A stretch of DNA of 64,000 nt from Cloeon dipterum. Taxonomy: Eukaryota; Arthropoda; Insecta; Ephemeroptera; Baetidae. The stretch is from contig NC_088790.1 of NCBI RefSeq assembly GCF_949628265.1, forward strand, positions 15,752,545 through 15,816,544. Direction: 5' to 3'. A program made the translations under genes and the position numbers. Of the stretch, positions 1-64,000 are shown piece by piece. Every line of letters starts with the position of its first letter. Positions within the stretch are counted from its first letter, which is position 1. Below the pieces are notes generated by a model, which had not been told where the DNA came from, did not search any database, and saw only the letters and a program-made list of their open reading frames with translations.

Positions 1-3000
1 ATTTTTTCTGTGGCGTGATTGCGAGTCATAAAACGGTCATATAGCTGCCGGGGCGGCTTATATTTCATCTCGGCCGTCGCCAGCCAACATCTCGAGTAGA
101 AATGGATTTTTTAAAAGCATCACACGCAGTTTAATTTTCTGTATTTAAATTTTTAAAGCGGGGTTTTTTCCACTATGAAAAAGCGTATATTATAAAAACC
201 AAAAATTTCAATTTTTTAAATGGCTATATCATAATATGTGATTGGAAAAATGATGGGTGTATGGTAATCAGGAAAATAATTTTCAATTCACACTCATAAT
301 TGCCGTTAAAAACAGTCTTTGATTGAACTGTTTTTTAGGTACACACACAGGAAAATAATTTTCCCTCTTTTCTAGATTCTCCGTGATATGTGAAGCAGAT
401 AGAAGTTCAGTCTTTATTGAAATTGCTGGAAGAAATTTTAGGACTTTAGTGTCGCAGTAAGGGTGACCGAATTCCGTCGCCAATAATTTACATTTAGTTT
501 GTTCATTATTTGTTATGTGGTTTTATTTTTTGTTGATAAAGAGTACCTCTATAAATAATTAATTTTCCATTTCCGTCTATTAAACTTTTGGCAACGACAC
601 TTTTTCAAAACTCAGAATATATTATGGAGTAAATTTCTTTTGTTGCTTTGCTGTTTGTTTTTAATAAGGAAATATATGCTTGTATTTATTTGGAAAAATA
701 TAGCTATTCTCTTTTAATCTCTCATCTTTCATCTTCTGTGTCTTGAAGCTTGAGCAAAAATGCACAGTAGGAAGAAAGCAGATATCCGGGAGTATTTAAC
801 GCACACGTCCGTTGATTTGCATTTATATTTTATTTTTACCGTCTGTCCATCTCTTTTCTGGGCTAATGATGTTTTCACTTTCTACGAAATCAACTTCTAC
901 CTTCCTTATCACTTTTTGCCTAAGGTTATATTTGTACCGATGGTGCAAATAGATTTCTAAAATTGAAGCTCTACATTTTATTATTAAGTTACGGTATCCG
1001 CGAGGTAAATAAATAAAAAAATTACGAGATGAAAGGTCTAATAAATCTCTCCTCTTGAAACTAAACTGTGAGTCCGCATTTTATTTCTTTCACTATTCAG
1101 ACATTATTAAAAATAGTTAAAAGATAATCTGCAACAATTTTTTAAATTTCATGAAGAGTAAAAACTCCTTTAGGTGTTTGCTATTGTTTAAAATTGAAAT
1201 CCAATGAGGAAAGGACCGGCGAAATTGCTCCATATTCATTCATATAGCTTCTTTTCAAGTTGGCGCCATCTGAGGGCCAGTTTCACCTGCTCTCTTCTCT
1301 CTGTTCGAGCAGCAATTTACGGCAGGTGCTGCCATTTAATGTGACGTGCAAAACACCGGCACTAGAGATCGAAAAGCTAATTAGCCGAGTGGCTCGCGCA
1401 CATTAAAGGCCTTGACCATGAACGAGGCCAGCGCGAAGATGAAACGGGGAAATTCTCTTTCTTCCTCCCGCTCTTGATATTCCACTTTTTCTCTAATCGA
1501 TGCACGCGTGTGTGTGCACACACACCGTGTTCCTGACAGGGAACTAGAGAATTTTTGCAACGTGATTTGCCCTGTTTGAGCTGAGAGCAAGTTTTCTTCG
1601 GTATTATCATTGCTTCTGCTCTTGCAAAACGATTGCGGTAATAATAATCAGCATTGACTTATAAGCGCGAAAATCCTACTTGTATGTATATACGTTCATG
1701 GGAAAAAGACAAGAATCAATTAAAAAATAACATGTACTTTGAGCTTAGATTTCTTTATTGTTGTTTTCAAGTTGTGCCGAGTTTTCCCAGCACTAATAAG
1801 TGAAGCTTATTATTTTTTCCTTTAGATTTATTGAAATTTGTTCACCACTCGCACTGCATTCCTACTTAGCGGCACAGTTTCTCTTCCAGTGGAAGGATTG
1901 CTACCTCGCAAATGATTTTTAATATTAAGAAATTTAAAATAAACTTAAATTTTTAAGTAGGAGATCCCAAAGGGTAAAATAATTTTGAGAACCTATTCTT
2001 TTTAGAAAGGATGTTCTGCTTCGCTGGTTTGTTTTTCAAATTTGCAATTTATTTAACAAATATAAAAGTAAAAAATTAGTTGAGGCTAACAAAAGACAGT
2101 TTTCAGGCATTCTGTAAATCACTTATGAAAAATATACATTAATAACTTTAGCTCATGATTCTGTTTTTGAGAAGAATAAAAGCTTCTTAAAAAATAGCAA
2201 AAAAACCATTTGAAGTCTTTAAAGCTTCAACCGATTACTTTTCGGAAAAAATAAAAATAAACAGCCTTAAAAATAATGCATCGCGGTTGAATTTATTTAA
2301 ATTTTAGAACAAAAAATGATTCCGCAGAATGTGATTACTTTTCAATAAATTGACGGTGTATTTTTATATCCGCATTGGAACTTGGATGCGGGTACGTTTA
2401 CCTCAAACACGCGGGATCACATGCACTTCCTGCTTGTGGTGCTCTGGCTGCTCTTGTCGCGAGACACACACACACTTTGTTTCTGCTATAGTTTGTAGCA
2501 CCACCTGTGCTGACCTTTATTGAACATCCAGGGAATTATAAACTGCCGCCAACGTGTGCACAGTACACAGAGTAAATAAATTCCTATTCCCATTCTGGCA
2601 ATAGAGTTCATTTAACTCGATTAAGCGCGCTGAGAGCCGACGAACAACGCATTTCCTGCAGATGCGCAAACTTGGATTAATTCTAATTCCCATGCAGGAC
2701 TGTGCTGTTGTCATTATCACGTGCATTTGTAGAATGAGTCATATAACTATTTGGAATACCTGCTTTTTAATTTACTTGCATTAACATTGAATTGTTGTTT
2801 GAAAATACTAAATCTTAAGTAAATTATAATTAATAATTTATTTACGATATCACATTTCAGCATAAGCCTTGTGAACCGTGAATAAATGTCCACTTTGAAT
2901 GTTTTGTTTTCAGCCCGCCAAATTGCGTGTGGCAATTTAATCACGAGCGAAAATTGCAGATTCTCGCAAAGGACGTGGTATGTCGTTTTAAGTGCCCTTT

Positions 3001-3110
3001 GATGTTGGGGTAAAATGGTTTTCGCGGCCAAATTCAGAGCTGTTTATTTACGTCAGTTATCTCAAGGTGGACTGCTGGCGCGCTCAGCTCCTGCTTTACG
3101 ATGTTTCAGT

Positions 3111-3120
3111 TATAAAAGGC
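3111..3120 (+). promoter_or_regulatory. TATA-box-like motif
   Basis: The sequence reads TATAAAAGGC, a close match to the metazoan TATA consensus, and initiator-like TCATTTC lies about 30 bases downstream. No gene is clearly attached. A weak candidate exon at 3473-3565 lies in the right direction. In DNA this AT-rich, TATA-like strings are common; the trailing GGC is what makes this one stand out. Confidence 0.25.
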
Positions 3121-3472
3121 TTTGTGATTTGCAAAAATTCATTTCATTTCCGCATATAATTTTAGGGAAAAAAGAACGTGCATATAATTTGATATGTGCG
3201 CAGTGACGGCTGTAGTTTCTTTTTGCTACCATGGGAAATCTGATATGTTTATAGGCATTGTTTAAGCAAGGGCGAGATTGATATGCAAATTTCTTGGTCT
3301 TTGAAAGAGTTCTCTCTATGGTTAAAATACAAAGGGAAACAATTTATCTTTACCTTAGTTTTTACTTGGAAAACGCACTCAAGCGCGTTTTTTTAATTAA
3401 TGAGAAGCTTTGCTCTGCAAAATAGATGTAATTTTGTCAAGTTTATTTTAAATTATATTTTTGATCGTGCAG

Positions 3473-3565
3473 GAATAAACAGCCTTGTGACCTCAATGAA
3501 GCCACTGCAAAACAAAAGCTCATCAGGCACCCAATGACGCTGCTCTTCTCTTTGAAGAAAGACGG
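3473..3565 (+). other. Candidate internal exon, weak
   Basis: A plausible acceptor (GATCGTGCAG) and a strong donor (GACGG followed by GTAAGT) bound 93 bases. Only one frame is open across them: one leading base, thirty codons, then two trailing bases. The peptide contains RHPMTLLFSLKKDG and matches no family I know. No partner exon of matching phase was found on either side, so this may be chance or a noncoding exon. Confidence 0.2.
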
Positions 3566-6500
3566 GTAAGTTTGTGCGTGAAAATTATTCTGGGAGCATT
3601 TGCTATTTTTAGCCCAACCACTCTCTCAAAAGCGTAGAGTATGCTCATTTGTGTCAACGCAATTAAACATCCAGTATATTATATAGTTAAAACTCCCTTT
3701 TCTATAATGCGGAATTATACAAAGGTAATATATATAATAAATGTGTTTTTAACCGCAATGTGTTGTGCCATGAATAGAGTTATTGAATGATGCATGGGTG
3801 AGTGATATAATTCAAGGTGGTGAGCATTAATAACTAATAAGGCACAATAAATCTAATCTTCGTGGATCTGTACGGAAAAATTGTAACAAATAATTCCTAC
3901 AACATAGCATAAATATTATCTACAAATTTAGAAAGAGCTACAATTTTCTCAGGTTGCATTTCAAATTTGCGAGAAAAAGTTTGCATACTGGTCAAGCAGC
4001 GAGCACGTTCACCCTATTGAAAATCAAGGAACTAATTTAATTCTTTCACCATTGGATAGGTCATGGCGAGAAGAAATTAAATCAAGCGAAAAAATCCCTG
4101 AGAAGTAGACCAAAATCTAAAATTAACGATTACTTATTGGATATTTGCTTATAGCACATTGTAGCAGATGCATTTTTGGTAGATTTCACAAAAATAAACT
4201 CAATGGACCACTTGCCAGAGCTAAAAATGCAAAAGAGGTTTTTAGTTGTGGCCCTGGAAATATCCAGTTTAATTGTACAAGGAATTCAAAAGCCGTTGAA
4301 GCGACCAAAAGTCAATAATAACTTTATATTGCTCAATTAAAATATTTTTACAATCATACTTTTATTGTTATAATTCTTGTGTATTATAAATAGATAAAGC
4401 ATTATTGACGGGTCGTTAAGCTGCCTTGAAAAATAATAATCTTGAAAAATGAGTTCCTGAAGCACATAACCGCGCAAAGTTTATGATTTTGCAAATATAA
4501 TGTAATTGTTTTGTGCTTGAAGGAGCTCTCGTTTCTGGTGTTGAAAATCATTATAGATTGCCGCAGGTGCGTGCGTGTAACGCATATCAACATGTGTGCA
4601 CATAGAGGTGTTTAAATGCAACAACACCTTGACAAAGCAAAATTACTCTTTTAGTGATATTTATTTAATTAGCACTCTTCACTTGCTATGAAACTCAGAA
4701 TTTCATCGCAACAAATAATTGTAACGTTATAGGCTGACATGAAATAAAAATTGGCAAATAAATTTAATTTGACTGACGCACTTTTCATTTGCGAAATTGT
4801 GATCAAATACTTCTCTGATTAATTAATAGTTCACCTAAAAAGGATCTATATCATTCGCAAAAAGATTCTACTCGCAATTGCAAACAAATAAGGCAAGTGT
4901 GGCTCAAAGTGAATAAATTGCAAAAAAGAAGCATTATTTGCTGGACCTGATAGTTTTTTGTTTTCTTTTTTGCTTTCAACAGTCGAATTTCAAGCAATCA
5001 CGCACTGTCAGTTTACAAAGGTAATTAGCGTCGAAAGAAAGCTTTCTCCTCTCCAGTCTCCGCTTGACGGCACCCCGTTAGTTCCGGCGATCTTAATGTT
5101 AGAGTGCGCGCCATCTAACTTTGGATAAATTTTACAGAAAAAGCGCAAAACACGGATGAAAGTTTTCCAAATCACAACTAATGCTTTTTGCTTACGTTTC
5201 TTGGCGCTGTAAGGGTTAAAATAATTTTTAGTCTCTTCTATGTATTCATCAAACTATTTGAAATCAAACCTAAAACTTTTTTCATATTTGAATTTTGCTC
5301 ACAAATTAGTTGGGTTTAAATGAAATATATTTTGCAATGCACGCTTTTATTGTAATTGTGTGAGTGCTGATGGTGATTTGAAGTAATTTAATATTTATTT
5401 GAAAACATAAAATTAGGCACACGGGGGGAATTGAAATTACAAATTTGCTTTGCTCCCTGTGTTTTTCTGCATGGATCTATTACGTGAAATTTCTCTCTTA
5501 CTGGACAGCAGCTGGTTCGGCCTACAAATTTCGGCAGTACAAACAGTACCTTCCTTAAAAAATATAATCTTAAAAATAAAATCTGCAGTGCTATAAGTTG
5601 AATCAGGATTAATATTTACATCCAGATCAAAACACTTAGTCATCTGCTAAATTTATTAATTTTTATAAAAATAGAAATATTAATTAGATCTAAATATTAA
5701 CTATCAAAGGGATAATAGATTAAATATGAGGAAATAACAAAATGACTGGAGGTATACATTTAAAAGAGCAAAAAAACAAGGAAATTATTGTGATTAATTG
5801 GCAGTCAATTATAAGCTAACCATTTTCACATGGAAATTTAAATAACTCAGGAGGAAGGTAAGTAATTCTGCAAATTCAATTATTCTTTGACTATGATAAT
5901 TCTCCGCACCTTCATTTTTAATCGTCATTTTCTGATTGCGACTTAATGAAATTCGCAAAGCCAGGAGTGTTAGTCTGACTAAGAAGTCTAAGAACACGTC
6001 ATGCTCTGCTCTCTGCACTACATCGCAAGTGACTAATAAAAATGCGGGAAACGTCGCTCGTCCCTTTTTTCCTTCGCTTTGCTCTTCTCGATCGAAGGTA
6101 ATTGTGCTGCGATTGAGATGCGCGGTGTCAGCGTGCGCGCGGACAATGAGTTTCTGTGTCTCATTATTATAACGGCACACACTCGTTCCTCGCCGCGGGA
6201 GAGAGACTAGGAAGAAAAAAAAACACAGAAACAGACGACCGTTTTTGCGCGACTCTCGACCGTTTCTGTCACACGTCTTTCTCGTTTGTTTGTAATATAC
6301 ATCCTTCCGAAAAGTGCAAGCACCTTTTCGATGAGTTTTTCCCACAATTTGCAATTCCAGCAGCAACAGACGGTTCGAGGAGACAATGACTTTTGTTAAT
6401 TATCAACTTTCTGCAGGATTTTCACTTTCGAGACATCGAGGAATATATTTTCTATCTGTTGGCCTTTATCTTAAAAATAAATGCAGGCGCTTTGGTCTCT

Positions 6501-9500
6501 GCTTTTGTGACGCGTGATACCCTTTCTTTGAAAACCACGCACCTGGAAATTTCGGCGTCTCGTCTCGTCTATAATGTAGCTCTGAATTCCTCAGAGAAGA
6601 GGGGAAAGAGTCTTTTCCTGTTTTTGTGCGGTGGCCATGAATTTTACGCCGAATTTGTTATCCGAACTGGAGCTAAAACGTATGTGTTGTTCCATCTTAT
6701 TTTTTAGTGATTTGCTTCCTGCACGTTTTAAAACGAGAAGGTTGGGAGTCAACGCATGCTTTCCGCACCTGTTTGGATCACGAAGAGGACTTATTTTCCA
6801 ACTTTTAAATTTTAAACTATTGAGTTAATGTGGGAGTGCAGTTATTCTCTTCAAATTTAATTTTAATTTGAATTGCTTAAAATTAAATGAGGTCAAGCCA
6901 TCGTTGACGAATATTCTATTTTTGGTTCAGCTATTTATGTCATAGAAGAAACACAAATTAACAAAAATATTTCGCAAGACTTAAATCACAGCGAAGCATT
7001 AAAAATTTCCAGACTTGCAGTTGCGACGGAAACAACATAGTGTGCTTTGAATCAGTAAAATTATTATTTGCGCCAGTTGAACACGCACACTCAGATGTGG
7101 TGCTCGTGGTGCTGCTCTTTCTCAATCGTGTGCGTTTAGGTCCTCTTGAACGCGAGCCAAAAAAGTCGTCGCACGAACGGAGAAAAGAAAAATGATGGTG
7201 CGATCACTCCTTTTCCGCCTTTGCAGCTGTGAGCCGACGACTTAAAATGCTGAAAACAAGTGTGTGACAAGGTCAATCTGCATATATACGGAAGGAAGGC
7301 GGTGTAAATAAAAACTGCTGCTCTCGCGCGCGCGAGATGATCAAGGCCGCAATATTTGAGAAAGACGGCTTGCTGTGTCTTTCATCCTCATTCGTAAGTC
7401 GCAATTTCGACCATATTTGGAAGTTCTGCTCGGCCGAAAATTCGCGTCCGACACCAACACCACCCAGCAACTCATTTCCTACTTTTCAGCAAGCGAGGTC
7501 TTTTCTCAAACGTTCGAAAAGGTCTTGATTATAGAGCACGATCAGCTATGTGAAAAAAAAACACATCGATAAATTATTTTGATTTTTTAGTTTGAAATGA
7601 TATTGATCAGTTTTTTGAACAGATAATAAATTGGTAATTTACTGTCGAAGTTATTGAAAAAAATACGCTTTTATTCTAATTTTTTTATTTTAAATATGCC
7701 ACAAAACTAAGTATGCTTTTTGTTTGCATGCAACCTCAAATTGTTGTCAGAGAAATATGATGGTAAAAAATATTGAATGTGTAAAAAATGAAGCAACAAA
7801 GAATGTACAAAAAGCATAGACTTATTGTAATTATGGAATTTTTCATCTTGTGAAAATGGATCTCCTTCTCTCACTTACGCATGTAGCTCCTTTAAATACA
7901 ATTATTGTATTGCTAATAATATCTTGTACCATTAAATATCCATACTTCTACGTTGTATCTTATCCATACCTCAACATACTGAATTAATTATGCTGCTCTA
8001 TGATTACATTCTGCAAGGCATGACTTTGTAACGTTTCTTAAAATTATTTGTCATTTAAAAATGAATATAGTCACTGATATTTTTAATATTTTTCATGGAT
8101 TTTAATTTTATTCAGCCTTCGACCAGTTTTCTTTGAGCATTTATTTAACTAGGTCAACTAGGTAAATATTTGTAGACATCGAAACCTAAAAATAATTATT
8201 GTTTCCGCGCGTTGTTAATGTTACTCTCAACGCCACTTCGTCAAATTCAATCAACCGATTTTTATTTGCTCCTCTACGATTTGCAGCGCTACAAAAATGC
8301 TATATATATTTTGCCTTTTTCGATCACCTCGGTGAGGATCTGAGTCGATGCGAAATAATAGGGTTTCCACCAGAATTATTCTGTTCACGAACTTTCACTC
8401 TCTTTTTGCTGCTGCAACCGCACACGAAACTCACGAAATGCACCACTGCACGCTAACGCGAGGGCTTGTGTTTGATTATAAATTTAATTGAACGACCGCT
8501 CGTCAGCGATCTCCGCACCAACAATTTCACGTGCGCGCCATTCACTTTTGCTACAGCTAACCATGGGAATAACATTCAGTAACTTATTATTTGTTTGGTT
8601 TAAGTTAATTCAGAAAATTGATACCTTCATAGCTTCAAAAATAAATAAACCGTTAATGTTTCGACAAAATCACCGCCTTTTTTAAAGGAGAGGAAAATTT
8701 AATACCTCCTTTCAGACGAATTTAGCTGTAAAAAATCCTAATTATGCCTTGCTATTAAAAGATGGTCACGACTAACTTACTAAAATTTTGGCAAAAGAAA
8801 ATATTCCACGTTTCAACCTAAGTGAGTCTGAAATTATTGTTTTTAACAACTTCCTCATTTTTCAAGAAAATGGAAGAAATAATATCGTTTTGATACAAAG
8901 CCACTTAATAATCAAATGTAAATTTGACAATTTGACGAGCTCCTAGTGTGATAATTTTTTAAATGAATTTGTAAATTATAATTAAATTTGAGATTATAAG
9001 CTTATTGAAATTAACCAATTTAATAATATCAGGTTATATTTAAAAAATATATGATAAAGTGATACTCAAAAGCGTGCATCAGCGCTTTGTGGCGAATAAT
9101 TCTGCAATACAGGAAGTAGGTATATTAATGTGTGCTTTTTCTTATTTACAACCAGTACAATGCTCTTCGAATCAGCAATAATGATTAATGGGATTTTTAA
9201 ACAAATTGCTTCAATCGCAAAAAACCTCATCTTTCATCTCCTCCGCAAAATCAGATTAAAAGGGAAATCCATCACAATTTGCGCTGAACTTTTTTGCGTT
9301 GCACATTAGCGAAAGAGTCAGAGTCTCGTGGAGGCCACTCGCGGTCTTCGCACCAATGCTCTACACCAACCAAATAAAGTAATAAGAATTATTATTATTC
9401 CTCCATTTAATTTCAATTTAAATAACCAAAGAGTAACATTCTCGTTTATTTAAATTTATAATGGATAAATTCTTAAAAATCCTCATTAAAAAGTTCAAAA

Positions 9501-9812
9501 TATTACAATTTCACGGATAGTAAATAATTTTGCAAGGTTGGCACCTCTGCACAACGGAGTGAGCCGCGGTCTCTGTGCGGGTTGCGAGCTGGTTGCGAGT
9601 GCCAGCTTCTGCATTCCAACATGGACGTCTGAGCCAGTCGGTGGGTGCCCGGTGGAGCGAAATCAGACCGAGTCAAGTGCAGTAACAGCCCTTGAAGGTG
9701 GTTTTCGCGCCCCGGACGCGACCCTTTGTCACCTGAATCAGGTGCAAGACGAAAGGTTCGGTCCGTGACGGTTTGTGGATTTTTCGCGAGAACAGCTTCG
9801 ATCATTGTTTTG

Positions 9813-12800
9813 ATGAAGCGCTGCTCGTCGCTCAATAAGTTGTTCAGCTACAAACAGTCGCCGGGCAAACTGAAAATGTGGATCGCCAGCAAGGTGGACC
9901 TTTCGGCCCAAATGGAGTCGGTGTTCAACGAGCTGCACGCCGAGTGTCGACACAACGCGCCCGGTTCGCGCCTCAGCATCAACATCAGGACCAAGTTGGA
10001 GCGATTTCCGCGCGCCTACCGAAAGGTAACTGACCCTGGCCCAGACCTCTCTGCCATCACTTACTTCCTACATTTTGCCGTTGATTTTTCTCTCTAACAT
10101 TGAGTTAGTTTATCTAAAAACGATTTTTTTTGCAAATATATTTAAAATATTTCGCATAAATTTATTTCAACATCAACATTTTGTTCATAGGATGAAACTT
10201 GAGAATGAGATGATTTTTGGACCAAAAATTTAAAATAAATACTAGTAAAAAGTGGAAGAAAAGCCAAGTTTTAAATTAAAAAATACAATTTAATTCTTGC
10301 CAAAATTACACCAAATTTGACCAGAAATAAAATATGTACCCGTCATTTTATATTTCGTTAAAATTCAACATCATTATTGGAAGGTTAAGTATGTATTGTG
10401 TTTTTTGTAGGAGATCTTAAACGAAAACTAAATATCATCATTAGTTAAGGTGCTGGCATTAAAATAAAAAAATATTAATTTTTCGGTATAATCCGCTGCT
10501 TGCAAGATATGTTCAAAAACATATGAAATTTTCCAGATTTACTCATTTATAATTTCGCTTTTTGGTTTGTGTTGCTTATATTATGTGAATGTTTTCCTTG
10601 TTAAGTACGAGTAAATTCAATTTAATAAAAAATAAAATTTATTTCTTTTTTAAATTAAAAAAACAATTTCTTGTTAAATATTTTATATTCAAGAGAATGA
10701 AACTTCTGTAGTCAGAAAAATCTATTGAAACCATTTTTCTGTGTTAACCTGTTCAAGTCTGAGCTTTGCTTTTTTTTGGTCAAAATTGCTCATAATGAAA
10801 TTTTTCTATCAGGGAAGGAAAAAATAGACTAGAAAGCATAATTTATCCACTTCCATTTTTTTAAATTTGCTGAAAGGCATTAATATTGTCTCTATTGGAA
10901 AAGAATCAGATCACTTATCTTACCACATTTAATGTCATTTTCTGTATCAGCTGTTTGACAATTCAGGTAGAATTTTTATATTGAAATAGTTCCTGTCAAA
11001 CACTTGATTTTTAATCTACAGATTATTATTTTCGTTTTATTTGCAAGCATCGTCTTTGAACTTGTACAGAAATAATATAAATTTTTCAATAAAGATAAAA
11101 GTTAGTCATTTAAAGGCCCATAAAATAATTTCTTCCCGAACTCGCAATAATTTCATAATACACACGTAAACGAAATAACCTGTTGTAAATTATATCTTTC
11201 AGAGATGTCCTTCCTACTATCACCAGAATTAAATAAATATAAACAGAAAACGTCTAACTAGCCGTAGTAAAACGGATGACTTGCTCAATCATAATCTGTT
11301 ATCACTTAGCAAACAATCGGAAATCCACTAACTCGTTGTCCATCGTCGCGGTGCTCGTTAGATACGCGATTTCCTAGATTCCGCTGGCGATTTGCATTGA
11401 TAGCGCAGCAACCTTGGCACTTCTCCGCACTGTAATAACGCATTCATGCGACAGCTCGGAATCCGCGTTGCATAAAGCTGAAATTATGTCAAGTCGACGA
11501 AACCAACCTCCCTTTCTTTGAATTATTGCAAAAGCGGCCCTAACGTGCTATTACCTTTTTGCCACTGTCTTTAGATAACGTGCTCACTTGCTAAATTTCT
11601 ACTCTGATAACGCGATTTTTAGCAGCTTTCTATTTTTTTTGCTGGAAGAATCGCACCCTGCGGACCTTAACAAAAACATTGCTAGAAAATTGTGCTAATT
11701 TGTATATTTCAAACTTAAGCTTTAAATTACGCTTTTTATCTTGTATTTCTTGCTGTTTGCACTTCCACTACAGTTTATTTTAAAATGGTTAGTATAATTA
11801 TTTATATTGAAATTTCAATTCTATTTGCTAAAGAATTTATGGAATGAAGATTAAACCGGCGCGCAGAATCATTTTTACAATTGTATACAACATTTTGAAT
11901 AATCTAAATTTGGAAAAGCCATAATTCCGGTTGGTCTGACATTTTTCTCTAGCTTAAGACACGATTGATTTTGTAATATTGAAACATTTTGAAATGTTTC
12001 TCATAATCTGATTCTTCAAATGTCATGAAAAAGTTAAAAGTAAAACAATCTAGTTTAATAGTTCTGGTCTTAAGCTATAGATATTAAATGTTATGTCTAT
12101 TTTGAACACCTCACACATCCACTTATTCAAAAGAAAAATACATCATGTGATGGTGCAGTCCATTCTGAACGAAACGTGATCATGCACGTCAGTATCTTCT
12201 AATTTTATTGTTTTTCAGTTGTTGCTTTTCAACCAAAAGCAACTTCCTCACTCTAATAAGATAAATATATATGTATCTTATCACTTTAATTGAGTAAAAA
12301 TACTGGCGATGAGGCAAGAGTGTGACATTTTTACACGCCTCTCAATCTCAATCGTCGCATAGCCTTGGATTTTTCTATTTGACTAGTTGCACGCTACTTT
12401 TAATTACCCATCCGTCATGCAGCCTTTTTATTTGCGGTTTGTGCAATGTCATTTTTTCATGTTGCAACTCAGCTTCTGGTCTTACGTAATTGAATTGAGC
12501 TGCACTGAGACTGAGTAAGCGATAAGGCGTGATTTGTTATTTTTGATCCTAAACCGAGCGTGTTTCGACGAATTATTTTTATTTTTTATTCACGATATTT
12601 CTCAATACAGGATATACAATGTTTAAAGAAGAAAAATTCGTCACGCACTTTCCTGAAGCAGAAAGCGGAAGTGACAGAAATAAATTGTCACTAATCTGCT
12701 AAAAGTTATGTTTGCTTGCTACCATTTTAACATCCTGATTACAGGACTTGAGAAATAAGTGGGACAGCTAACTGCCTAAGAGGAAAAGTAAAAAGTGAAT

Positions 12801-15800
12801 CATTGAAGTCAATTAAAAGAGAATTAGAATGACAATCTTGAAACTCGGATTCCCGTTACGTCTCTCTGCCTCTGCAGTTGTGATGATATGCTAAAAGTGG
12901 TTATGTTTACATTTAAACGCACAACGCACATAGTAAATTAAAAAGTAATATTGTCTTGACACAGTTCCTGGCTAACTTTGATCTCATTTAAAGTTATTTG
13001 CTGGCAAATGAAGCGAGCCAAATTCCATTTCAGTAATGTTTTAGCCGCTTGAGCACAGTGGACCTGCTGTCCTCATTTACGGAACCGTTAGAAGCTTCAA
13101 TTTGAATTCCACTCACATTTTCGGGCACAATTATCGTTATTGTCGTCTTTTTCTGCCCCAAATATTGTTCCTTCCTCGTTTCGTAGACAAAATCTCTCGT
13201 TCATATTTGACCTTGTGTAGAATGACTCTTCGTATTTTCGGCTTAAGGTGAAGGCTGAATCGTAGAGAAGAAAATAAAATGTCTTCCGCGATCTAATTTA
13301 ACACACATGTAGATAAATTTTTATAAGGCCTTGAGTTTTCGCCAATCTTGAAGCGTGTTTGGTTGCTAGAAAAATTAATTAGTTACTATAAAAGGTGATG
13401 ATTTTAATTCAGACAATTAATTAACAAATTTTGAAAAAGGCAAACACTCGAGGTTGTTTTCTTGTTGAGAAAAAATGAAACGACGAATTTGAAAACAACG
13501 AGGATGGAGCCTGGTTTCATTTTTTCTCAATTAATTAACAGTAAGATGGTTTTCCAGAAATTATCGCGCTTTTCTACAATTGTTTTAAAATAATTAAAAA
13601 ACGCTGTAGAATATTTTTAACTGAAGTTTTCGTTTAAAGTTTTCACATGTTCTTATTAAATAAAAATTCAACTTTGGGAAATGGCGTTTTTAATTTATGC
13701 ACATTCAAAGTAGCTAATTATAAAATTGTAATTAAAAGTCCATATCTTTTAAAGATTTAATATCATACGTTTTAGGGTGATTTTCTGTGACAGAATTGGA
13801 GTAGTAATTAAAATAAATCATTCAGAAAAAATGTCCACAGAGCATTTGAGCATTTGACCCGCACTACTTTTTTTGTTGTGGATTTTAGAAAAAAAAGAAT
13901 ATCAATCGTCTGGTAAAAACGGACTTTTAACTTGCTGATTTTTTTCTTTCTTTATCAGAAAAAAACGGAGAGACAAATGCTTCAGCCCTGATCAACAACT
14001 GAATTGATTTACCGATTTGTTGATCATGGACATGGCAAGGGAAATAAAATGCCTTTTAGCAATGACTTTTACTGTTTTTTTCCTATCACAAACATAACTC
14101 ATTATCAGATGCTATTAACTCAATCCCCTTTGACTGGACACGAATTGACCGTTGTCTCTTCATTGTGCTTGCAGGAGATCGTGAGTCGAGAGCTGCACGG
14201 GTGTTCGCCGCTGTTCGTGGCTTGCAAGCGCGGCCACGTGGACATCGTCGACTACCTGCTGACAACGTGCGACGCGGACGTGGAGCAGCGCGGGCTTTTT
14301 GAGGTGCCGGACGACCGGTCGGTGCACTGCGTCTCACCGCTGTGGTGCGCCGCCGTGTCCGGCCGCCTCGAGGTGATCAAGTGCCTGTTGGCGCACAAGG
14401 CGGACGTGAACGCTATCTCTGACTCGGGCTCGACGCCGGTGCGCAGCGCCTGCTTCATGACCCACCTGGACGTCGTGCAGCTGCTCGTCGAGAATGGCGC
14501 CGACATCCACCGTGCCAATTACAACGGCGGCACCTGCCTCATCAATTCGGTCCAATCCGTGCAGCTCTGCAAGTTGCTGCTCGAAAACGGCGCAGAGGTG
14601 ATTTTCTGTTTATATTTTTGTGCCAAAATAATCGAATACATCTAGAAAAATCGATCAAACCCTACTCATTGTCAGTAACACGCAGATAAAATTGAATTTA
14701 TTTTATTTAACAAACAAATTGAATTTTATCACCGTCAAACGTTCGTTAATAGTGCAACACATAATGGAATTTTAGTAGGTTAGAAGGCTATCTTCGTAAT
14801 CCTTTTTTACTCTCAAAGTCGTTATTGATTATAATTTGCCATTTATCTTCCGCCATTCCAGTGCTTTGAGTCGCCATGGCTCCAGTGGTCATTCTAATCA
14901 GTTTGTTGCACTTTCGCTCTGATTTCGTAGCCAAATATTCTGCCGTTTAGAGCGGATGTAAACAAGGTTGATTAAATGTGCATGTAATTAGTCTAGCTTC
15001 GGAAAGTTTTTATTCTTTAGGTCTTCCCACTCGCCCCCAACTTGACTCATTTTGGCTTTGTACTTGCGCCAAAGTCTCTTTACGTCTCAAGAACTCAAAT
15101 CAGAGCCCTAAACTGAAACTGGCACCAAGGAAGTGTGTACTTGAAACAGTGGTTGGTGCTCCCTGGGTGCATTGCCAAGGGCGGAGAACTCACCGGGATT
15201 TTTACTCACTTAATTACCCCAGTAAAGTTGCTCTTTCGACGTACATCCATCTGGAGATACAATCCAGTAAATTGCGGTGACGTCTTTGAAAAATGAGGAT
15301 CCCCCGGTAGTAAAAGTCGGTGGGCGAAGGTCAACGTTAAAGCGTTTGATTGAATCAGAGCGGCTGCTCTTACTGCGACTCGCCAATTCGAGCGACGCTC
15401 TCAATTGTTTTGGCCACATTGGCTGAAGGACATCGCGGCTTGCTACACGCTCGACGCGATAAAATTATTATTACAGCGGGCCTAATAACGTGCACTTTGC
15501 TGTGCACAGTACATTAGGAAAGCGTTGAGTTGCCTTAAAAGTATTACAGAACTTCCTTTTCGGTGCGTGACTGGTTTACTTCTAACGACAGTCCTAAAAT
15601 TGCACCTCCACTCTCCAAAAACTTTTTATATCGATTAAAAATTTAATTATTTTTGAACACGCAGAAAATATTGCGTCCACAATAAAAGGGTAAGTTTTTA
15701 TCCTATTGGATCAAACACTGATGAAATTCGGTATGCAAAGCCCTTTTACCGAGACGAATTGAGGAGTGAATATATCAAAACCATCTTGATTAAACTAAAT

Positions 15801-18800
15801 TGGAGTATTAAATTTATTTTTTAAAGTTTCATTAAAATTTTTCCAGTTTGCAGCAGTCCATTTGAGGAAATAAAATTGCTTCTTATTGTTAGTGGAACGA
15901 ACTTAGGGTTTCCTTGTTAGCAATTCTTCAAATGATAACTCAAGGGAAACGAGATAAAAAAATACCCATTTATCCAAAATTTTGTCCTCAACAAGAGCAT
16001 ATAAAATGAAATATTGAAAAGTATACGTAAATTAAGCGTCCATCTAATCGCAGTGTGGAAAAAACTTAAAGGCTGTGTATTGTTATCATTCCAATTGTAA
16101 AATGTTCAAATATTTAATCCCATTCTTCAGGTTAACACGAGAGACATCCAGAACAAGACAGCCCTGCACTACGCCATCCAGGAGCATCGGCTGGAAACGA
16201 CAAAACTGCTGCTGGCGTACGGAGCGAATCCCTTCTACCGCAGCAGATACAACGACGACGCCCTGCAAACAGCGTGCCTCAAGGGCGCCACCCTGATTTT
16301 CGACCTGCTGGTCGATAGCTACAGCTACCCTTACGAAAGAATCGCCGACGCGCTCGAGTTGATGGGCTCGACCTACCTGGACGAGCACAACGACACACAG
16401 ATGGCGCTCTACTACTGGGAGCGGGCCACCGATCTCAGGAACATGTACAGCCTTTACCCCAAGAACAGAGTCACCCCACACAGCCAGCAGCTGGCGTCGG
16501 CCAAAGCGGCCTACAATGGCTCTACCGAGTTTGAGACTGAGGAGGACTTGCGCAGCATTTCCTTGGACGTCGATGAAATGAGGATCCAGTCGCTGCTGGT
16601 GAGTTTATTTTTTAGTCGGACCAATCCAAATCCTTACATTGGACCAATAGAGAATACATTTGAGGCACAAACTTGCATCTCAGAGCAGAACGAACCCAGC
16701 GTTCTCTTGTCTAGCGACTGTACCTCAAAATCCTTGAATTCCATCCTTAGAGGTTCCTATAAAAACTTCTCATTATCTTGTTGGCTCTTCTTACACAATT
16801 GCAAACAGCCTACAAAGTTAAATTAAACATCAATTACCCATTCGAATAAATACAAGTAATGATTACGTTAGACGCCTCTGAAATTAAATTTCAGGCTTCC
16901 CACGAGGGCAAGTTTCACATTTTCATTTCATTTTGTTGCAGGTTTGCGAAAGGATTCTGGGCGTGAAACACAAAGACCTGCTGTTCAGGCTAATGTACCG
17001 AGGGGCTGCGTACGCGGACGCCCTGCAGTACCAGCGCTGCATCGACCTGTGGCGTTACGCCCTCGAGGTCAGGGTGGAAAAGGACTCTATTCTCTTCAAC
17101 GACACTTGCTTCACGGCGCAGGCGCTTGTGAGGCTCTACCTTGACCTCCACGAGCGAAGAGCTGGAAACCAAAATCAACAGTGGGGCCAACAGCCTGCCC
17201 ACTTTAACGAGCAACTAAAGTAATAACAAGAACTTCTTTGTTCCCACATATGATAAACGTCAGTTTGGCTTAGAGATTATATTTTTGTGAAAGACAACTC
17301 GCCAAGTTTCCTTACTGGACAGCTGTTTGAGGCTCTATGACAGCAATTTACGGATATTTTAAGAAAATTGGTCAAAATTTCTAAATGGATTATAAGTTAA
17401 AATTTTTGCTCAATTTGGCCGAATTTTGTTGATCAATAAATCAGTGAGTTTTTTTTAGAAATCGGGAAAAAATTTGAATAAAATACGGGTTTCATATGAT
17501 TTTACTTAAGATCAATCAAAGAGCAATAAACTGAACATATTTTCTGAAAAAGCAGATGAAATGTTATATTTTTGTATAGATCGTGCATAAGCCAAACCTT
17601 TCTTGTTAAATCCCATTCAAGATTTTTACCTTCAGATCTGAATAACTCCTTAACCCCGTCAAATAATAAATTTTATTGTAATGAAATAATTTTTCCGTTT
17701 ATTTTGTTTTAGATTCAGTGATGTGTACAATACAACACTTGTGATAGTTAGGGAATTGAACTGCAGCAAGCGGCTATTGGCTGTTGAGCCCGTGTACAAG
17801 AGGCAACAAGAGTCTTTCGACAGGATTCTTAAGTGCTTAACCCATCTAATCCACCTTCTAATTGCGATCTCCGAATCTGAAGCTGATAGATCTGCTACAA
17901 GGTAACCATCAATTTGCATTTTAACATTTTTGCTATTACTAATTTTTCCTTGGAGGCAACAAATCAATTTACAAAAATAATTGATTTGTTCTCTTCAACT
18001 GTGTAAAGAAGGTTGCAGAAAATGCCGGAACTGAAATTAATATTGTTGATCTGTTCGCAGAGAACTCGTTAGGGAAGCCGTGAAATGTGATCCACGCTCC
18101 TCGCACGGCGATTCTCTGCTGCACCTGGTCGCAACCAGAAATAACACCATCAAGAGTACCTACTTCGCCGATGACAGCGGCTACGTGTTCCCCAGCGCCG
18201 CGGTCGCGCGCCTCCTGGTCGAATGCGGAGCCAACATCGTCTCCCGCAACTACAGACACTGCACACCCCTCCACTTTGTGGCGTTACCTGCTAATTACAA
18301 CCAAGAGGTAAGACGAAACCAAGGCTGTGGAAGGAAATTGTGTGGTGGATTTCCGGAACATATAATTAATTTTACTGAATCGATTTTTCTGCTTGTCTTT
18401 TGTTTTTTATTTGTTTTGATATTTTTAAAACTAGTACATTGAAAGTTATTAAATCGAAACAGAATTGAGGAAAAAATCCTGATTGGAAGTGGATATTGTT
18501 TATTTGCTTGGCTGGTCAGGAATTAAAATATAAATTTGATTGAACTAGATAGACGTTCTCTTTAGTTTGATCAAAAACTCTATAATTTTTTTCTGACCTC
18601 ATTTTAACGTTATTTTTAATTTGTCAAGGCATCATTCCATAAATATCAGCGTGAACGGGGGGAATTGGAATATTAGCTTCAATTTAAAGTAGACAGTTAT
18701 GCTTTGTAATGTTACCACTGGTGAATGAATCAAGCTGTTTATTGCCATATACTGCCACTCAAATCAGAATAAATAACTTGACATCTCAATTAGACTTGAA

Positions 18801-19153
18801 TAGGCATAAATCGACTCAATGTTCTTCCATGTTTGGAAATCGCATTTGTGACCAGCTGCGCTTTATAAATGATAAATGTTTTTCATCTTGTTTTGCTGAC
18901 CGCGGGAATAAATTTTTCTTCGCAGTTTGTGAAACTTCTGCTGGACAATGGAGCGCACATTGACCACCAGAACAACCTAGGAGAGACGCCTGCCGCCGCC
19001 CTCATGGCAAACCCCGTTTGCACGCTGCCCCTGATGAAGCATACCTCTCTCAAGTGCCTGGCCGCGTCGGTCGTGGTCAACCACAAAATCTCATACTTAG
19101 GAATTGTTCCAACTACGGTAGCCCACTTTGTCCGTCGACACGACACTTACTAG
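9813..19153 (+). CDS. Fem-1: Fem-1 homologue (ankyrin-repeat CUL2 ubiquitin-ligase receptor)
   Basis: FEM1 proteins are substrate receptors of CUL2 ubiquitin ligases that read C-terminal degrons. I read seven exons: 9813-10025, 14175-14597, 16131-16598, 16942-17219, 17713-17901, 18061-18307 and 18926-19153. All have GT-AG boundaries and agreeing phases, giving about 681 residues (family about 620-670). N-terminal ankyrin repeats start near residue 80 (GCSPLFVACKRGHVDIVDYLL region). A middle helical part carries the FEM1 signature (ALYYWERATDLR, then CERILGVKHKD and YRGAAYADALQYQRC). Two C-terminal ankyrin repeats follow, then a BC-box-like SLKCLAA near residues 647-653. The first 71 residues align poorly with other FEM1 proteins; the ATG at 9813 is the first in frame, and the ATG at 9876 (MWIASK) is an alternative. 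The 4.1-kb first intron could hide another exon. The nearest relative from memory is Drosophila CG6966. Confidence 0.93.
10026..14174 (+). other. Fem-1 intron 1
   Basis: This 4.1-kb AT-rich intron separates the divergent first exon from the first clear ankyrin repeats. I see no coding signal on either strand. The one distinct structure is a perfect 17-nt inverted repeat near 13.5 kb, listed separately. A short near-palindrome, GAAACATTT-TG-AAATGTTTC, lies at 11981-12000. Confidence 0.7.
13465..13530. repeat. Perfect 17-nt inverted repeat, 32-nt spacer
   Basis: Positions 13465-13481 (TTGAGAAAAAATGAAAC) are the exact reverse complement of 13514-13530. A second, partly overlapping pair, GTTGTTTTC (13453-13461) and GAAAACAAC (13491-13499), could form an alternative stem. 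It lies in Fem-1 intron 1. No target-site duplication is evident. Confidence 0.6.
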
Positions 19154-19201
19154 CCATACTAGTGAATACAAATTATGTGATGTGTACAATATTTTTTTCT
19201 A

Positions 19202-19207
19202 AATAAA
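19202..19207 (+). terminator. Poly(A) signal of Fem-1
   Basis: AATAAA lies about 50 bases past the Fem-1 stop, giving a very short 3' UTR. The opposing Skeletor signal is 50 bases further on. Confidence 0.7.
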
Positions 19208-19256
19208 TTGAATTTTGCTGAAAATTATCTTTTCATTTTCTACCTTTACTCACACT

Positions 19257-19262
19257 TTTATT
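19257..19262 (-). terminator. Poly(A) signal of Skeletor
   Basis: TTTATT on the plus strand is AATAAA on the minus strand, about 52 bases past the Skeletor stop. Cleavage 10-30 bases beyond it would fall close to the Fem-1 transcript end. Confidence 0.65.
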
Positions 19263-19314
19263 ATGATTTAAATTGGTAAATCAAACATAGTGGAATTTAA
19301 TTAAATAGAAGTCT

Positions 19315-22300
19315 TTAATACAATCTAAAAGTAAATGTCACAATCGCAAGTAAAATAGCAACTGGTGCCAACTGCTGCGCACCAGATTTGGCAAAACTGT
19401 CAATGATGTGAATCTTCCAACCCATGTTGGGGTGGGTGAAGCTGTTGTAATAAACAACATCAGGCCATGACGAGTTTGGAGTCACCTCTAATGATGCAGC
19501 GTCACCTGCAAGTGGAAAGTTTTCAGCTGTAACGGACTGTTTATGCAAATAAATAATTAATTGCTCTTCAATTGTAGAAGAAATAGCATTGACACAGCAG
19601 AAAAATAAACAATAATATATTATAATTATTATTTTTAAATCTTCCATGTTATGCCTCAACTGATGCATTGGACTTTGAAATGGGTTGCGGTTTTATTTCG
19701 TCGTTGCGTCATTGCAAAAAAAATTAACTAGCATTTCCAAGCTTAAATAATCAATACTGATAAAATTAGAATTATAAGTCTGTAATTCAAACATTGCATT
19801 TTTTAAAATCAAATTTTACCCGCAAAATAACTTGCGGCTCCTTAAAATCTAAAAATTTCGATTTTAAATTGGAAATTAATATCTCCAGTTGGAGGGAAAT
19901 TAGTTCCATGATTGCGACATGTTATTTTATTTTTTTGTACAAAATATTTTAGAAGAAGTTAAATATGCTGTCATATATCTTAGAAATCTAAGAAAAACTT
20001 TTATTTTCCTATCTAATCTTAAAAAATGTTTAATCCTGTACGTGACTTGAAAATGCATAATTTTTTTCTTTAATTACCTTCGTCGCATTTGTAAACCAAG
20101 GTCCGGTTAAATCTTTTGAAGTCTGAGAAATCGTCGTCTAGGCGCCGGTCCCTGGCGTCAGAATGTTGTGCCAGGCAGAGTGGACCGGCCGCCGTGGGTC
20201 GAGGCTGGCCTCGCCTGGAAAACTCCACTCCAGCCAGCACTCGCACAGTCTTTTGAGCGTCGTCGGTCAAACGGTCGTAGCCTCCAGTTGGTTCGTCGGT
20301 GATGATCAATGGGTGGTAGAACTCGGAACTGTGTGGGTTGTTACCACCCTTTACCTGATATTCAAGAAAATTGATATAAGTAAACGCAGCAATTTTGTCG
20401 AAAAAACATATTCCGAAATGGCTATAGAAGGCGAACTATTTCGAAAGTTCCCTTGAAAGAAACCCCTTGAATCCTTCAGTGGGTAAGGGGATGTTGAGAC
20501 GAGTCTAACGGTGTGCAGTTTTTTTAAATTGTTATGGTAATTTTTCTGCCGGCTGTGAGAAACCAGCGCGACCTTTCCCACCCCCACTTGCCGCCGGCCA
20601 GGCCATCTATACATATCCATGACTTTTCATTTTTCATCCTATTTTTAAAACGATTGTTAAAGCGCATCTTGCCTTGAAAATATAGGTCAGTCCTCTTTTC
20701 ATGGTCAATTCAGGAATTAAGAAGCCATTGATGTACCACGCCAGACCGGTGGTCGTTCTTCTTGCGATGCCCTGGTAGCCCTTTTTGCCCCCTGACGGCC
20801 CCACAGTGGCGTGGAACGTGCGCAGCGTCCTTTCAGAAATGCGGTCGATCCTCCACGGAGGCCTGGAAACATGGGATTATTTAGACGAAACCGAAATACA
20901 CGGTTTATCCCACTTACACGGCAGCGGCGTTGGTCCTGGTAAAGTCAAAACACTCCTTCTTAGCTTCCTTCCTGCCCAGCTCCAGCTTTACGTCTGCTTT
21001 GGGATAGATATCGTGGAAGGATGGCTCTTTAGACTCGTCCACCCGTCCCAGCGCCCAAATGATGTAAATAGGTCCCGTTTCTTCTCCAGGGAAGGTCTGG
21101 TCGCCGTGATCCGCTGTGAAATTTTAAATTATTAATACGAGAAAGGTTTCAAGAAAATAAAATTTGAAATGGATTTTTTTTTTGTAAATTTGATGAGAGT
21201 TTGATTGAATTCTTACTGATTGAGCATTTAAAATTTATGACGTAATGAAATTAAAAAAAAAGCTTTTTCCTATTGAGTAAAACGCCAATATTCTGAAATT
21301 AAATTCTCTGCGTGAATAGCTATTAGTGAAATGTGAGAGGAAAAAATTAAATACCACGCTTTCGTGTACAAAATTTTGTAACAATACTACTATAAATAAA
21401 CGACAAAACTAAAACGTTCCCATCAAACAGTGTAGTATTTTTTTGCTTTCTCTGAAAACAAATTTGCAAAAAAATATCCATTTAAGATTAATCCTAGAAT
21501 CCAAACATCGCAAAAGATATTACAAGAAATCAAGCTTCGTCTGTAGGTCAGAGAAGTGATTCCATCAGTGCTGGAATAAGTGTGAAACTGGATGTCGTCT
21601 GTGCCACCGACAACCAAGTCCTTGCACACGCCTTTGTGTCTTCCCAACACTTTAGTGCACTGCAACAAACAAAACCGGCTCATTTCTTTCAAATGTCTTG
21701 GGGGCACGGAAATCACAAACCGGAGATTTGGCAGTGATATTGAAGTCAATCGCCACTCCTCTGGCTCCATCAATGTAGGCGATGGTCACGTCAGCACCAA
21801 TCATTTGAGATTTTTCAGTTGAACCGCTGAAGCCAAATGCCATGTAGTAGTCCTTAGCTACACAGAGTTAAAAATTATGTTTTTAACACAGAAAAAATAA
21901 ATGCCCAAAGATAATTTAAAAAAGGTCAAATCCACGCAGAGCTGATCAATTTGTTAATTTAAATTTAAAAATTAAATTAATTTCGACTTACGAATCTGTC
22001 CAACCAACTCAAAAGTGATTTGAGGCCCAAACACTTCCCAATTGACTTGGTAATCTTTGTGCAGCTGGGCGCAATTTGGCAATGAACTCTTGTGGGGCTA
22101 AAAGAGGAGTGAGTAAAAATTGAGATTGTAATTACAAGCAAATATTTCTTACAATCACGATCACAAGAGACGGAGGCACATTTAAGTTGTCTGGAATAAT
22201 AACAGATCCAAAACTCTGTTTTGTTTCAAGATCATACACGCTGAGCCAGTCCACCTGGAAAATGTTCAGGTCGCCAGGCAGTTGCAAAATCACCGTCTCG

Positions 22301-23518
22301 TCATCGTATTTCCTCAAACGATCCAGACTTTAAGAAATAATTATATAAGAAATTCAACAGGAAGGATATGCGCTTACTATCCCTTGTCATCAGGAACCTT
22401 GTTGCCTTTCGAGGATGGCTGAGGTCCAAGTCCAACCCAGAAATATGTTTCTGCATATAAATCCATTAAATTCACAATGCAAAAACAAAATAATTTAAAT
22501 ACCTTTCCCACTCCCATCATAACTGAATCCTTTAATTTTAATGGTTTTTGAGTCGATAATTTCGATTGAATCCGACGAGACTCCTCGACTGGTTTTCGAG
22601 AGTCTCGATATGCGCTGGGTCTTTGGCGGTTCAAACTCTTCGGGAATGTAGACATCGCCATAAGCTTTCTGTGTGCTAATATCATACACTGAAAGCCACT
22701 TGACTTCCGTCAGTTTTTTCCTGTCGGGCAAGTTGATTGTGATGTCCTTATTGTGATAGCGAACTAAAACATTTGTCCTATAGAGAGAGTAATTGTTTTA
22801 ATTAAAAAAAAACACAAGAATTAATTAAAACACTCACGTTCCATGTTCATCAGGTACAATAAATCCCTCGGGACCAGGCCTAGACGCGGCTCCAGACCAG
22901 AAAAACGTGTCTGATCCTGTTCCGTCATAGGTGAATTTAGCGATCAAAAATGTGTATTGATCAACTGCGTACACGTCTCCAGAAACCTGAATTAGCAAAA
23001 TCGAATCGATTAAAATTTAATTTAGACTTTTACAGCAAACAAGAACTGTCACATCCCTATTTAAAATTAGAATTTCAGGGCTACATAAAAAAATTAAGAA
23101 TAAATTCATGTATTCTGGAATAATTTGGCGTAAATATAAATTGGAAATTAAATTAAAATTGTGCAATACGCTATATCTGCCCTGATTTTTCTCCAATATG
23201 TATAAACAATAAAAACATTTTGAAGAACAAAAAATACTATTTAAAAGATTTCAGCACCATGAAATTTTAAGTAGCAATATAGTTGCTGAGTGAGTTATAA
23301 AGGAGAAAAGGAGAAATCTTACCTGGTTGTCATACGTGTTCAATTTCCCGATGAATTTGCCTCGGTAGTCCTTCTCATCCTCCGCGGCTTCAACCCCTGG
23401 AAGCGCACCATATTTTCAGTTCCAATATTCACTCAAAAAATCTGGAGCAAGTAGACCTACCAATTTTGAAAATCAGCGCGGCGAAAGCAAGATGAGTCAG
23501 CCCATTAAGGAGGCGCAT
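19315..23518 (-). CDS. Skel: Protein Skeletor (DM13-DM13-DOMON)
   Basis: Skeletor is named for a Drosophila spindle-matrix protein; its DM13 and DOMON domains also suggest a secreted, redox- or cuticle-linked role. Thirteen exons run in reverse: 23518-23461, 23396-23323, 22986-22838, 22777-22503, 22450-22378, 22327-22153, 22097-21992, 21857-21721, 21659-21524, 21113-20918, 20862-20673, 20354-20078 and 19505-19315. Every phase agrees, giving 678 residues. A signal peptide (MRLLNGLTHLAFAALIFKIG) opens it. Two DM13 domains follow at about 33-140 and 155-265, each with a YDG-[TS]GxxTxFW core. The DOMON domain lies at about 275-430 (YMAFGFSGS, MIGADVTIAYIDG). The conserved C-terminal block (RDRRLDDDF, PDVVYYNSFTHPNMGWKIHI) ends in a hydrophobic tail, suggesting a GPI or membrane anchor. 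Intron 8 is only 61 bases, and intron 11 starts with GC. Confidence 0.95.
20671..20672 (-). other. Non-canonical GC splice donor, Skeletor intron 11
   Basis: Exon 11 must end in phase 0 to join the next exon at GTA-AAG (VKGGNNPH). The junction sequence is CAAG/GCAAGA, the usual consensus of GC-AG introns. The only nearby GT, about 25 bases downstream (ATC/GTTTTA), is a poor donor and would add eight residues foreign to the family. Confidence 0.7.
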
Positions 23519-23878
23519 TTTCCCTTAGGGCTCCTTTTACCATCCACTCAGGGTGCTCGACTTGCGCGAGGGGATGCAATTCTTGGGCGAAAAACGCAGT
23601 CTCCTCGTCAGCGCATTGTGGCGGCAGCCATGTTCCCTGGTCCCGTTACTGTTCTACCAGGCCAGTGAGCAAGCGATGAGAAAACGTATACGGCCGAGAA
23701 TAAAGCAAGAGTAGGTCAATCAACCTTCGAGTGGCGCTGTCTCAAGGTTACTTTTACCTGGCCCTGAAACGCTTCCGTTGCCATTGCATGGGTGGAGCAT
23801 TTGTACGAAGTAGCTCTACTTTTCAGGAGTGTGTCAAGTTAAAATCAAAATGCATATCAAGTACAAGATTGACAAAAA
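23519..23878. other. Skeletor upstream region and PANK4 3' end
   Basis: About 360 bases separate the Skeletor start codon from the likely PANK4 poly(A) signal; the two genes are in tandem on the minus strand. The part nearest Skeletor is more GC-rich and probably holds its promoter and 5' UTR. I see no clear TATA box. Confidence 0.5.
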
Positions 23879-23884
23879 TTTATT
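23879..23884 (-). terminator. Candidate poly(A) signal of PANK4
   Basis: TTTATT on the plus strand (AATAAA on the minus) lies about 390 bases past the PANK4 stop. It is the first perfect hexamer I find downstream. Confidence 0.45.
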
Positions 23885-24273
23885 TTTAATAATTTCATAT
23901 AACATATATATACCTGATCTCACTTTTAATTAAGTCTCACACGTACATGCATCTTTTTCGTCTCAAAACATGAGAATTCAAACTTCATGAGAAGAAGAAA
24001 ATCAGTTCGTCTTTAAATTGTAAAAATGACAATTAATTGTTATATTTAAGGCTGCAGGCACCTTTGTAACATAATCAAAATTCATTTTTCTTTTAAACTT
24101 CCACGAATAAAACATAAATAAGTACATTGACTTGAAAACATAAATATGTTAATAACTATCTTCTGTTATGGCAGACTGAAATTTAATGGAACTAATAAAA
24201 CCACGTTTGAAAACTCGAAAACAGCACAAATGACATTGGGACATTGGCTACATTCGTGACATTTTGATTGAAA

Positions 24274-27200
24274 TTAATCGATTGCTTCAGGCTCAAACTT
24301 GCAAATGACAGAAAACATGTCACCACCTAGTCTGTTGGCTAGCCACCGGTTCTTGATCACAGCCACTTTAAGACATTCGCAGGTGAACTTGGCGGTGAGG
24401 TTTGTGTGCAGGGCGCGACCCATCCCTTCCAACACAATCAAATCAACCTCACTTTGTACTAGCGTCTTGATCAAACCACGACACACTTGTCTGAAAAATA
24501 AAAATGAACATATCATTTATTTTAAACTACTTGTCTTGCTTGTTGTTTTGAGAAAAGAAGCAATTATTACAATTTTTATAACACACTCAAGTAAAAATTA
24601 CGCGGATTAAATATTTGTAGAAGGAATAATAACTTCATTTATTTTATTTTTTAAACCATTATTCATTCCATGGTTAGGTTTTAAAAATGCTAATGAAAAT
24701 TAAAGATGAGGCGGATTTTAATTTACAAATTTGAACAAAAATAATGTAATAAAATAATTATTTCCTAATTTCTTTTTGTTATTAGAAATTCTTGGTGAGC
24801 TTCAAATTTAAGGCAAGTGTTATTTCGCTACACTTAGGTAACTTAAAACGTTGCCCGACTTGGAAAAACCAGACGGACAAAAAGGATGTTATATAAACAG
24901 AAATTAAAAAAAAAAATCATTAACCCTTACCAGAATAATCAAAAAAGCCTCCTTACCTTAGATCTAAGCAGGGCCCGGCTTGAGCAGTGCCCATGGCTAG
25001 CAGTCTTGACGATTGTAGGGCACTTTGGATAATAGGACACATGACGCCGACCTGGCGCAGCAACTCCTGCAGCTCAGAGTAGGTGACGTCGTTGAGCGCG
25101 GGCGCCGAGTTGGCGCACAGAATAACTCGAGTGCCTCGTTTCAGGAGCTCACGGGCGAACGGAATGATGCCGAGCACTATGTCAAAACCACTGTTGTCGA
25201 CAAATATGGCGGCACATTTGTGAGCAGGACCCTTCATTCTCTGAAGCCACTGGTCCAGTCCATCAACCAGCCACGGCCTCTCTGGAATATGCAGATTAAC
25301 TATTTTTATTTGTTTAAAAAACTACTCAAAATGTATTCAACGTTTTTAAATCATTTAACAAATTAGGAAAAAACAGGAAACTACTACAATTGAATTGAAA
25401 TTGAAATATTTCATTTTAATTCAATAATTACAATTTTAAAATTTCAATTCACGGCTGTACAAGAAAATTCCGTTAATTCCTTCATGAACAATTAAAAATT
25501 GGAATATTTTAGCTTCAATTAAACACGTTCATAAAATAAAATATTAATTGAGGCAGATATTAATTACTGGGCATCTCTTATGGTTCAAAGAATTGCAACT
25601 ATTCTGTGGTTTTATATTTTCTGAACAATGAATGCACCACAACGTAACGAATTCTGGGCTGCTTCTCACCCTGCAGTTTGGACATTGCTTCTTCAAAGCC
25701 AAAACCATTTTGGCTCATCAGCGCTGCAACTTCCTTGGCACCCCAGTCAAACATATTGCCAGCCAAAATTGCCCTAATCAGCTCAGTGCGTCTGTTGATT
25801 TCGCTCATCTTGTCCAAATGCTGCAGCCGCTGTGGAAGCAAGGCCATGGCGATTTCGTTCTCCTGCTTTTTCTGCATCAGGTAAGGATCAGGAAAATCAA
25901 ACTCCTTCAACAGGTGCTCGATCGTGTCTAGGAGACTCCTCACGGTCAGGTTGCCGTACGCACTGGGGAGATTGTTGGAATCATTACTCATCATTCATGC
26001 AATAAAAGAAACTGAGCCCAGTTTAAATTTCAACTCACAATGGCTTTTCCTGCAAGTACTGCAGCCTGCTGAGGTACTTGTCTCGAAACTTGTGGGCCCT
26101 CTTCTCTGCTGTTTCACTGTGCGGCTGACTTTGGATGGCTCTGTCAACGTATTTGCATGTGGCATCTCGGAAGCATTGAATCCAGTAATCCCTGTAATTT
26201 CAGCAGGTGAACCAAGGTCAAAAGACGAGAATTTCTCTTGCACACCTCGCCTCTGTGTCTTTATTCAAATCAACGGTGTCAGGGATGTAGTTGTCTGGGT
26301 CGGCCAAGAAGGGCAAAGAGGTGACCGGGTGTTCCCAGCGGTCCATTTCCAGTTGGCCCAAAATCAGATTCGCTGGCGGTGTCACTGGCACTGTTTCAAA
26401 AGGCTCAATGGTGAAGTTCAGCTCCTGTGCGCTGCCAGCCAGATTTTCCTTCCACGAGTATTTATCCGAATCTGAGAAAATTTACTATTACAGTTGCCTT
26501 TTTATTTGGTCCGAAACATACCGCACTCCTCTGCTCCTTTGAGAAAAGCGCCAATAGCGCCTAAGTAGCCTTCATGCCTGAGAAACAGAGCCTGGACTTC
26601 ACCGCGGCTCCAGTAGTTTATTGCAAATGAGATGCTGTGCATGCTTAACGGATGCCCTCGCAAGAAATAGCCGCCAAAGTATATCTGTGACAAATTTCGC
26701 ACATTTATTTAGCTTCCACCACTTTTTTTTAATACGAAAAAACGTAGAAAAGGAAATTTAATAGAAAAGTTTGTTTCAATCTATAAGATCAGTAAATCTG
26801 TTCTTTAACTAGCTAAAGAGTGAAAACAGGAGTAGAGGAGGGGAGTGGGGAATGTAATGTCTTATGTTTACAATCCAAAGACAAAAAATGTCGACGAAAG
26901 CAAGTTGAATATCTGCCTGGTTTGCTATTTACTTTTTGGGGATTGCAAATGAGTTGTTATGATGTGGTATGGCCAAAATAAAAACAACCTTTAATTAAAA
27001 TTGAACTGAAAGTATATTTCGACTCAAGTTTACTAATAATCATGTGTTGGCAAAACATTGAAAATTGAAAAACGTCGTATTTTGTTGGGTGGAAAAATTG
27101 GAGGGGGTAATTTAGAGGCTGGGATAGTGTTGCACTTCAATTAAAATACCCTCATACACATCCCCTGAAAATTTCATGACGAATGTGACAACTGTTACGG

Positions 27201-29016
27201 CTACACTGATTGTGAGTGAAAATATAATATCATTAATTTGCTCTCAAACTATATTTCGGGACCAATTAGGACATTAAATTTATAAAATAAGTAATGCAAA
27301 ATAAGTGAGAATTTCCACAGAATCAGAATATAATTTCCAAAATACAAATAATATTGAACGTAGAGATATTTGAGTCATTGATTTCTGGCGATTTCTCATA
27401 AAACTGTTATCCTTTATTAATTTATTTTTCGCGGGATGGATTCTTCAATTAAATTTAGTAAACCAAGAAAGTATAATATGGGACAGCACAAACATGTTGC
27501 AAGGAATGAGGAATGAGCCCAGGGTCTTTGACTGAAATGCTAGACATTGCACCGTTCTGGTAATTATCACTTTATGAAAATGTGCAAACCAACAAGCATA
27601 GCGAGTTGGTAATCTTTCACATTCCTCCCAAATCCCAAATTGAATCATCATTTCAACGTAGGCATTTAACCTGCATTTCCCAATCATGGATCAGGTTCTC
27701 GCATTGCTATCTCAAGCTAAGCATGCGCTTAACAATGCGAAAAAGGCTAGGTAAACATTCAGATTGTAGATTTTAAAATATCATCAAATCGTTGAATTAA
27801 AGTAGACCGACTCACCCTTGGCATTTTGTACATCATCGCGTAAAGACACGCAATCTGGCCAATATCATTGCTAATCGTGAAGAGCAGACTCCTGGCAATG
27901 TCCGCCTCCGAGTACTCGCTGCTGTCCTTTTTCGCGTGCATGGCCTTGCCAAAAGACGAAGCTATCAGGTCTCCAGGCAAACCAAGCAGCTCATAATCTC
28001 CTCCGTAAATGTCCTTGACCAACATGTCCAGGTTGCGGTGGTCCCCTTTCTCGGCAAGGTCGAGCAACTCATCAAAACCCTGACAGAGTTAAATATAATG
28101 CATAAATCACATCTGATTGAATAATTACTTTGGCTGAGGTCAAGAGTTTGCCTAGCCCCCAAAAGGTTCCGCCTCCTGTGGCTGTGCCGCCGATTCTTTC
28201 GTATTTATCCTCAGACTCGACCTGAAATTTGTTTGCCTGTTTGGTAAACAGTTTCATTTGCCACATGAGGCAACCAACCTTCAAGATGCTGACTCCTGAA
28301 CCAATGTTGACTAACATGTAAGGGAAAATATTGGGTTGCGCCTTCATGAATATATACTCAGGATTTGCGTGGCGGCAGAATGTGAACGCCTCATCAGTCA
28401 TGTTTCTCAACAAAAAATTACAGCCTTTGATTAAACAGCTCAGCTCGTCTTCCTTGTCAACCCTACATATTAAAATTTGCAATAAATAAACCTAACATTG
28501 GGTAATTACTTACGAAAGGCCCAATTTATCATGTATGAGCTCTGTGTATTTGTACGCTCCACCACCTGTGGCCTTGATACTTTTGCCCAACATGTGATCC
28601 CGGGTGTTTACCAAGTGCTGCTGGATGAAGTCAAGGCATTGAGAAATGAATCGCGTCTCAAATTTGATAAAGTGCAGACGAGCTCCCTCCGAGATTTCGT
28701 ACACAAGGGCCTCCTGCAAAAGTAATTTTTAGCAAGTGGAGAAATTTCACAAGCAGAAAGAAATTTTACCTCGAGAGACGCTTCTTCTTGCTCATCTTTG
28801 TTGAGAGGGCCATAGAAAACCGTTCTTTGCGACGTTGTTGAGTAGTATGCAATTTTTGTGAGCGATCCACCTGAAAATTTGTTGAAACTTAACAATACAT
28901 AATTTTCGCAGTTTCAAAAACAAACCTATGTCGATGGCAAATCTCTTAGCGTTTCTCAAGTTGTCGAAAACCCTGATGTTGTCAGGTAAGTCGATTGGAT
29001 TGGTTTTGTCTGTCAT
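24274..29016 (-). CDS. PANK4: PANK4-type protein: pantothenate-kinase-like domain plus DUF89 phosphatase
   Basis: PANK4 joins a type II pantothenate-kinase fold to a DUF89 metal-dependent phosphatase acting on 4'-phosphopantetheine and related molecules, which limits CoA synthesis. I read twelve exons: 29016-28926, 28870-28770, 28713-28514, 28462-28279, 28221-28129, 28079-27816, 26684-26522, 26471-26246, 26191-26039, 25962-25670, 25281-24957 and 24490-24274. All phases agree, giving 769 residues (human about 773). Kinase-like motifs are [46 protein letters not shown] and the conserved [15 protein letters not shown]. The phosphatase half shows FVDNSG and NSAPALNDV, the acidic metal-site motifs. 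In the kinase half the residue after GGGAYKY is Thr, where active PanKs have Glu, while the Arg before the second Gly-rich loop is kept. An in-frame upstream ATG at 29091 would add 25 residues; the start at 29016 fits the family better. Confidence 0.95.
26685..27815 (-). other. PANK4 intron 6
   Basis: A 1.1-kb AT-rich intron between exons 6 and 7, by far the longest in the gene. I see no coding signal or repeat in it. Confidence 0.75.
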
Positions 29017-29091
29017 GATACTGACACTATACTGGCTACTTCTGTAAAATGAGAGCAATGAATCCCGCACGGAAAACCCACAGCATATCAT

Positions 29092-30115
29092 TGTATTATT
29101 TGTTCAGTGAAAACAATTTGAATTCGATCTTGTTGTTTCTGTCTGATAAAACACTAACAAGATAAAGGTTGTTAATTATTGGTTATCACATGACACGATA
29201 GTGCAAATTCTATTTCGAAATATTTAATATCAACACACCACGGAGTGTGCTTTCAAACTGTTTGCAGAAAATTAAAGGGGTCAAACCAGAACAAAACATA
29301 AGCACACCTTTTACTTTACCACTGACGACTAGCGTTTCAGCAGTCTCAAGAGAATGATGTTCACAAGAATAAGTCAATTATAGCAGATTAAAAATCGGAG
29401 TGAAGCTGTAAGAAGGTGTCAACAGTCGTGTCATTTCACCTAGCACCTGTTCGACTTGTGTATGTCACTACTTCTTTGCCGATGCCTGTCCTGTGTCCTG
29501 TTGTTGATAAAATCCACCGGCAACGCCCCCACTACTTACATTGGCCACTTTGATAGGCCAAGGAAAAAATAGGGGACCTATTAGAGAGTATAAATAACGC
29601 GCGTGGAATGATACTTTCTTTGAAAGTTGATTCTGCGCCTTGCTGAAAGCCAGCCGATATACATACATACATATTGACATTGCCTTACAATAATAATAAT
29701 TATTAACTCTTCTGGCTTCACAAAATGTTGGAATTTGGAATATTTGATCTTGGAATGGGCCTTCATTCTTTTCAGTGTTTCCATTCTCTACCTTCCTGTT
29801 GGAATTATTGCCGAAGCCATTATCCAAGATTTTTGAAATGGGAGTAGCTTGTATTTTATTTTAATTGTTATACCGATTTATGCTTCACTCACTTTGTACA
29901 AAAATGTATTTTTGCTCTCTCACACTATTTTGATAAATCATAAAAGCCTTAAGAAATTTAGATTGTTGATTTATTACGTTCAACATTTGGACATCTTTTA
30001 GAACTTCCTATTGAGGTATACTATTGTTAATGAAATGGGAATTACAAATAAATTAAACATGGAAAGTTTTAAATAAACACATAAATTTTTGAGATAATTC
30101 ATTATTATAACACGT
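29092..30115. other. PANK4/LPCAT intergenic region
   Basis: This spacer lies between the PANK4 5' end and the LPCAT 3' end, both on the minus strand. It should hold the PANK4 promoter and any 5' UTR exon: TTTTACAG just upstream of the PANK4 ATG could be an acceptor. A minus-strand open frame at 29468-29827 lacks an ATG and any family resemblance. Confidence 0.6.
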
Positions 30116-30121
30116 TTTATT
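30116..30121 (-). terminator. Poly(A) signal of LPCAT
   Basis: TTTATT on the plus strand (AATAAA on the minus) lies about 280 bases past the LPCAT stop. Confidence 0.55.
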
Positions 30122-30401
30122 CCAGCAGAATAGAGAATGTACAAATTGCACAAAAATAAATAAGAGGCAATAATAATTAACTACACATTTAGTTTAACCG
30201 GTCTCCAGGAATGATTTACATTCATAACCACACAGAGAATTGACTGTTCCTGCCAATAACAGAGATAGTAGTGCATCACGAGTGGATTCTACTCGAATTC
30301 AGAGCAAAAAATACTTGTATGTAAAACTCTCAAAAATACATCAGGCAAAATTTTTTCTCCGTGGTCTCTTTGGCACAGATCATTGCAAATTGAGGTTACT
30401 C

Positions 30402-33400
30402 TCAGTTATCCTTTTTTGGTCCAGCAAAAATCTTTGCAAGATCTTCTTTGTTTTGGGCGTACTTCACAAACGAGTCTGTAATAGATGGGGGAATGTAAGT
30501 TTGAACAAATCTAAACAAATAAATACACACCGTAATTAAACTTTGAAACTGATTCTATTTTGTCGAAAATCCGATCCGCCCGCTCTTCTGACATTTTCAG
30601 TGAAATCTTCAGTGCTTGCACAGCTTCATCCCTGCTCATTCTAGTTGGGTCGCTGCTAACGGCCTGTTGAAGAGAAAAAGAGAATGAATTTAAGTTTCAG
30701 CTATTATTCACACTTTCGGAGCACCAACCTCAAACGCCAGTCTTGCCATCTCCTCAGTTTTACTCTTCATGTTAATGATGATACTGTCAAGCAAATACTC
30801 TCTAATATTTATGATTCGCACACCGTTCTAAAATGATAAAACAGGGGTCATTAATGAAAATTAGTTTTATTTCAAGGGAGATTACCTTGACGTAGAGCTG
30901 AAACAACTCTTGCACAGCATCATTTCCAGCGCTCACGTTTAGAACCTTCGCAAAGTCCTCCAAGGAGCAAAGATCTTTGTTCAGCAACTTAGATGCCTGT
31001 TGCACTTCTAATTCCAAACAATTTAGTCTGAAAATACAATAGAAAAATATACAAATGACAAACGAAGGTTGAAATTTGCTGAGAAATTTCAGCAATACAC
31101 TGGAAAAATTAAGGCTGTAGCAGGATTCTTTCCAACCTTTTCAATTATTCATTTAATAAAAAAATCTTAAGAATTTTTATAATTGGTTCAACACAGAAAA
31201 AACTCAAGAATTATTATTATCTGCGCCCAACTAAATTTATCTGGTCACATAAATGATATATTTTTAAAATGTTACCCAATTTTATGCCTCAGCTTTTGGA
31301 CTTTGACGAGGTCTGACGCTGATGGGAGGTTCAGCTCTACAGCCTTCTTGATCAAAAGCGTGTCTGAGTAGTTGTAGTCAGAGACAGGAATTTGGAGCGC
31401 CCTGCAAAAAAAAAGATAAGCAAAAGTTGGAACAGTCTTAACAATACCATACTTGGCCATGATGTTGCGCACATTGTTGGCAAACAATTTGGGATTATTT
31501 TTCTCCTCCTCGCTCGGCTTGTAGACGGGCAGGAACTCGATTTCGCAGATGCTGTTCCACCTGGTCAGAGTGAGCCAGAGCAGCTTCAGAGCGCCGGGCC
31601 CTTCCCAGGTCCAGGTGACGGTGTCCAGTTCGTTTGGGTATCTGATGCACACCGGCTGGACAGGCACACCAGGGTAGAAGGCGCCCAGCTTGAATGTGAT
31701 GAGACATTTCCTGTTCGTGCATGTTCCTTCGGGGAAGATCAAAATCTGCGCCAAGAGAAATATTAGACGTTTTGCTGAATGCAAGGGTAAGTTTACCTGG
31801 GGCCACTCCAGTTTTGAGGTGGCGCGGTTCACGATTTCCTTGATTGTTTTCTGGCGTGACGTAGGGTCATCTCTCCAGACGTACACCGGCTGTGTGTAGT
31901 TGATCAACTCTAAGGAAAGTATTAATATCGATATTGCCCTTTAAGCAAAAGCATTTAATGTTGGGAGCCGATAACAGGCACAGCCACCCGTTAATTTCTG
32001 TGTTTGGCACTTTTGCTTTGATTTCGATGGCACTTTATGTTCATTGTTAAACAGCTGATTAAAAGCTGGACATGTTGGCAAATTATTGGTTTTCATGTCT
32101 AGGATTTGCAATATTTTCCGTGCATTAAAAAATTTCCTGTGTTTTGAAGACGGGATATATTTTTTAAATGAGAGTTCAATTTAAAAATGAAAATTATTAG
32201 TTTAAAATTGAAACTTCCTAATTAGCCACTTTAGATGTCCAAATATTATTTAAAAAATCTAGAGCTTTTGCAAACTCAAAGAAATACAGTCATTTGATGA
32301 CGTAATTTCTCAACGTTGAATTAATTTAGAAAAAAAGATCATCAATACAAACTTCAGTTAAAAATATTCTGGAGCAATATTTTGGTATTTTTTTCGCTTA
32401 TTAAGTTTTTGGGGGCTTCTCATGTACTGTAAGGCACAGGATGCTAAATTTAAATGAGAATACGGTTAAAGTTTCCCTCATATTCTAGTTGCAGGTAAAC
32501 TTTTAACATACATAATTTTCAAATATTGGCTGTCCGATTTTATATGCGGCTCAAAACCAACTGCGAAAAGGGTGGTTATTTCAGGAAAAATGGACAGTCT
32601 TTTTGCCAAATCCTGTCAATAGATAGCTATGTGTTGCGAAATCGAAGCTGAAAGTGGAACAAAATTAACGGCAGCGTTTTCTGGTGACGATTCTCAACAC
32701 AATTCGTTTTTCGGTTATTGTGTCGGGAAAACCACTGAAACAGACATTCATTGGCCAGTTTGGGACACTTCCGTCGTTTCTTCAGAGCAAATCCTAGAGG
32801 AAGTGACCAAAACTAACAACTGTCCAGTGGATGTCCCGAAAGCTAAAACGAAACGCCAAATTCATGACTTAAGTTGGTTTAATGAAAAGCGGCTAGAATT
32901 ATTATGTTGCACTACTTGGAAGGGTAACTAGAAATAAACGTACTGCCAATGAAAGGGCTGAGGCCGCTCTCCCTGCGGGAAATGATGGAGGGGAATCCCG
33001 TGACATAGACAATGACCGCGTCCATGAAGGTGGAGTGCGGCGCGATAACGAGGATGGGTGCCTCCTCGCGGCTCGCCTGCTGCCCAATTACCTTCAGGTG
33101 CATACCCCCGACTTCATAGGTGCTGCGGCCCAGCCAACTGAGCATCCGCACCAGGGCCCTGCCACCGCCAAATTAAATCATGGTCAACATCAAGAACTCA
33201 AAACAGTTTAGGAATTAAATATTAGAATTGAGTCGCGTGAAAATTCAATAAAAACGGCTATATATAAAGAACGGAAAAATAAAACATCGAGCCAGCAGAA
33301 GAGCTAAATTAAATTTTTGCTTGAGCAGCTTAAATAGATGTCTTGAACCAGAACTAAAAAAATATTAAATATGTGTGTAAAAGGGTTAGTTTAGAGTGTG

Positions 33401-36400
33401 AAATGCTGTCCGTTGAATTCTGCCGTGAACATAAAATAATGGAGCATGCAAAAGCGATTGTTTTTGGTGAGGCAGAGGGACACAGAAATAGAGAGAGAGA
33501 GAGAGAAAGAGAGAGCAGCCCTGAACCAACATTTTTTCAGCAGTTTCGTGAGGGAGCGGACGCACTTTGATAATTAAATCGGGGGCCCGCAGTAAATATT
33601 AATCAGTCGCAGCAGGATGTTATTTTGGTGGGGTTAATCAAATTGAGTCTGGTTAATGTACCCTTCCAGTACCGGCGTTTTAAGCTTAATTAATAGTCAG
33701 CGAGCGCTTGCTCAAAAAATCAATTTCTTGCGACACATTCAACCGCATTTTTTTAAGCCAGTTTGCCCGTGTTCCAAGAAATCTCCGTTCAAGACTATCA
33801 AATTTGAGCAAGAGCTCGATTTTGTATGAATTTGGTGACGTACTGCCAAAGAAAGGAATGTTGGCCGTCTCGGCTTTGGCGACGATGCTTGGCGAGCCGA
33901 GTAGGACCACGGGCAGAGCGTCGAAAAAGGACGAGTGAGGCGCCAGAATGAGGACCGGCGCCTCCCTCTGAGTCGCCTGGCGTCCTTTGACCTTCACCGT
34001 GTGGAAACTACCGAACACCATAAGCAGGCGCACCAATTTACTGATCACTGCTCTCAACGACCTGCCAAAATATGTTAAGTAGAACACAGAAATACATACA
34101 TACATAAATTCATTTGAGCTAAAATACAGTAGGTTTGGTTGTGATTGAATGAAATACTGGTAAATATAAATCAATAAAAACAGTTTTAAGACTAATGAGG
34201 ACCATTCTAAAAAAAGCAAAAGCTCTTCAGAATTTGATTTATAAAGTGAAGAGAATATATTCTCTTACAGTGGACGATTTGAACAAATAACAAAGTGATG
34301 AATGTCTTGTAAAATAAATAATAATAATAACAACAGAAAATGGAGTTAGAATGATTTAAATTGACCACGCTTTACAAGTAAAGGAGTGATATCACAAACA
34401 CCAGAGCCTTGACCCGTAATAAGTGAATCACTTGAGATAAAAATCACAAACAAACACGCAACAAAAAGGTTGAAGGGAACAGGGAACAAAATTTGAATTT
34501 TTATATTTTTCGCATCGAGTTCCAGGTCAAGTTTTCCTGCACTGTGTCATTTTTCTCATTTTCCTCTGGTGCTATGGAAAAAATTCAGGTCGGAAAAAAA
34601 CTCAGAACAATGAGTCGACTGAGCGATAGCAATAGGTAACACAGCAAAGCCATCCACCGTAATTAGTAAGCGCAGTGTGCTTGTGCAACATTGTATTTAC
34701 AAATCGCCGCAGCGGCGATAAGAATTGACAAATCGGGGAGGTGTGTTTATGCAAATAGCACTGATCGTGCGAAAAAGAATTGATAACGACGGCATGAGTC
34801 AAGCAGCGTCAGCGTCGCTGAGGCAATACCTTCGCCAGCCGGTCAGGGGTTTGCAGCGCACGTCATTTTCGTCGAGGCCCACAAGACCGACGCAGGCCAA
34901 CACCCAGGCCAAACTCAGCAGCAGACCAATGCAAAGGACTCGCAGCGGCAGAAATGTCACCGTTAGAAGAGCGGTCTGAAACACAGATGTTAACATTTAA
35001 TACGTATAAAATGTTCGTTTTATTTCATAAATTGAAGAGGTTTGCAGGACGATGGTTTTCCCCAATGCCTTGCAGTGTATATTTGTGCACTTTGAAAATT
35101 TGGAAGTATAATTTTGACCTTTTCCTTAAATATTCTATGAGAATCGGGGAAGAGCTTCAAATTTCCCAGGATGCCTTCTGAGTAAATCGGCTTCTTGCAT
35201 GCTAATCAAGCAGCAAGCTCTATCCCTTTATTGAAAATCAGGATATATTTGTTCATTTCGTCAGAAGGTAAACATGCCTCATAATTCGCACATCGTAAGA
35301 TAGACTTAAACGAGAGAAATCTAAATCAAGCCAAAAATCATAAACAATAAACAGTTAGATGTTTAATGTTATTTTTTTATAATTATCTGAAATTTAACTG
35401 TTATACTCGACCCTAATTTGATTATTACAAGTTTATCTATTTAATTTTATATTAATTTTCTCAAAGCTTGATTTTGTGTGACCTCATTTGCTCCGTTTGC
35501 ATTTTTCGCACGGATTCATTCATGGGAACGGTACGTTTCTTTAAACAACACGTTTTACCGCCAATAATACATAAATAGAATGCGCAATATAAGTGTTTCG
35601 TACCTATCAAGGACAGAGAAAACAAACTTTTGCGTGCTGGCTTCGATTTTGAATTAATTGGCATTTTTCCAAAACCCTTTAAGTCATTGCCTGTCAACCA
35701 TCTCGAATATCAGGCGCAACAAATGTTGGTAAAAACTTCAAATTCGATGTACATTCTCTTACATAACCTGTGAGTGCTTTGAGATACATTCTAGCTGATA
35801 TTTTAAGCCGTGACGGCCTCGAGTCTGGCGTCTAAATTTAAATTACACCACGTTTTGCACCACCATTAAAATACTTGGTACCCAATGTTTGTGTTTGAAT
35901 AATGGGTGGATAGGTTTGCAGTTAGCCTAGTTTGTTTAACTGAAATTTGTTAAAATGATTTTTAATATACACTCCAACGAAAAAATTTTTTGATGGGATT
36001 TTTCTGAATTCTCGATTTTTAATAAAATTACGAAGTTTATTCCTTGCTAAAAAGCGTTTCGAAGAAAGTTCAAATGAAACCAAGAAGTTCATTAAATGCT
36101 AGAAACCATTAAGAGTAAAACTTTCTTTAAAAAACCGAGAGAAATTGTAACAACGATTAAACGTCGTAATTATCAGTGAGAACGATGCACTCTTGATGGG
36201 CTGCGTGCATCTGTCGGGCGCAATTGCGCACCTCATTTCTGACTTGGTTCCGGTGCATTCATAGCAGCAGCACGCGAGACGCGCGTTCCGTTTCTTCCGC
36301 GAAGAGTTTTCCTCGTGAAATTGCTCGCAAATCAATCCATCGAGCACAACAGCGACCTAGAGACAGTGCTGGGGGTTTCATGCACTGCGACTTGCTCCCA

Positions 36401-39400
36401 TTTTCGGTTTCTGGATGTTACTAGCGGTTCGTACCTCACGCGAAAATGCTAAAGGAGGAGAGCGGCCAAAAACGAGGCGGAGGAAGAAGTAGGCCATCAG
36501 ATTTACAGCGGATAGTTTCACTCGACTTACTGCGCTCGTCTTTCCGCTTCTCCAGCTGTCGCGATTCAAAACCAGATTTTTGCGGGGGCCGCAAATATGA
36601 CTGCAGTTCTTTTTAAACAGGATATTGTAAATCAAGTCTTTTAAATTTTATAATACTGACCCCATTTATCTGGCTTAAAAAAATGTTACTTATTTTCTAA
36701 ATATAGGAAATTCCTTTTTTATTTTGCAGGAAATATTTTGATTGAAAAAAAAGTTTAAAATTGTGCTTTATTAAATTACCTAAACTACAAATAATAACTA
36801 TTTCCTTTCCAACCGATTCAAAATTGCTTTAAAAAAATTGAAGATACCTTTTTGGAAAAACTAAGATTTTTAAATTAATTACAAATTTTAACAATCTAAA
36901 CAATTTCTTACTTTGTGCTGGCAGTAATATTTAATCGGCCGACTAATCCTATTATTCAAACGGAAATATATAAATACCAACGTTTTAATTTTTTATAATT
37001 AAAAAAAAAACAATTTATTAAATGCTTTCTCTGCAGAACAGTCCATTGGCATTAGGTTAATAAATCGAATATAAGCGCAACTACTGATGCATCAGATTCT
37101 TATGTTATTAGACGGCCGCCTGCAACGCAAATTGCCTTGAACACGATCTTGGTGCTTGCAGGCCGCTGGAGCAAAATTAGACTAGCCGTGTCAGTGACTG
37201 GCCTCGTCATTGAAACTATCCTATGCACTTTTCTAAAGCCCTACGCAAAGCACTGAAAAGGCACAAGGTGCATGCGTGATGTCATTGTCCTTTTACCAAG
37301 AAATCCTTGCGAGATGTATGCCCTTTCTAGGATACAATCACGTATTGTATGCTTTTTTATGCAACTACCCGGCGTGGCAAAATAAAGTTACGTTGCAATC
37401 GGGCTGATTGGAAACGGCCGATCGCATTGTTTTCCGCTAAAGACATTTTCGGTCGCATGACAACATGTGGCGTGATACTAACGTTAACCGAAACAATGAC
37501 GACAGCACGAAGGGCGACACGCGGCCTGGTTGTATAATTTTAGGGAGGGCAAAGTCGTCGCAAGAGAGATACAGTTAATTGGATGAGATTATTTTTATTT
37601 TGGTGTATCAACGCACGCAGGGTGTTGCTCTTTGCGTTCTATAAATTCGAGGAAATTGAGAAATAACTTAACTGAAAGTCGATAAAAAAGAATTCTCTCA
37701 CGACTTTCCCAATCAAATGAGATAAAATTAAAATAAAAAAATAACATTGTGGTCTCAAAATATTTGTTAATGTGCTCCACATAATGCAATCTATCATTTT
37801 TTTGCTTCCGATGCAACGCGAAATTAAATGAATGCATTGAGACAGTAGCCATAAAAAATGAGATCGATTCCAGAAGCGTTTGCCTGCTTTATCGTTCTTA
37901 TCTGAGTCAATTGAATAATAGCGCCTTCTTGCGATGGTCTACGTCTACGCCACGTTGCATCAGCCCTTCCAGTATATCGTACTAAGAGTAAAAGCCGGTC
38001 TGACTAATAATCAGCGGTGCGAAGCCGGGAATCAGGCGGGTCGTAAACACGGAAATCCTTTTGTAAAGAAACGGGACGAGCAAACACGCGAGAGAGAATC
38101 ATGCGATTTTAATAAAGTGATTCATGAAAGCAGTGAGTTCGTTCCCAAACCGCGAAATGCTTTTCCCGCAAGCCACCGGCCGACTCACATCTGAAAAACT
38201 GTTTGGTCTCAATGTGAAAGTAAAACACGTCTCATTCATATCTCGCATGCGCTGTTTGCCGCGTATCTCACTCAAGAGAGATAATGAAGAGTCTATTTAG
38301 GACCTGGTCATCTAGTAAGCTTTGCCCTGCTGCAATGCAGGAAATCAACCGAGAGCTTTAGTAGATTATAATATAAGTATTTTGCCTGAAGTACTCATCA
38401 TAAATTTAATTTGCCAATTCATAAAATTCAGTTAAAACCAAAACTGACCTAGGTAGCGCAATAAGCTTTCAACAAAAGTGAGTGCCAAGTTAGTAATGTA
38501 TGCATTTCAAATGTTGAGGACTGTCTCCCTACTTGAAATCTTATATTTCACAAAAAAGTGTCCTCAAAAAGTTTCATAAGCCGTTGGATATAGATCTCGA
38601 CGAGAGGAATTGAAATCTGCCAAGAAAATGTGGTCAAGAGAGCTGTAATATTTGGATGAAATTGGCAAAATTTGTACTTTATATATAGCAAAATTCCTTT
38701 TTTGATTATTGCGAATTGTGGAAACTGACAATTCGATCAGCTTCTCATTTTTCCAACAATTATAATAATTTTTAATCGTTTATCCTGTATGAATCCACTT
38801 TAAAATTAGTTCTCCAAACAGATTATTGGGTTTGAGTTTAAAAATTTCACAATTTACTCAACTCTTGCCACTGCCAGTTTATTTAAAATATTTATTTAAA
38901 ATAAACTGTGTTACAAGTGACCGCTGCAAGTTATCACTAACAGGTTTTTCAAAACAAAACTTGTGCACTCGTATTATTTATATCTTATGTTTCACATTTT
39001 CGAAATAATTTCTAGAATTTTCAACCTCAGATTCAGCAGGAAAGTAGGAAGGTTGGTGCAGGGTCGGGGAAAAAACCCTAAGGAAGAAATATCACTTGGG
39101 TTGGCATTGTGGTGTCGAGTGGCTATAAAGTGCGAGATGAAATACTCAGAACGTCGAATGCACTACTGTACTTCCTACATTGCAGTCACCTTGATGAGTG
39201 TCGTTGCATGCAAGAGGCACCTAATGCACTTACTCGCGCTTTGTACTCGCGTTCAAGCACGTGGAGAATGAAAATAGGCGAGTTATAATGCAGCAGGTAT
39301 AATTATATCCTCACTCGCCTAGTTGGCATGGCAAAACTCTCGAGTGCTGCGTTTTTACAGAGGAAAAACGTCTTCTTTGAGATTTCCCACAGCGCGTCTC

Positions 39401-41955
39401 GGCTTCGGTTACCTGCAGGCGCCGAGCGAGTCTCGGTGAGCGGAGAAATTCGCGTTTGCAAAAAGGCTTTTGTCCGTTGTTTCATCTTTGCGATCCGACA
39501 CGCTCGAGTTCGGCCATTATCGAATTGGATCAATGCGAGTGACAGTGCAGAAACTACTTTGTTGAGCTGAATTGGTCCCGTTATTAACTCTTTGTCGGCA
39601 CTTCAATTGTAAATTGAACCGGGCAGACAAACCTTTCCGTTTGCTGACATTGTCATATTTATTAAATATAACACTTTTCTAAAGGTGCGGTCAAATTTTT
39701 AAGATACTATTTTGCCGGATTTGAATATTTATTGAAGCTGAATTCCGAAAGTAAGCCACAAAACAAATAAAAATACTCTTATCCCGGTCTTGATTTAGAT
39801 TTATCTGAAATTTCTAAAACAACAAAAATGACAAATTAGTTAGAGCAATTGCTTTTGGCTTCCAGGTCAGAGTTTTTGAACAACAGAATATAAAAGAACA
39901 TAGTGCAGCTGCATGCGATCTAAAAATATGCGCAGAAAAATCGAAGCTTACGAGTGTGTACGTTTGCGTTTTGAAATAAGCCTGCGTTTGCGTTAGCAAT
40001 CCAACGATTTTTCCGTGCGCTTGCCTAACGAAATCGACTAGTTTTAGTTCGTTCAACTTTAATGACACAAGTGCACGTATGTTCTCGATGTGCAGGCGAG
40101 AGAAAGCTCTTTTTTTCAGTCTTACGGCGAGGAGCATTAACAGAAAGAGAAAACACACATGCCGAAATTTCTCTTGCGGTTTCACGCCGTATTATTCACA
40201 ATAATTTGCATGATTAGGCAGTTTCGCCCGGCAATGCGAGCAGCACCTCTCAATGAAAGAAAAAGTGAATTAGGCAAACGAAGCACCGTCACCGGCACTT
40301 TTTACGCTTTTCAAGTTGTTAACCCGCGGCCGTCGGTGCACGGAGCTGCGGGGTTCCTACGACATGAAACACGGATGGTTGCCAGTCCCTGTCAAGGGCC
40401 GGTCTGATTTATTTTTCCTTTCAAGACGCAATATGCCAGTCTAAATAAAGGGTAGGTTAACTTAAAAATAAATTCTTGGTAGATGCCAATGAAGGTTAAA
40501 GCTCGCTATGTTGTTATAGTTGTCAGGAAAAACGAAATGCAGGTTCCTAGGTGTGTAGCGAGTTGTTATTGATTTTACCATATTTCTACAGACTAGAGCA
40601 GGACTTTTTCATTAGAATTATGGACAATTTAGAGCACTTAATTTCTACAGACAATTATTATATAAAAGAAATAAAATGAAAAGGAGACAAATTCGAATTG
40701 ATTTGAAAATTTATTAATTGTCCTACTGACCTGCTTTCTGCTTTCTTAAAAGTGAAAATTTAAAACCTTGTCTGTCCGCTTTTATTTTATATTGTTTTTG
40801 TCGATCTGGCAGCCCTACGTGATACCGAAGAGGCCTGATAACTCGCTACCTTTTCTCGGCGCTTTCCCATATTCTTTTGCGGCTTCCAAACTGAACCATC
40901 GCTGCGTGTACAACCGTGGACAACTTTTCCAACCACGCGATAAGGCAAAGCACCTTTTGTCTCTCTGATAAAAAATGCACATTCTGCCGAACAAAGACAA
41001 GGCTTGTGCCTTGTGCATGACCCACATATTTAATTTTGTTTTAACGAGAACTCCATTTCACGGGGCACTAATAATTGCATGCTCAAAATCCGGTCACGAT
41101 AATTTCGCGTCAATTCAGAGCAACCAGAACAATCTATCAATTAAAGTGTTTTTGTTTGTAAATTGTTTCGAAACAAAAATTTCTTCTAAATTAAGATAAA
41201 AAATCAACAAAATCAGTAAAAATAACAACAGTTTCAAATTACTTACAAACCTATCTAATATTTTTCAAAAACAATTTTGTTTTTATTGATTTCGAAACGA
41301 AGTTTTCAAATTCAATTTGTCTCGAAATTATCTATCGTTTTTTTAATTCTTCAAAAAAATATTTTCATTATATAATTATTGAGCTCACATCTGACGGGGC
41401 TAACAGACAAACAATAAGTACGCACCTTTTCAATCCGACACATTAACTCTTTTCTTACGACGTAAAGAGTGTTATCTTTACAGCAGTTATAACAAAGCCA
41501 TAAACGCGCATTAAATTTTTCTTTGAAGACGAGTGTGTCGAGTGAAAAAATGCAAAAATGTAGGCTACAGTCACGTCGGCTTTTATAATAGTATCGATGA
41601 TACAGTACGAAAAACATGTTGGCAGCTCCAACCGATCAATGCATGCATAACAAGCCAAACCCTCACGTGGTTTTTGAGCACTTGTGCGCATATCGCAGCT
41701 GATGCTCCACAATAGAATGCTAGATTACGACACTACGACACACATGAGGGTGGCGTGAGGCGTGCGATATCAACACACGCGCCTATGGGAAGCCAACAAA
41801 ATGAATCGCGAGCGGACGGAATGCATAATCACCTTTATCTTGTCTAAGGTGGATGTGAGTTCCAGGTGGTGCACGAAGGGGTTAAGCAACAGATCGGAGG
41901 GGATGCTTGGCAAGCTATCCTTCAGCCTGCCGTTCATTTTGCACTGCTTCTCCAT
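30402..41955 (-). CDS. LPCAT: Lysophosphatidylcholine acyltransferase (LPCAT1/2 type)
   Basis: The enzyme transfers an acyl chain from acyl-CoA to lysophospholipids in the Lands cycle, at the ER or on lipid droplets. Exons run 41955-41833, 34975-34830, then 34061-33844 (3a) or 33158-32944 (3b), 31909-31797, 31745-31453, 31401-31276, 31027-30886, 30827-30729, 30663-30531 and 30475-30402. Phases agree, giving 488 residues with 3a or 487 with 3b. Exon 1, 6.9 kb upstream, was assigned because it encodes NPFVHHLEL, which matches the family's conserved N-terminal motif, and ends in phase 0 at a GT donor. Exon 2 gives a hydrophobic membrane segment (about 42-75). HX4D lies at 132-137 (APHSSFFDA) and FPEGTCTNR at 204-212; a degenerate EF-hand-like region follows. 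The C-terminus is KKDN, a dilysine (KKXX) ER-retrieval signature. Fusion of acyltransferase and EF-like parts is usual for LPCAT1/2. Confidence 0.94.
32629..32931 (+). CDS. Candidate nested antisense ORF, 100 codons, unknown
   Basis: This ATG-to-TAG frame of 100 codons lies on the plus strand inside the LPCAT intron just downstream of exon 3b. It is less AT-rich than the surrounding intron and its codons look balanced. The peptide has six cysteines and the segment DIHWPVWDTSV; I recognise no family, signal peptide or membrane helix. An in-frame TAG sits two codons upstream of the ATG, within a possible acceptor (TCAATAG), so it could be a last exon. AATAAA follows the stop at 32933-32938. It may equally be chance, or an old insertion remnant. 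Confidence 0.3.
   Translation: MCCEIEAESGTKLTAAFSGDDSQHNSFFGYCVGKTTETDIHWPVWDTSVVSSEQILEEVTKTNNCPVDVPKAKTKRQIHDLSWFNEKRLELLCCTTWKGN
32944..33158 (-). other. LPCAT: LPCAT alternative exon 3b
   Basis: This 215-base exon is a diverged copy of exon 3a with the same entry phase (two carried bases), the same exit phase and the same donor string (GTACGT). It encodes APHSTFMDA, so HX4D is intact. It differs around the motif (IVYVTGFPSIISRRES instead of VVLLGSPSIVAKAET), in residues expected to line the acyl or substrate pocket. Both acceptors end in GGCAG. Confidence 0.85.
33480..33514. repeat. GA-rich microsatellite
   Basis: An imperfect (GA)n run (AGAGAGAGAGAGAGAAAGAGAGAG core) lies in the intron between LPCAT exons 3a and 3b. 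It is one of two GA tracts in the window. Confidence 0.8.
33844..34061 (-). other. LPCAT: LPCAT alternative exon 3a
   Basis: This 218-base exon resembles the canonical LPCAT1/2 sequence: KVKGRQA, APHSSFFDA, then AKAETANIPFFG. Its length is 2 modulo 3, like exon 3b's, so exactly one of the two must be used to keep the frame. Confidence 0.9.
34976..41832 (-). other. LPCAT intron 1
   Basis: A 6.9-kb intron between the short N-terminal exon and the membrane-segment exon. It includes CpG-containing, more GC-rich patches near 36.2-36.6, 37.3-37.5, 38.0-38.2 and 39.3-39.6 kb, which could be enhancers or alternative promoters. Short open frames occur in them on both strands, without family resemblance. 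No mobile element was recognised. Confidence 0.65.
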
Positions 41956-42993
41956 TCACAACATGTCCAAACGATCCTGGTGCGTTACTCGCAAAATTCG
42001 GACAGTAAAAGGTGAACGAGAATAGTGCCTATCCCTGTTGCAAAGTGTGTACCTTCTCGTCTTCGTCGTCGATTGCGCGGGCTCAATCGGTAAACTGCGA
42101 ACCTTGCTAGCCCACCAGCTGCAGAAATAATCAATGCGATTGGTGCTTACGTGGCGATTGCAGCGCCACAGCAACAGTGGCCATGAACAAAACAATTTTT
42201 CCAAATAATAACAAGCGGTGAAACCGATTAATTTTTGAAGCAGGCTAAAACTTTGGAACAGAAGAGAATTCTGTAATTTTGTAAATTCAAACCAATTAGA
42301 AAGGCATTGATAATTTATTGGTCACTAAAATACTAATTTTTTGTGCTGTCAAATAAAGTTATTCTAAAACAATCATTATGAAAACCGGTTTAAGAAATAC
42401 TTCATTTGACTATCGATTATTCAGAGAGGATTAAAACATAAAATATTCATAAAGTTAAACAAAATATTTATTTTGCTGTCGTAAAGTAAAATTATTAGGT
42501 AGATATTTTAGCAGGTTAGGAACTGGATATGGATAGTAGCTGACATGAGTGGTATATTTATTCTGTTTATTCTCATTTTAAACCTCTACCTCTGATTTTA
42601 GAACTTCCAGTGGTGGAGCTACACCCAGTGCACCCTACTTGTCATGAGTAGTACTACAAAAAGGGGCGTAGCTAGGCTGCATCAAAACAACTCGAAAAAG
42701 GGAAAGAGCCAGAGCCAGACGGGTTTCTTTGAAATCTGCAGCGACAACGTTCTGCACAAGCCGACTGTGATGTTATTTGCGCTACAGGCTTCTGTTTAAA
42801 TGAACGAATGTGAAGGTAAAGTTATGTTTTCATTGTAAAGCTTTAAAATAATGATTGAAATCTGGCTAGTCTAGCGCAATCATGGCTTTAACCTTCCATT
42901 GTACCTATCATACCTGTAGCGATTTTTTGAATTTACTTTATAAAAAAATGTTGCATACCGACAAAATATTTTGATCGTATTTCTACTTTTCAG
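41956..42993. promoter_or_regulatory. Shared upstream region of LPCAT and RNF170
   Basis: LPCAT reads left from 41955 and RNF170 reads right from 43004, so about 1 kb holds both 5' ends. The two probably share a bidirectional promoter. I see no TATA box for either gene. A likely RNF170 5' exon ends at 42815 (GAAG/GTAAAG) and splices to the acceptor at 42991-42993. Upstream of LPCAT a tiny uORF reads ATG-TTG-TGA and abuts the main ATG. Confidence 0.5.
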
Positions 42994-43007
42994 GTCGAAA
43001 AATATGA
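42800..43007 (+). promoter_or_regulatory. Candidate spliced uORF overlapping the RNF170 start
   Basis: If 42815 is joined to 42994, ATG at 42800 opens nine codons (MNECEGRKI). The frame ends in TGA at 43005-43007, which overlaps the RNF170 ATG at 43004-43006. It depends on the inferred 5' splice. Confidence 0.35.
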
Positions 43008-45191
43008 TAGGAGTAGGAGATGAGGTGGCCATCGCTGTCGTGTGTTTGCCTTTTCTCGCCCTCGTGATCTATTGCTCAATCTTACTGAGACGAAAGTACC
43101 TCAGGGCCAACTCTCGCCGTAAGCTCTCTCTCCAGCCAATTGGAGGCCTTTCATCCAGTTACAATATTTCAGGAGCAGCCATGCAGATCGATGCGCGACA
43201 GCAGGACCCGCCGAGAGAGCCCTTCAACTATGCCGACTACACATGTCCTATTTGCATCACGCAAATCGATCTTCCGGTCGAGACAAATTGCGGGCACAAA
43301 TTTTGTGGTTTGTTCTATTTTGCATCTGATTTTAGGATATCCATTAAAACGATACACTCGTTTTATTTTTCAAACGTTTCCTCTTTATTTTGTCGGCAGA
43401 GGCTAAAGAGGGTGTCACAATTTTTTGTTTCATAATAATTTCTAGATTGCATAATAAAATACTGTAGTAATTCGTCCTGGTCCCGGAAAATTGCGCAACG
43501 TTCAACAAACAACCAAATTTTCATTGTCGAATTGATTTTTGACCTTTTCTTGCAACATGGAAATTAGCGTTTGGTTGTTGAAAGTTACGCAATTTTGCCG
43601 GGACCAGGACGAATTATTGTTTAGAAATATTTTCTGTTAAAATTAAACACAGCTTCTTAGGTTTTAAAGCAAACTGTTTATTTTTCCGTATTACTACAGA
43701 AAGTTTCTATTTTGGAAAAAATTAAGTGTTCGTTATTCACCAAGGAAGCTGCATTTAACTAAACATAAAAATATTTAATATTCTATAACTTCAGCCAGAG
43801 TTCAGAATATATTATAAATCCTTTAGTTTTCGTTTTCAATTTTTTTGGTAATGTTTTTACCAAGCACTAACTAAACTTTGCAACAGTCCTATTAAAAAAT
43901 ACTCAACAGGTGCTTGCATTCTGGAAAACTGGCGGGTGTGGCGCCGAGAGCACATTGGGGCGCTCAAGTGTCCTCTGTGCCGGACGAAGGTGCGCATGTT
44001 GCTTCCTTTGTTCTCGAATAACAATGGCGCACCCGTCACAGCCGAAGCCCAACTAAGACACAGAGAGGTCATCAACCAGGTCAACCGGTACAACAGCAAG
44101 CATGCTCATGGACGAAATGTAAGAAGAAAGATTTTTGAAAACAGCTTGAAATATTTATTTTGTCTTTTTAATAATTTTTCAGACAAAATTAATTTTGATT
44201 ATTTGACCATTTGAAATTAAGAGGGTTAATAATATTTTTTAAATTAATTTTACGGTTAATAGATTTTAACGAATTTCAGTTTCTAAAATGTAATTCAGAA
44301 CATTTTTCAAAAAGTCTAAAAATCGCTTAACTTACAAGGGCATGAAGTTCCGGATTTTCGAAAACACCACTTGCCTCAAATTCGTTGATCTCGACTTCCA
44401 GAGATGCAAATGATACAAACCTCACACCATTTTGAAGCTTATAAAGAGATCAACAAATCGGTAAAAGGGTCAAGATCGTAGGACAAAGGTCAAGATCACT
44501 AAAATATCGCCAAAATCATACAACCACCGCCAAATATAGAAAGTCAAAATATTTTTCAACACAAAGCACATAAAGAATTTATTATTACGTTGATATAAAA
44601 AAGCATGGCAGATATATTTTTTTGTTTTTTTAGAATATTAAGGCGGAAGTTTAAAAGTGCAAAATATTGGAAATTTAAAAAAATACAAGTTTTTGGTATT
44701 TATAAAAGTTGTGGTGGGGGTTTTATAATATATAAGCCATCCCATGGGAGATTTCTGGGGGTAGTAGTAATGAACTTTAGCCTTAATGAGTGCCGAGCGC
44801 GAGCGTTCTTGGTATATCGTTTCTTATTCTTTTCATCATCAGAACCTCAAATCTGATGTCATTTTTAATGTCACAATTTGAAGATTTGTTTTAATACTGG
44901 TAAACCATTTAATTCAAGTTGGTGCAAATGATGCGGGACGCGCCTGTGCTTCTGCGTCACCTGCTGGTGGAGCTGCGCGAGATGGGCGGGCTGAGCCAGT
45001 TGTTCGTGGCCAAGTTGGTCGTCTGCATCCTGATCACGGGCATCTACCTGGTGTGCCCGATTGACATGCTGCCGGAGGCTGTGCTCGGCTTCCTCGGACT
45101 GATCGATGACATGCTTGTGATCATGCTCTTTTTTGTCTACGTTTCCCGCATGTATTACGGAATAGTACAAGACCGCGCTGTCGCTGAATGA
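43004..45191 (+). CDS. RNF170: RNF170-type membrane RING E3 ubiquitin ligase
   Basis: RNF170 is an ER-membrane E3 that ubiquitinates activated IP3 receptors in mammals. Three coding exons (43004-43307, 43910-44118 and 44919-45191) splice in phase to 261 residues (human 258). An N-terminal membrane helix lies at about 8-27. The C3HC4 RING has Cys81, 84, 96, His98, Cys101, 104, 122 and 125 (CPIC, CGHKFCG split by the first intron, then ACI, CPLC). The C-terminal DUF1232-like part has two hydrophobic helices around [12 protein letters not shown] and [10 protein letters not shown]. The start is the first ATG after the acceptor at 42991-42993. Intron 1 carries a short inverted-repeat element. The Gly of CGHKFCG is restored only by splicing; reading through intron 1 loses the ACI part of the RING. 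Confidence 0.93.
43470..43614. mobile_element. MITE-like inverted-repeat element with TA flanks
   Basis: Two arms of about 45 bases at 43470-43517 and 43571-43614 are near-perfect reverse complements. Both begin, read inward, with ATTCGTCCTGGTCCCGG. Direct TA dinucleotides flank the unit (43468-43469 and 43615-43616), the target-site duplication of Tc1/mariner-type elements. The central 53 bases encode nothing. It sits in RNF170 intron 1. I saw no second copy in the window. Confidence 0.8.
44119..44918 (+). other. RNF170 intron 2
   Basis: An 800-base AT-rich intron. It contains a short direct repeat GGTCAAGATC (two copies between 44465 and 44500) and nothing else I can support. Confidence 0.75.
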
Positions 45192-45502
45192 TGCGATTGC
45201 ATTAACTGTGTTTCTCAAAGAAACTCCTGGGGTGTTTTCAATATACTGAGGGATTGATATTATTGCCGAAAAAACGATGGGACGATTGCTCTGAGCAACC
45301 TCGCTCATGGTTTACATGCTTAAGTTTTTTTTTAAGATTGAGGAATTGGTGTTTACTATTAGTCAGAGTAGTTCTCTCGTGGCTGTTATAATTTAATTCA
45401 GTTATGTTCTGTTTCACTCACTGAAAACCTTGAATCATCTACTGTAAATAATGCCAAAGGACGTAATCTTTTTGTTTGTTCTCATTTGGGTTGTAATCCG
45501 CA

Positions 45503-45508
45503 AATAAA
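45503..45508 (+). terminator. Poly(A) signal of RNF170
   Basis: AATAAA lies about 310 bases past the RNF170 stop. Confidence 0.65.
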
Positions 45509-45558
45509 AAGACTGCAATTTAAAAGTGCACTTATAACAATGATATAGCTTAGCTCTT

Positions 45559-45564
45559 TTTATT
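45559..45564 (-). terminator. Candidate poly(A) signal of the coiled-coil gene
   Basis: TTTATT on the plus strand lies about 700 bases past the distal stop of the coiled-coil gene, opposing the RNF170 signal. Confidence 0.35.
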
Positions 45565-46268
45565 CACATATTTTCGTCACTTACCACTAATTTTAATATA
45601 TAATCATCATAGGTTTTAATCGAGTACAAAGGAACAAATGAACAGCCCTCGACTAGTCCACAACAACAACACAAAATGCGATAAAAAATAGTGACAGGAG
45701 TTTTCCACTATTCACAGTGATAATATTTGATAATAGAGTCCGGTTGCCTTAAGTTACATCATAAGTCCGTTTTATAAATAGCAGCATCAGGAATGAACGG
45801 AAAATATCAGTTTTCGTGTAAAGCCATTTCAAACAGCACAGTAGGGATTCGTCTGAATCCCTTATTTTTAATCAATTCAATTAAAAAAGCAGCCTCGGTC
45901 TGCGAGGTCGGCCAAGCTTAAAAAATATTTAGCGACAAATGTTTTCAAAGTTTGACCACGATTGAATGCGATTTCCGCCGGTCTGCGCGAGACTAATCTA
46001 CTCGTATGGGCAATGATGCATTTTTTTTATCAACGAAAGCGGTTCTGTAGGCAGATTTTTCTGCGGGGAGACCTGCAGGGGATATAAAAATTAAAAATCT
46101 GAACATATCACATTATTCTCAACAACAAGCCCATTTTCGTGGCAGAAAACGCTTCCGAGCCTGCAGGCCCCCTGCATCAACAGTGAAACCTGTCAGAACC
46201 TTTCCACGGAATGAACGAGAAAACGCAGCGTGAGCACCAAGAGTGTCCTTCAAGTGTTTTTGATTATC

Positions 46269-46487
46269 TCAGTACTGCTCGAGCGAGTCGCCGGTGGTAC
46301 CGGTCGACGAGTGCCTCTGCCACAGCTGCTCCGAGTTGATGCTGTCGAAGTAGGAGAAGGCCATCGAGGCACCCTGCCAGGGCACTACCTCGTCGCCGCG
46401 GCGCCGGCACTGCGCCGTGTTCAGCGAGTCAGCCGGGCACAGCGCCACTTCCACCATGGGCACGCTGCTCAACGAGTGGTGCACGCC
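46269..46487 (-). other. Distal alternative C-terminal exon of the coiled-coil gene
   Basis: A 73-codon exon (including stop) follows TTTATTTTGCAG. It joins in phase 0 to the donor AAG/GTACGC at 49391. The coded tail includes VPMVEVALCPADS and ends GTTGDSLEQY. It competes with the readthrough stop at 49322. Confidence 0.7.
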
Positions 46488-49400
46488 CTGCAAAATAAAT
46501 AAAAGGATGCGATTGAGAAGGGAAATTCAGCTGCTTAAATCTAGAGTATTTATTTTTCTATTATCTAAATCTGTGTTTGTGACTTTTTGACAAACAATAA
46601 TTGCTGCTGAAACTACGATGCTGCTGCTAAGGAAGCGACTTTTCGATTTGTGTGCTTTTTAGGGATTACGGAGAGTTAAGAGTTTCTAATGTGTACGTGG
46701 TCGAATTGTGGGCACAACATACATTTTTTCCAGGACTGTGACTTTTAGACCTTTTTTATTTTTGGAAAACTTAATTATTTATATACTTTTTTGTGTGCAA
46801 ATAAACCGTTTCTGAGCTGATTTAGACGGATTATATAAACATTATTTTGGCCGAATTTACATGCTTTTCAATTAAAATTAGACTTTTCCGTCAAATAATC
46901 TTCCGTGTTTGTTAAAATTTCAGATATATCGACAAAATAGTCTTTTTTAGGAAAAATTGCACCGAATGCACGAACTAAACCTTTTTTTAAAGAAATTTAA
47001 GTTGATCAATTTTATTGTGTTTTCAAGCGGCAAGAATTGTAACAAAGATAGAAGTGATTTTATCTTTTTTAAACGAATTAAACGCCATTTTAAATTCGTG
47101 ATTGTTCTTAACTTTCATTTGGCTTTTTTTGTATAATTCTCCTTGCAATCCATTAAAACAGAAAGTGCATTTTTTCCACGTTGGAAAGAGATGTATGATT
47201 TTTGATTCAATTATCCGAAAATAGCAACAATTTCTTTGCTGGATTTTTGCCCTAAATAAAAATTGACAAAATGGCTATTTAAAAATAGCAATAAACTGAC
47301 TGTCACGTGGGGAAAATGACTGAAAAACCAACCAAATTTCAGGCTGAAAATTGAACCAAAAAATTAAATCGTGAGATAAACTTCCAAACGCGATACAAAA
47401 TTGTGCATTTTTCCTCAGACCATTGGCCGATTTAAACTGTTTTTTACAGTTTAAATCTGGTTTAAATTTAATGACTTAAACTGCACAATTTATGTTTTTG
47501 ATCGTCCGGTGACTGTGGGAAGCTCAGAAAATTAGCCAAGCGATAGTCTAAAATTCACAGTCCTAATTAATTGTATAGTTCCGTGTTAGTTGACTTCGTG
47601 TTGTGTTAAGAAAAGATTTATTTAAATTTAAATCACCTCTAGACAAGGTTAATTTTAAGATGGTATTTGAAATCACGAAAAATAATTGAAACCATTTAAT
47701 GAGTGCAGTGACCTCATGATAATTTGAAAAGCTAGAAAAGTTCATTTTTCCCAACCAGAGCCAAGCTGATTAAATGAATTAAAAATTCCGTCAAATTACT
47801 AACCTATCGTCATGACCAAAATTAAAGCAAAATTCACTAGTCCACGTTTAAAAACAATTATTATTAATTACAAACAGAGCCCAAAGATACGAAATTTCAT
47901 TTTTACCTAATAATTTTTAATGATCTGAATCCTAAATTGTGCTAGGCTTTTTTAACACATAACACACTTAACATAACAATCTGACAGACCAACTTTTTAT
48001 AGTTTCATGTCGAAAAACTTTTAAAAATTGCATATGTGGAATAAAACATAGGTTTGGTGGGCTAGATAAAATAATAAGAAAATAATGGGTCACTGCAATT
48101 GCAATATTTGATAAAGATCTCATAAGTAAATAAACTCGTTCTTCGCTTCAGTTGAAGTATTAAATTTCTGGGAAATTTGTACATATAGTGGTCTAGATTT
48201 AAATTAAATTACATATAAGCGAGCTACAATAAGGCCTCCCTATCGATGCTTATCAAGGTGAAAGAATTCTCTCAAGTTATTTTATCTATAAATAGGATAA
48301 GCCCGTCTAGGGTAAGCAGTGTGTGCGAGTGAATTTTGCGCATGCAATACCCTTACGGCAACGGAAAAGCGAAAAACAAATTCACAGCAGCCGCACAAAT
48401 ATTTAAATTACCCGGTTTTAAATTTTAGCTAGATTTCAAGTGTGAGAAAGTCATTTTTTGTTTGCCGGCCTGTCTCCCCTGCTGCTTTTAGAGCCCCACA
48501 ATCTCGCAAAGGACGGCAGCAGGCTGAGCACCAGTCCGCCCCTCTTTTTTCTCGTGGGAGGCGGCGGGGGCGGCGATGAGACAGGCCGAGGCTGCTGTCA
48601 GCACGTTTTACGTCTGCCCTGCAGGAGGGACGCCACCTTGCTCAAGCCACCCTGCTGCTAAAACGCAAAATACAAGCTCAACGCAACCCCAGTAAATTTG
48701 TCCGGATTTTAGGACGTTTGGGGGAGGTTATCAAACAAAAAAGCCACCACCAGTAGCAGCATGGTATTTCTGTTTAAAATAATTATGTCTTGCAGCAGAG
48801 AAAAAAAATCAACAAAACTATAAAAGCAAACAGTATTTTGTGTATAGTGTTGTATTTAAAAACTAACTAAAGTTCAATTATTAGAACCCATCACCAAAAA
48901 CGAACAAAATAAATTAGCACTTACAAATGAAATGGTAAAATGAGAATCAACAGGCAGAAGCTTTGGGGCACACCGGCGCTGCCATCTCCAACACATTCAA
49001 ATGAGGACCACATGATGAAAATGAAGGGACGTGTGTGTGTTAATTCATCTCTCGAGAGTTAATAATGTACGTCAAGATTGGGGGAGTGAGAATAATCAGA
49101 TTCAGAAAAAAGGAGAAGAGTGAGAAAAGTTAGACGGGAACTTTGTTATTTCGTCAAAACGTCCAGCTTATTTAAAGCGTATAGAGAAAAGGAAATGGTA
49201 AAATATTAAATGGGAATCAGTCTGACAAAATTGTGTTATCATGTGTGTGCGTGTGTGGGCGTCTGTCTGAGAACGGCGGCTTCGGGCTGACTTTTTTCTT
49301 TCTCTCTCGTCATCTTGACTCTCAGGTGATTTTCCACCACGAGCCCCAGAAAGAGGCGACCTTGTTGTTGCTGTTGACCGAGTTGCGTACCTTGGTAGCC

Positions 49401-52400
49401 GCGTCCAAGGGGTTCGTCTTGCCCCCCTTGTGGGCCGGCGAGTTGTTGGGCCGCGGCAGCGACGAGTTCTTGCGCGGCAGCGAGCTCAGCCGATTGAGCG
49501 AGTCCTTGGAGCGGCTCATCAGGGTCGACGACGCCAGCGACTCTCGACTCGACTTGAGACTCGCGCCTCCCACCACCTTTTTCAGGCTCGCCCTGCCCAA
49601 CGACCCGGCCGAATTTTTCTTCTTCTCAGGACTGCCCTTTGGAGGCGTGCCCGTCTGCAGTGGGATCCTGCTCTTATTGTTGTTATTGTTGTTGCTGCTG
49701 GGGCCGAATTTATTGTTGTTATTATTGCTGCTGACGACGCTGGACTTGTTGTTCTGCCGCTTGGGCGGCTCTGGCGGCCGGTCCACCGCCAGGGCCAGGT
49801 CGTGCGCCGACTCGGTGCTCGACGTGTTGGTCATCGCCAGCAAAATCGGGTCCTCTTGCTGCTGCTTCAGGTTCCGGCTCGACTCGTGGTGGCCATTGGT
49901 GGCCATCTTGCCGCCCGAGTGCCGCTCCAGCACTCGCACCCTGGCACGTGTTCCTTCCAGTTCTATGCTCTTTTCCTCCAGCTGAAAGAACAGCAGACGG
50001 ATCAGTCATATAGATCGCATGAGAAAAAGTGACGTGATGTACCTGAAACCTGAGTTCGTCGTTCTCCTCTCGCATCCGCTCCAGTTCACCATTGATTTCG
50101 CTTTTCCGGAGGGAAGCATGTTCCAACTCGATTTGCAAGGCCTGGAATTTTCATGTTTTATAATTTTAAATTATCTTTATGACGTTGAAATTATTGACGT
50201 TGTAGTGCGCTTCATCTGACCAGACGCTTGAAGGTTAACAAAATTGAAATATTTTAGAGTTGATAAATGTTTTAAAAGGAATAAGAGCGCAGCCTGTGGC
50301 TTTAATGCAATTTTTTGAAAGTTAAATTTGGTTGAACCAAAAGTCATATGTAAATCGCTTCTCAATATAAATAATACATTTTTCTGATTAAAATCTACAC
50401 TCACAAAACAAATCTAAATAATAAAAAGTTGGGGAATTTTAAGCTTGCTTTGAGATTCTGTTAGATGGTCTTCAAGCTAGCCTATATACACAAGCTTTAA
50501 AATTATTTCTGTACAGTTTTCTTACTAATAAAATTTTCAGGGGCTTTGTGCATTCTTTTATAATTTTTCTTCTTCAAAGTAGGCAGTTATCAGCTCAAAT
50601 GTTAGTTGTAAATTGGAAAAATTTGGAAATAAATGCGGTTTCAAGCTAGAGATTCAGATAAAAGTAGAGTTCAAAATTTTTGAAATTGCGTATCGTGCCC
50701 AAAACGTTAATTTGGACGTTTGAAAAGAGTGGTAGGAACATTTATAAATTCCATTCTTTTCTATTATTATGTTATTTTAATTAACCAACTATCAAAAAAG
50801 TTATTTTATTTTGTCTTTTTGGCGGATTGCACCAAATGAATTATTTAAAAATGACGAACTCTACCGAATGCAGGAAAAATTTAGTGCCTCTTAAACGCAA
50901 TAATTATGCAACCTGCACGTCACCTGTGTGCAACGGTTGCATTACAGGGGTTGTCTATCCATTACCTACCTCGTTATGAACGACAGAAGTGAGCAAATGT
51001 CTCTGGAGTTCAACGTGGTTGCGTTCGCCGAGGATGGCGGCCACCTTGTGCGGGCTGGGCTTGAACGAGGGCGGCAGGTTGAGCGTCACCTGCTGTGGGT
51101 CGCCGATGACGCGGTCCAAGTTGCCAAACGGCGGTTGGCTGAGGGTGGCGGGCGATGGCGACCGGCCCACCGTCGACGGCCGGTGCACGTAGCGCGGGAT
51201 GCGCGAGTCGAAGTCGAGCGGCGATGACACGCTGTCCAGTCTCGACGAACGGCGCCGCACGTGCCGTGGCGACGGACCACTCGACGAGCGCACAGGTTGG
51301 AATCCGGAAGAACGCTCACGCACCTGAGGATTTTTTTATTAAAAATAAGTTTGTTTTAGGGTTTCTAAAGAGCAAGTGTAATTAAAAATCTATCATTTGT
51401 AACTGAAAGAAACAGCAAAAATGGAAAAATATTATTTATCAAATGGTTTGCCCAACACTTACATATATATAAAAAATATGATTGTTTATCTTGAGAAGTG
51501 TATTAAAATATTTTGATTTAGAACTGAATCAACATCTAACTTTCCATTTGGACAAGCAAACATCAAGAAAGTCTATCTATGACTCAATTTTTGCAAACAT
51601 AAATAAATATTTACTCGATAATCAAATTACCTGCCTTGACAAATTTATGGTTTTCAAAATTCGGTACACACCTGACTAGAAGCCCTTGGCGACTCGAGCT
51701 TAAGGTTGCGTCTTGGCGAAGTGGACGACATCGAGCAGACACAGCTGTTGCGGGCGGACAGCAGCAACTGGTCTTCGAGGCCGCGTCTGATGGACGAGAT
51801 CTGATGCAGCTCAGCCTGCAACTGCGACACGCGAGCCCGGGACTGCAGAGTTTCAGCTTCCATTTCAGTCACCTGCAGCCAAACAAAATTTAAATAAATA
51901 GATATTCACAAAAAAAATCAATTTAGGGTTGCAAAAAACTCGCTAATGATAAACTATTTTTTTTTTATTTAATTTTCTTTGAAGTTTTTACCAGTTTATT
52001 GAAGACATTATTTGGTTGAATTTTTCACCATATAATCGATTATTTTGAGATTTCTAGCGAAATAAATTTGAAAAAAATCGTCTGATAAAAAAACGATAAA
52101 AACCAGAGGTGAAAAAACCTGCAGGTATGAAAATGAAACCCTGAATCAATTAGAACCTCGTGTTTGAAAAGAAAACAGAATTAATAAAATAAAGCGCACC
52201 TTGTCGAGGAGGACGTCTCGCTCCATGCGAAGCCTGCGCACCTCGGAAGGGTCGTCGTCATCGCCCCAGCTTCGCACCCCTGGGGGCGGACTCCAGTCTG
52301 CGGCGGCGGTGCCTTCGCCCCCGCCGCCTCTCACAGCCTCATGCTGCAGTTTGGTCTGCAGCTCTTGCACCTCGTTGCGCAGGCGGGATCCCTTGCGCTG

Positions 52401-54698
52401 GATCACGTCCAGCAGGTTCCACAGCTCGTCCATGGAGGCGTCTGAGTTGACGCCACCACTGCTGCTTCCACCGCTTGACGCCTTCACCGACGCACCACTG
52501 CTATGGTGCTCCTTCGTCTCCGTGCTGAAAATTATTAAAATTAATTAAATGAGGACAATGACGGAAAATAGTAGAACGTGATCCTAAAAGTTAAAAAATA
52601 TATAGGTGTGTGACCCATTAAAATACAAAATTGATTTCAAATATAAGTTCCGCCAGGAAAAACCTGGAAATCGGTACCAAAAATGGCTAATTAACAAATT
52701 TAAATTCCTTGAAAAACTCACCCCTTGGAGTGCGGGTTATTTTCAACCCACTAGAAAAGTCAAAATTAGTAATTGACACCAAAACCCGGACAAAAATAGC
52801 AAAATCGAAGAATTTTCAAATAAAATCGATTTTTGGGGTGGAAAAACCTTCCCATATTCGAGTGAAATTATTTGCTCAAAAGCTAGGAATTTGAATTGAT
52901 TTTTTTTGCTTTAAAAATCTATTAACCAATGAAAAAAAAAACAATAAACTACAAGGAGTAGAGTTCTTTACCATTCATACCATCAGTTAAATAATAATAT
53001 AAAATAATTTACTAGCCAAATCCAAGCATCAAAACGGGCTCTAAAAGAATGCAAATTTTTTTCTGCTTCATCTAATTGTGAGAAGAATCCAGCTTGGATT
53101 GCAAAGATATTTATTTGGCTCGCCGATTTAATTTTAGGCATAGGAATCATCAACACACCTGAATCCAGAGTCCTGGACCGTGCTGCAGGAGGCGGCGCCC
53201 TCGGTGCTTTTGGGCCCTTTGGGCAGCTTGGTCATCTCTGCCGAGCTGTCATCGGCCGTGGGCGAGCTGCGCTCCTTGGGGATGCGACGCCGCACGCGCA
53301 CCCCCGGCCCCCAGCCGGGCCCCACGGCCGTGGTGGACGGCGTGGCGGGCGCCGACGAGGTGCTCGCCTCCGGCAGGTTCACTTCGCTGCCCATGGTCGA
53401 GGAGGCGGACGAGATTTTGTTTCGCAGGTGGGGAAACGTTTCGATCACCAGCTCGCGAAACTCGAGTAAGGCGCCCACTTCGTTTTGCAGCTCCTGCGAC
53501 ATATCGGTAAATTTACGTGAAAAACAGTTGGTAGCATTATAAATATGGAACTTTTTCGTGAATTTAGCATTAAATCAAATTCGGAAAACTTCTGTCATCA
53601 AATATAAATACTTTTATTTTGTTTCCATTTTAAGAAGAGTTTAGCCAAAGGGTGGAAAACTGAAAAAAGACAGCAGTTTTTTTTCTTGAAAAAAAATGCA
53701 TTCCTCTAAATTTATATTTTGAAATGTTTCAAAATAGGAAACCCATATTTAGCCAATTTACCGTCTAACCGTTTTTCCAATTAAATTATTCATCCTGTGA
53801 CATCCATGAGACGTCCAAAAACTTAGCAAGCGGCATTCTATCCTAAGCCTAGGTTAATTTTTGTTTGAAGTTTTTCTTTGCTTCAAATTTTATATAATTT
53901 CTGATTGCAATAAAGGAGTGGCATAAGAAAACCAATTATTTTTTCAGGTGGCATCGTTTTATAAAAAATTTACTCCACCATAGGATCCATATCAGAAAAA
54001 TTTATTCAGTATTGTAATATAATTTTACAAATTGTAATTCATGACGAAAAACCTGCAAAAGAATTAATTTAAATGCCTATCTGATTGCTCTTAGATTACA
54101 ATATATTAATTTTACTAAGAAAATCATGTGTAACGCAGCTGTGACATCAGCAATCAACAAGGCAATGTAATATGTATAATATATGTGCGTCAATTAGTTT
54201 GGGGAAGAGGATAAAACGCGAGATAAAAAAAAGAACAATCCACGCCGAAAGATTGATAATGAATGAGAGCATACTCCTGACCGAGGCAGATAATAATCAA
54301 AAGCAAAGCGCCAAAATATGTATTTAGTCTTATCGCCGCTTTTGCTGAACATGATGCACATTTATATTTTAAGAGAATTTTATCAACATCAGGCAGTAAA
54401 AAGTCGGTTACTGGTTATCGCGTATGGATGCCCCGTTTCTTTATATTGCATGGCGAAAATATAGAATAAACAAGATAAGATGCGGTGAAATGCGCTTACA
54501 AAACAGGCATAAACTCGTTCGGGTTGGCAAAAAAAAAAAAAAAAAAAAAATCCGCTTTCTTTTAAAGAGCGAGTGACATCACACCGTTTTAAAGGCTCAC
54601 TATACTGCATGCAGTTAGCTTTTTGCACATGACGAAAGCAGCTGGATCCTATAATTTATATATCTCCGGTTGATATTAAACGCGGTCGTCGACGGAGT

Positions 54699-54782
<84 letters not shown>

Positions 54783-57143
54783 AAAATAATGACACACAGC
54801 AGTTCGAATAGCTCCGCGTGGGTTCGGACAGAGCGAGAGAGACATTTATTTTCTTTGACAACGGGTTTTTAATCATTTATCTCCGCGCCAGTAGGAAATT
54901 ACATAATGCTGAGTGTAAGGCAACTTTACAAAAATGATCGTGTATAGTGAAAGAGAGCGAGGCAATCTGTATCTTGTCGTTCCGAGAAGAGTGAGTGAAC
55001 GATTACATTATGCGTGCAGGCGAGTCATCTCAAAAGCGCCATTAATCAACCGCGTTTTTTAAATCATTATCCAGTTTTTCTAACAAACACAAATGGATAT
55101 TTTTGGGGATCGGTATTCACAGTTACCAAAATGATTCCTGCTCTTACTAGGAGAGCGCATCTAATCAACCGAAAAATTTCTTTTTTCTCACTTGCAAACT
55201 ACAGAGATTTTTTTCTTTGGTAAATTGTTATCTTTTATTTAACAATATCGAATAGCATCGACAAAACTAAAAATATTCGGATTGAAAGGAAGGTTCACTT
55301 GCAAGTGGGAAGCAATCGGCACACATTCCGCTTTTTTCTGCCACAGATGGAAATAATAATATATAATCCACCTGATACAAATTTCTTGAGGTCGCCTTCG
55401 AACGTCAAATTTGACGTTGATGGGAAACTGAAATTGATAATTACGACCCAGCAGCCTTCAGAGCGTGCGCGGATGACCTTTTCGGGCTTAGCTTTTTCCT
55501 TCACGCATGTCATCCATTTAAATGGCGCAGGTGACTCGACTTTTGTGAGAAAATTGGCGTGTTATTTGGAAAGGTCTTTCGGTGAGAGCTGCTGCCGGGC
55601 GAGCAAGTGCAGTTAGTTATGATTTTATGGAGTCACGGGCGACTGAAGCCGCGCGCGGAAAAAAGCGCGGCGTTGGTCCTGCGAACGGTGGACGCAGCCA
55701 GCGTGACAGCAGCAGCGGAAACCAAAGTACGCCGGCATGCAACGTGTTGACCAGGTAACAAAAAAATCCGACAGCTAGAGATTTCGGCACGGGAGATGCA
55801 CACACACTCCGCAAAATTTAGAGAGTCGCCGCACGCCGACAGAAAAAGGACGATTTCGCCTCGGCATCTGTTTGGTTTGGTTTATGGCTCCCGTAAAAGG
55901 AGCAAAAGTCTAGGATTGCCACGGTATTTAGGGTGAAAGTGCATACTTTTGCTTCTGTTATGATATGATCATTACGCGGATAAGGAAGAAGCTTTTGTTT
56001 TAACAACGCCAGAAAAACAAATGACCAACTGTGAAATTTCGTGGTTTTAGCCGTCCGTTCTTATACAATCTTGAGTGGCTAATATGTAAGAGCCATAAAA
56101 TACAAAACACTCATAAAACTTCATTTTAGGAAAAAACGAAACAATTTTTATTATTTTTTTTCTAATTTGACTTGATGACTATATTAGTAGTTGAGCATAT
56201 TGTTATTCTGAGTAATAATCTTCAGTGTAAAATACTCAATTCCAGACCAAGTATATAAGTTAAATATCAGAATTTGCAAAATTTCTCAAAAATTTTAATA
56301 TTTTTCCGCTTGAATAGGATTGCACTCGTCGTGATGTCGTAATCTTTCGTGAGAATTATAAGAAATATTTAACTACTGCTTGGCGAAATAATTCATGATT
56401 TTCTTTAACTTGCCGCTTTATTACATTGCAAATTTTGAAGCTGATTTTTTTCAGAAATTTTAACGGCAACTTGTAAAAAATTAAGTTATTTCCCAAATTT
56501 CAAATATAATATTCAAACTAAAATTATTACTGTTCAAAATTGTCCATTACAAGCCTCTACAGTTTTCAAATTTAGAAATTAGTGATGTCTACCAAAAAAT
56601 CCCACATTATAGGAGTTTGTTTAACCGTGGGAAATATTAGTTTTCAAAATACACGCTGCTTTTCAAGTCATCATTGATGACCTTGAAAAAGTAATTTAGG
56701 ATGTCAGGCTAAGATTATATTAAAAAAAGAATAAAATTGTAGTAAATACAACAAAAATACATCAAATAAATACCTATTCCATACCACCGAGTGAAAATTT
56801 TGTCAGATAAAAGTAAAAAGCACTTTAGTGAGATTAAGAATTCTAATTTACCTCCACCGTTGGAATATTTTAATTTAAAATTATTAAAATTAATTTTATA
56901 AAATTTTAACGTTTGAAAATGTTGAGAAACGATGCTCACCTGCAGGGCGACGAGTGACTTTGCCTGCTCATGGACTAAATACTGGAAGGGGGCTGCGGTA
57001 ATCTGCGGTGCCGCCGGCGCGGGGGCGACAGTGGACGCCGCGCCCCCGGTTAACGGAGGCTGGGCAGGGTGGGGGCGGACCTCAAGGGCGTTCGCGGCGC
57101 CCGCAAGCGCCGGTTGTGGCGCCGTCCCTCCACTGTCAGGAAC
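46269..57143 (-). CDS. Coiled-coil, Ser/Pro-rich protein with two SxIP motifs; 5' end missing
   Basis: I do not recognise the family. Exons in reverse are 57143-56940, 53493-53159, 52524-52200, 51872-51672, 51323-50970, 50141-50043, 49981-49391 and 46487-46269. All have GT-AG boundaries and matching phases, giving 775 residues without a start codon. The first visible exon begins in phase 0 after an acceptor, so at least one 5' exon lies upstream, perhaps beyond the window. Order of parts: Ala/Pro-rich; helix ELQNEVGALLEFRELVIETF; acidic/Ser-rich; MDELWNLLDVIQRKGSRLR helix; a long coiled coil (RMERDVLLDKVTEMEAETL onward); a basic Ser/Arg region with DSRIPRY; a second coil (ELERMREENDELRFQ); and a tail with poly-Asn runs and NKSRIPLQ. 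SRIP in basic, Ser/Pro-rich sequence is the EB1-binding SxIP form, so a microtubule plus-end or cytoskeletal role is inferred. Confidence 0.78.
47429..47457. repeat. Perfect 12-bp hairpin with T5 loop
   Basis: GATTTAAACTGT, then five T, then the exact reverse complement ACAGTTTAAATC. It lies in the last intron of the coiled-coil gene. No open frame is near. Confidence 0.6.
48598..48651 (-). other. Candidate third C-terminal exon of the coiled-coil gene
   Basis: After the tandem acceptors TAG-CAG-CAG, the minus strand reads 17 codons and a stop (GGLSKVASLLQGRRKTC) in phase 0 with the donor at 49391. The KVAS string also occurs near the readthrough C-terminus (NKVASFWGSWWKIT). The evidence is only splice context, phase and that resemblance. 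Confidence 0.3.
49322..49390 (-). other. Readthrough C-terminus of the coiled-coil gene
   Basis: If the AAG/GTACGC donor at 49391 is not used, the frame stays open for 22 more codons and ends in SFWGSWWKIT before TGA. This gives a 725-residue partial product. The aromatic ending looks like protein rather than intron, suggesting a genuine alternative terminal exon. Confidence 0.5.
49661..49672 (-). other. SxIP motif 2 (SRIP)
   Basis: Encodes S-R-I-P within NKSRIPLQTGTPPK, preceded by poly-Asn and followed by basic/Pro-rich residues, the usual context of EB1-binding motifs. Confidence 0.5.
51195..51206 (-). other. SxIP motif 1 (SRIP)
   Basis: Encodes S-R-I-P within DFDSRIPRYVHRPS, in a Ser/Arg-rich linker between the two coiled-coil parts. 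Confidence 0.45.
53494..56939 (-). other. Intron of the coiled-coil gene
   Basis: A 3.4-kb intron holding an A-tract near 54531-54551 and a long GA tract at 54705-54777. I see no exon-like open frame of matching phase on the minus strand. Confidence 0.6.
54705..54777. repeat. (GA)n microsatellite
   Basis: About 70 bases of nearly uninterrupted GA dinucleotides. On the minus strand this is a (TC)n tract inside an intron of the coiled-coil gene. GA tracts can bind GAGA-type factors in insects, but its intronic position gives no direct evidence for that. Confidence 0.95.
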
Positions 57144-60100
57144 CTGAAACACACAGGAAAACAATTTCAAATTCAATGCTCTCCACGGTGAGTTCAAAAC
57201 AGAGTAAAAAATAAAAACGAGAATTCCTTGGCTATTTCCGCTTATTATTTCTCTAGACAATTTTTCACCGGCACTTTTTGATCTTCCAAAGTGTCGGCGG
57301 CGTGCGTTATTTGTCGTAATTATTTTGCAACGCTCCATTCTCATCGATACGGCATTTGCGGACGGTTGGCTTGGCATAACGTGTATTTCCCAACGCATTG
57401 AGCGTACACATAACTAGCCACAATGCACTCTTTCCCAGCAGCAGCATGCATACCGATCATTTTCTGAACAGAGCGCAAACACAAGATTTTTCCCGCGGCT
57501 CTGCTGCGGCGAGAATATTCCATTTCATCCGTGCTTTGCTCAATGATGATGACAATAATAAAGCACACACGCCACAACACCTCGCAGCAATAAGAATAAA
57601 TCGCGTGTGCCCAACTAGGATTTCCTACACACATACAGGCGTCGGTGATTAATTTGCTAGTTTTTTTCCGACCGAGCTTGTCTCATTACTTGCTTTGCGA
57701 CACCCTCCGTGCCATTTTTATTTATTGTTTTCTGTCTGTAGCTGTACGATTTGCATCTGACAGTAATCTAAACGCGGAACACCATAAAACACCATTTCGG
57801 TCCAAAAAAGGGAAAACTTCCTTCCTGGAGAGATTTCTTTTTTTGCTGTCATGGAGACGCGCCCTAGGATAATGGCACCGCCGACACGATCCTCATTCTC
57901 CGCCACAACAATGACAAACTCGTGTTTTGAAATGTGTAACGGCTGCTTCTGTCGTCCTGGTCTGCTGCTGATGCTGCTGCGCGACTAAAAAAATCAGCTC
58001 GGAAGAGGAGTGAGCCACGCACTTTTCAAAATATTTCCAACGCAAACAAGCCAACGACAGACACGCAGTCACGTCTCTATATTATAGAGTTCAACTAGGG
58101 TTGCCACGAGGGGATATTTTCCGGAAATTTAGGAAGTATGTTTGATCTCATCTGAGATTTTTTTTTGCAAATTTAGGTATTGTTTAGTATTGTTCATGTT
58201 AAACAATTCTTAGATGATTTTTTAATATCTGATGTAGCATATTGAGCGATTTTTGGTAATTTCAGACAGCTTTAAGATATCAAAAATCAACCATCTCTCA
58301 AACTTTGGTTGAACAATTTATTTTAAGTTGTTATTACTTTTCCGGGAAAAAGTTAAATCATTCTCTGCATCAGCAGATAGTTTTATACTGAGTTAAAAGC
58401 TCATGTGTTTACAAATATGTACAAGGATTGAGTTAAAAGGTTTTGAAGAATTTTAAATTACTAACAGGGTATAGTGACATTTAATTTGTGCCCAAAATTT
58501 GCAAATATTCAAAGCCATTTAATTTTTCTTGTTTAAGAAAAAACTCAAATTCCTAATTTATTACATCAAATGACTTTTGAAACCACACTAGGGTCAACTG
58601 AGATTGTTTTAGTCAGATGGAATCCTAGGAGGCCACGCATCAAGTCTTACAATCTCAGAAGCCCAGATGTGTGGCAACCCTATTGGGTTTCTCAATCGCG
58701 AGGACGACGTCAGGTGCGCACTTTCCAACGGTCCCCAAATGCACGCAAGCAAGGCGCGGAATGAGTGTCACTCACTCTTCAAAGAATGCACGCACCTGTC
58801 TTTTTCACGCGCTGCGAAGGCGAGCAAGCAGCCACCCGATGGATTCCAAACGGAACCAATCGTCAATGCGATTGGATTGCAAATGCGATCGAATGGACAA
58901 ATTGAATTGTGAAACTGTATGGAGCTGAACTTTGTGGTTTCACAACAAAACATTCGTTATTGGAACTTAATTTATTAGAAAATTGTGCTCACTGCTTTCA
59001 ACAATAACATTGAAAAGTCCAAGTGCATTATCATTATTTTTAATTGGTATTTACTAAAATATGCTGCTGTTCATTTTTACCTTCGCAGGTGTCCGAGACA
59101 AACTGCAGCAGATTAATTATATTCAGTTTATTTCCACTTGCCTGAGCGATTTTTCATTCCCGAACCTCAAGGTAACTAGCAGTAGTAGAGCAATTAAAAT
59201 AGTTGCGGACGATATCAAGTACCTTGAGCCGAGAAAGCACGCATTTGAACAATTATTTGGGTTGCAGAAGCCAATTTTCCGCCCCAAAGTCGCCATCGAC
59301 TCGTGTTTCCGTTCTCTTGGAACGAGTTAATTGGACCCGGTTGGTGATTAATTTTTGGCCATTTTTCAGCGCAACGGATGGGGCCCGTCTGGTTTGATTG
59401 CTGGTTTTTAATTTGGGAAAAACAAGCAGACAAGCTCATGGGAGAGTCATTTTCCTTCCGTTTCACCTTCGGCGGTGTTTCGTCATTGTTAATTATTGCG
59501 AGAGAGGAAGGAATCGTTTGTAAGCTTCTCTCGCGTACGTAAGAGAGTTTGTTCTTCTACAGACCGTGGGAAATTGCAAATTTTACAACTTTTTACACGG
59601 GATTATTGCAAAAGTTGCTGTAAGGTAAATTGCTAGAAGCTGATAAAAGATAAAAATTAATTATAATTATCAGCACCTTTCCATAATTTATATATTTTAT
59701 GAAAGCGAAGCCATAGTTTCTATTCCTTCAGTTGGAGACCGCAGTTTTTCAATGCGCTATTTCTCTTTCAAAATTGACCGCAAAATTTTGTAAGTATTCT
59801 ATACGATAGTAATGAAATTATATATATCCCTGTCATTGTTATCGAAAATAAATTTGATTTTACTAGCACTTACAACGGAAAATATATTTATTATTTAAAA
59901 CAATGAAAATAAATCACAAAAACATGCAAGAAAATTACGACAGATTGAGGAGGATGAACTTTCGGCGCTAGACAGTGATGTTTTCCCGAGGTTTCACGCC
60001 AACCGAATCCATCGTTTCTATAATCTCCGTTTATAAAATTCGTTCACCTGTGAAAAATGACTCCTCGTACGCATCCCATAGGAGGTGAAAATTTTTTCAA

Positions 60101-63100
60101 TTCCCTCTCTTTCTCAGTCGTGTGATTCACGCAGCGACGTGAGTCAGCGACCATCTGATTTAATTGGCTCGTCCATCGATCCAGAACAATGCGAATCGCA
60201 TGTCCAGCGTGCATCAGAAGAAGCCGCAACTGATCGTCGCCGACTTTTCGAGCCGCCCTCCCGCCCGGCGTGACCTCTCCGTTCTTCGCGAGCAGAGAGG
60301 GCAGCGTCGGCGCCGACCGGCCTCCAAATCTCTCTGTCCACTCAAGGGAAACCTCCACGGTAGCTCTCCTTACACAATTGTGTCACCGCGCAATCATCAT
60401 CTAGCTGCTCTCGTTGCGCTGCGGCAAAAACAAACGCTTTGCCGCTTTTCGCGCGCACTTTTTCGTCTTCAGCAGCTCTCTAAAACCTTGCCATTGTGAC
60501 GGAAAACAAATAGCTTCGCGAGACAATATTGCTACGTACCAGTTTGGACACAGTTAGGTCATGCCAAGGAGGTATTGATTTTAAATGCTGGTAAACAAAA
60601 AGCCAGCAACTTGATTAAAAAAAATACTCTAAATTGGCTCTTGCAGACAATTGTACAAATTTGTGTCTGATGAGCATTTGAATAAAATAATAAATTATTA
60701 TTATTTATTATATTAGACACCAACGGTGTACAACACAGAGTACATTATATAACGATATTATATAACTGCAATTTCTTATATTTAGCAGCTTGAAATAAAA
60801 TAATAAATAGTACCTAATTAAAGTTAGATTAAAAGTGAAAACGAAAGTAATGATTTCTACTGTAATAAACTGTTACAAAAAATGAGCGCTCAAATTTTGA
60901 ATGGCATTAGCTAACTTTGGAAAAATAAATGGCTAAATTTGAAAATTATACTTCCGAGTTTATAAAAGCAAAAAACTCGGGAATAGACGGTGGCACTACC
61001 TGGTGGCAGCTTCTGCATTGGATGTTGGACGTGAGAGCTAATTAAAGCTTTATTTCATGAATTTCAGCTTGGCGATTTAGTTTAGGAAAGAGATAAAGCA
61101 CTCGCCTCCTGAGCAAGTTCCTGGCTCGCAGGGGGGCTGCTGACGGTGCAAACGAGTGATAAGGCTCGCATGATGCACTCTCATTATCCGAGACATTACC
61201 AACTCATTTTCGTGCCGAGCGCGGCGCGAGAGCGTGATTCGCCGCGATCGTTGATCGTTGCAAGGCTGGCGCTGTGATTTGTGTCTCTTTTTATATAACA
61301 AATTGCGCACACGGGCGCATTATTTGCCAACTTCCTGTTAGTCGCCACGGCTGGCCAGGCAGCAGTGGCGGCGGCGAGTAAAATTTGAAAATTTGCATTT
61401 CAATACGGATGACCGAGGACGGCCGCCACGTAATGAAGACAACGCGAGCAATAAAAAGGCGGTGAAAAATGCGTTCGACGCCAGAATGACAAATGAGGCG
61501 TGTGCCTTGTGTAGTGCATTCTAACGCTGCCGATGTGTTTCAATTGGGAGTTTAAAAGGCAGTCAATGGCCTCGGCGTCTCATTGAAAGCTGGGGAGCGA
61601 ACGGAATGACAAATGAAATAAACAAGATTGATTGGACCGGGCCTGCCTGGCTGGCGGAGCGGCGAAAGATGAGTCTAAACGTTTTATTGGGCTTATCCGA
61701 TTTCCGGTCCTGTTCGCAGAGCGGTTGCCAGAAAAACGAGCCCATTCCGGGATGGGTGAGAGAGAGAAAACAGGATGAGAAACGGGTTTATGCTATTTTA
61801 AGAGGCGAAAGAGTCGTGACTTAATAATAAAGATTAAATGATTTCGTGCATGATATAGAGCACATTGACAATAAATGATTATTTTCCCTTCTTGTTTTAT
61901 CTTTTATTAAAAACCCAGTTAAATTCACCATTTAGCGAAACCCCATAGTTTTTAAAGCTGTTAAAAGATGGCACCACTGCATTCATACAGTTTTATGGCA
62001 TTTTTCTGACCCAATCCTCTGCTATGTATTCTACACTCAAAGTGAGTTCTTTTAATATGCTTTAACCAATAATTTGTTCAACCAATCGCCTTCGAAACAT
62101 AGAATAATTTGAAATAAAAAATCTTGGCATAATAAGTGCCTTAAAATCCTAAACAACCGGTAGCGCCATCTTTTGTCAGCTTTAAACATTAAGAGGCTAA
62201 CGAAACTAGTAAATTTGGGCGTGTTAAATATTTTCGTTCAAATTTTTAAAGAATGCTAAACACAAGTCATGTGAAAATAGGCAACTTTTTGCATAAATAT
62301 TTTTTAAACTGTAGGTATTCAGCCTCAGGATATTGTGGAGTTAAGTTAATTGATCTCGTTTGGTTTATTCCCTTGGCGATTTAAAAAATTTTGTCCCGCA
62401 TATTGTACCCCCTTCGTCTCAGGTATATATCATCTATATATCTCGAGTTCTAAACAAAAAATTTCCTTCAGTTTCGCATTTCGAATTCCCTTCCACTCGA
62501 CGTGTGAGACGCCCTTTGAAGTGTTCGATTTCAAAAGGGAAAAACAAGTGCGGCCGACATTCGCGGCGAAAGAGATCCTCCTTCGAAAAAGGAACCTTCT
62601 GCCTCGACATGAAAGAAAAGAGACTCGTCCTCGCGTTCTTTTCTATACTCCTCGTCTGCTCATTGTTCCTCTAATGAATTTCAATATAACTAGCTAACTG
62701 TTCGTCGGCCGTCTGTCTCGCGTGTTGACCGTAAAAACGCAAAGCTGCTCTGCTCGCGAGCCAATTGTGCTAATATACTCACTGCACCAGCTAAAGTAGA
62801 TTCTAATTGTAAGCAAACTGCTCTCGATCTCGAAATTGATGTCACTTGTAAAGTGTCTTTCGCGATAAATGGAAGAACGAGTTTAAGGGAATTTTCAGGA
62901 AAGAAACAGCAGTCTGAGTGAAAATTAAAATTTTAAGAATCATGGATCGGCGCTGTGTAGAACAAAAAAAGTTTGTAATTCATTTTCTGTACTCAGCTTT
63001 GTGCATGGCAACTAGAATTTATTGCATAAATGCCTGACAACGAGTTGTAGCAGAACTTTCTGCTCCGCAACAACTATAAAATCTAGTTGTTGGTCTCTTT

Positions 63101-64000
63101 ACGTTGAGGTGCTCGTTTGAAATAAAAATGCTTGCCTTTGTTATGATGGCTCGCAGTCATGGAATGGCGCGCAGAGATTCAGCTAATTGCACAAACCTTT
63201 TAGGTTTGTTTTGGTGAATGCATTTCAAACACGCTGTCAGTCTATTTTTAGACAATTCTATAGATTTGGAAATCAATTCCACCATTTAGCCAGGTGAAAA
63301 TGCGGCCGCTAAAATATATTAACTTTTGGAAGGAAAAAATATGTTTGCAGAAATTAACGTGCAGAAAAACGCCGAGAAGAGCAGTCCTTTGAAATGCAAA
63401 GAGGGTGAAAAACCTTCGTCGCCCGGGTAGTTGCTTTCAAAAGGTGCTTTTTATCTGCGCACATTGATTTAGGTGGCGTAATGAAGTTTCTCGGTGCTGA
63501 ACTTGATATACCGTTTCAAAGCTGCGGACGGAGCGTGAAATTCCATCGATTTTCCTGCAGCAAAAAGATTCAGCCCTCGGCATTCGTGTTACTTTTTATA
63601 CTAGGCATTACCACACGCTTGCATGCAATATATATGAAAAGGTTGAAATATCACATTAAGCTTCACATTTCTTGGAAAAAGGCATTATCAGACTATCTAC
63701 TGCGCTGACATCATTTACCTTGAACAAAGATTTCTAGGAAGTAATTAAAGATGCAATTAGGGATATTATTTCCAAAATTGTTATTTAAAAATAAAAGATC
63801 TGCATCGATAAATTAGGCTGAAAAATGTATGAGACGCCTATTAAGTGACCCATTTTCTAACGAAATAAAATATTTGCATCCAATATTTATAAGTAAAATT
63901 GATTTGAATTAATTAACTTTTATTTGGAAAGTTCACACGTACATGCGGGAGAAAATAAAATAATTTAATATGTTTTATGCATAAATAACTACTTTTACAT
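57144..64000. other. Upstream or 5' intron of the coiled-coil gene; no gene recognised
   Basis: I see no supported coding exon. GC- and CpG-richer blocks at 57.3-58.1, 60.1-60.5 and 61.1-61.8 kb could be promoters or 5' UTR exons of the coiled-coil gene, whose start is missing. A possible 12-bp terminal-inverted-repeat unit at 58.1-58.7 kb is listed separately. The rest is AT-rich spacer. Confidence 0.5.
58096..58682. mobile_element. Possible 587-bp non-autonomous element with 12-bp inverted ends
   Basis: TAGGGTTGCCAC at 58096-58107 is the exact reverse complement of 58671-58682. The ends resemble CAGGGTTGCC-type termini seen in some insect DNA elements. No convincing target-site duplication is seen and the internal sequence encodes nothing recognisable. 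Confidence 0.3.

Follow-up and report, generated by a model that had tools for sequence, protein, structure and literature searches.

A probable pair of mutually exclusive exons across catalytic motif 1 of an arthropod LPCAT-type acyltransferase gene

Frame-constrained mutually exclusive exons (MXEs) are described in three general studies as homologous exons of similar length and the same phase whose joint inclusion often shifts the reading frame (PMC5740500, PMC3228551, PMC9741552). An instance from an acyl-lipid enzyme is provided by the fatty-acid gate-domain exon pairs of ACSL1 and ACSL6, whose structural basis is proposed to be a Phe/Tyr switch (PMC1543647). The tandem exon pair reported here, exons 3a and 3b of an LPCAT-type acyltransferase gene, is probably of this already known kind, of which the ACSL gate exons are an example, and it would resemble the ACSL pairs in that a substrate-facing segment of an acyl-lipid enzyme is swapped by means of mutually exclusive exons. 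The two differ, however, in that the ACSL enzymes are acyl-CoA synthetases exchanging a short motif, whereas the LPCAT swap includes the catalytic His and Asp, and in that ACSL forms without either exon are on record (PMC1543647), while loss of both breaks the reading frame of the LPCAT transcript. By analogy, the Lys/Arg switch between 3a and 3b described below may be the counterpart of the Phe/Tyr switch of ACSL.

Within its own family, the gene has in common with LPCAT1, LPCAT2 and LPCAT4 (LPLAT8, 9 and 10) and with Drosophila CG32699 the AGPAT-type motifs 1-4 and an N-terminal hydrophobic segment (PMC8753187, PMC4293825), and the distance between its motifs 1 and 2 is that implied for LPCAT2 and LPCAT4 in PMC8753187. 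Drosophila likewise has a single LPCAT1/2 orthologue according to the main text of PMC4293825. Exon 3 is duplicated in the present gene; the same main text contains neither 'splic' nor 'exon' and describes no such pair for CG32699. The terms 'LPCAT' and 'AGPAT' are absent from the main text of PMC5740500, and 'acyltransferase' is absent from PMC5740500, PMC3228551 and PMC9741552, supplements apart. No report of the LPCAT 3a/3b pair was found in the literature within reach, which took in few subscription papers and no supplements. The papers found that join mutually exclusive exons with lysophosphatidylcholine acyltransferase are, by title, plant work.

The gene lies on the minus strand of the analysed stretch of 64,000 nucleotides (hereafter the window) and is complete, with 10 coding exons and a product of 488 or 487 residues; either version of exon 3 yields a complete, in-frame LPCAT gene and all 10 intervening stretches are GT-AG. 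Exon 1 (41833..41955) holds the start codon, encodes MEKQCKMNG...LTSTLDKIK and leaves in phase 0 at the donor AAG/GTGATT, where '/' is the exon boundary, while exon 2 (34830..34975, phase 0 to 2) encodes the N-terminal hydrophobic segment and ends PLTGWR. Beyond the exon 3 pair, motif 2 (QPVYVWR) is found in exon 4 (31797..31909, phase 1 to 0) and both motif 3 (FPEGT) and motif 4 (VPVQPV) in exon 5 (31453..31745, phase 0 to 2), followed by exon 6 (31276..31401, phase 2 to 2). A putative C-terminal EF-hand-like region begins in exon 7 (30886..31027) and is followed by exon 8 (30729..30827), exon 9 (30531..30663) and the last coding exon, 10 (30402..30475), in which the protein ends KKDN-stop. 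LPCAT1 and LPCAT2 carry a C-terminal EF-hand region; here, a Pfam comparison returned no EF-hand match at E<=1, and residues 355-447 gave a weak PDB match to dual oxidase 1 (E 0.0021).

Exon 3a (33844..34061, minus strand, 218 nt) and exon 3b (32944..33158, minus strand, 215 nt) stand in tandem, separated by 685 nt (33159..33843). The original prediction gave these two lengths, placed two carried bases at the entry of both exons and one at the exit, and described their splice sites and an HX4D motif in each; all of this is seen, both exons running from phase 2 to phase 1, with acceptors that end TTTTGGCAG (3a) and GGTGGCAG (3b), donors that read GCA/GTACGT in both and motif 1 present as HSSFFD in 3a, which also holds the AKAET segment, and as HSTFMD in 3b, which holds SRRES. 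The proposed identity of about 40% was too low and is corrected to 45% (33/73 aligned residues, with a one-codon gap); the global alignment of 3a with 3b scores 155 vs -25.5 +/- 10.6 for 500 shuffles of 3b. The idea that the frame enforces the choice also withstands a reading of the four possible products: 3a or 3b singly stays open to the end, joint inclusion meets its first stop at codon 184, within 3b and starting 153 nt before the end of that exon, and skipping of both meets one at codon 104, in exon 4, 73 nt short of that exon's end. The shared remainder of the two lengths (2 modulo 3) is no added coincidence because exon copies inherit phase. The pair thus shows the features of tandem-duplicated MXEs, namely adjacency, similar length, same phase, homologous products and no full-length protein on joint inclusion or skipping, and plausible GT-AG sites flank both copies at all four positions. 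When each exon was used as a genome query at E<=1, itself and its partner were the only matches among the best candidates scored (3 and 2, respectively), the partner at E about 1e-11, and no third copy of exon 3 turned up when the whole window was scanned in translation on both strands, the pair scoring 150 against each other and the next best 40.

The location of the duplicated exon at an LPCAT active site, as had been proposed, agrees with the HX4D inside it and with the AGPAT motifs 1-4 of the gene, which are read from the sequence in the order HX4D, QPVYVWR, FPEGT and VPVQPV; the name LPCAT (LPLAT8-10) is a putative assignment based on these motifs and on family sequences. Both isoforms lie above the PF01553 cut-off (23 bits), and the description of 3a as the canonical copy fits the scores of 67.8 bits for the 3a protein vs 58.0 for the 3b protein. 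In both, 43 residues separate the motif-1 His from the motif-2 Arg, a spacing of the LPCAT1/2/4 type: the motif ranges of Table 3 in PMC8753187, if taken from His to Arg, correspond to 43 residues in human LPCAT2 and LPCAT4 and to 42 in LPCAT1. The exchange of AKAET for SRRES, said to be near the substrate region, does fall on the segment holding Lys105 in the PlsC sequence 5KYM, to which 3a was aligned directly, over motif I and the K105 region, and 3b was positioned via the 3a-3b alignment. Lys105 of PlsC is a suggested binder of the substrate phosphate, and its position, which is H+20 here, is occupied by Lys in 3a and by Arg in 3b. A single LPCAT-type gene was found in the genome search; with exons 4+5 as the query there was, besides the gene itself, one weaker match on C3 that reads FPEGTCINN (E 3.4e-6, 46% over 48 residues) and that we regard as GPAT-like; four further matches were weaker again (E 0.014 to 0.29).

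Taking these observations together, we consider it highly probable that 3a and 3b are a functional, tandem-duplicated pair of mutually exclusive exons in the sole LPCAT1/2-type gene found in this arthropod genome. It is distinctly improbable, in our estimate, that 3b is instead a relic or a very rarely used old duplicate with a frame that is still open, the enzyme being made from 3a alone. Its lack of in-frame stops is by itself weak evidence, as the exon also stays open in about 10-12% of random-mutation trials, and a relic would be consistent with the lower Pfam score of the 3b protein and with an acceptor poorer in pyrimidines (9/19) than the other nine scored, so that 3b could be rarely used. 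Against this stands an amino-acid identity far above the random-mutation null, since random placement of an equal number of nucleotide changes preserved at least 33 identical residues in only 1/20000 trials starting from 3a and 0/20000 starting from 3b. Exon 3b also shares its donor with 3a and retains the HX4D, the Pro at H+27 (PxxG) and the 43-residue spacing, and its GC3 is 0.80 (3a 0.72, exons 1+2 0.72, exon 5 0.76). Its overall GC is 0.62 vs 0.35-0.39 in the three adjoining introns, a level reached by 0/1706 windows of 215 nt from the five introns long enough. The differences between 3a and 3b show only a mild coding bias (33, 24 and 39 of 71 at codon positions 1, 2 and 3), and the dN/dS of about 0.42 carries little meaning because the dS of 1.33 rests on one crude method (NG86). 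On this sequence evidence, exon 3b looks to be under protein-level selection.

The broken frames raise the further alternative that the second exon is mainly an off-switch, with joint inclusion leading to a premature stop and decay and so tuning the amount of enzyme and not its type. The positions of the stops within 3b and exon 4 would suit such a device, 60% of human MXE clusters hold exons of a length not divisible by three, and one of the ways shown for regulating MXEs is a frame shift that leads to decay (PMC5740500). A pure poison exon, however, has no need to encode an acyltransferase, yet 3b keeps HX4D and its similarity to the family, and we think this explanation very improbable indeed; the off-switch and isoform-switch roles can coexist. 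A larger but still minor likelihood attaches to the case in which both isoforms are made and work alike as enzymes, with differences confined to expression pattern or membrane behaviour, which is a variant compatible with a functional MXE pair. Replacing Lys with Arg where PlsC has K105 is a conservative change and would favour equivalence, but 40/73 aligned residues differ in what is the active-site half, and in mammalian homology models the acyl-CoA pocket is surrounded by the four AGPAT motifs (PMC8753187).

If 3a and 3b form a functional MXE pair, the question arises of how the choice between them is made. Cis devices, whether steric closeness or competing RNA pairing, are common in MXEs and are not required. 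Steric exclusion is rejected here, as the 685 nt between the exons are too long for it. Scans for 80-nt duplexes among the three introns of 768, 685 and 1034 nt, at a step matched to that of the shuffles, gave no intron-intron pairing above shuffles: the best energies were -36.8, -37.5 and -35.6 kcal/mol, where 15 shuffles per scan averaged -35.6, -37.0 and -35.2. At a finer step the pre-3a intron pairs with the post-3b intron at -42.5, compared with a lowest shuffle of -40.6 at the coarser step, which is no matched control, and a repeat search gave 25 inverted pairs, a count without a chance control; conserved docking sites are not excluded by these scans because a single genome cannot show conservation. 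U2/U12 splice-site incompatibility, a rare route to exclusivity, seems an unlikely basis as all sites are GT-AG. The two identical donors, with 5/9 consensus matches, are the weakest in the gene by U1 pairing, and the choice is therefore probably made by trans-acting regulators.

We infer that in vivo each transcript takes either 3a or 3b, the choice being made probably by trans-acting factors acting on the two weak donors and with 3a as the likely default. Transcripts with both or neither exon would shift frame, run into a premature stop far enough upstream of an exon junction and be expected to decay, so that the reading frame and decay would act as a backstop to the regulated choice. The two isoforms would have the membrane anchor, motifs 2-4 and the C-terminal region in common, and the swapped piece would comprise the catalytic His and Asp together with the segment matching the suggested substrate-phosphate contact of PlsC, where 3a has Lys and 3b has Arg. 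Activity is predicted for both isoforms, with a probable difference in rate, in location or in preference for lysolipid or acyl-CoA. Production of both forms would mean that a single lipid-remodelling gene yields two catalytic pockets on one scaffold; a comparison of the two natural variants of this ~73-residue segment could then map lysolipid acyltransferase specificity, and the composition of membranes or lipid droplets could be altered by splicing alone in an animal with only one such gene found.

At the headgroup-contact position, vertebrate LPCAT1 has AKAET and LPCAT2 and LPCAT4 have SR-x-E. It is conceivable, though rather doubtful, that this arthropod gene offers by splicing the same active-site alternative that vertebrates keep in separate paralogues, its headgroup-contact segment being either of Lys type, like that of LPCAT1 (AKAET), or of Arg type, like that of LPCAT2 and LPCAT4 (SR-x-E). 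Were this true, one pair of lysolipid acyltransferase specificities would have been arrived at, or inherited, along two routes, alternative splicing and gene duplication.

Relatives were also searched among viruses, bacteria and archaea, a search that has no bearing on absence in arthropods. In viral contigs, none of the candidate stretches was confirmed for exon 5 (9 stretches) or for a query spanning 3a to 5 (20), and in prokaryotic genome contigs 1/51 candidate stretches was confirmed for exon 5, a short match in a bacterial MAG (35 residues, 51%) that is uninformative on the exon pair. The genome itself contains 94 matches to Chitin_bind_4, which we take to be a cuticle family pointing to arthropods, as well as a single doubtful odorant-binding match interrupted by two stops.

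The minus strand carries a complete LPCAT-type gene, whose coding exons span 41955-30402 in a model predicted from reading frame, splice signals and general features of the family: exon 1 (41955-41833), exon 2 (34975-34830), exon 3 in two tandem versions, 3a (34061-33844, 218 nt) and 3b (33158-32944, 215 nt), each running from phase 2 to 1, exon 4 (31909-31797), exon 5 (31745-31453), exon 6 (31401-31276), exon 7 (31027-30886), exon 8 (30827-30729), exon 9 (30663-30531) and exon 10 (30475-30402). GT-AG ends are found in all 10 intervening stretches, and either copy of exon 3 gives an uninterrupted reading frame between ATG and stop (488 or 487 residues). The protein ends in KKDN, encoded by exon 10, which fits a KKXX endoplasmic-reticulum retrieval signal.

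The duplication of LPCAT exon 3 in the original prediction is confirmed: the copies are identical at 33 of 73 aligned residues and their alignment scores 155, where 500 shuffles gave a mean of -25.5 (SD 10.6). Their common phase adds no evidence, because a duplicated exon necessarily has it. Genome searches with 3a or 3b, which score the best candidates only, gave among these at E<=1 only the query itself and its partner (partner E 1.2e-11 and 1.3e-11). When both strands of the window were scanned in translation, a third copy did not emerge (the score after the pair's 150 was 40). A genome search with exons 4 and 5 likewise turned up no second gene for LPCAT; its other matches were weaker and acyltransferase-like. 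Elsewhere in the genome, four PF01553 (Acyltransferase) matches (loci L001, L002, L004 and L005) occupy about 10.5 kb on both strands of one contig (G000:C4:18944325-18954853), as if they were a tandem AGPAT gene cluster. A goat-omasum Proteobacteria MAG encodes, at L013:5001-5117, a stretch with 51% identity to the LPCAT motif-3 exon over residues 1-35 of the latter. Genome-wide, there are 94 cuticle-type Chitin_bind_4 matches and only one, doubtful, insect odorant-binding match, a pattern that might, as a guess, point to an arthropod that does not belong to the winged insects.

Use of both copies or of neither does break the frame, as had been proposed. With both included, translation meets its first stop at codon 184, which lies in 3b and begins 153 nt short of the exon's end; with both skipped, codon 104 is the first stop, 73 nt from the end of exon 4. 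Since these stops satisfy the usual 50-55-nt rule, both transcripts would be targets of nonsense-mediated decay. Such frame enforcement is ordinary for mutually exclusive exons; in a human survey, 60% of clusters contain exons whose length is not a multiple of three (PMC5740500).

Several properties argue that 3b is a working exon. Its third-position GC is 0.80 (3a, 0.72; exons 1 and 2 together, 0.72; exon 5, 0.76), and its overall GC of 0.62 compares with 0.357, 0.385 and 0.346 in the three adjoining introns, a value matched by none of 1706 intron windows of 215 nt drawn from the five introns long enough. Random scatter of the 96 nucleotide differences left at least 33 identical residues in 1 of 20000 trials starting from 3a and 0 of 20000 from 3b. 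The HX4D motif, the Pro of PxxG and the 43-residue spacing to the motif-2 Arg are all retained in 3b. Other measures are weaker: an open frame also survives in 10-12% of random mutation trials, first, second and third codon positions differ at 33, 24 and 39 of 71 places, and dN/dS (NG86) is 0.557/1.33, near saturation. On this genomic basis, from one assembly, a functional mutually exclusive pair is the likely interpretation.

The 3a protein aligns to the solved T. maritima PlsC sequence (5KYM) with E 4.4e-7, which places motif I against H84-D89; the AKAET Lys falls opposite the PlsC Lys that counts out as K105. The segment exchanged between the copies (AKAET in 3a, SRRES in 3b), originally suggested to be near the substrate region, falls on this stretch, and at the K105 place (H+20) the 3a-3b alignment gives Arg in 3b, with the Pro at H+27 retained. 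According to a review, K105 lies between motif I and the conserved P112 and was suggested, with R159, to interact with the LPA phosphate (PMC6688108); in another review, mammalian homology models have motifs 1-4 surrounding the acyl-CoA pocket (PMC8753187). The exon switch would so alter the pocket on its catalytic and headgroup side and keep motifs 2-4 the same, and it carries a concrete residue-level prediction, Lys versus Arg at the K105 place.

The spacing of 43 from His to motif-2 Arg, common to both isoforms, equals that of human LPCAT2 and LPCAT4 (43) and is one off that of LPCAT1 (42), the human values being those implied by Table 3 in PMC8753187, provided its ranges start at His and end at Arg. 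A literature text search for the motif strings gave no match. At the K105-equivalent place, vertebrate LPCAT1 presumably has Lys, and LPCAT2 and LPCAT4 presumably share with 3b an SR-x-E type of segment. If so, splicing in this arthropod would mirror a vertebrate paralogue split, a reading that is a lead and rather improbable. The Drosophila gene CG32699 lies, presumably, on the X chromosome. It is described in PMC4293825 as the one predicted LPCAT1/2 orthologue, with LPCAT activity and a lipid-droplet location, and neither 'splic' nor 'exon' occurs in the main text of that paper. Prediction of mutually exclusive exons by length, phase and homology has been run on all Drosophila X chromosome genes (PMC3228551), a paper that did not come up in the literature search on CG32699. 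In function, the LPCAT pair comes closest to the exon pair for the gate domain in ACSL1 and ACSL6 (PMC1543647); no earlier report of the LPCAT pair was found in a literature search whose reach left out most subscription papers.

As to how the choice may be made, steric blocking is excluded by the 685 nt between 3a and 3b. The GTACGT donor predicted for both copies is present as an identical GCA|GTACGT (computed U1 pairing -1.3 kcal/mol, consensus 5/9); among the ten donors scored, that of exon 5 is close in pairing energy, at -1.6, and that of exon 6 likewise reaches 5/9. The 3b acceptor has the fewest pyrimidines of ten scored (9/19; exon 2 is next, with 10). Such weak and equal donors suggest a choice governed by trans-acting regulators together with enhancers in exons or introns, probably with 3a as the default. 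Intron-intron pairing did not exceed shuffles at the matched step; one stronger, finer-step duplex of -42.5 joins the intron before 3a with that after 3b, the shuffle control being at the coarser step.

Roughly 1 kb away from the start codon of LPCAT, on the opposite strand, begin open frames (42971-45188, plus) with a partial RING finger and a DUF1232 match, presumably RNF170-like, and the two may possibly share a divergent promoter. On the minus strand at 24956-28728, the neighbouring gene or genes contain exons for a pantothenate kinase (Fumble) domain and for an ARMT1-like phosphatase, a domain pair that we take to be PANK4.
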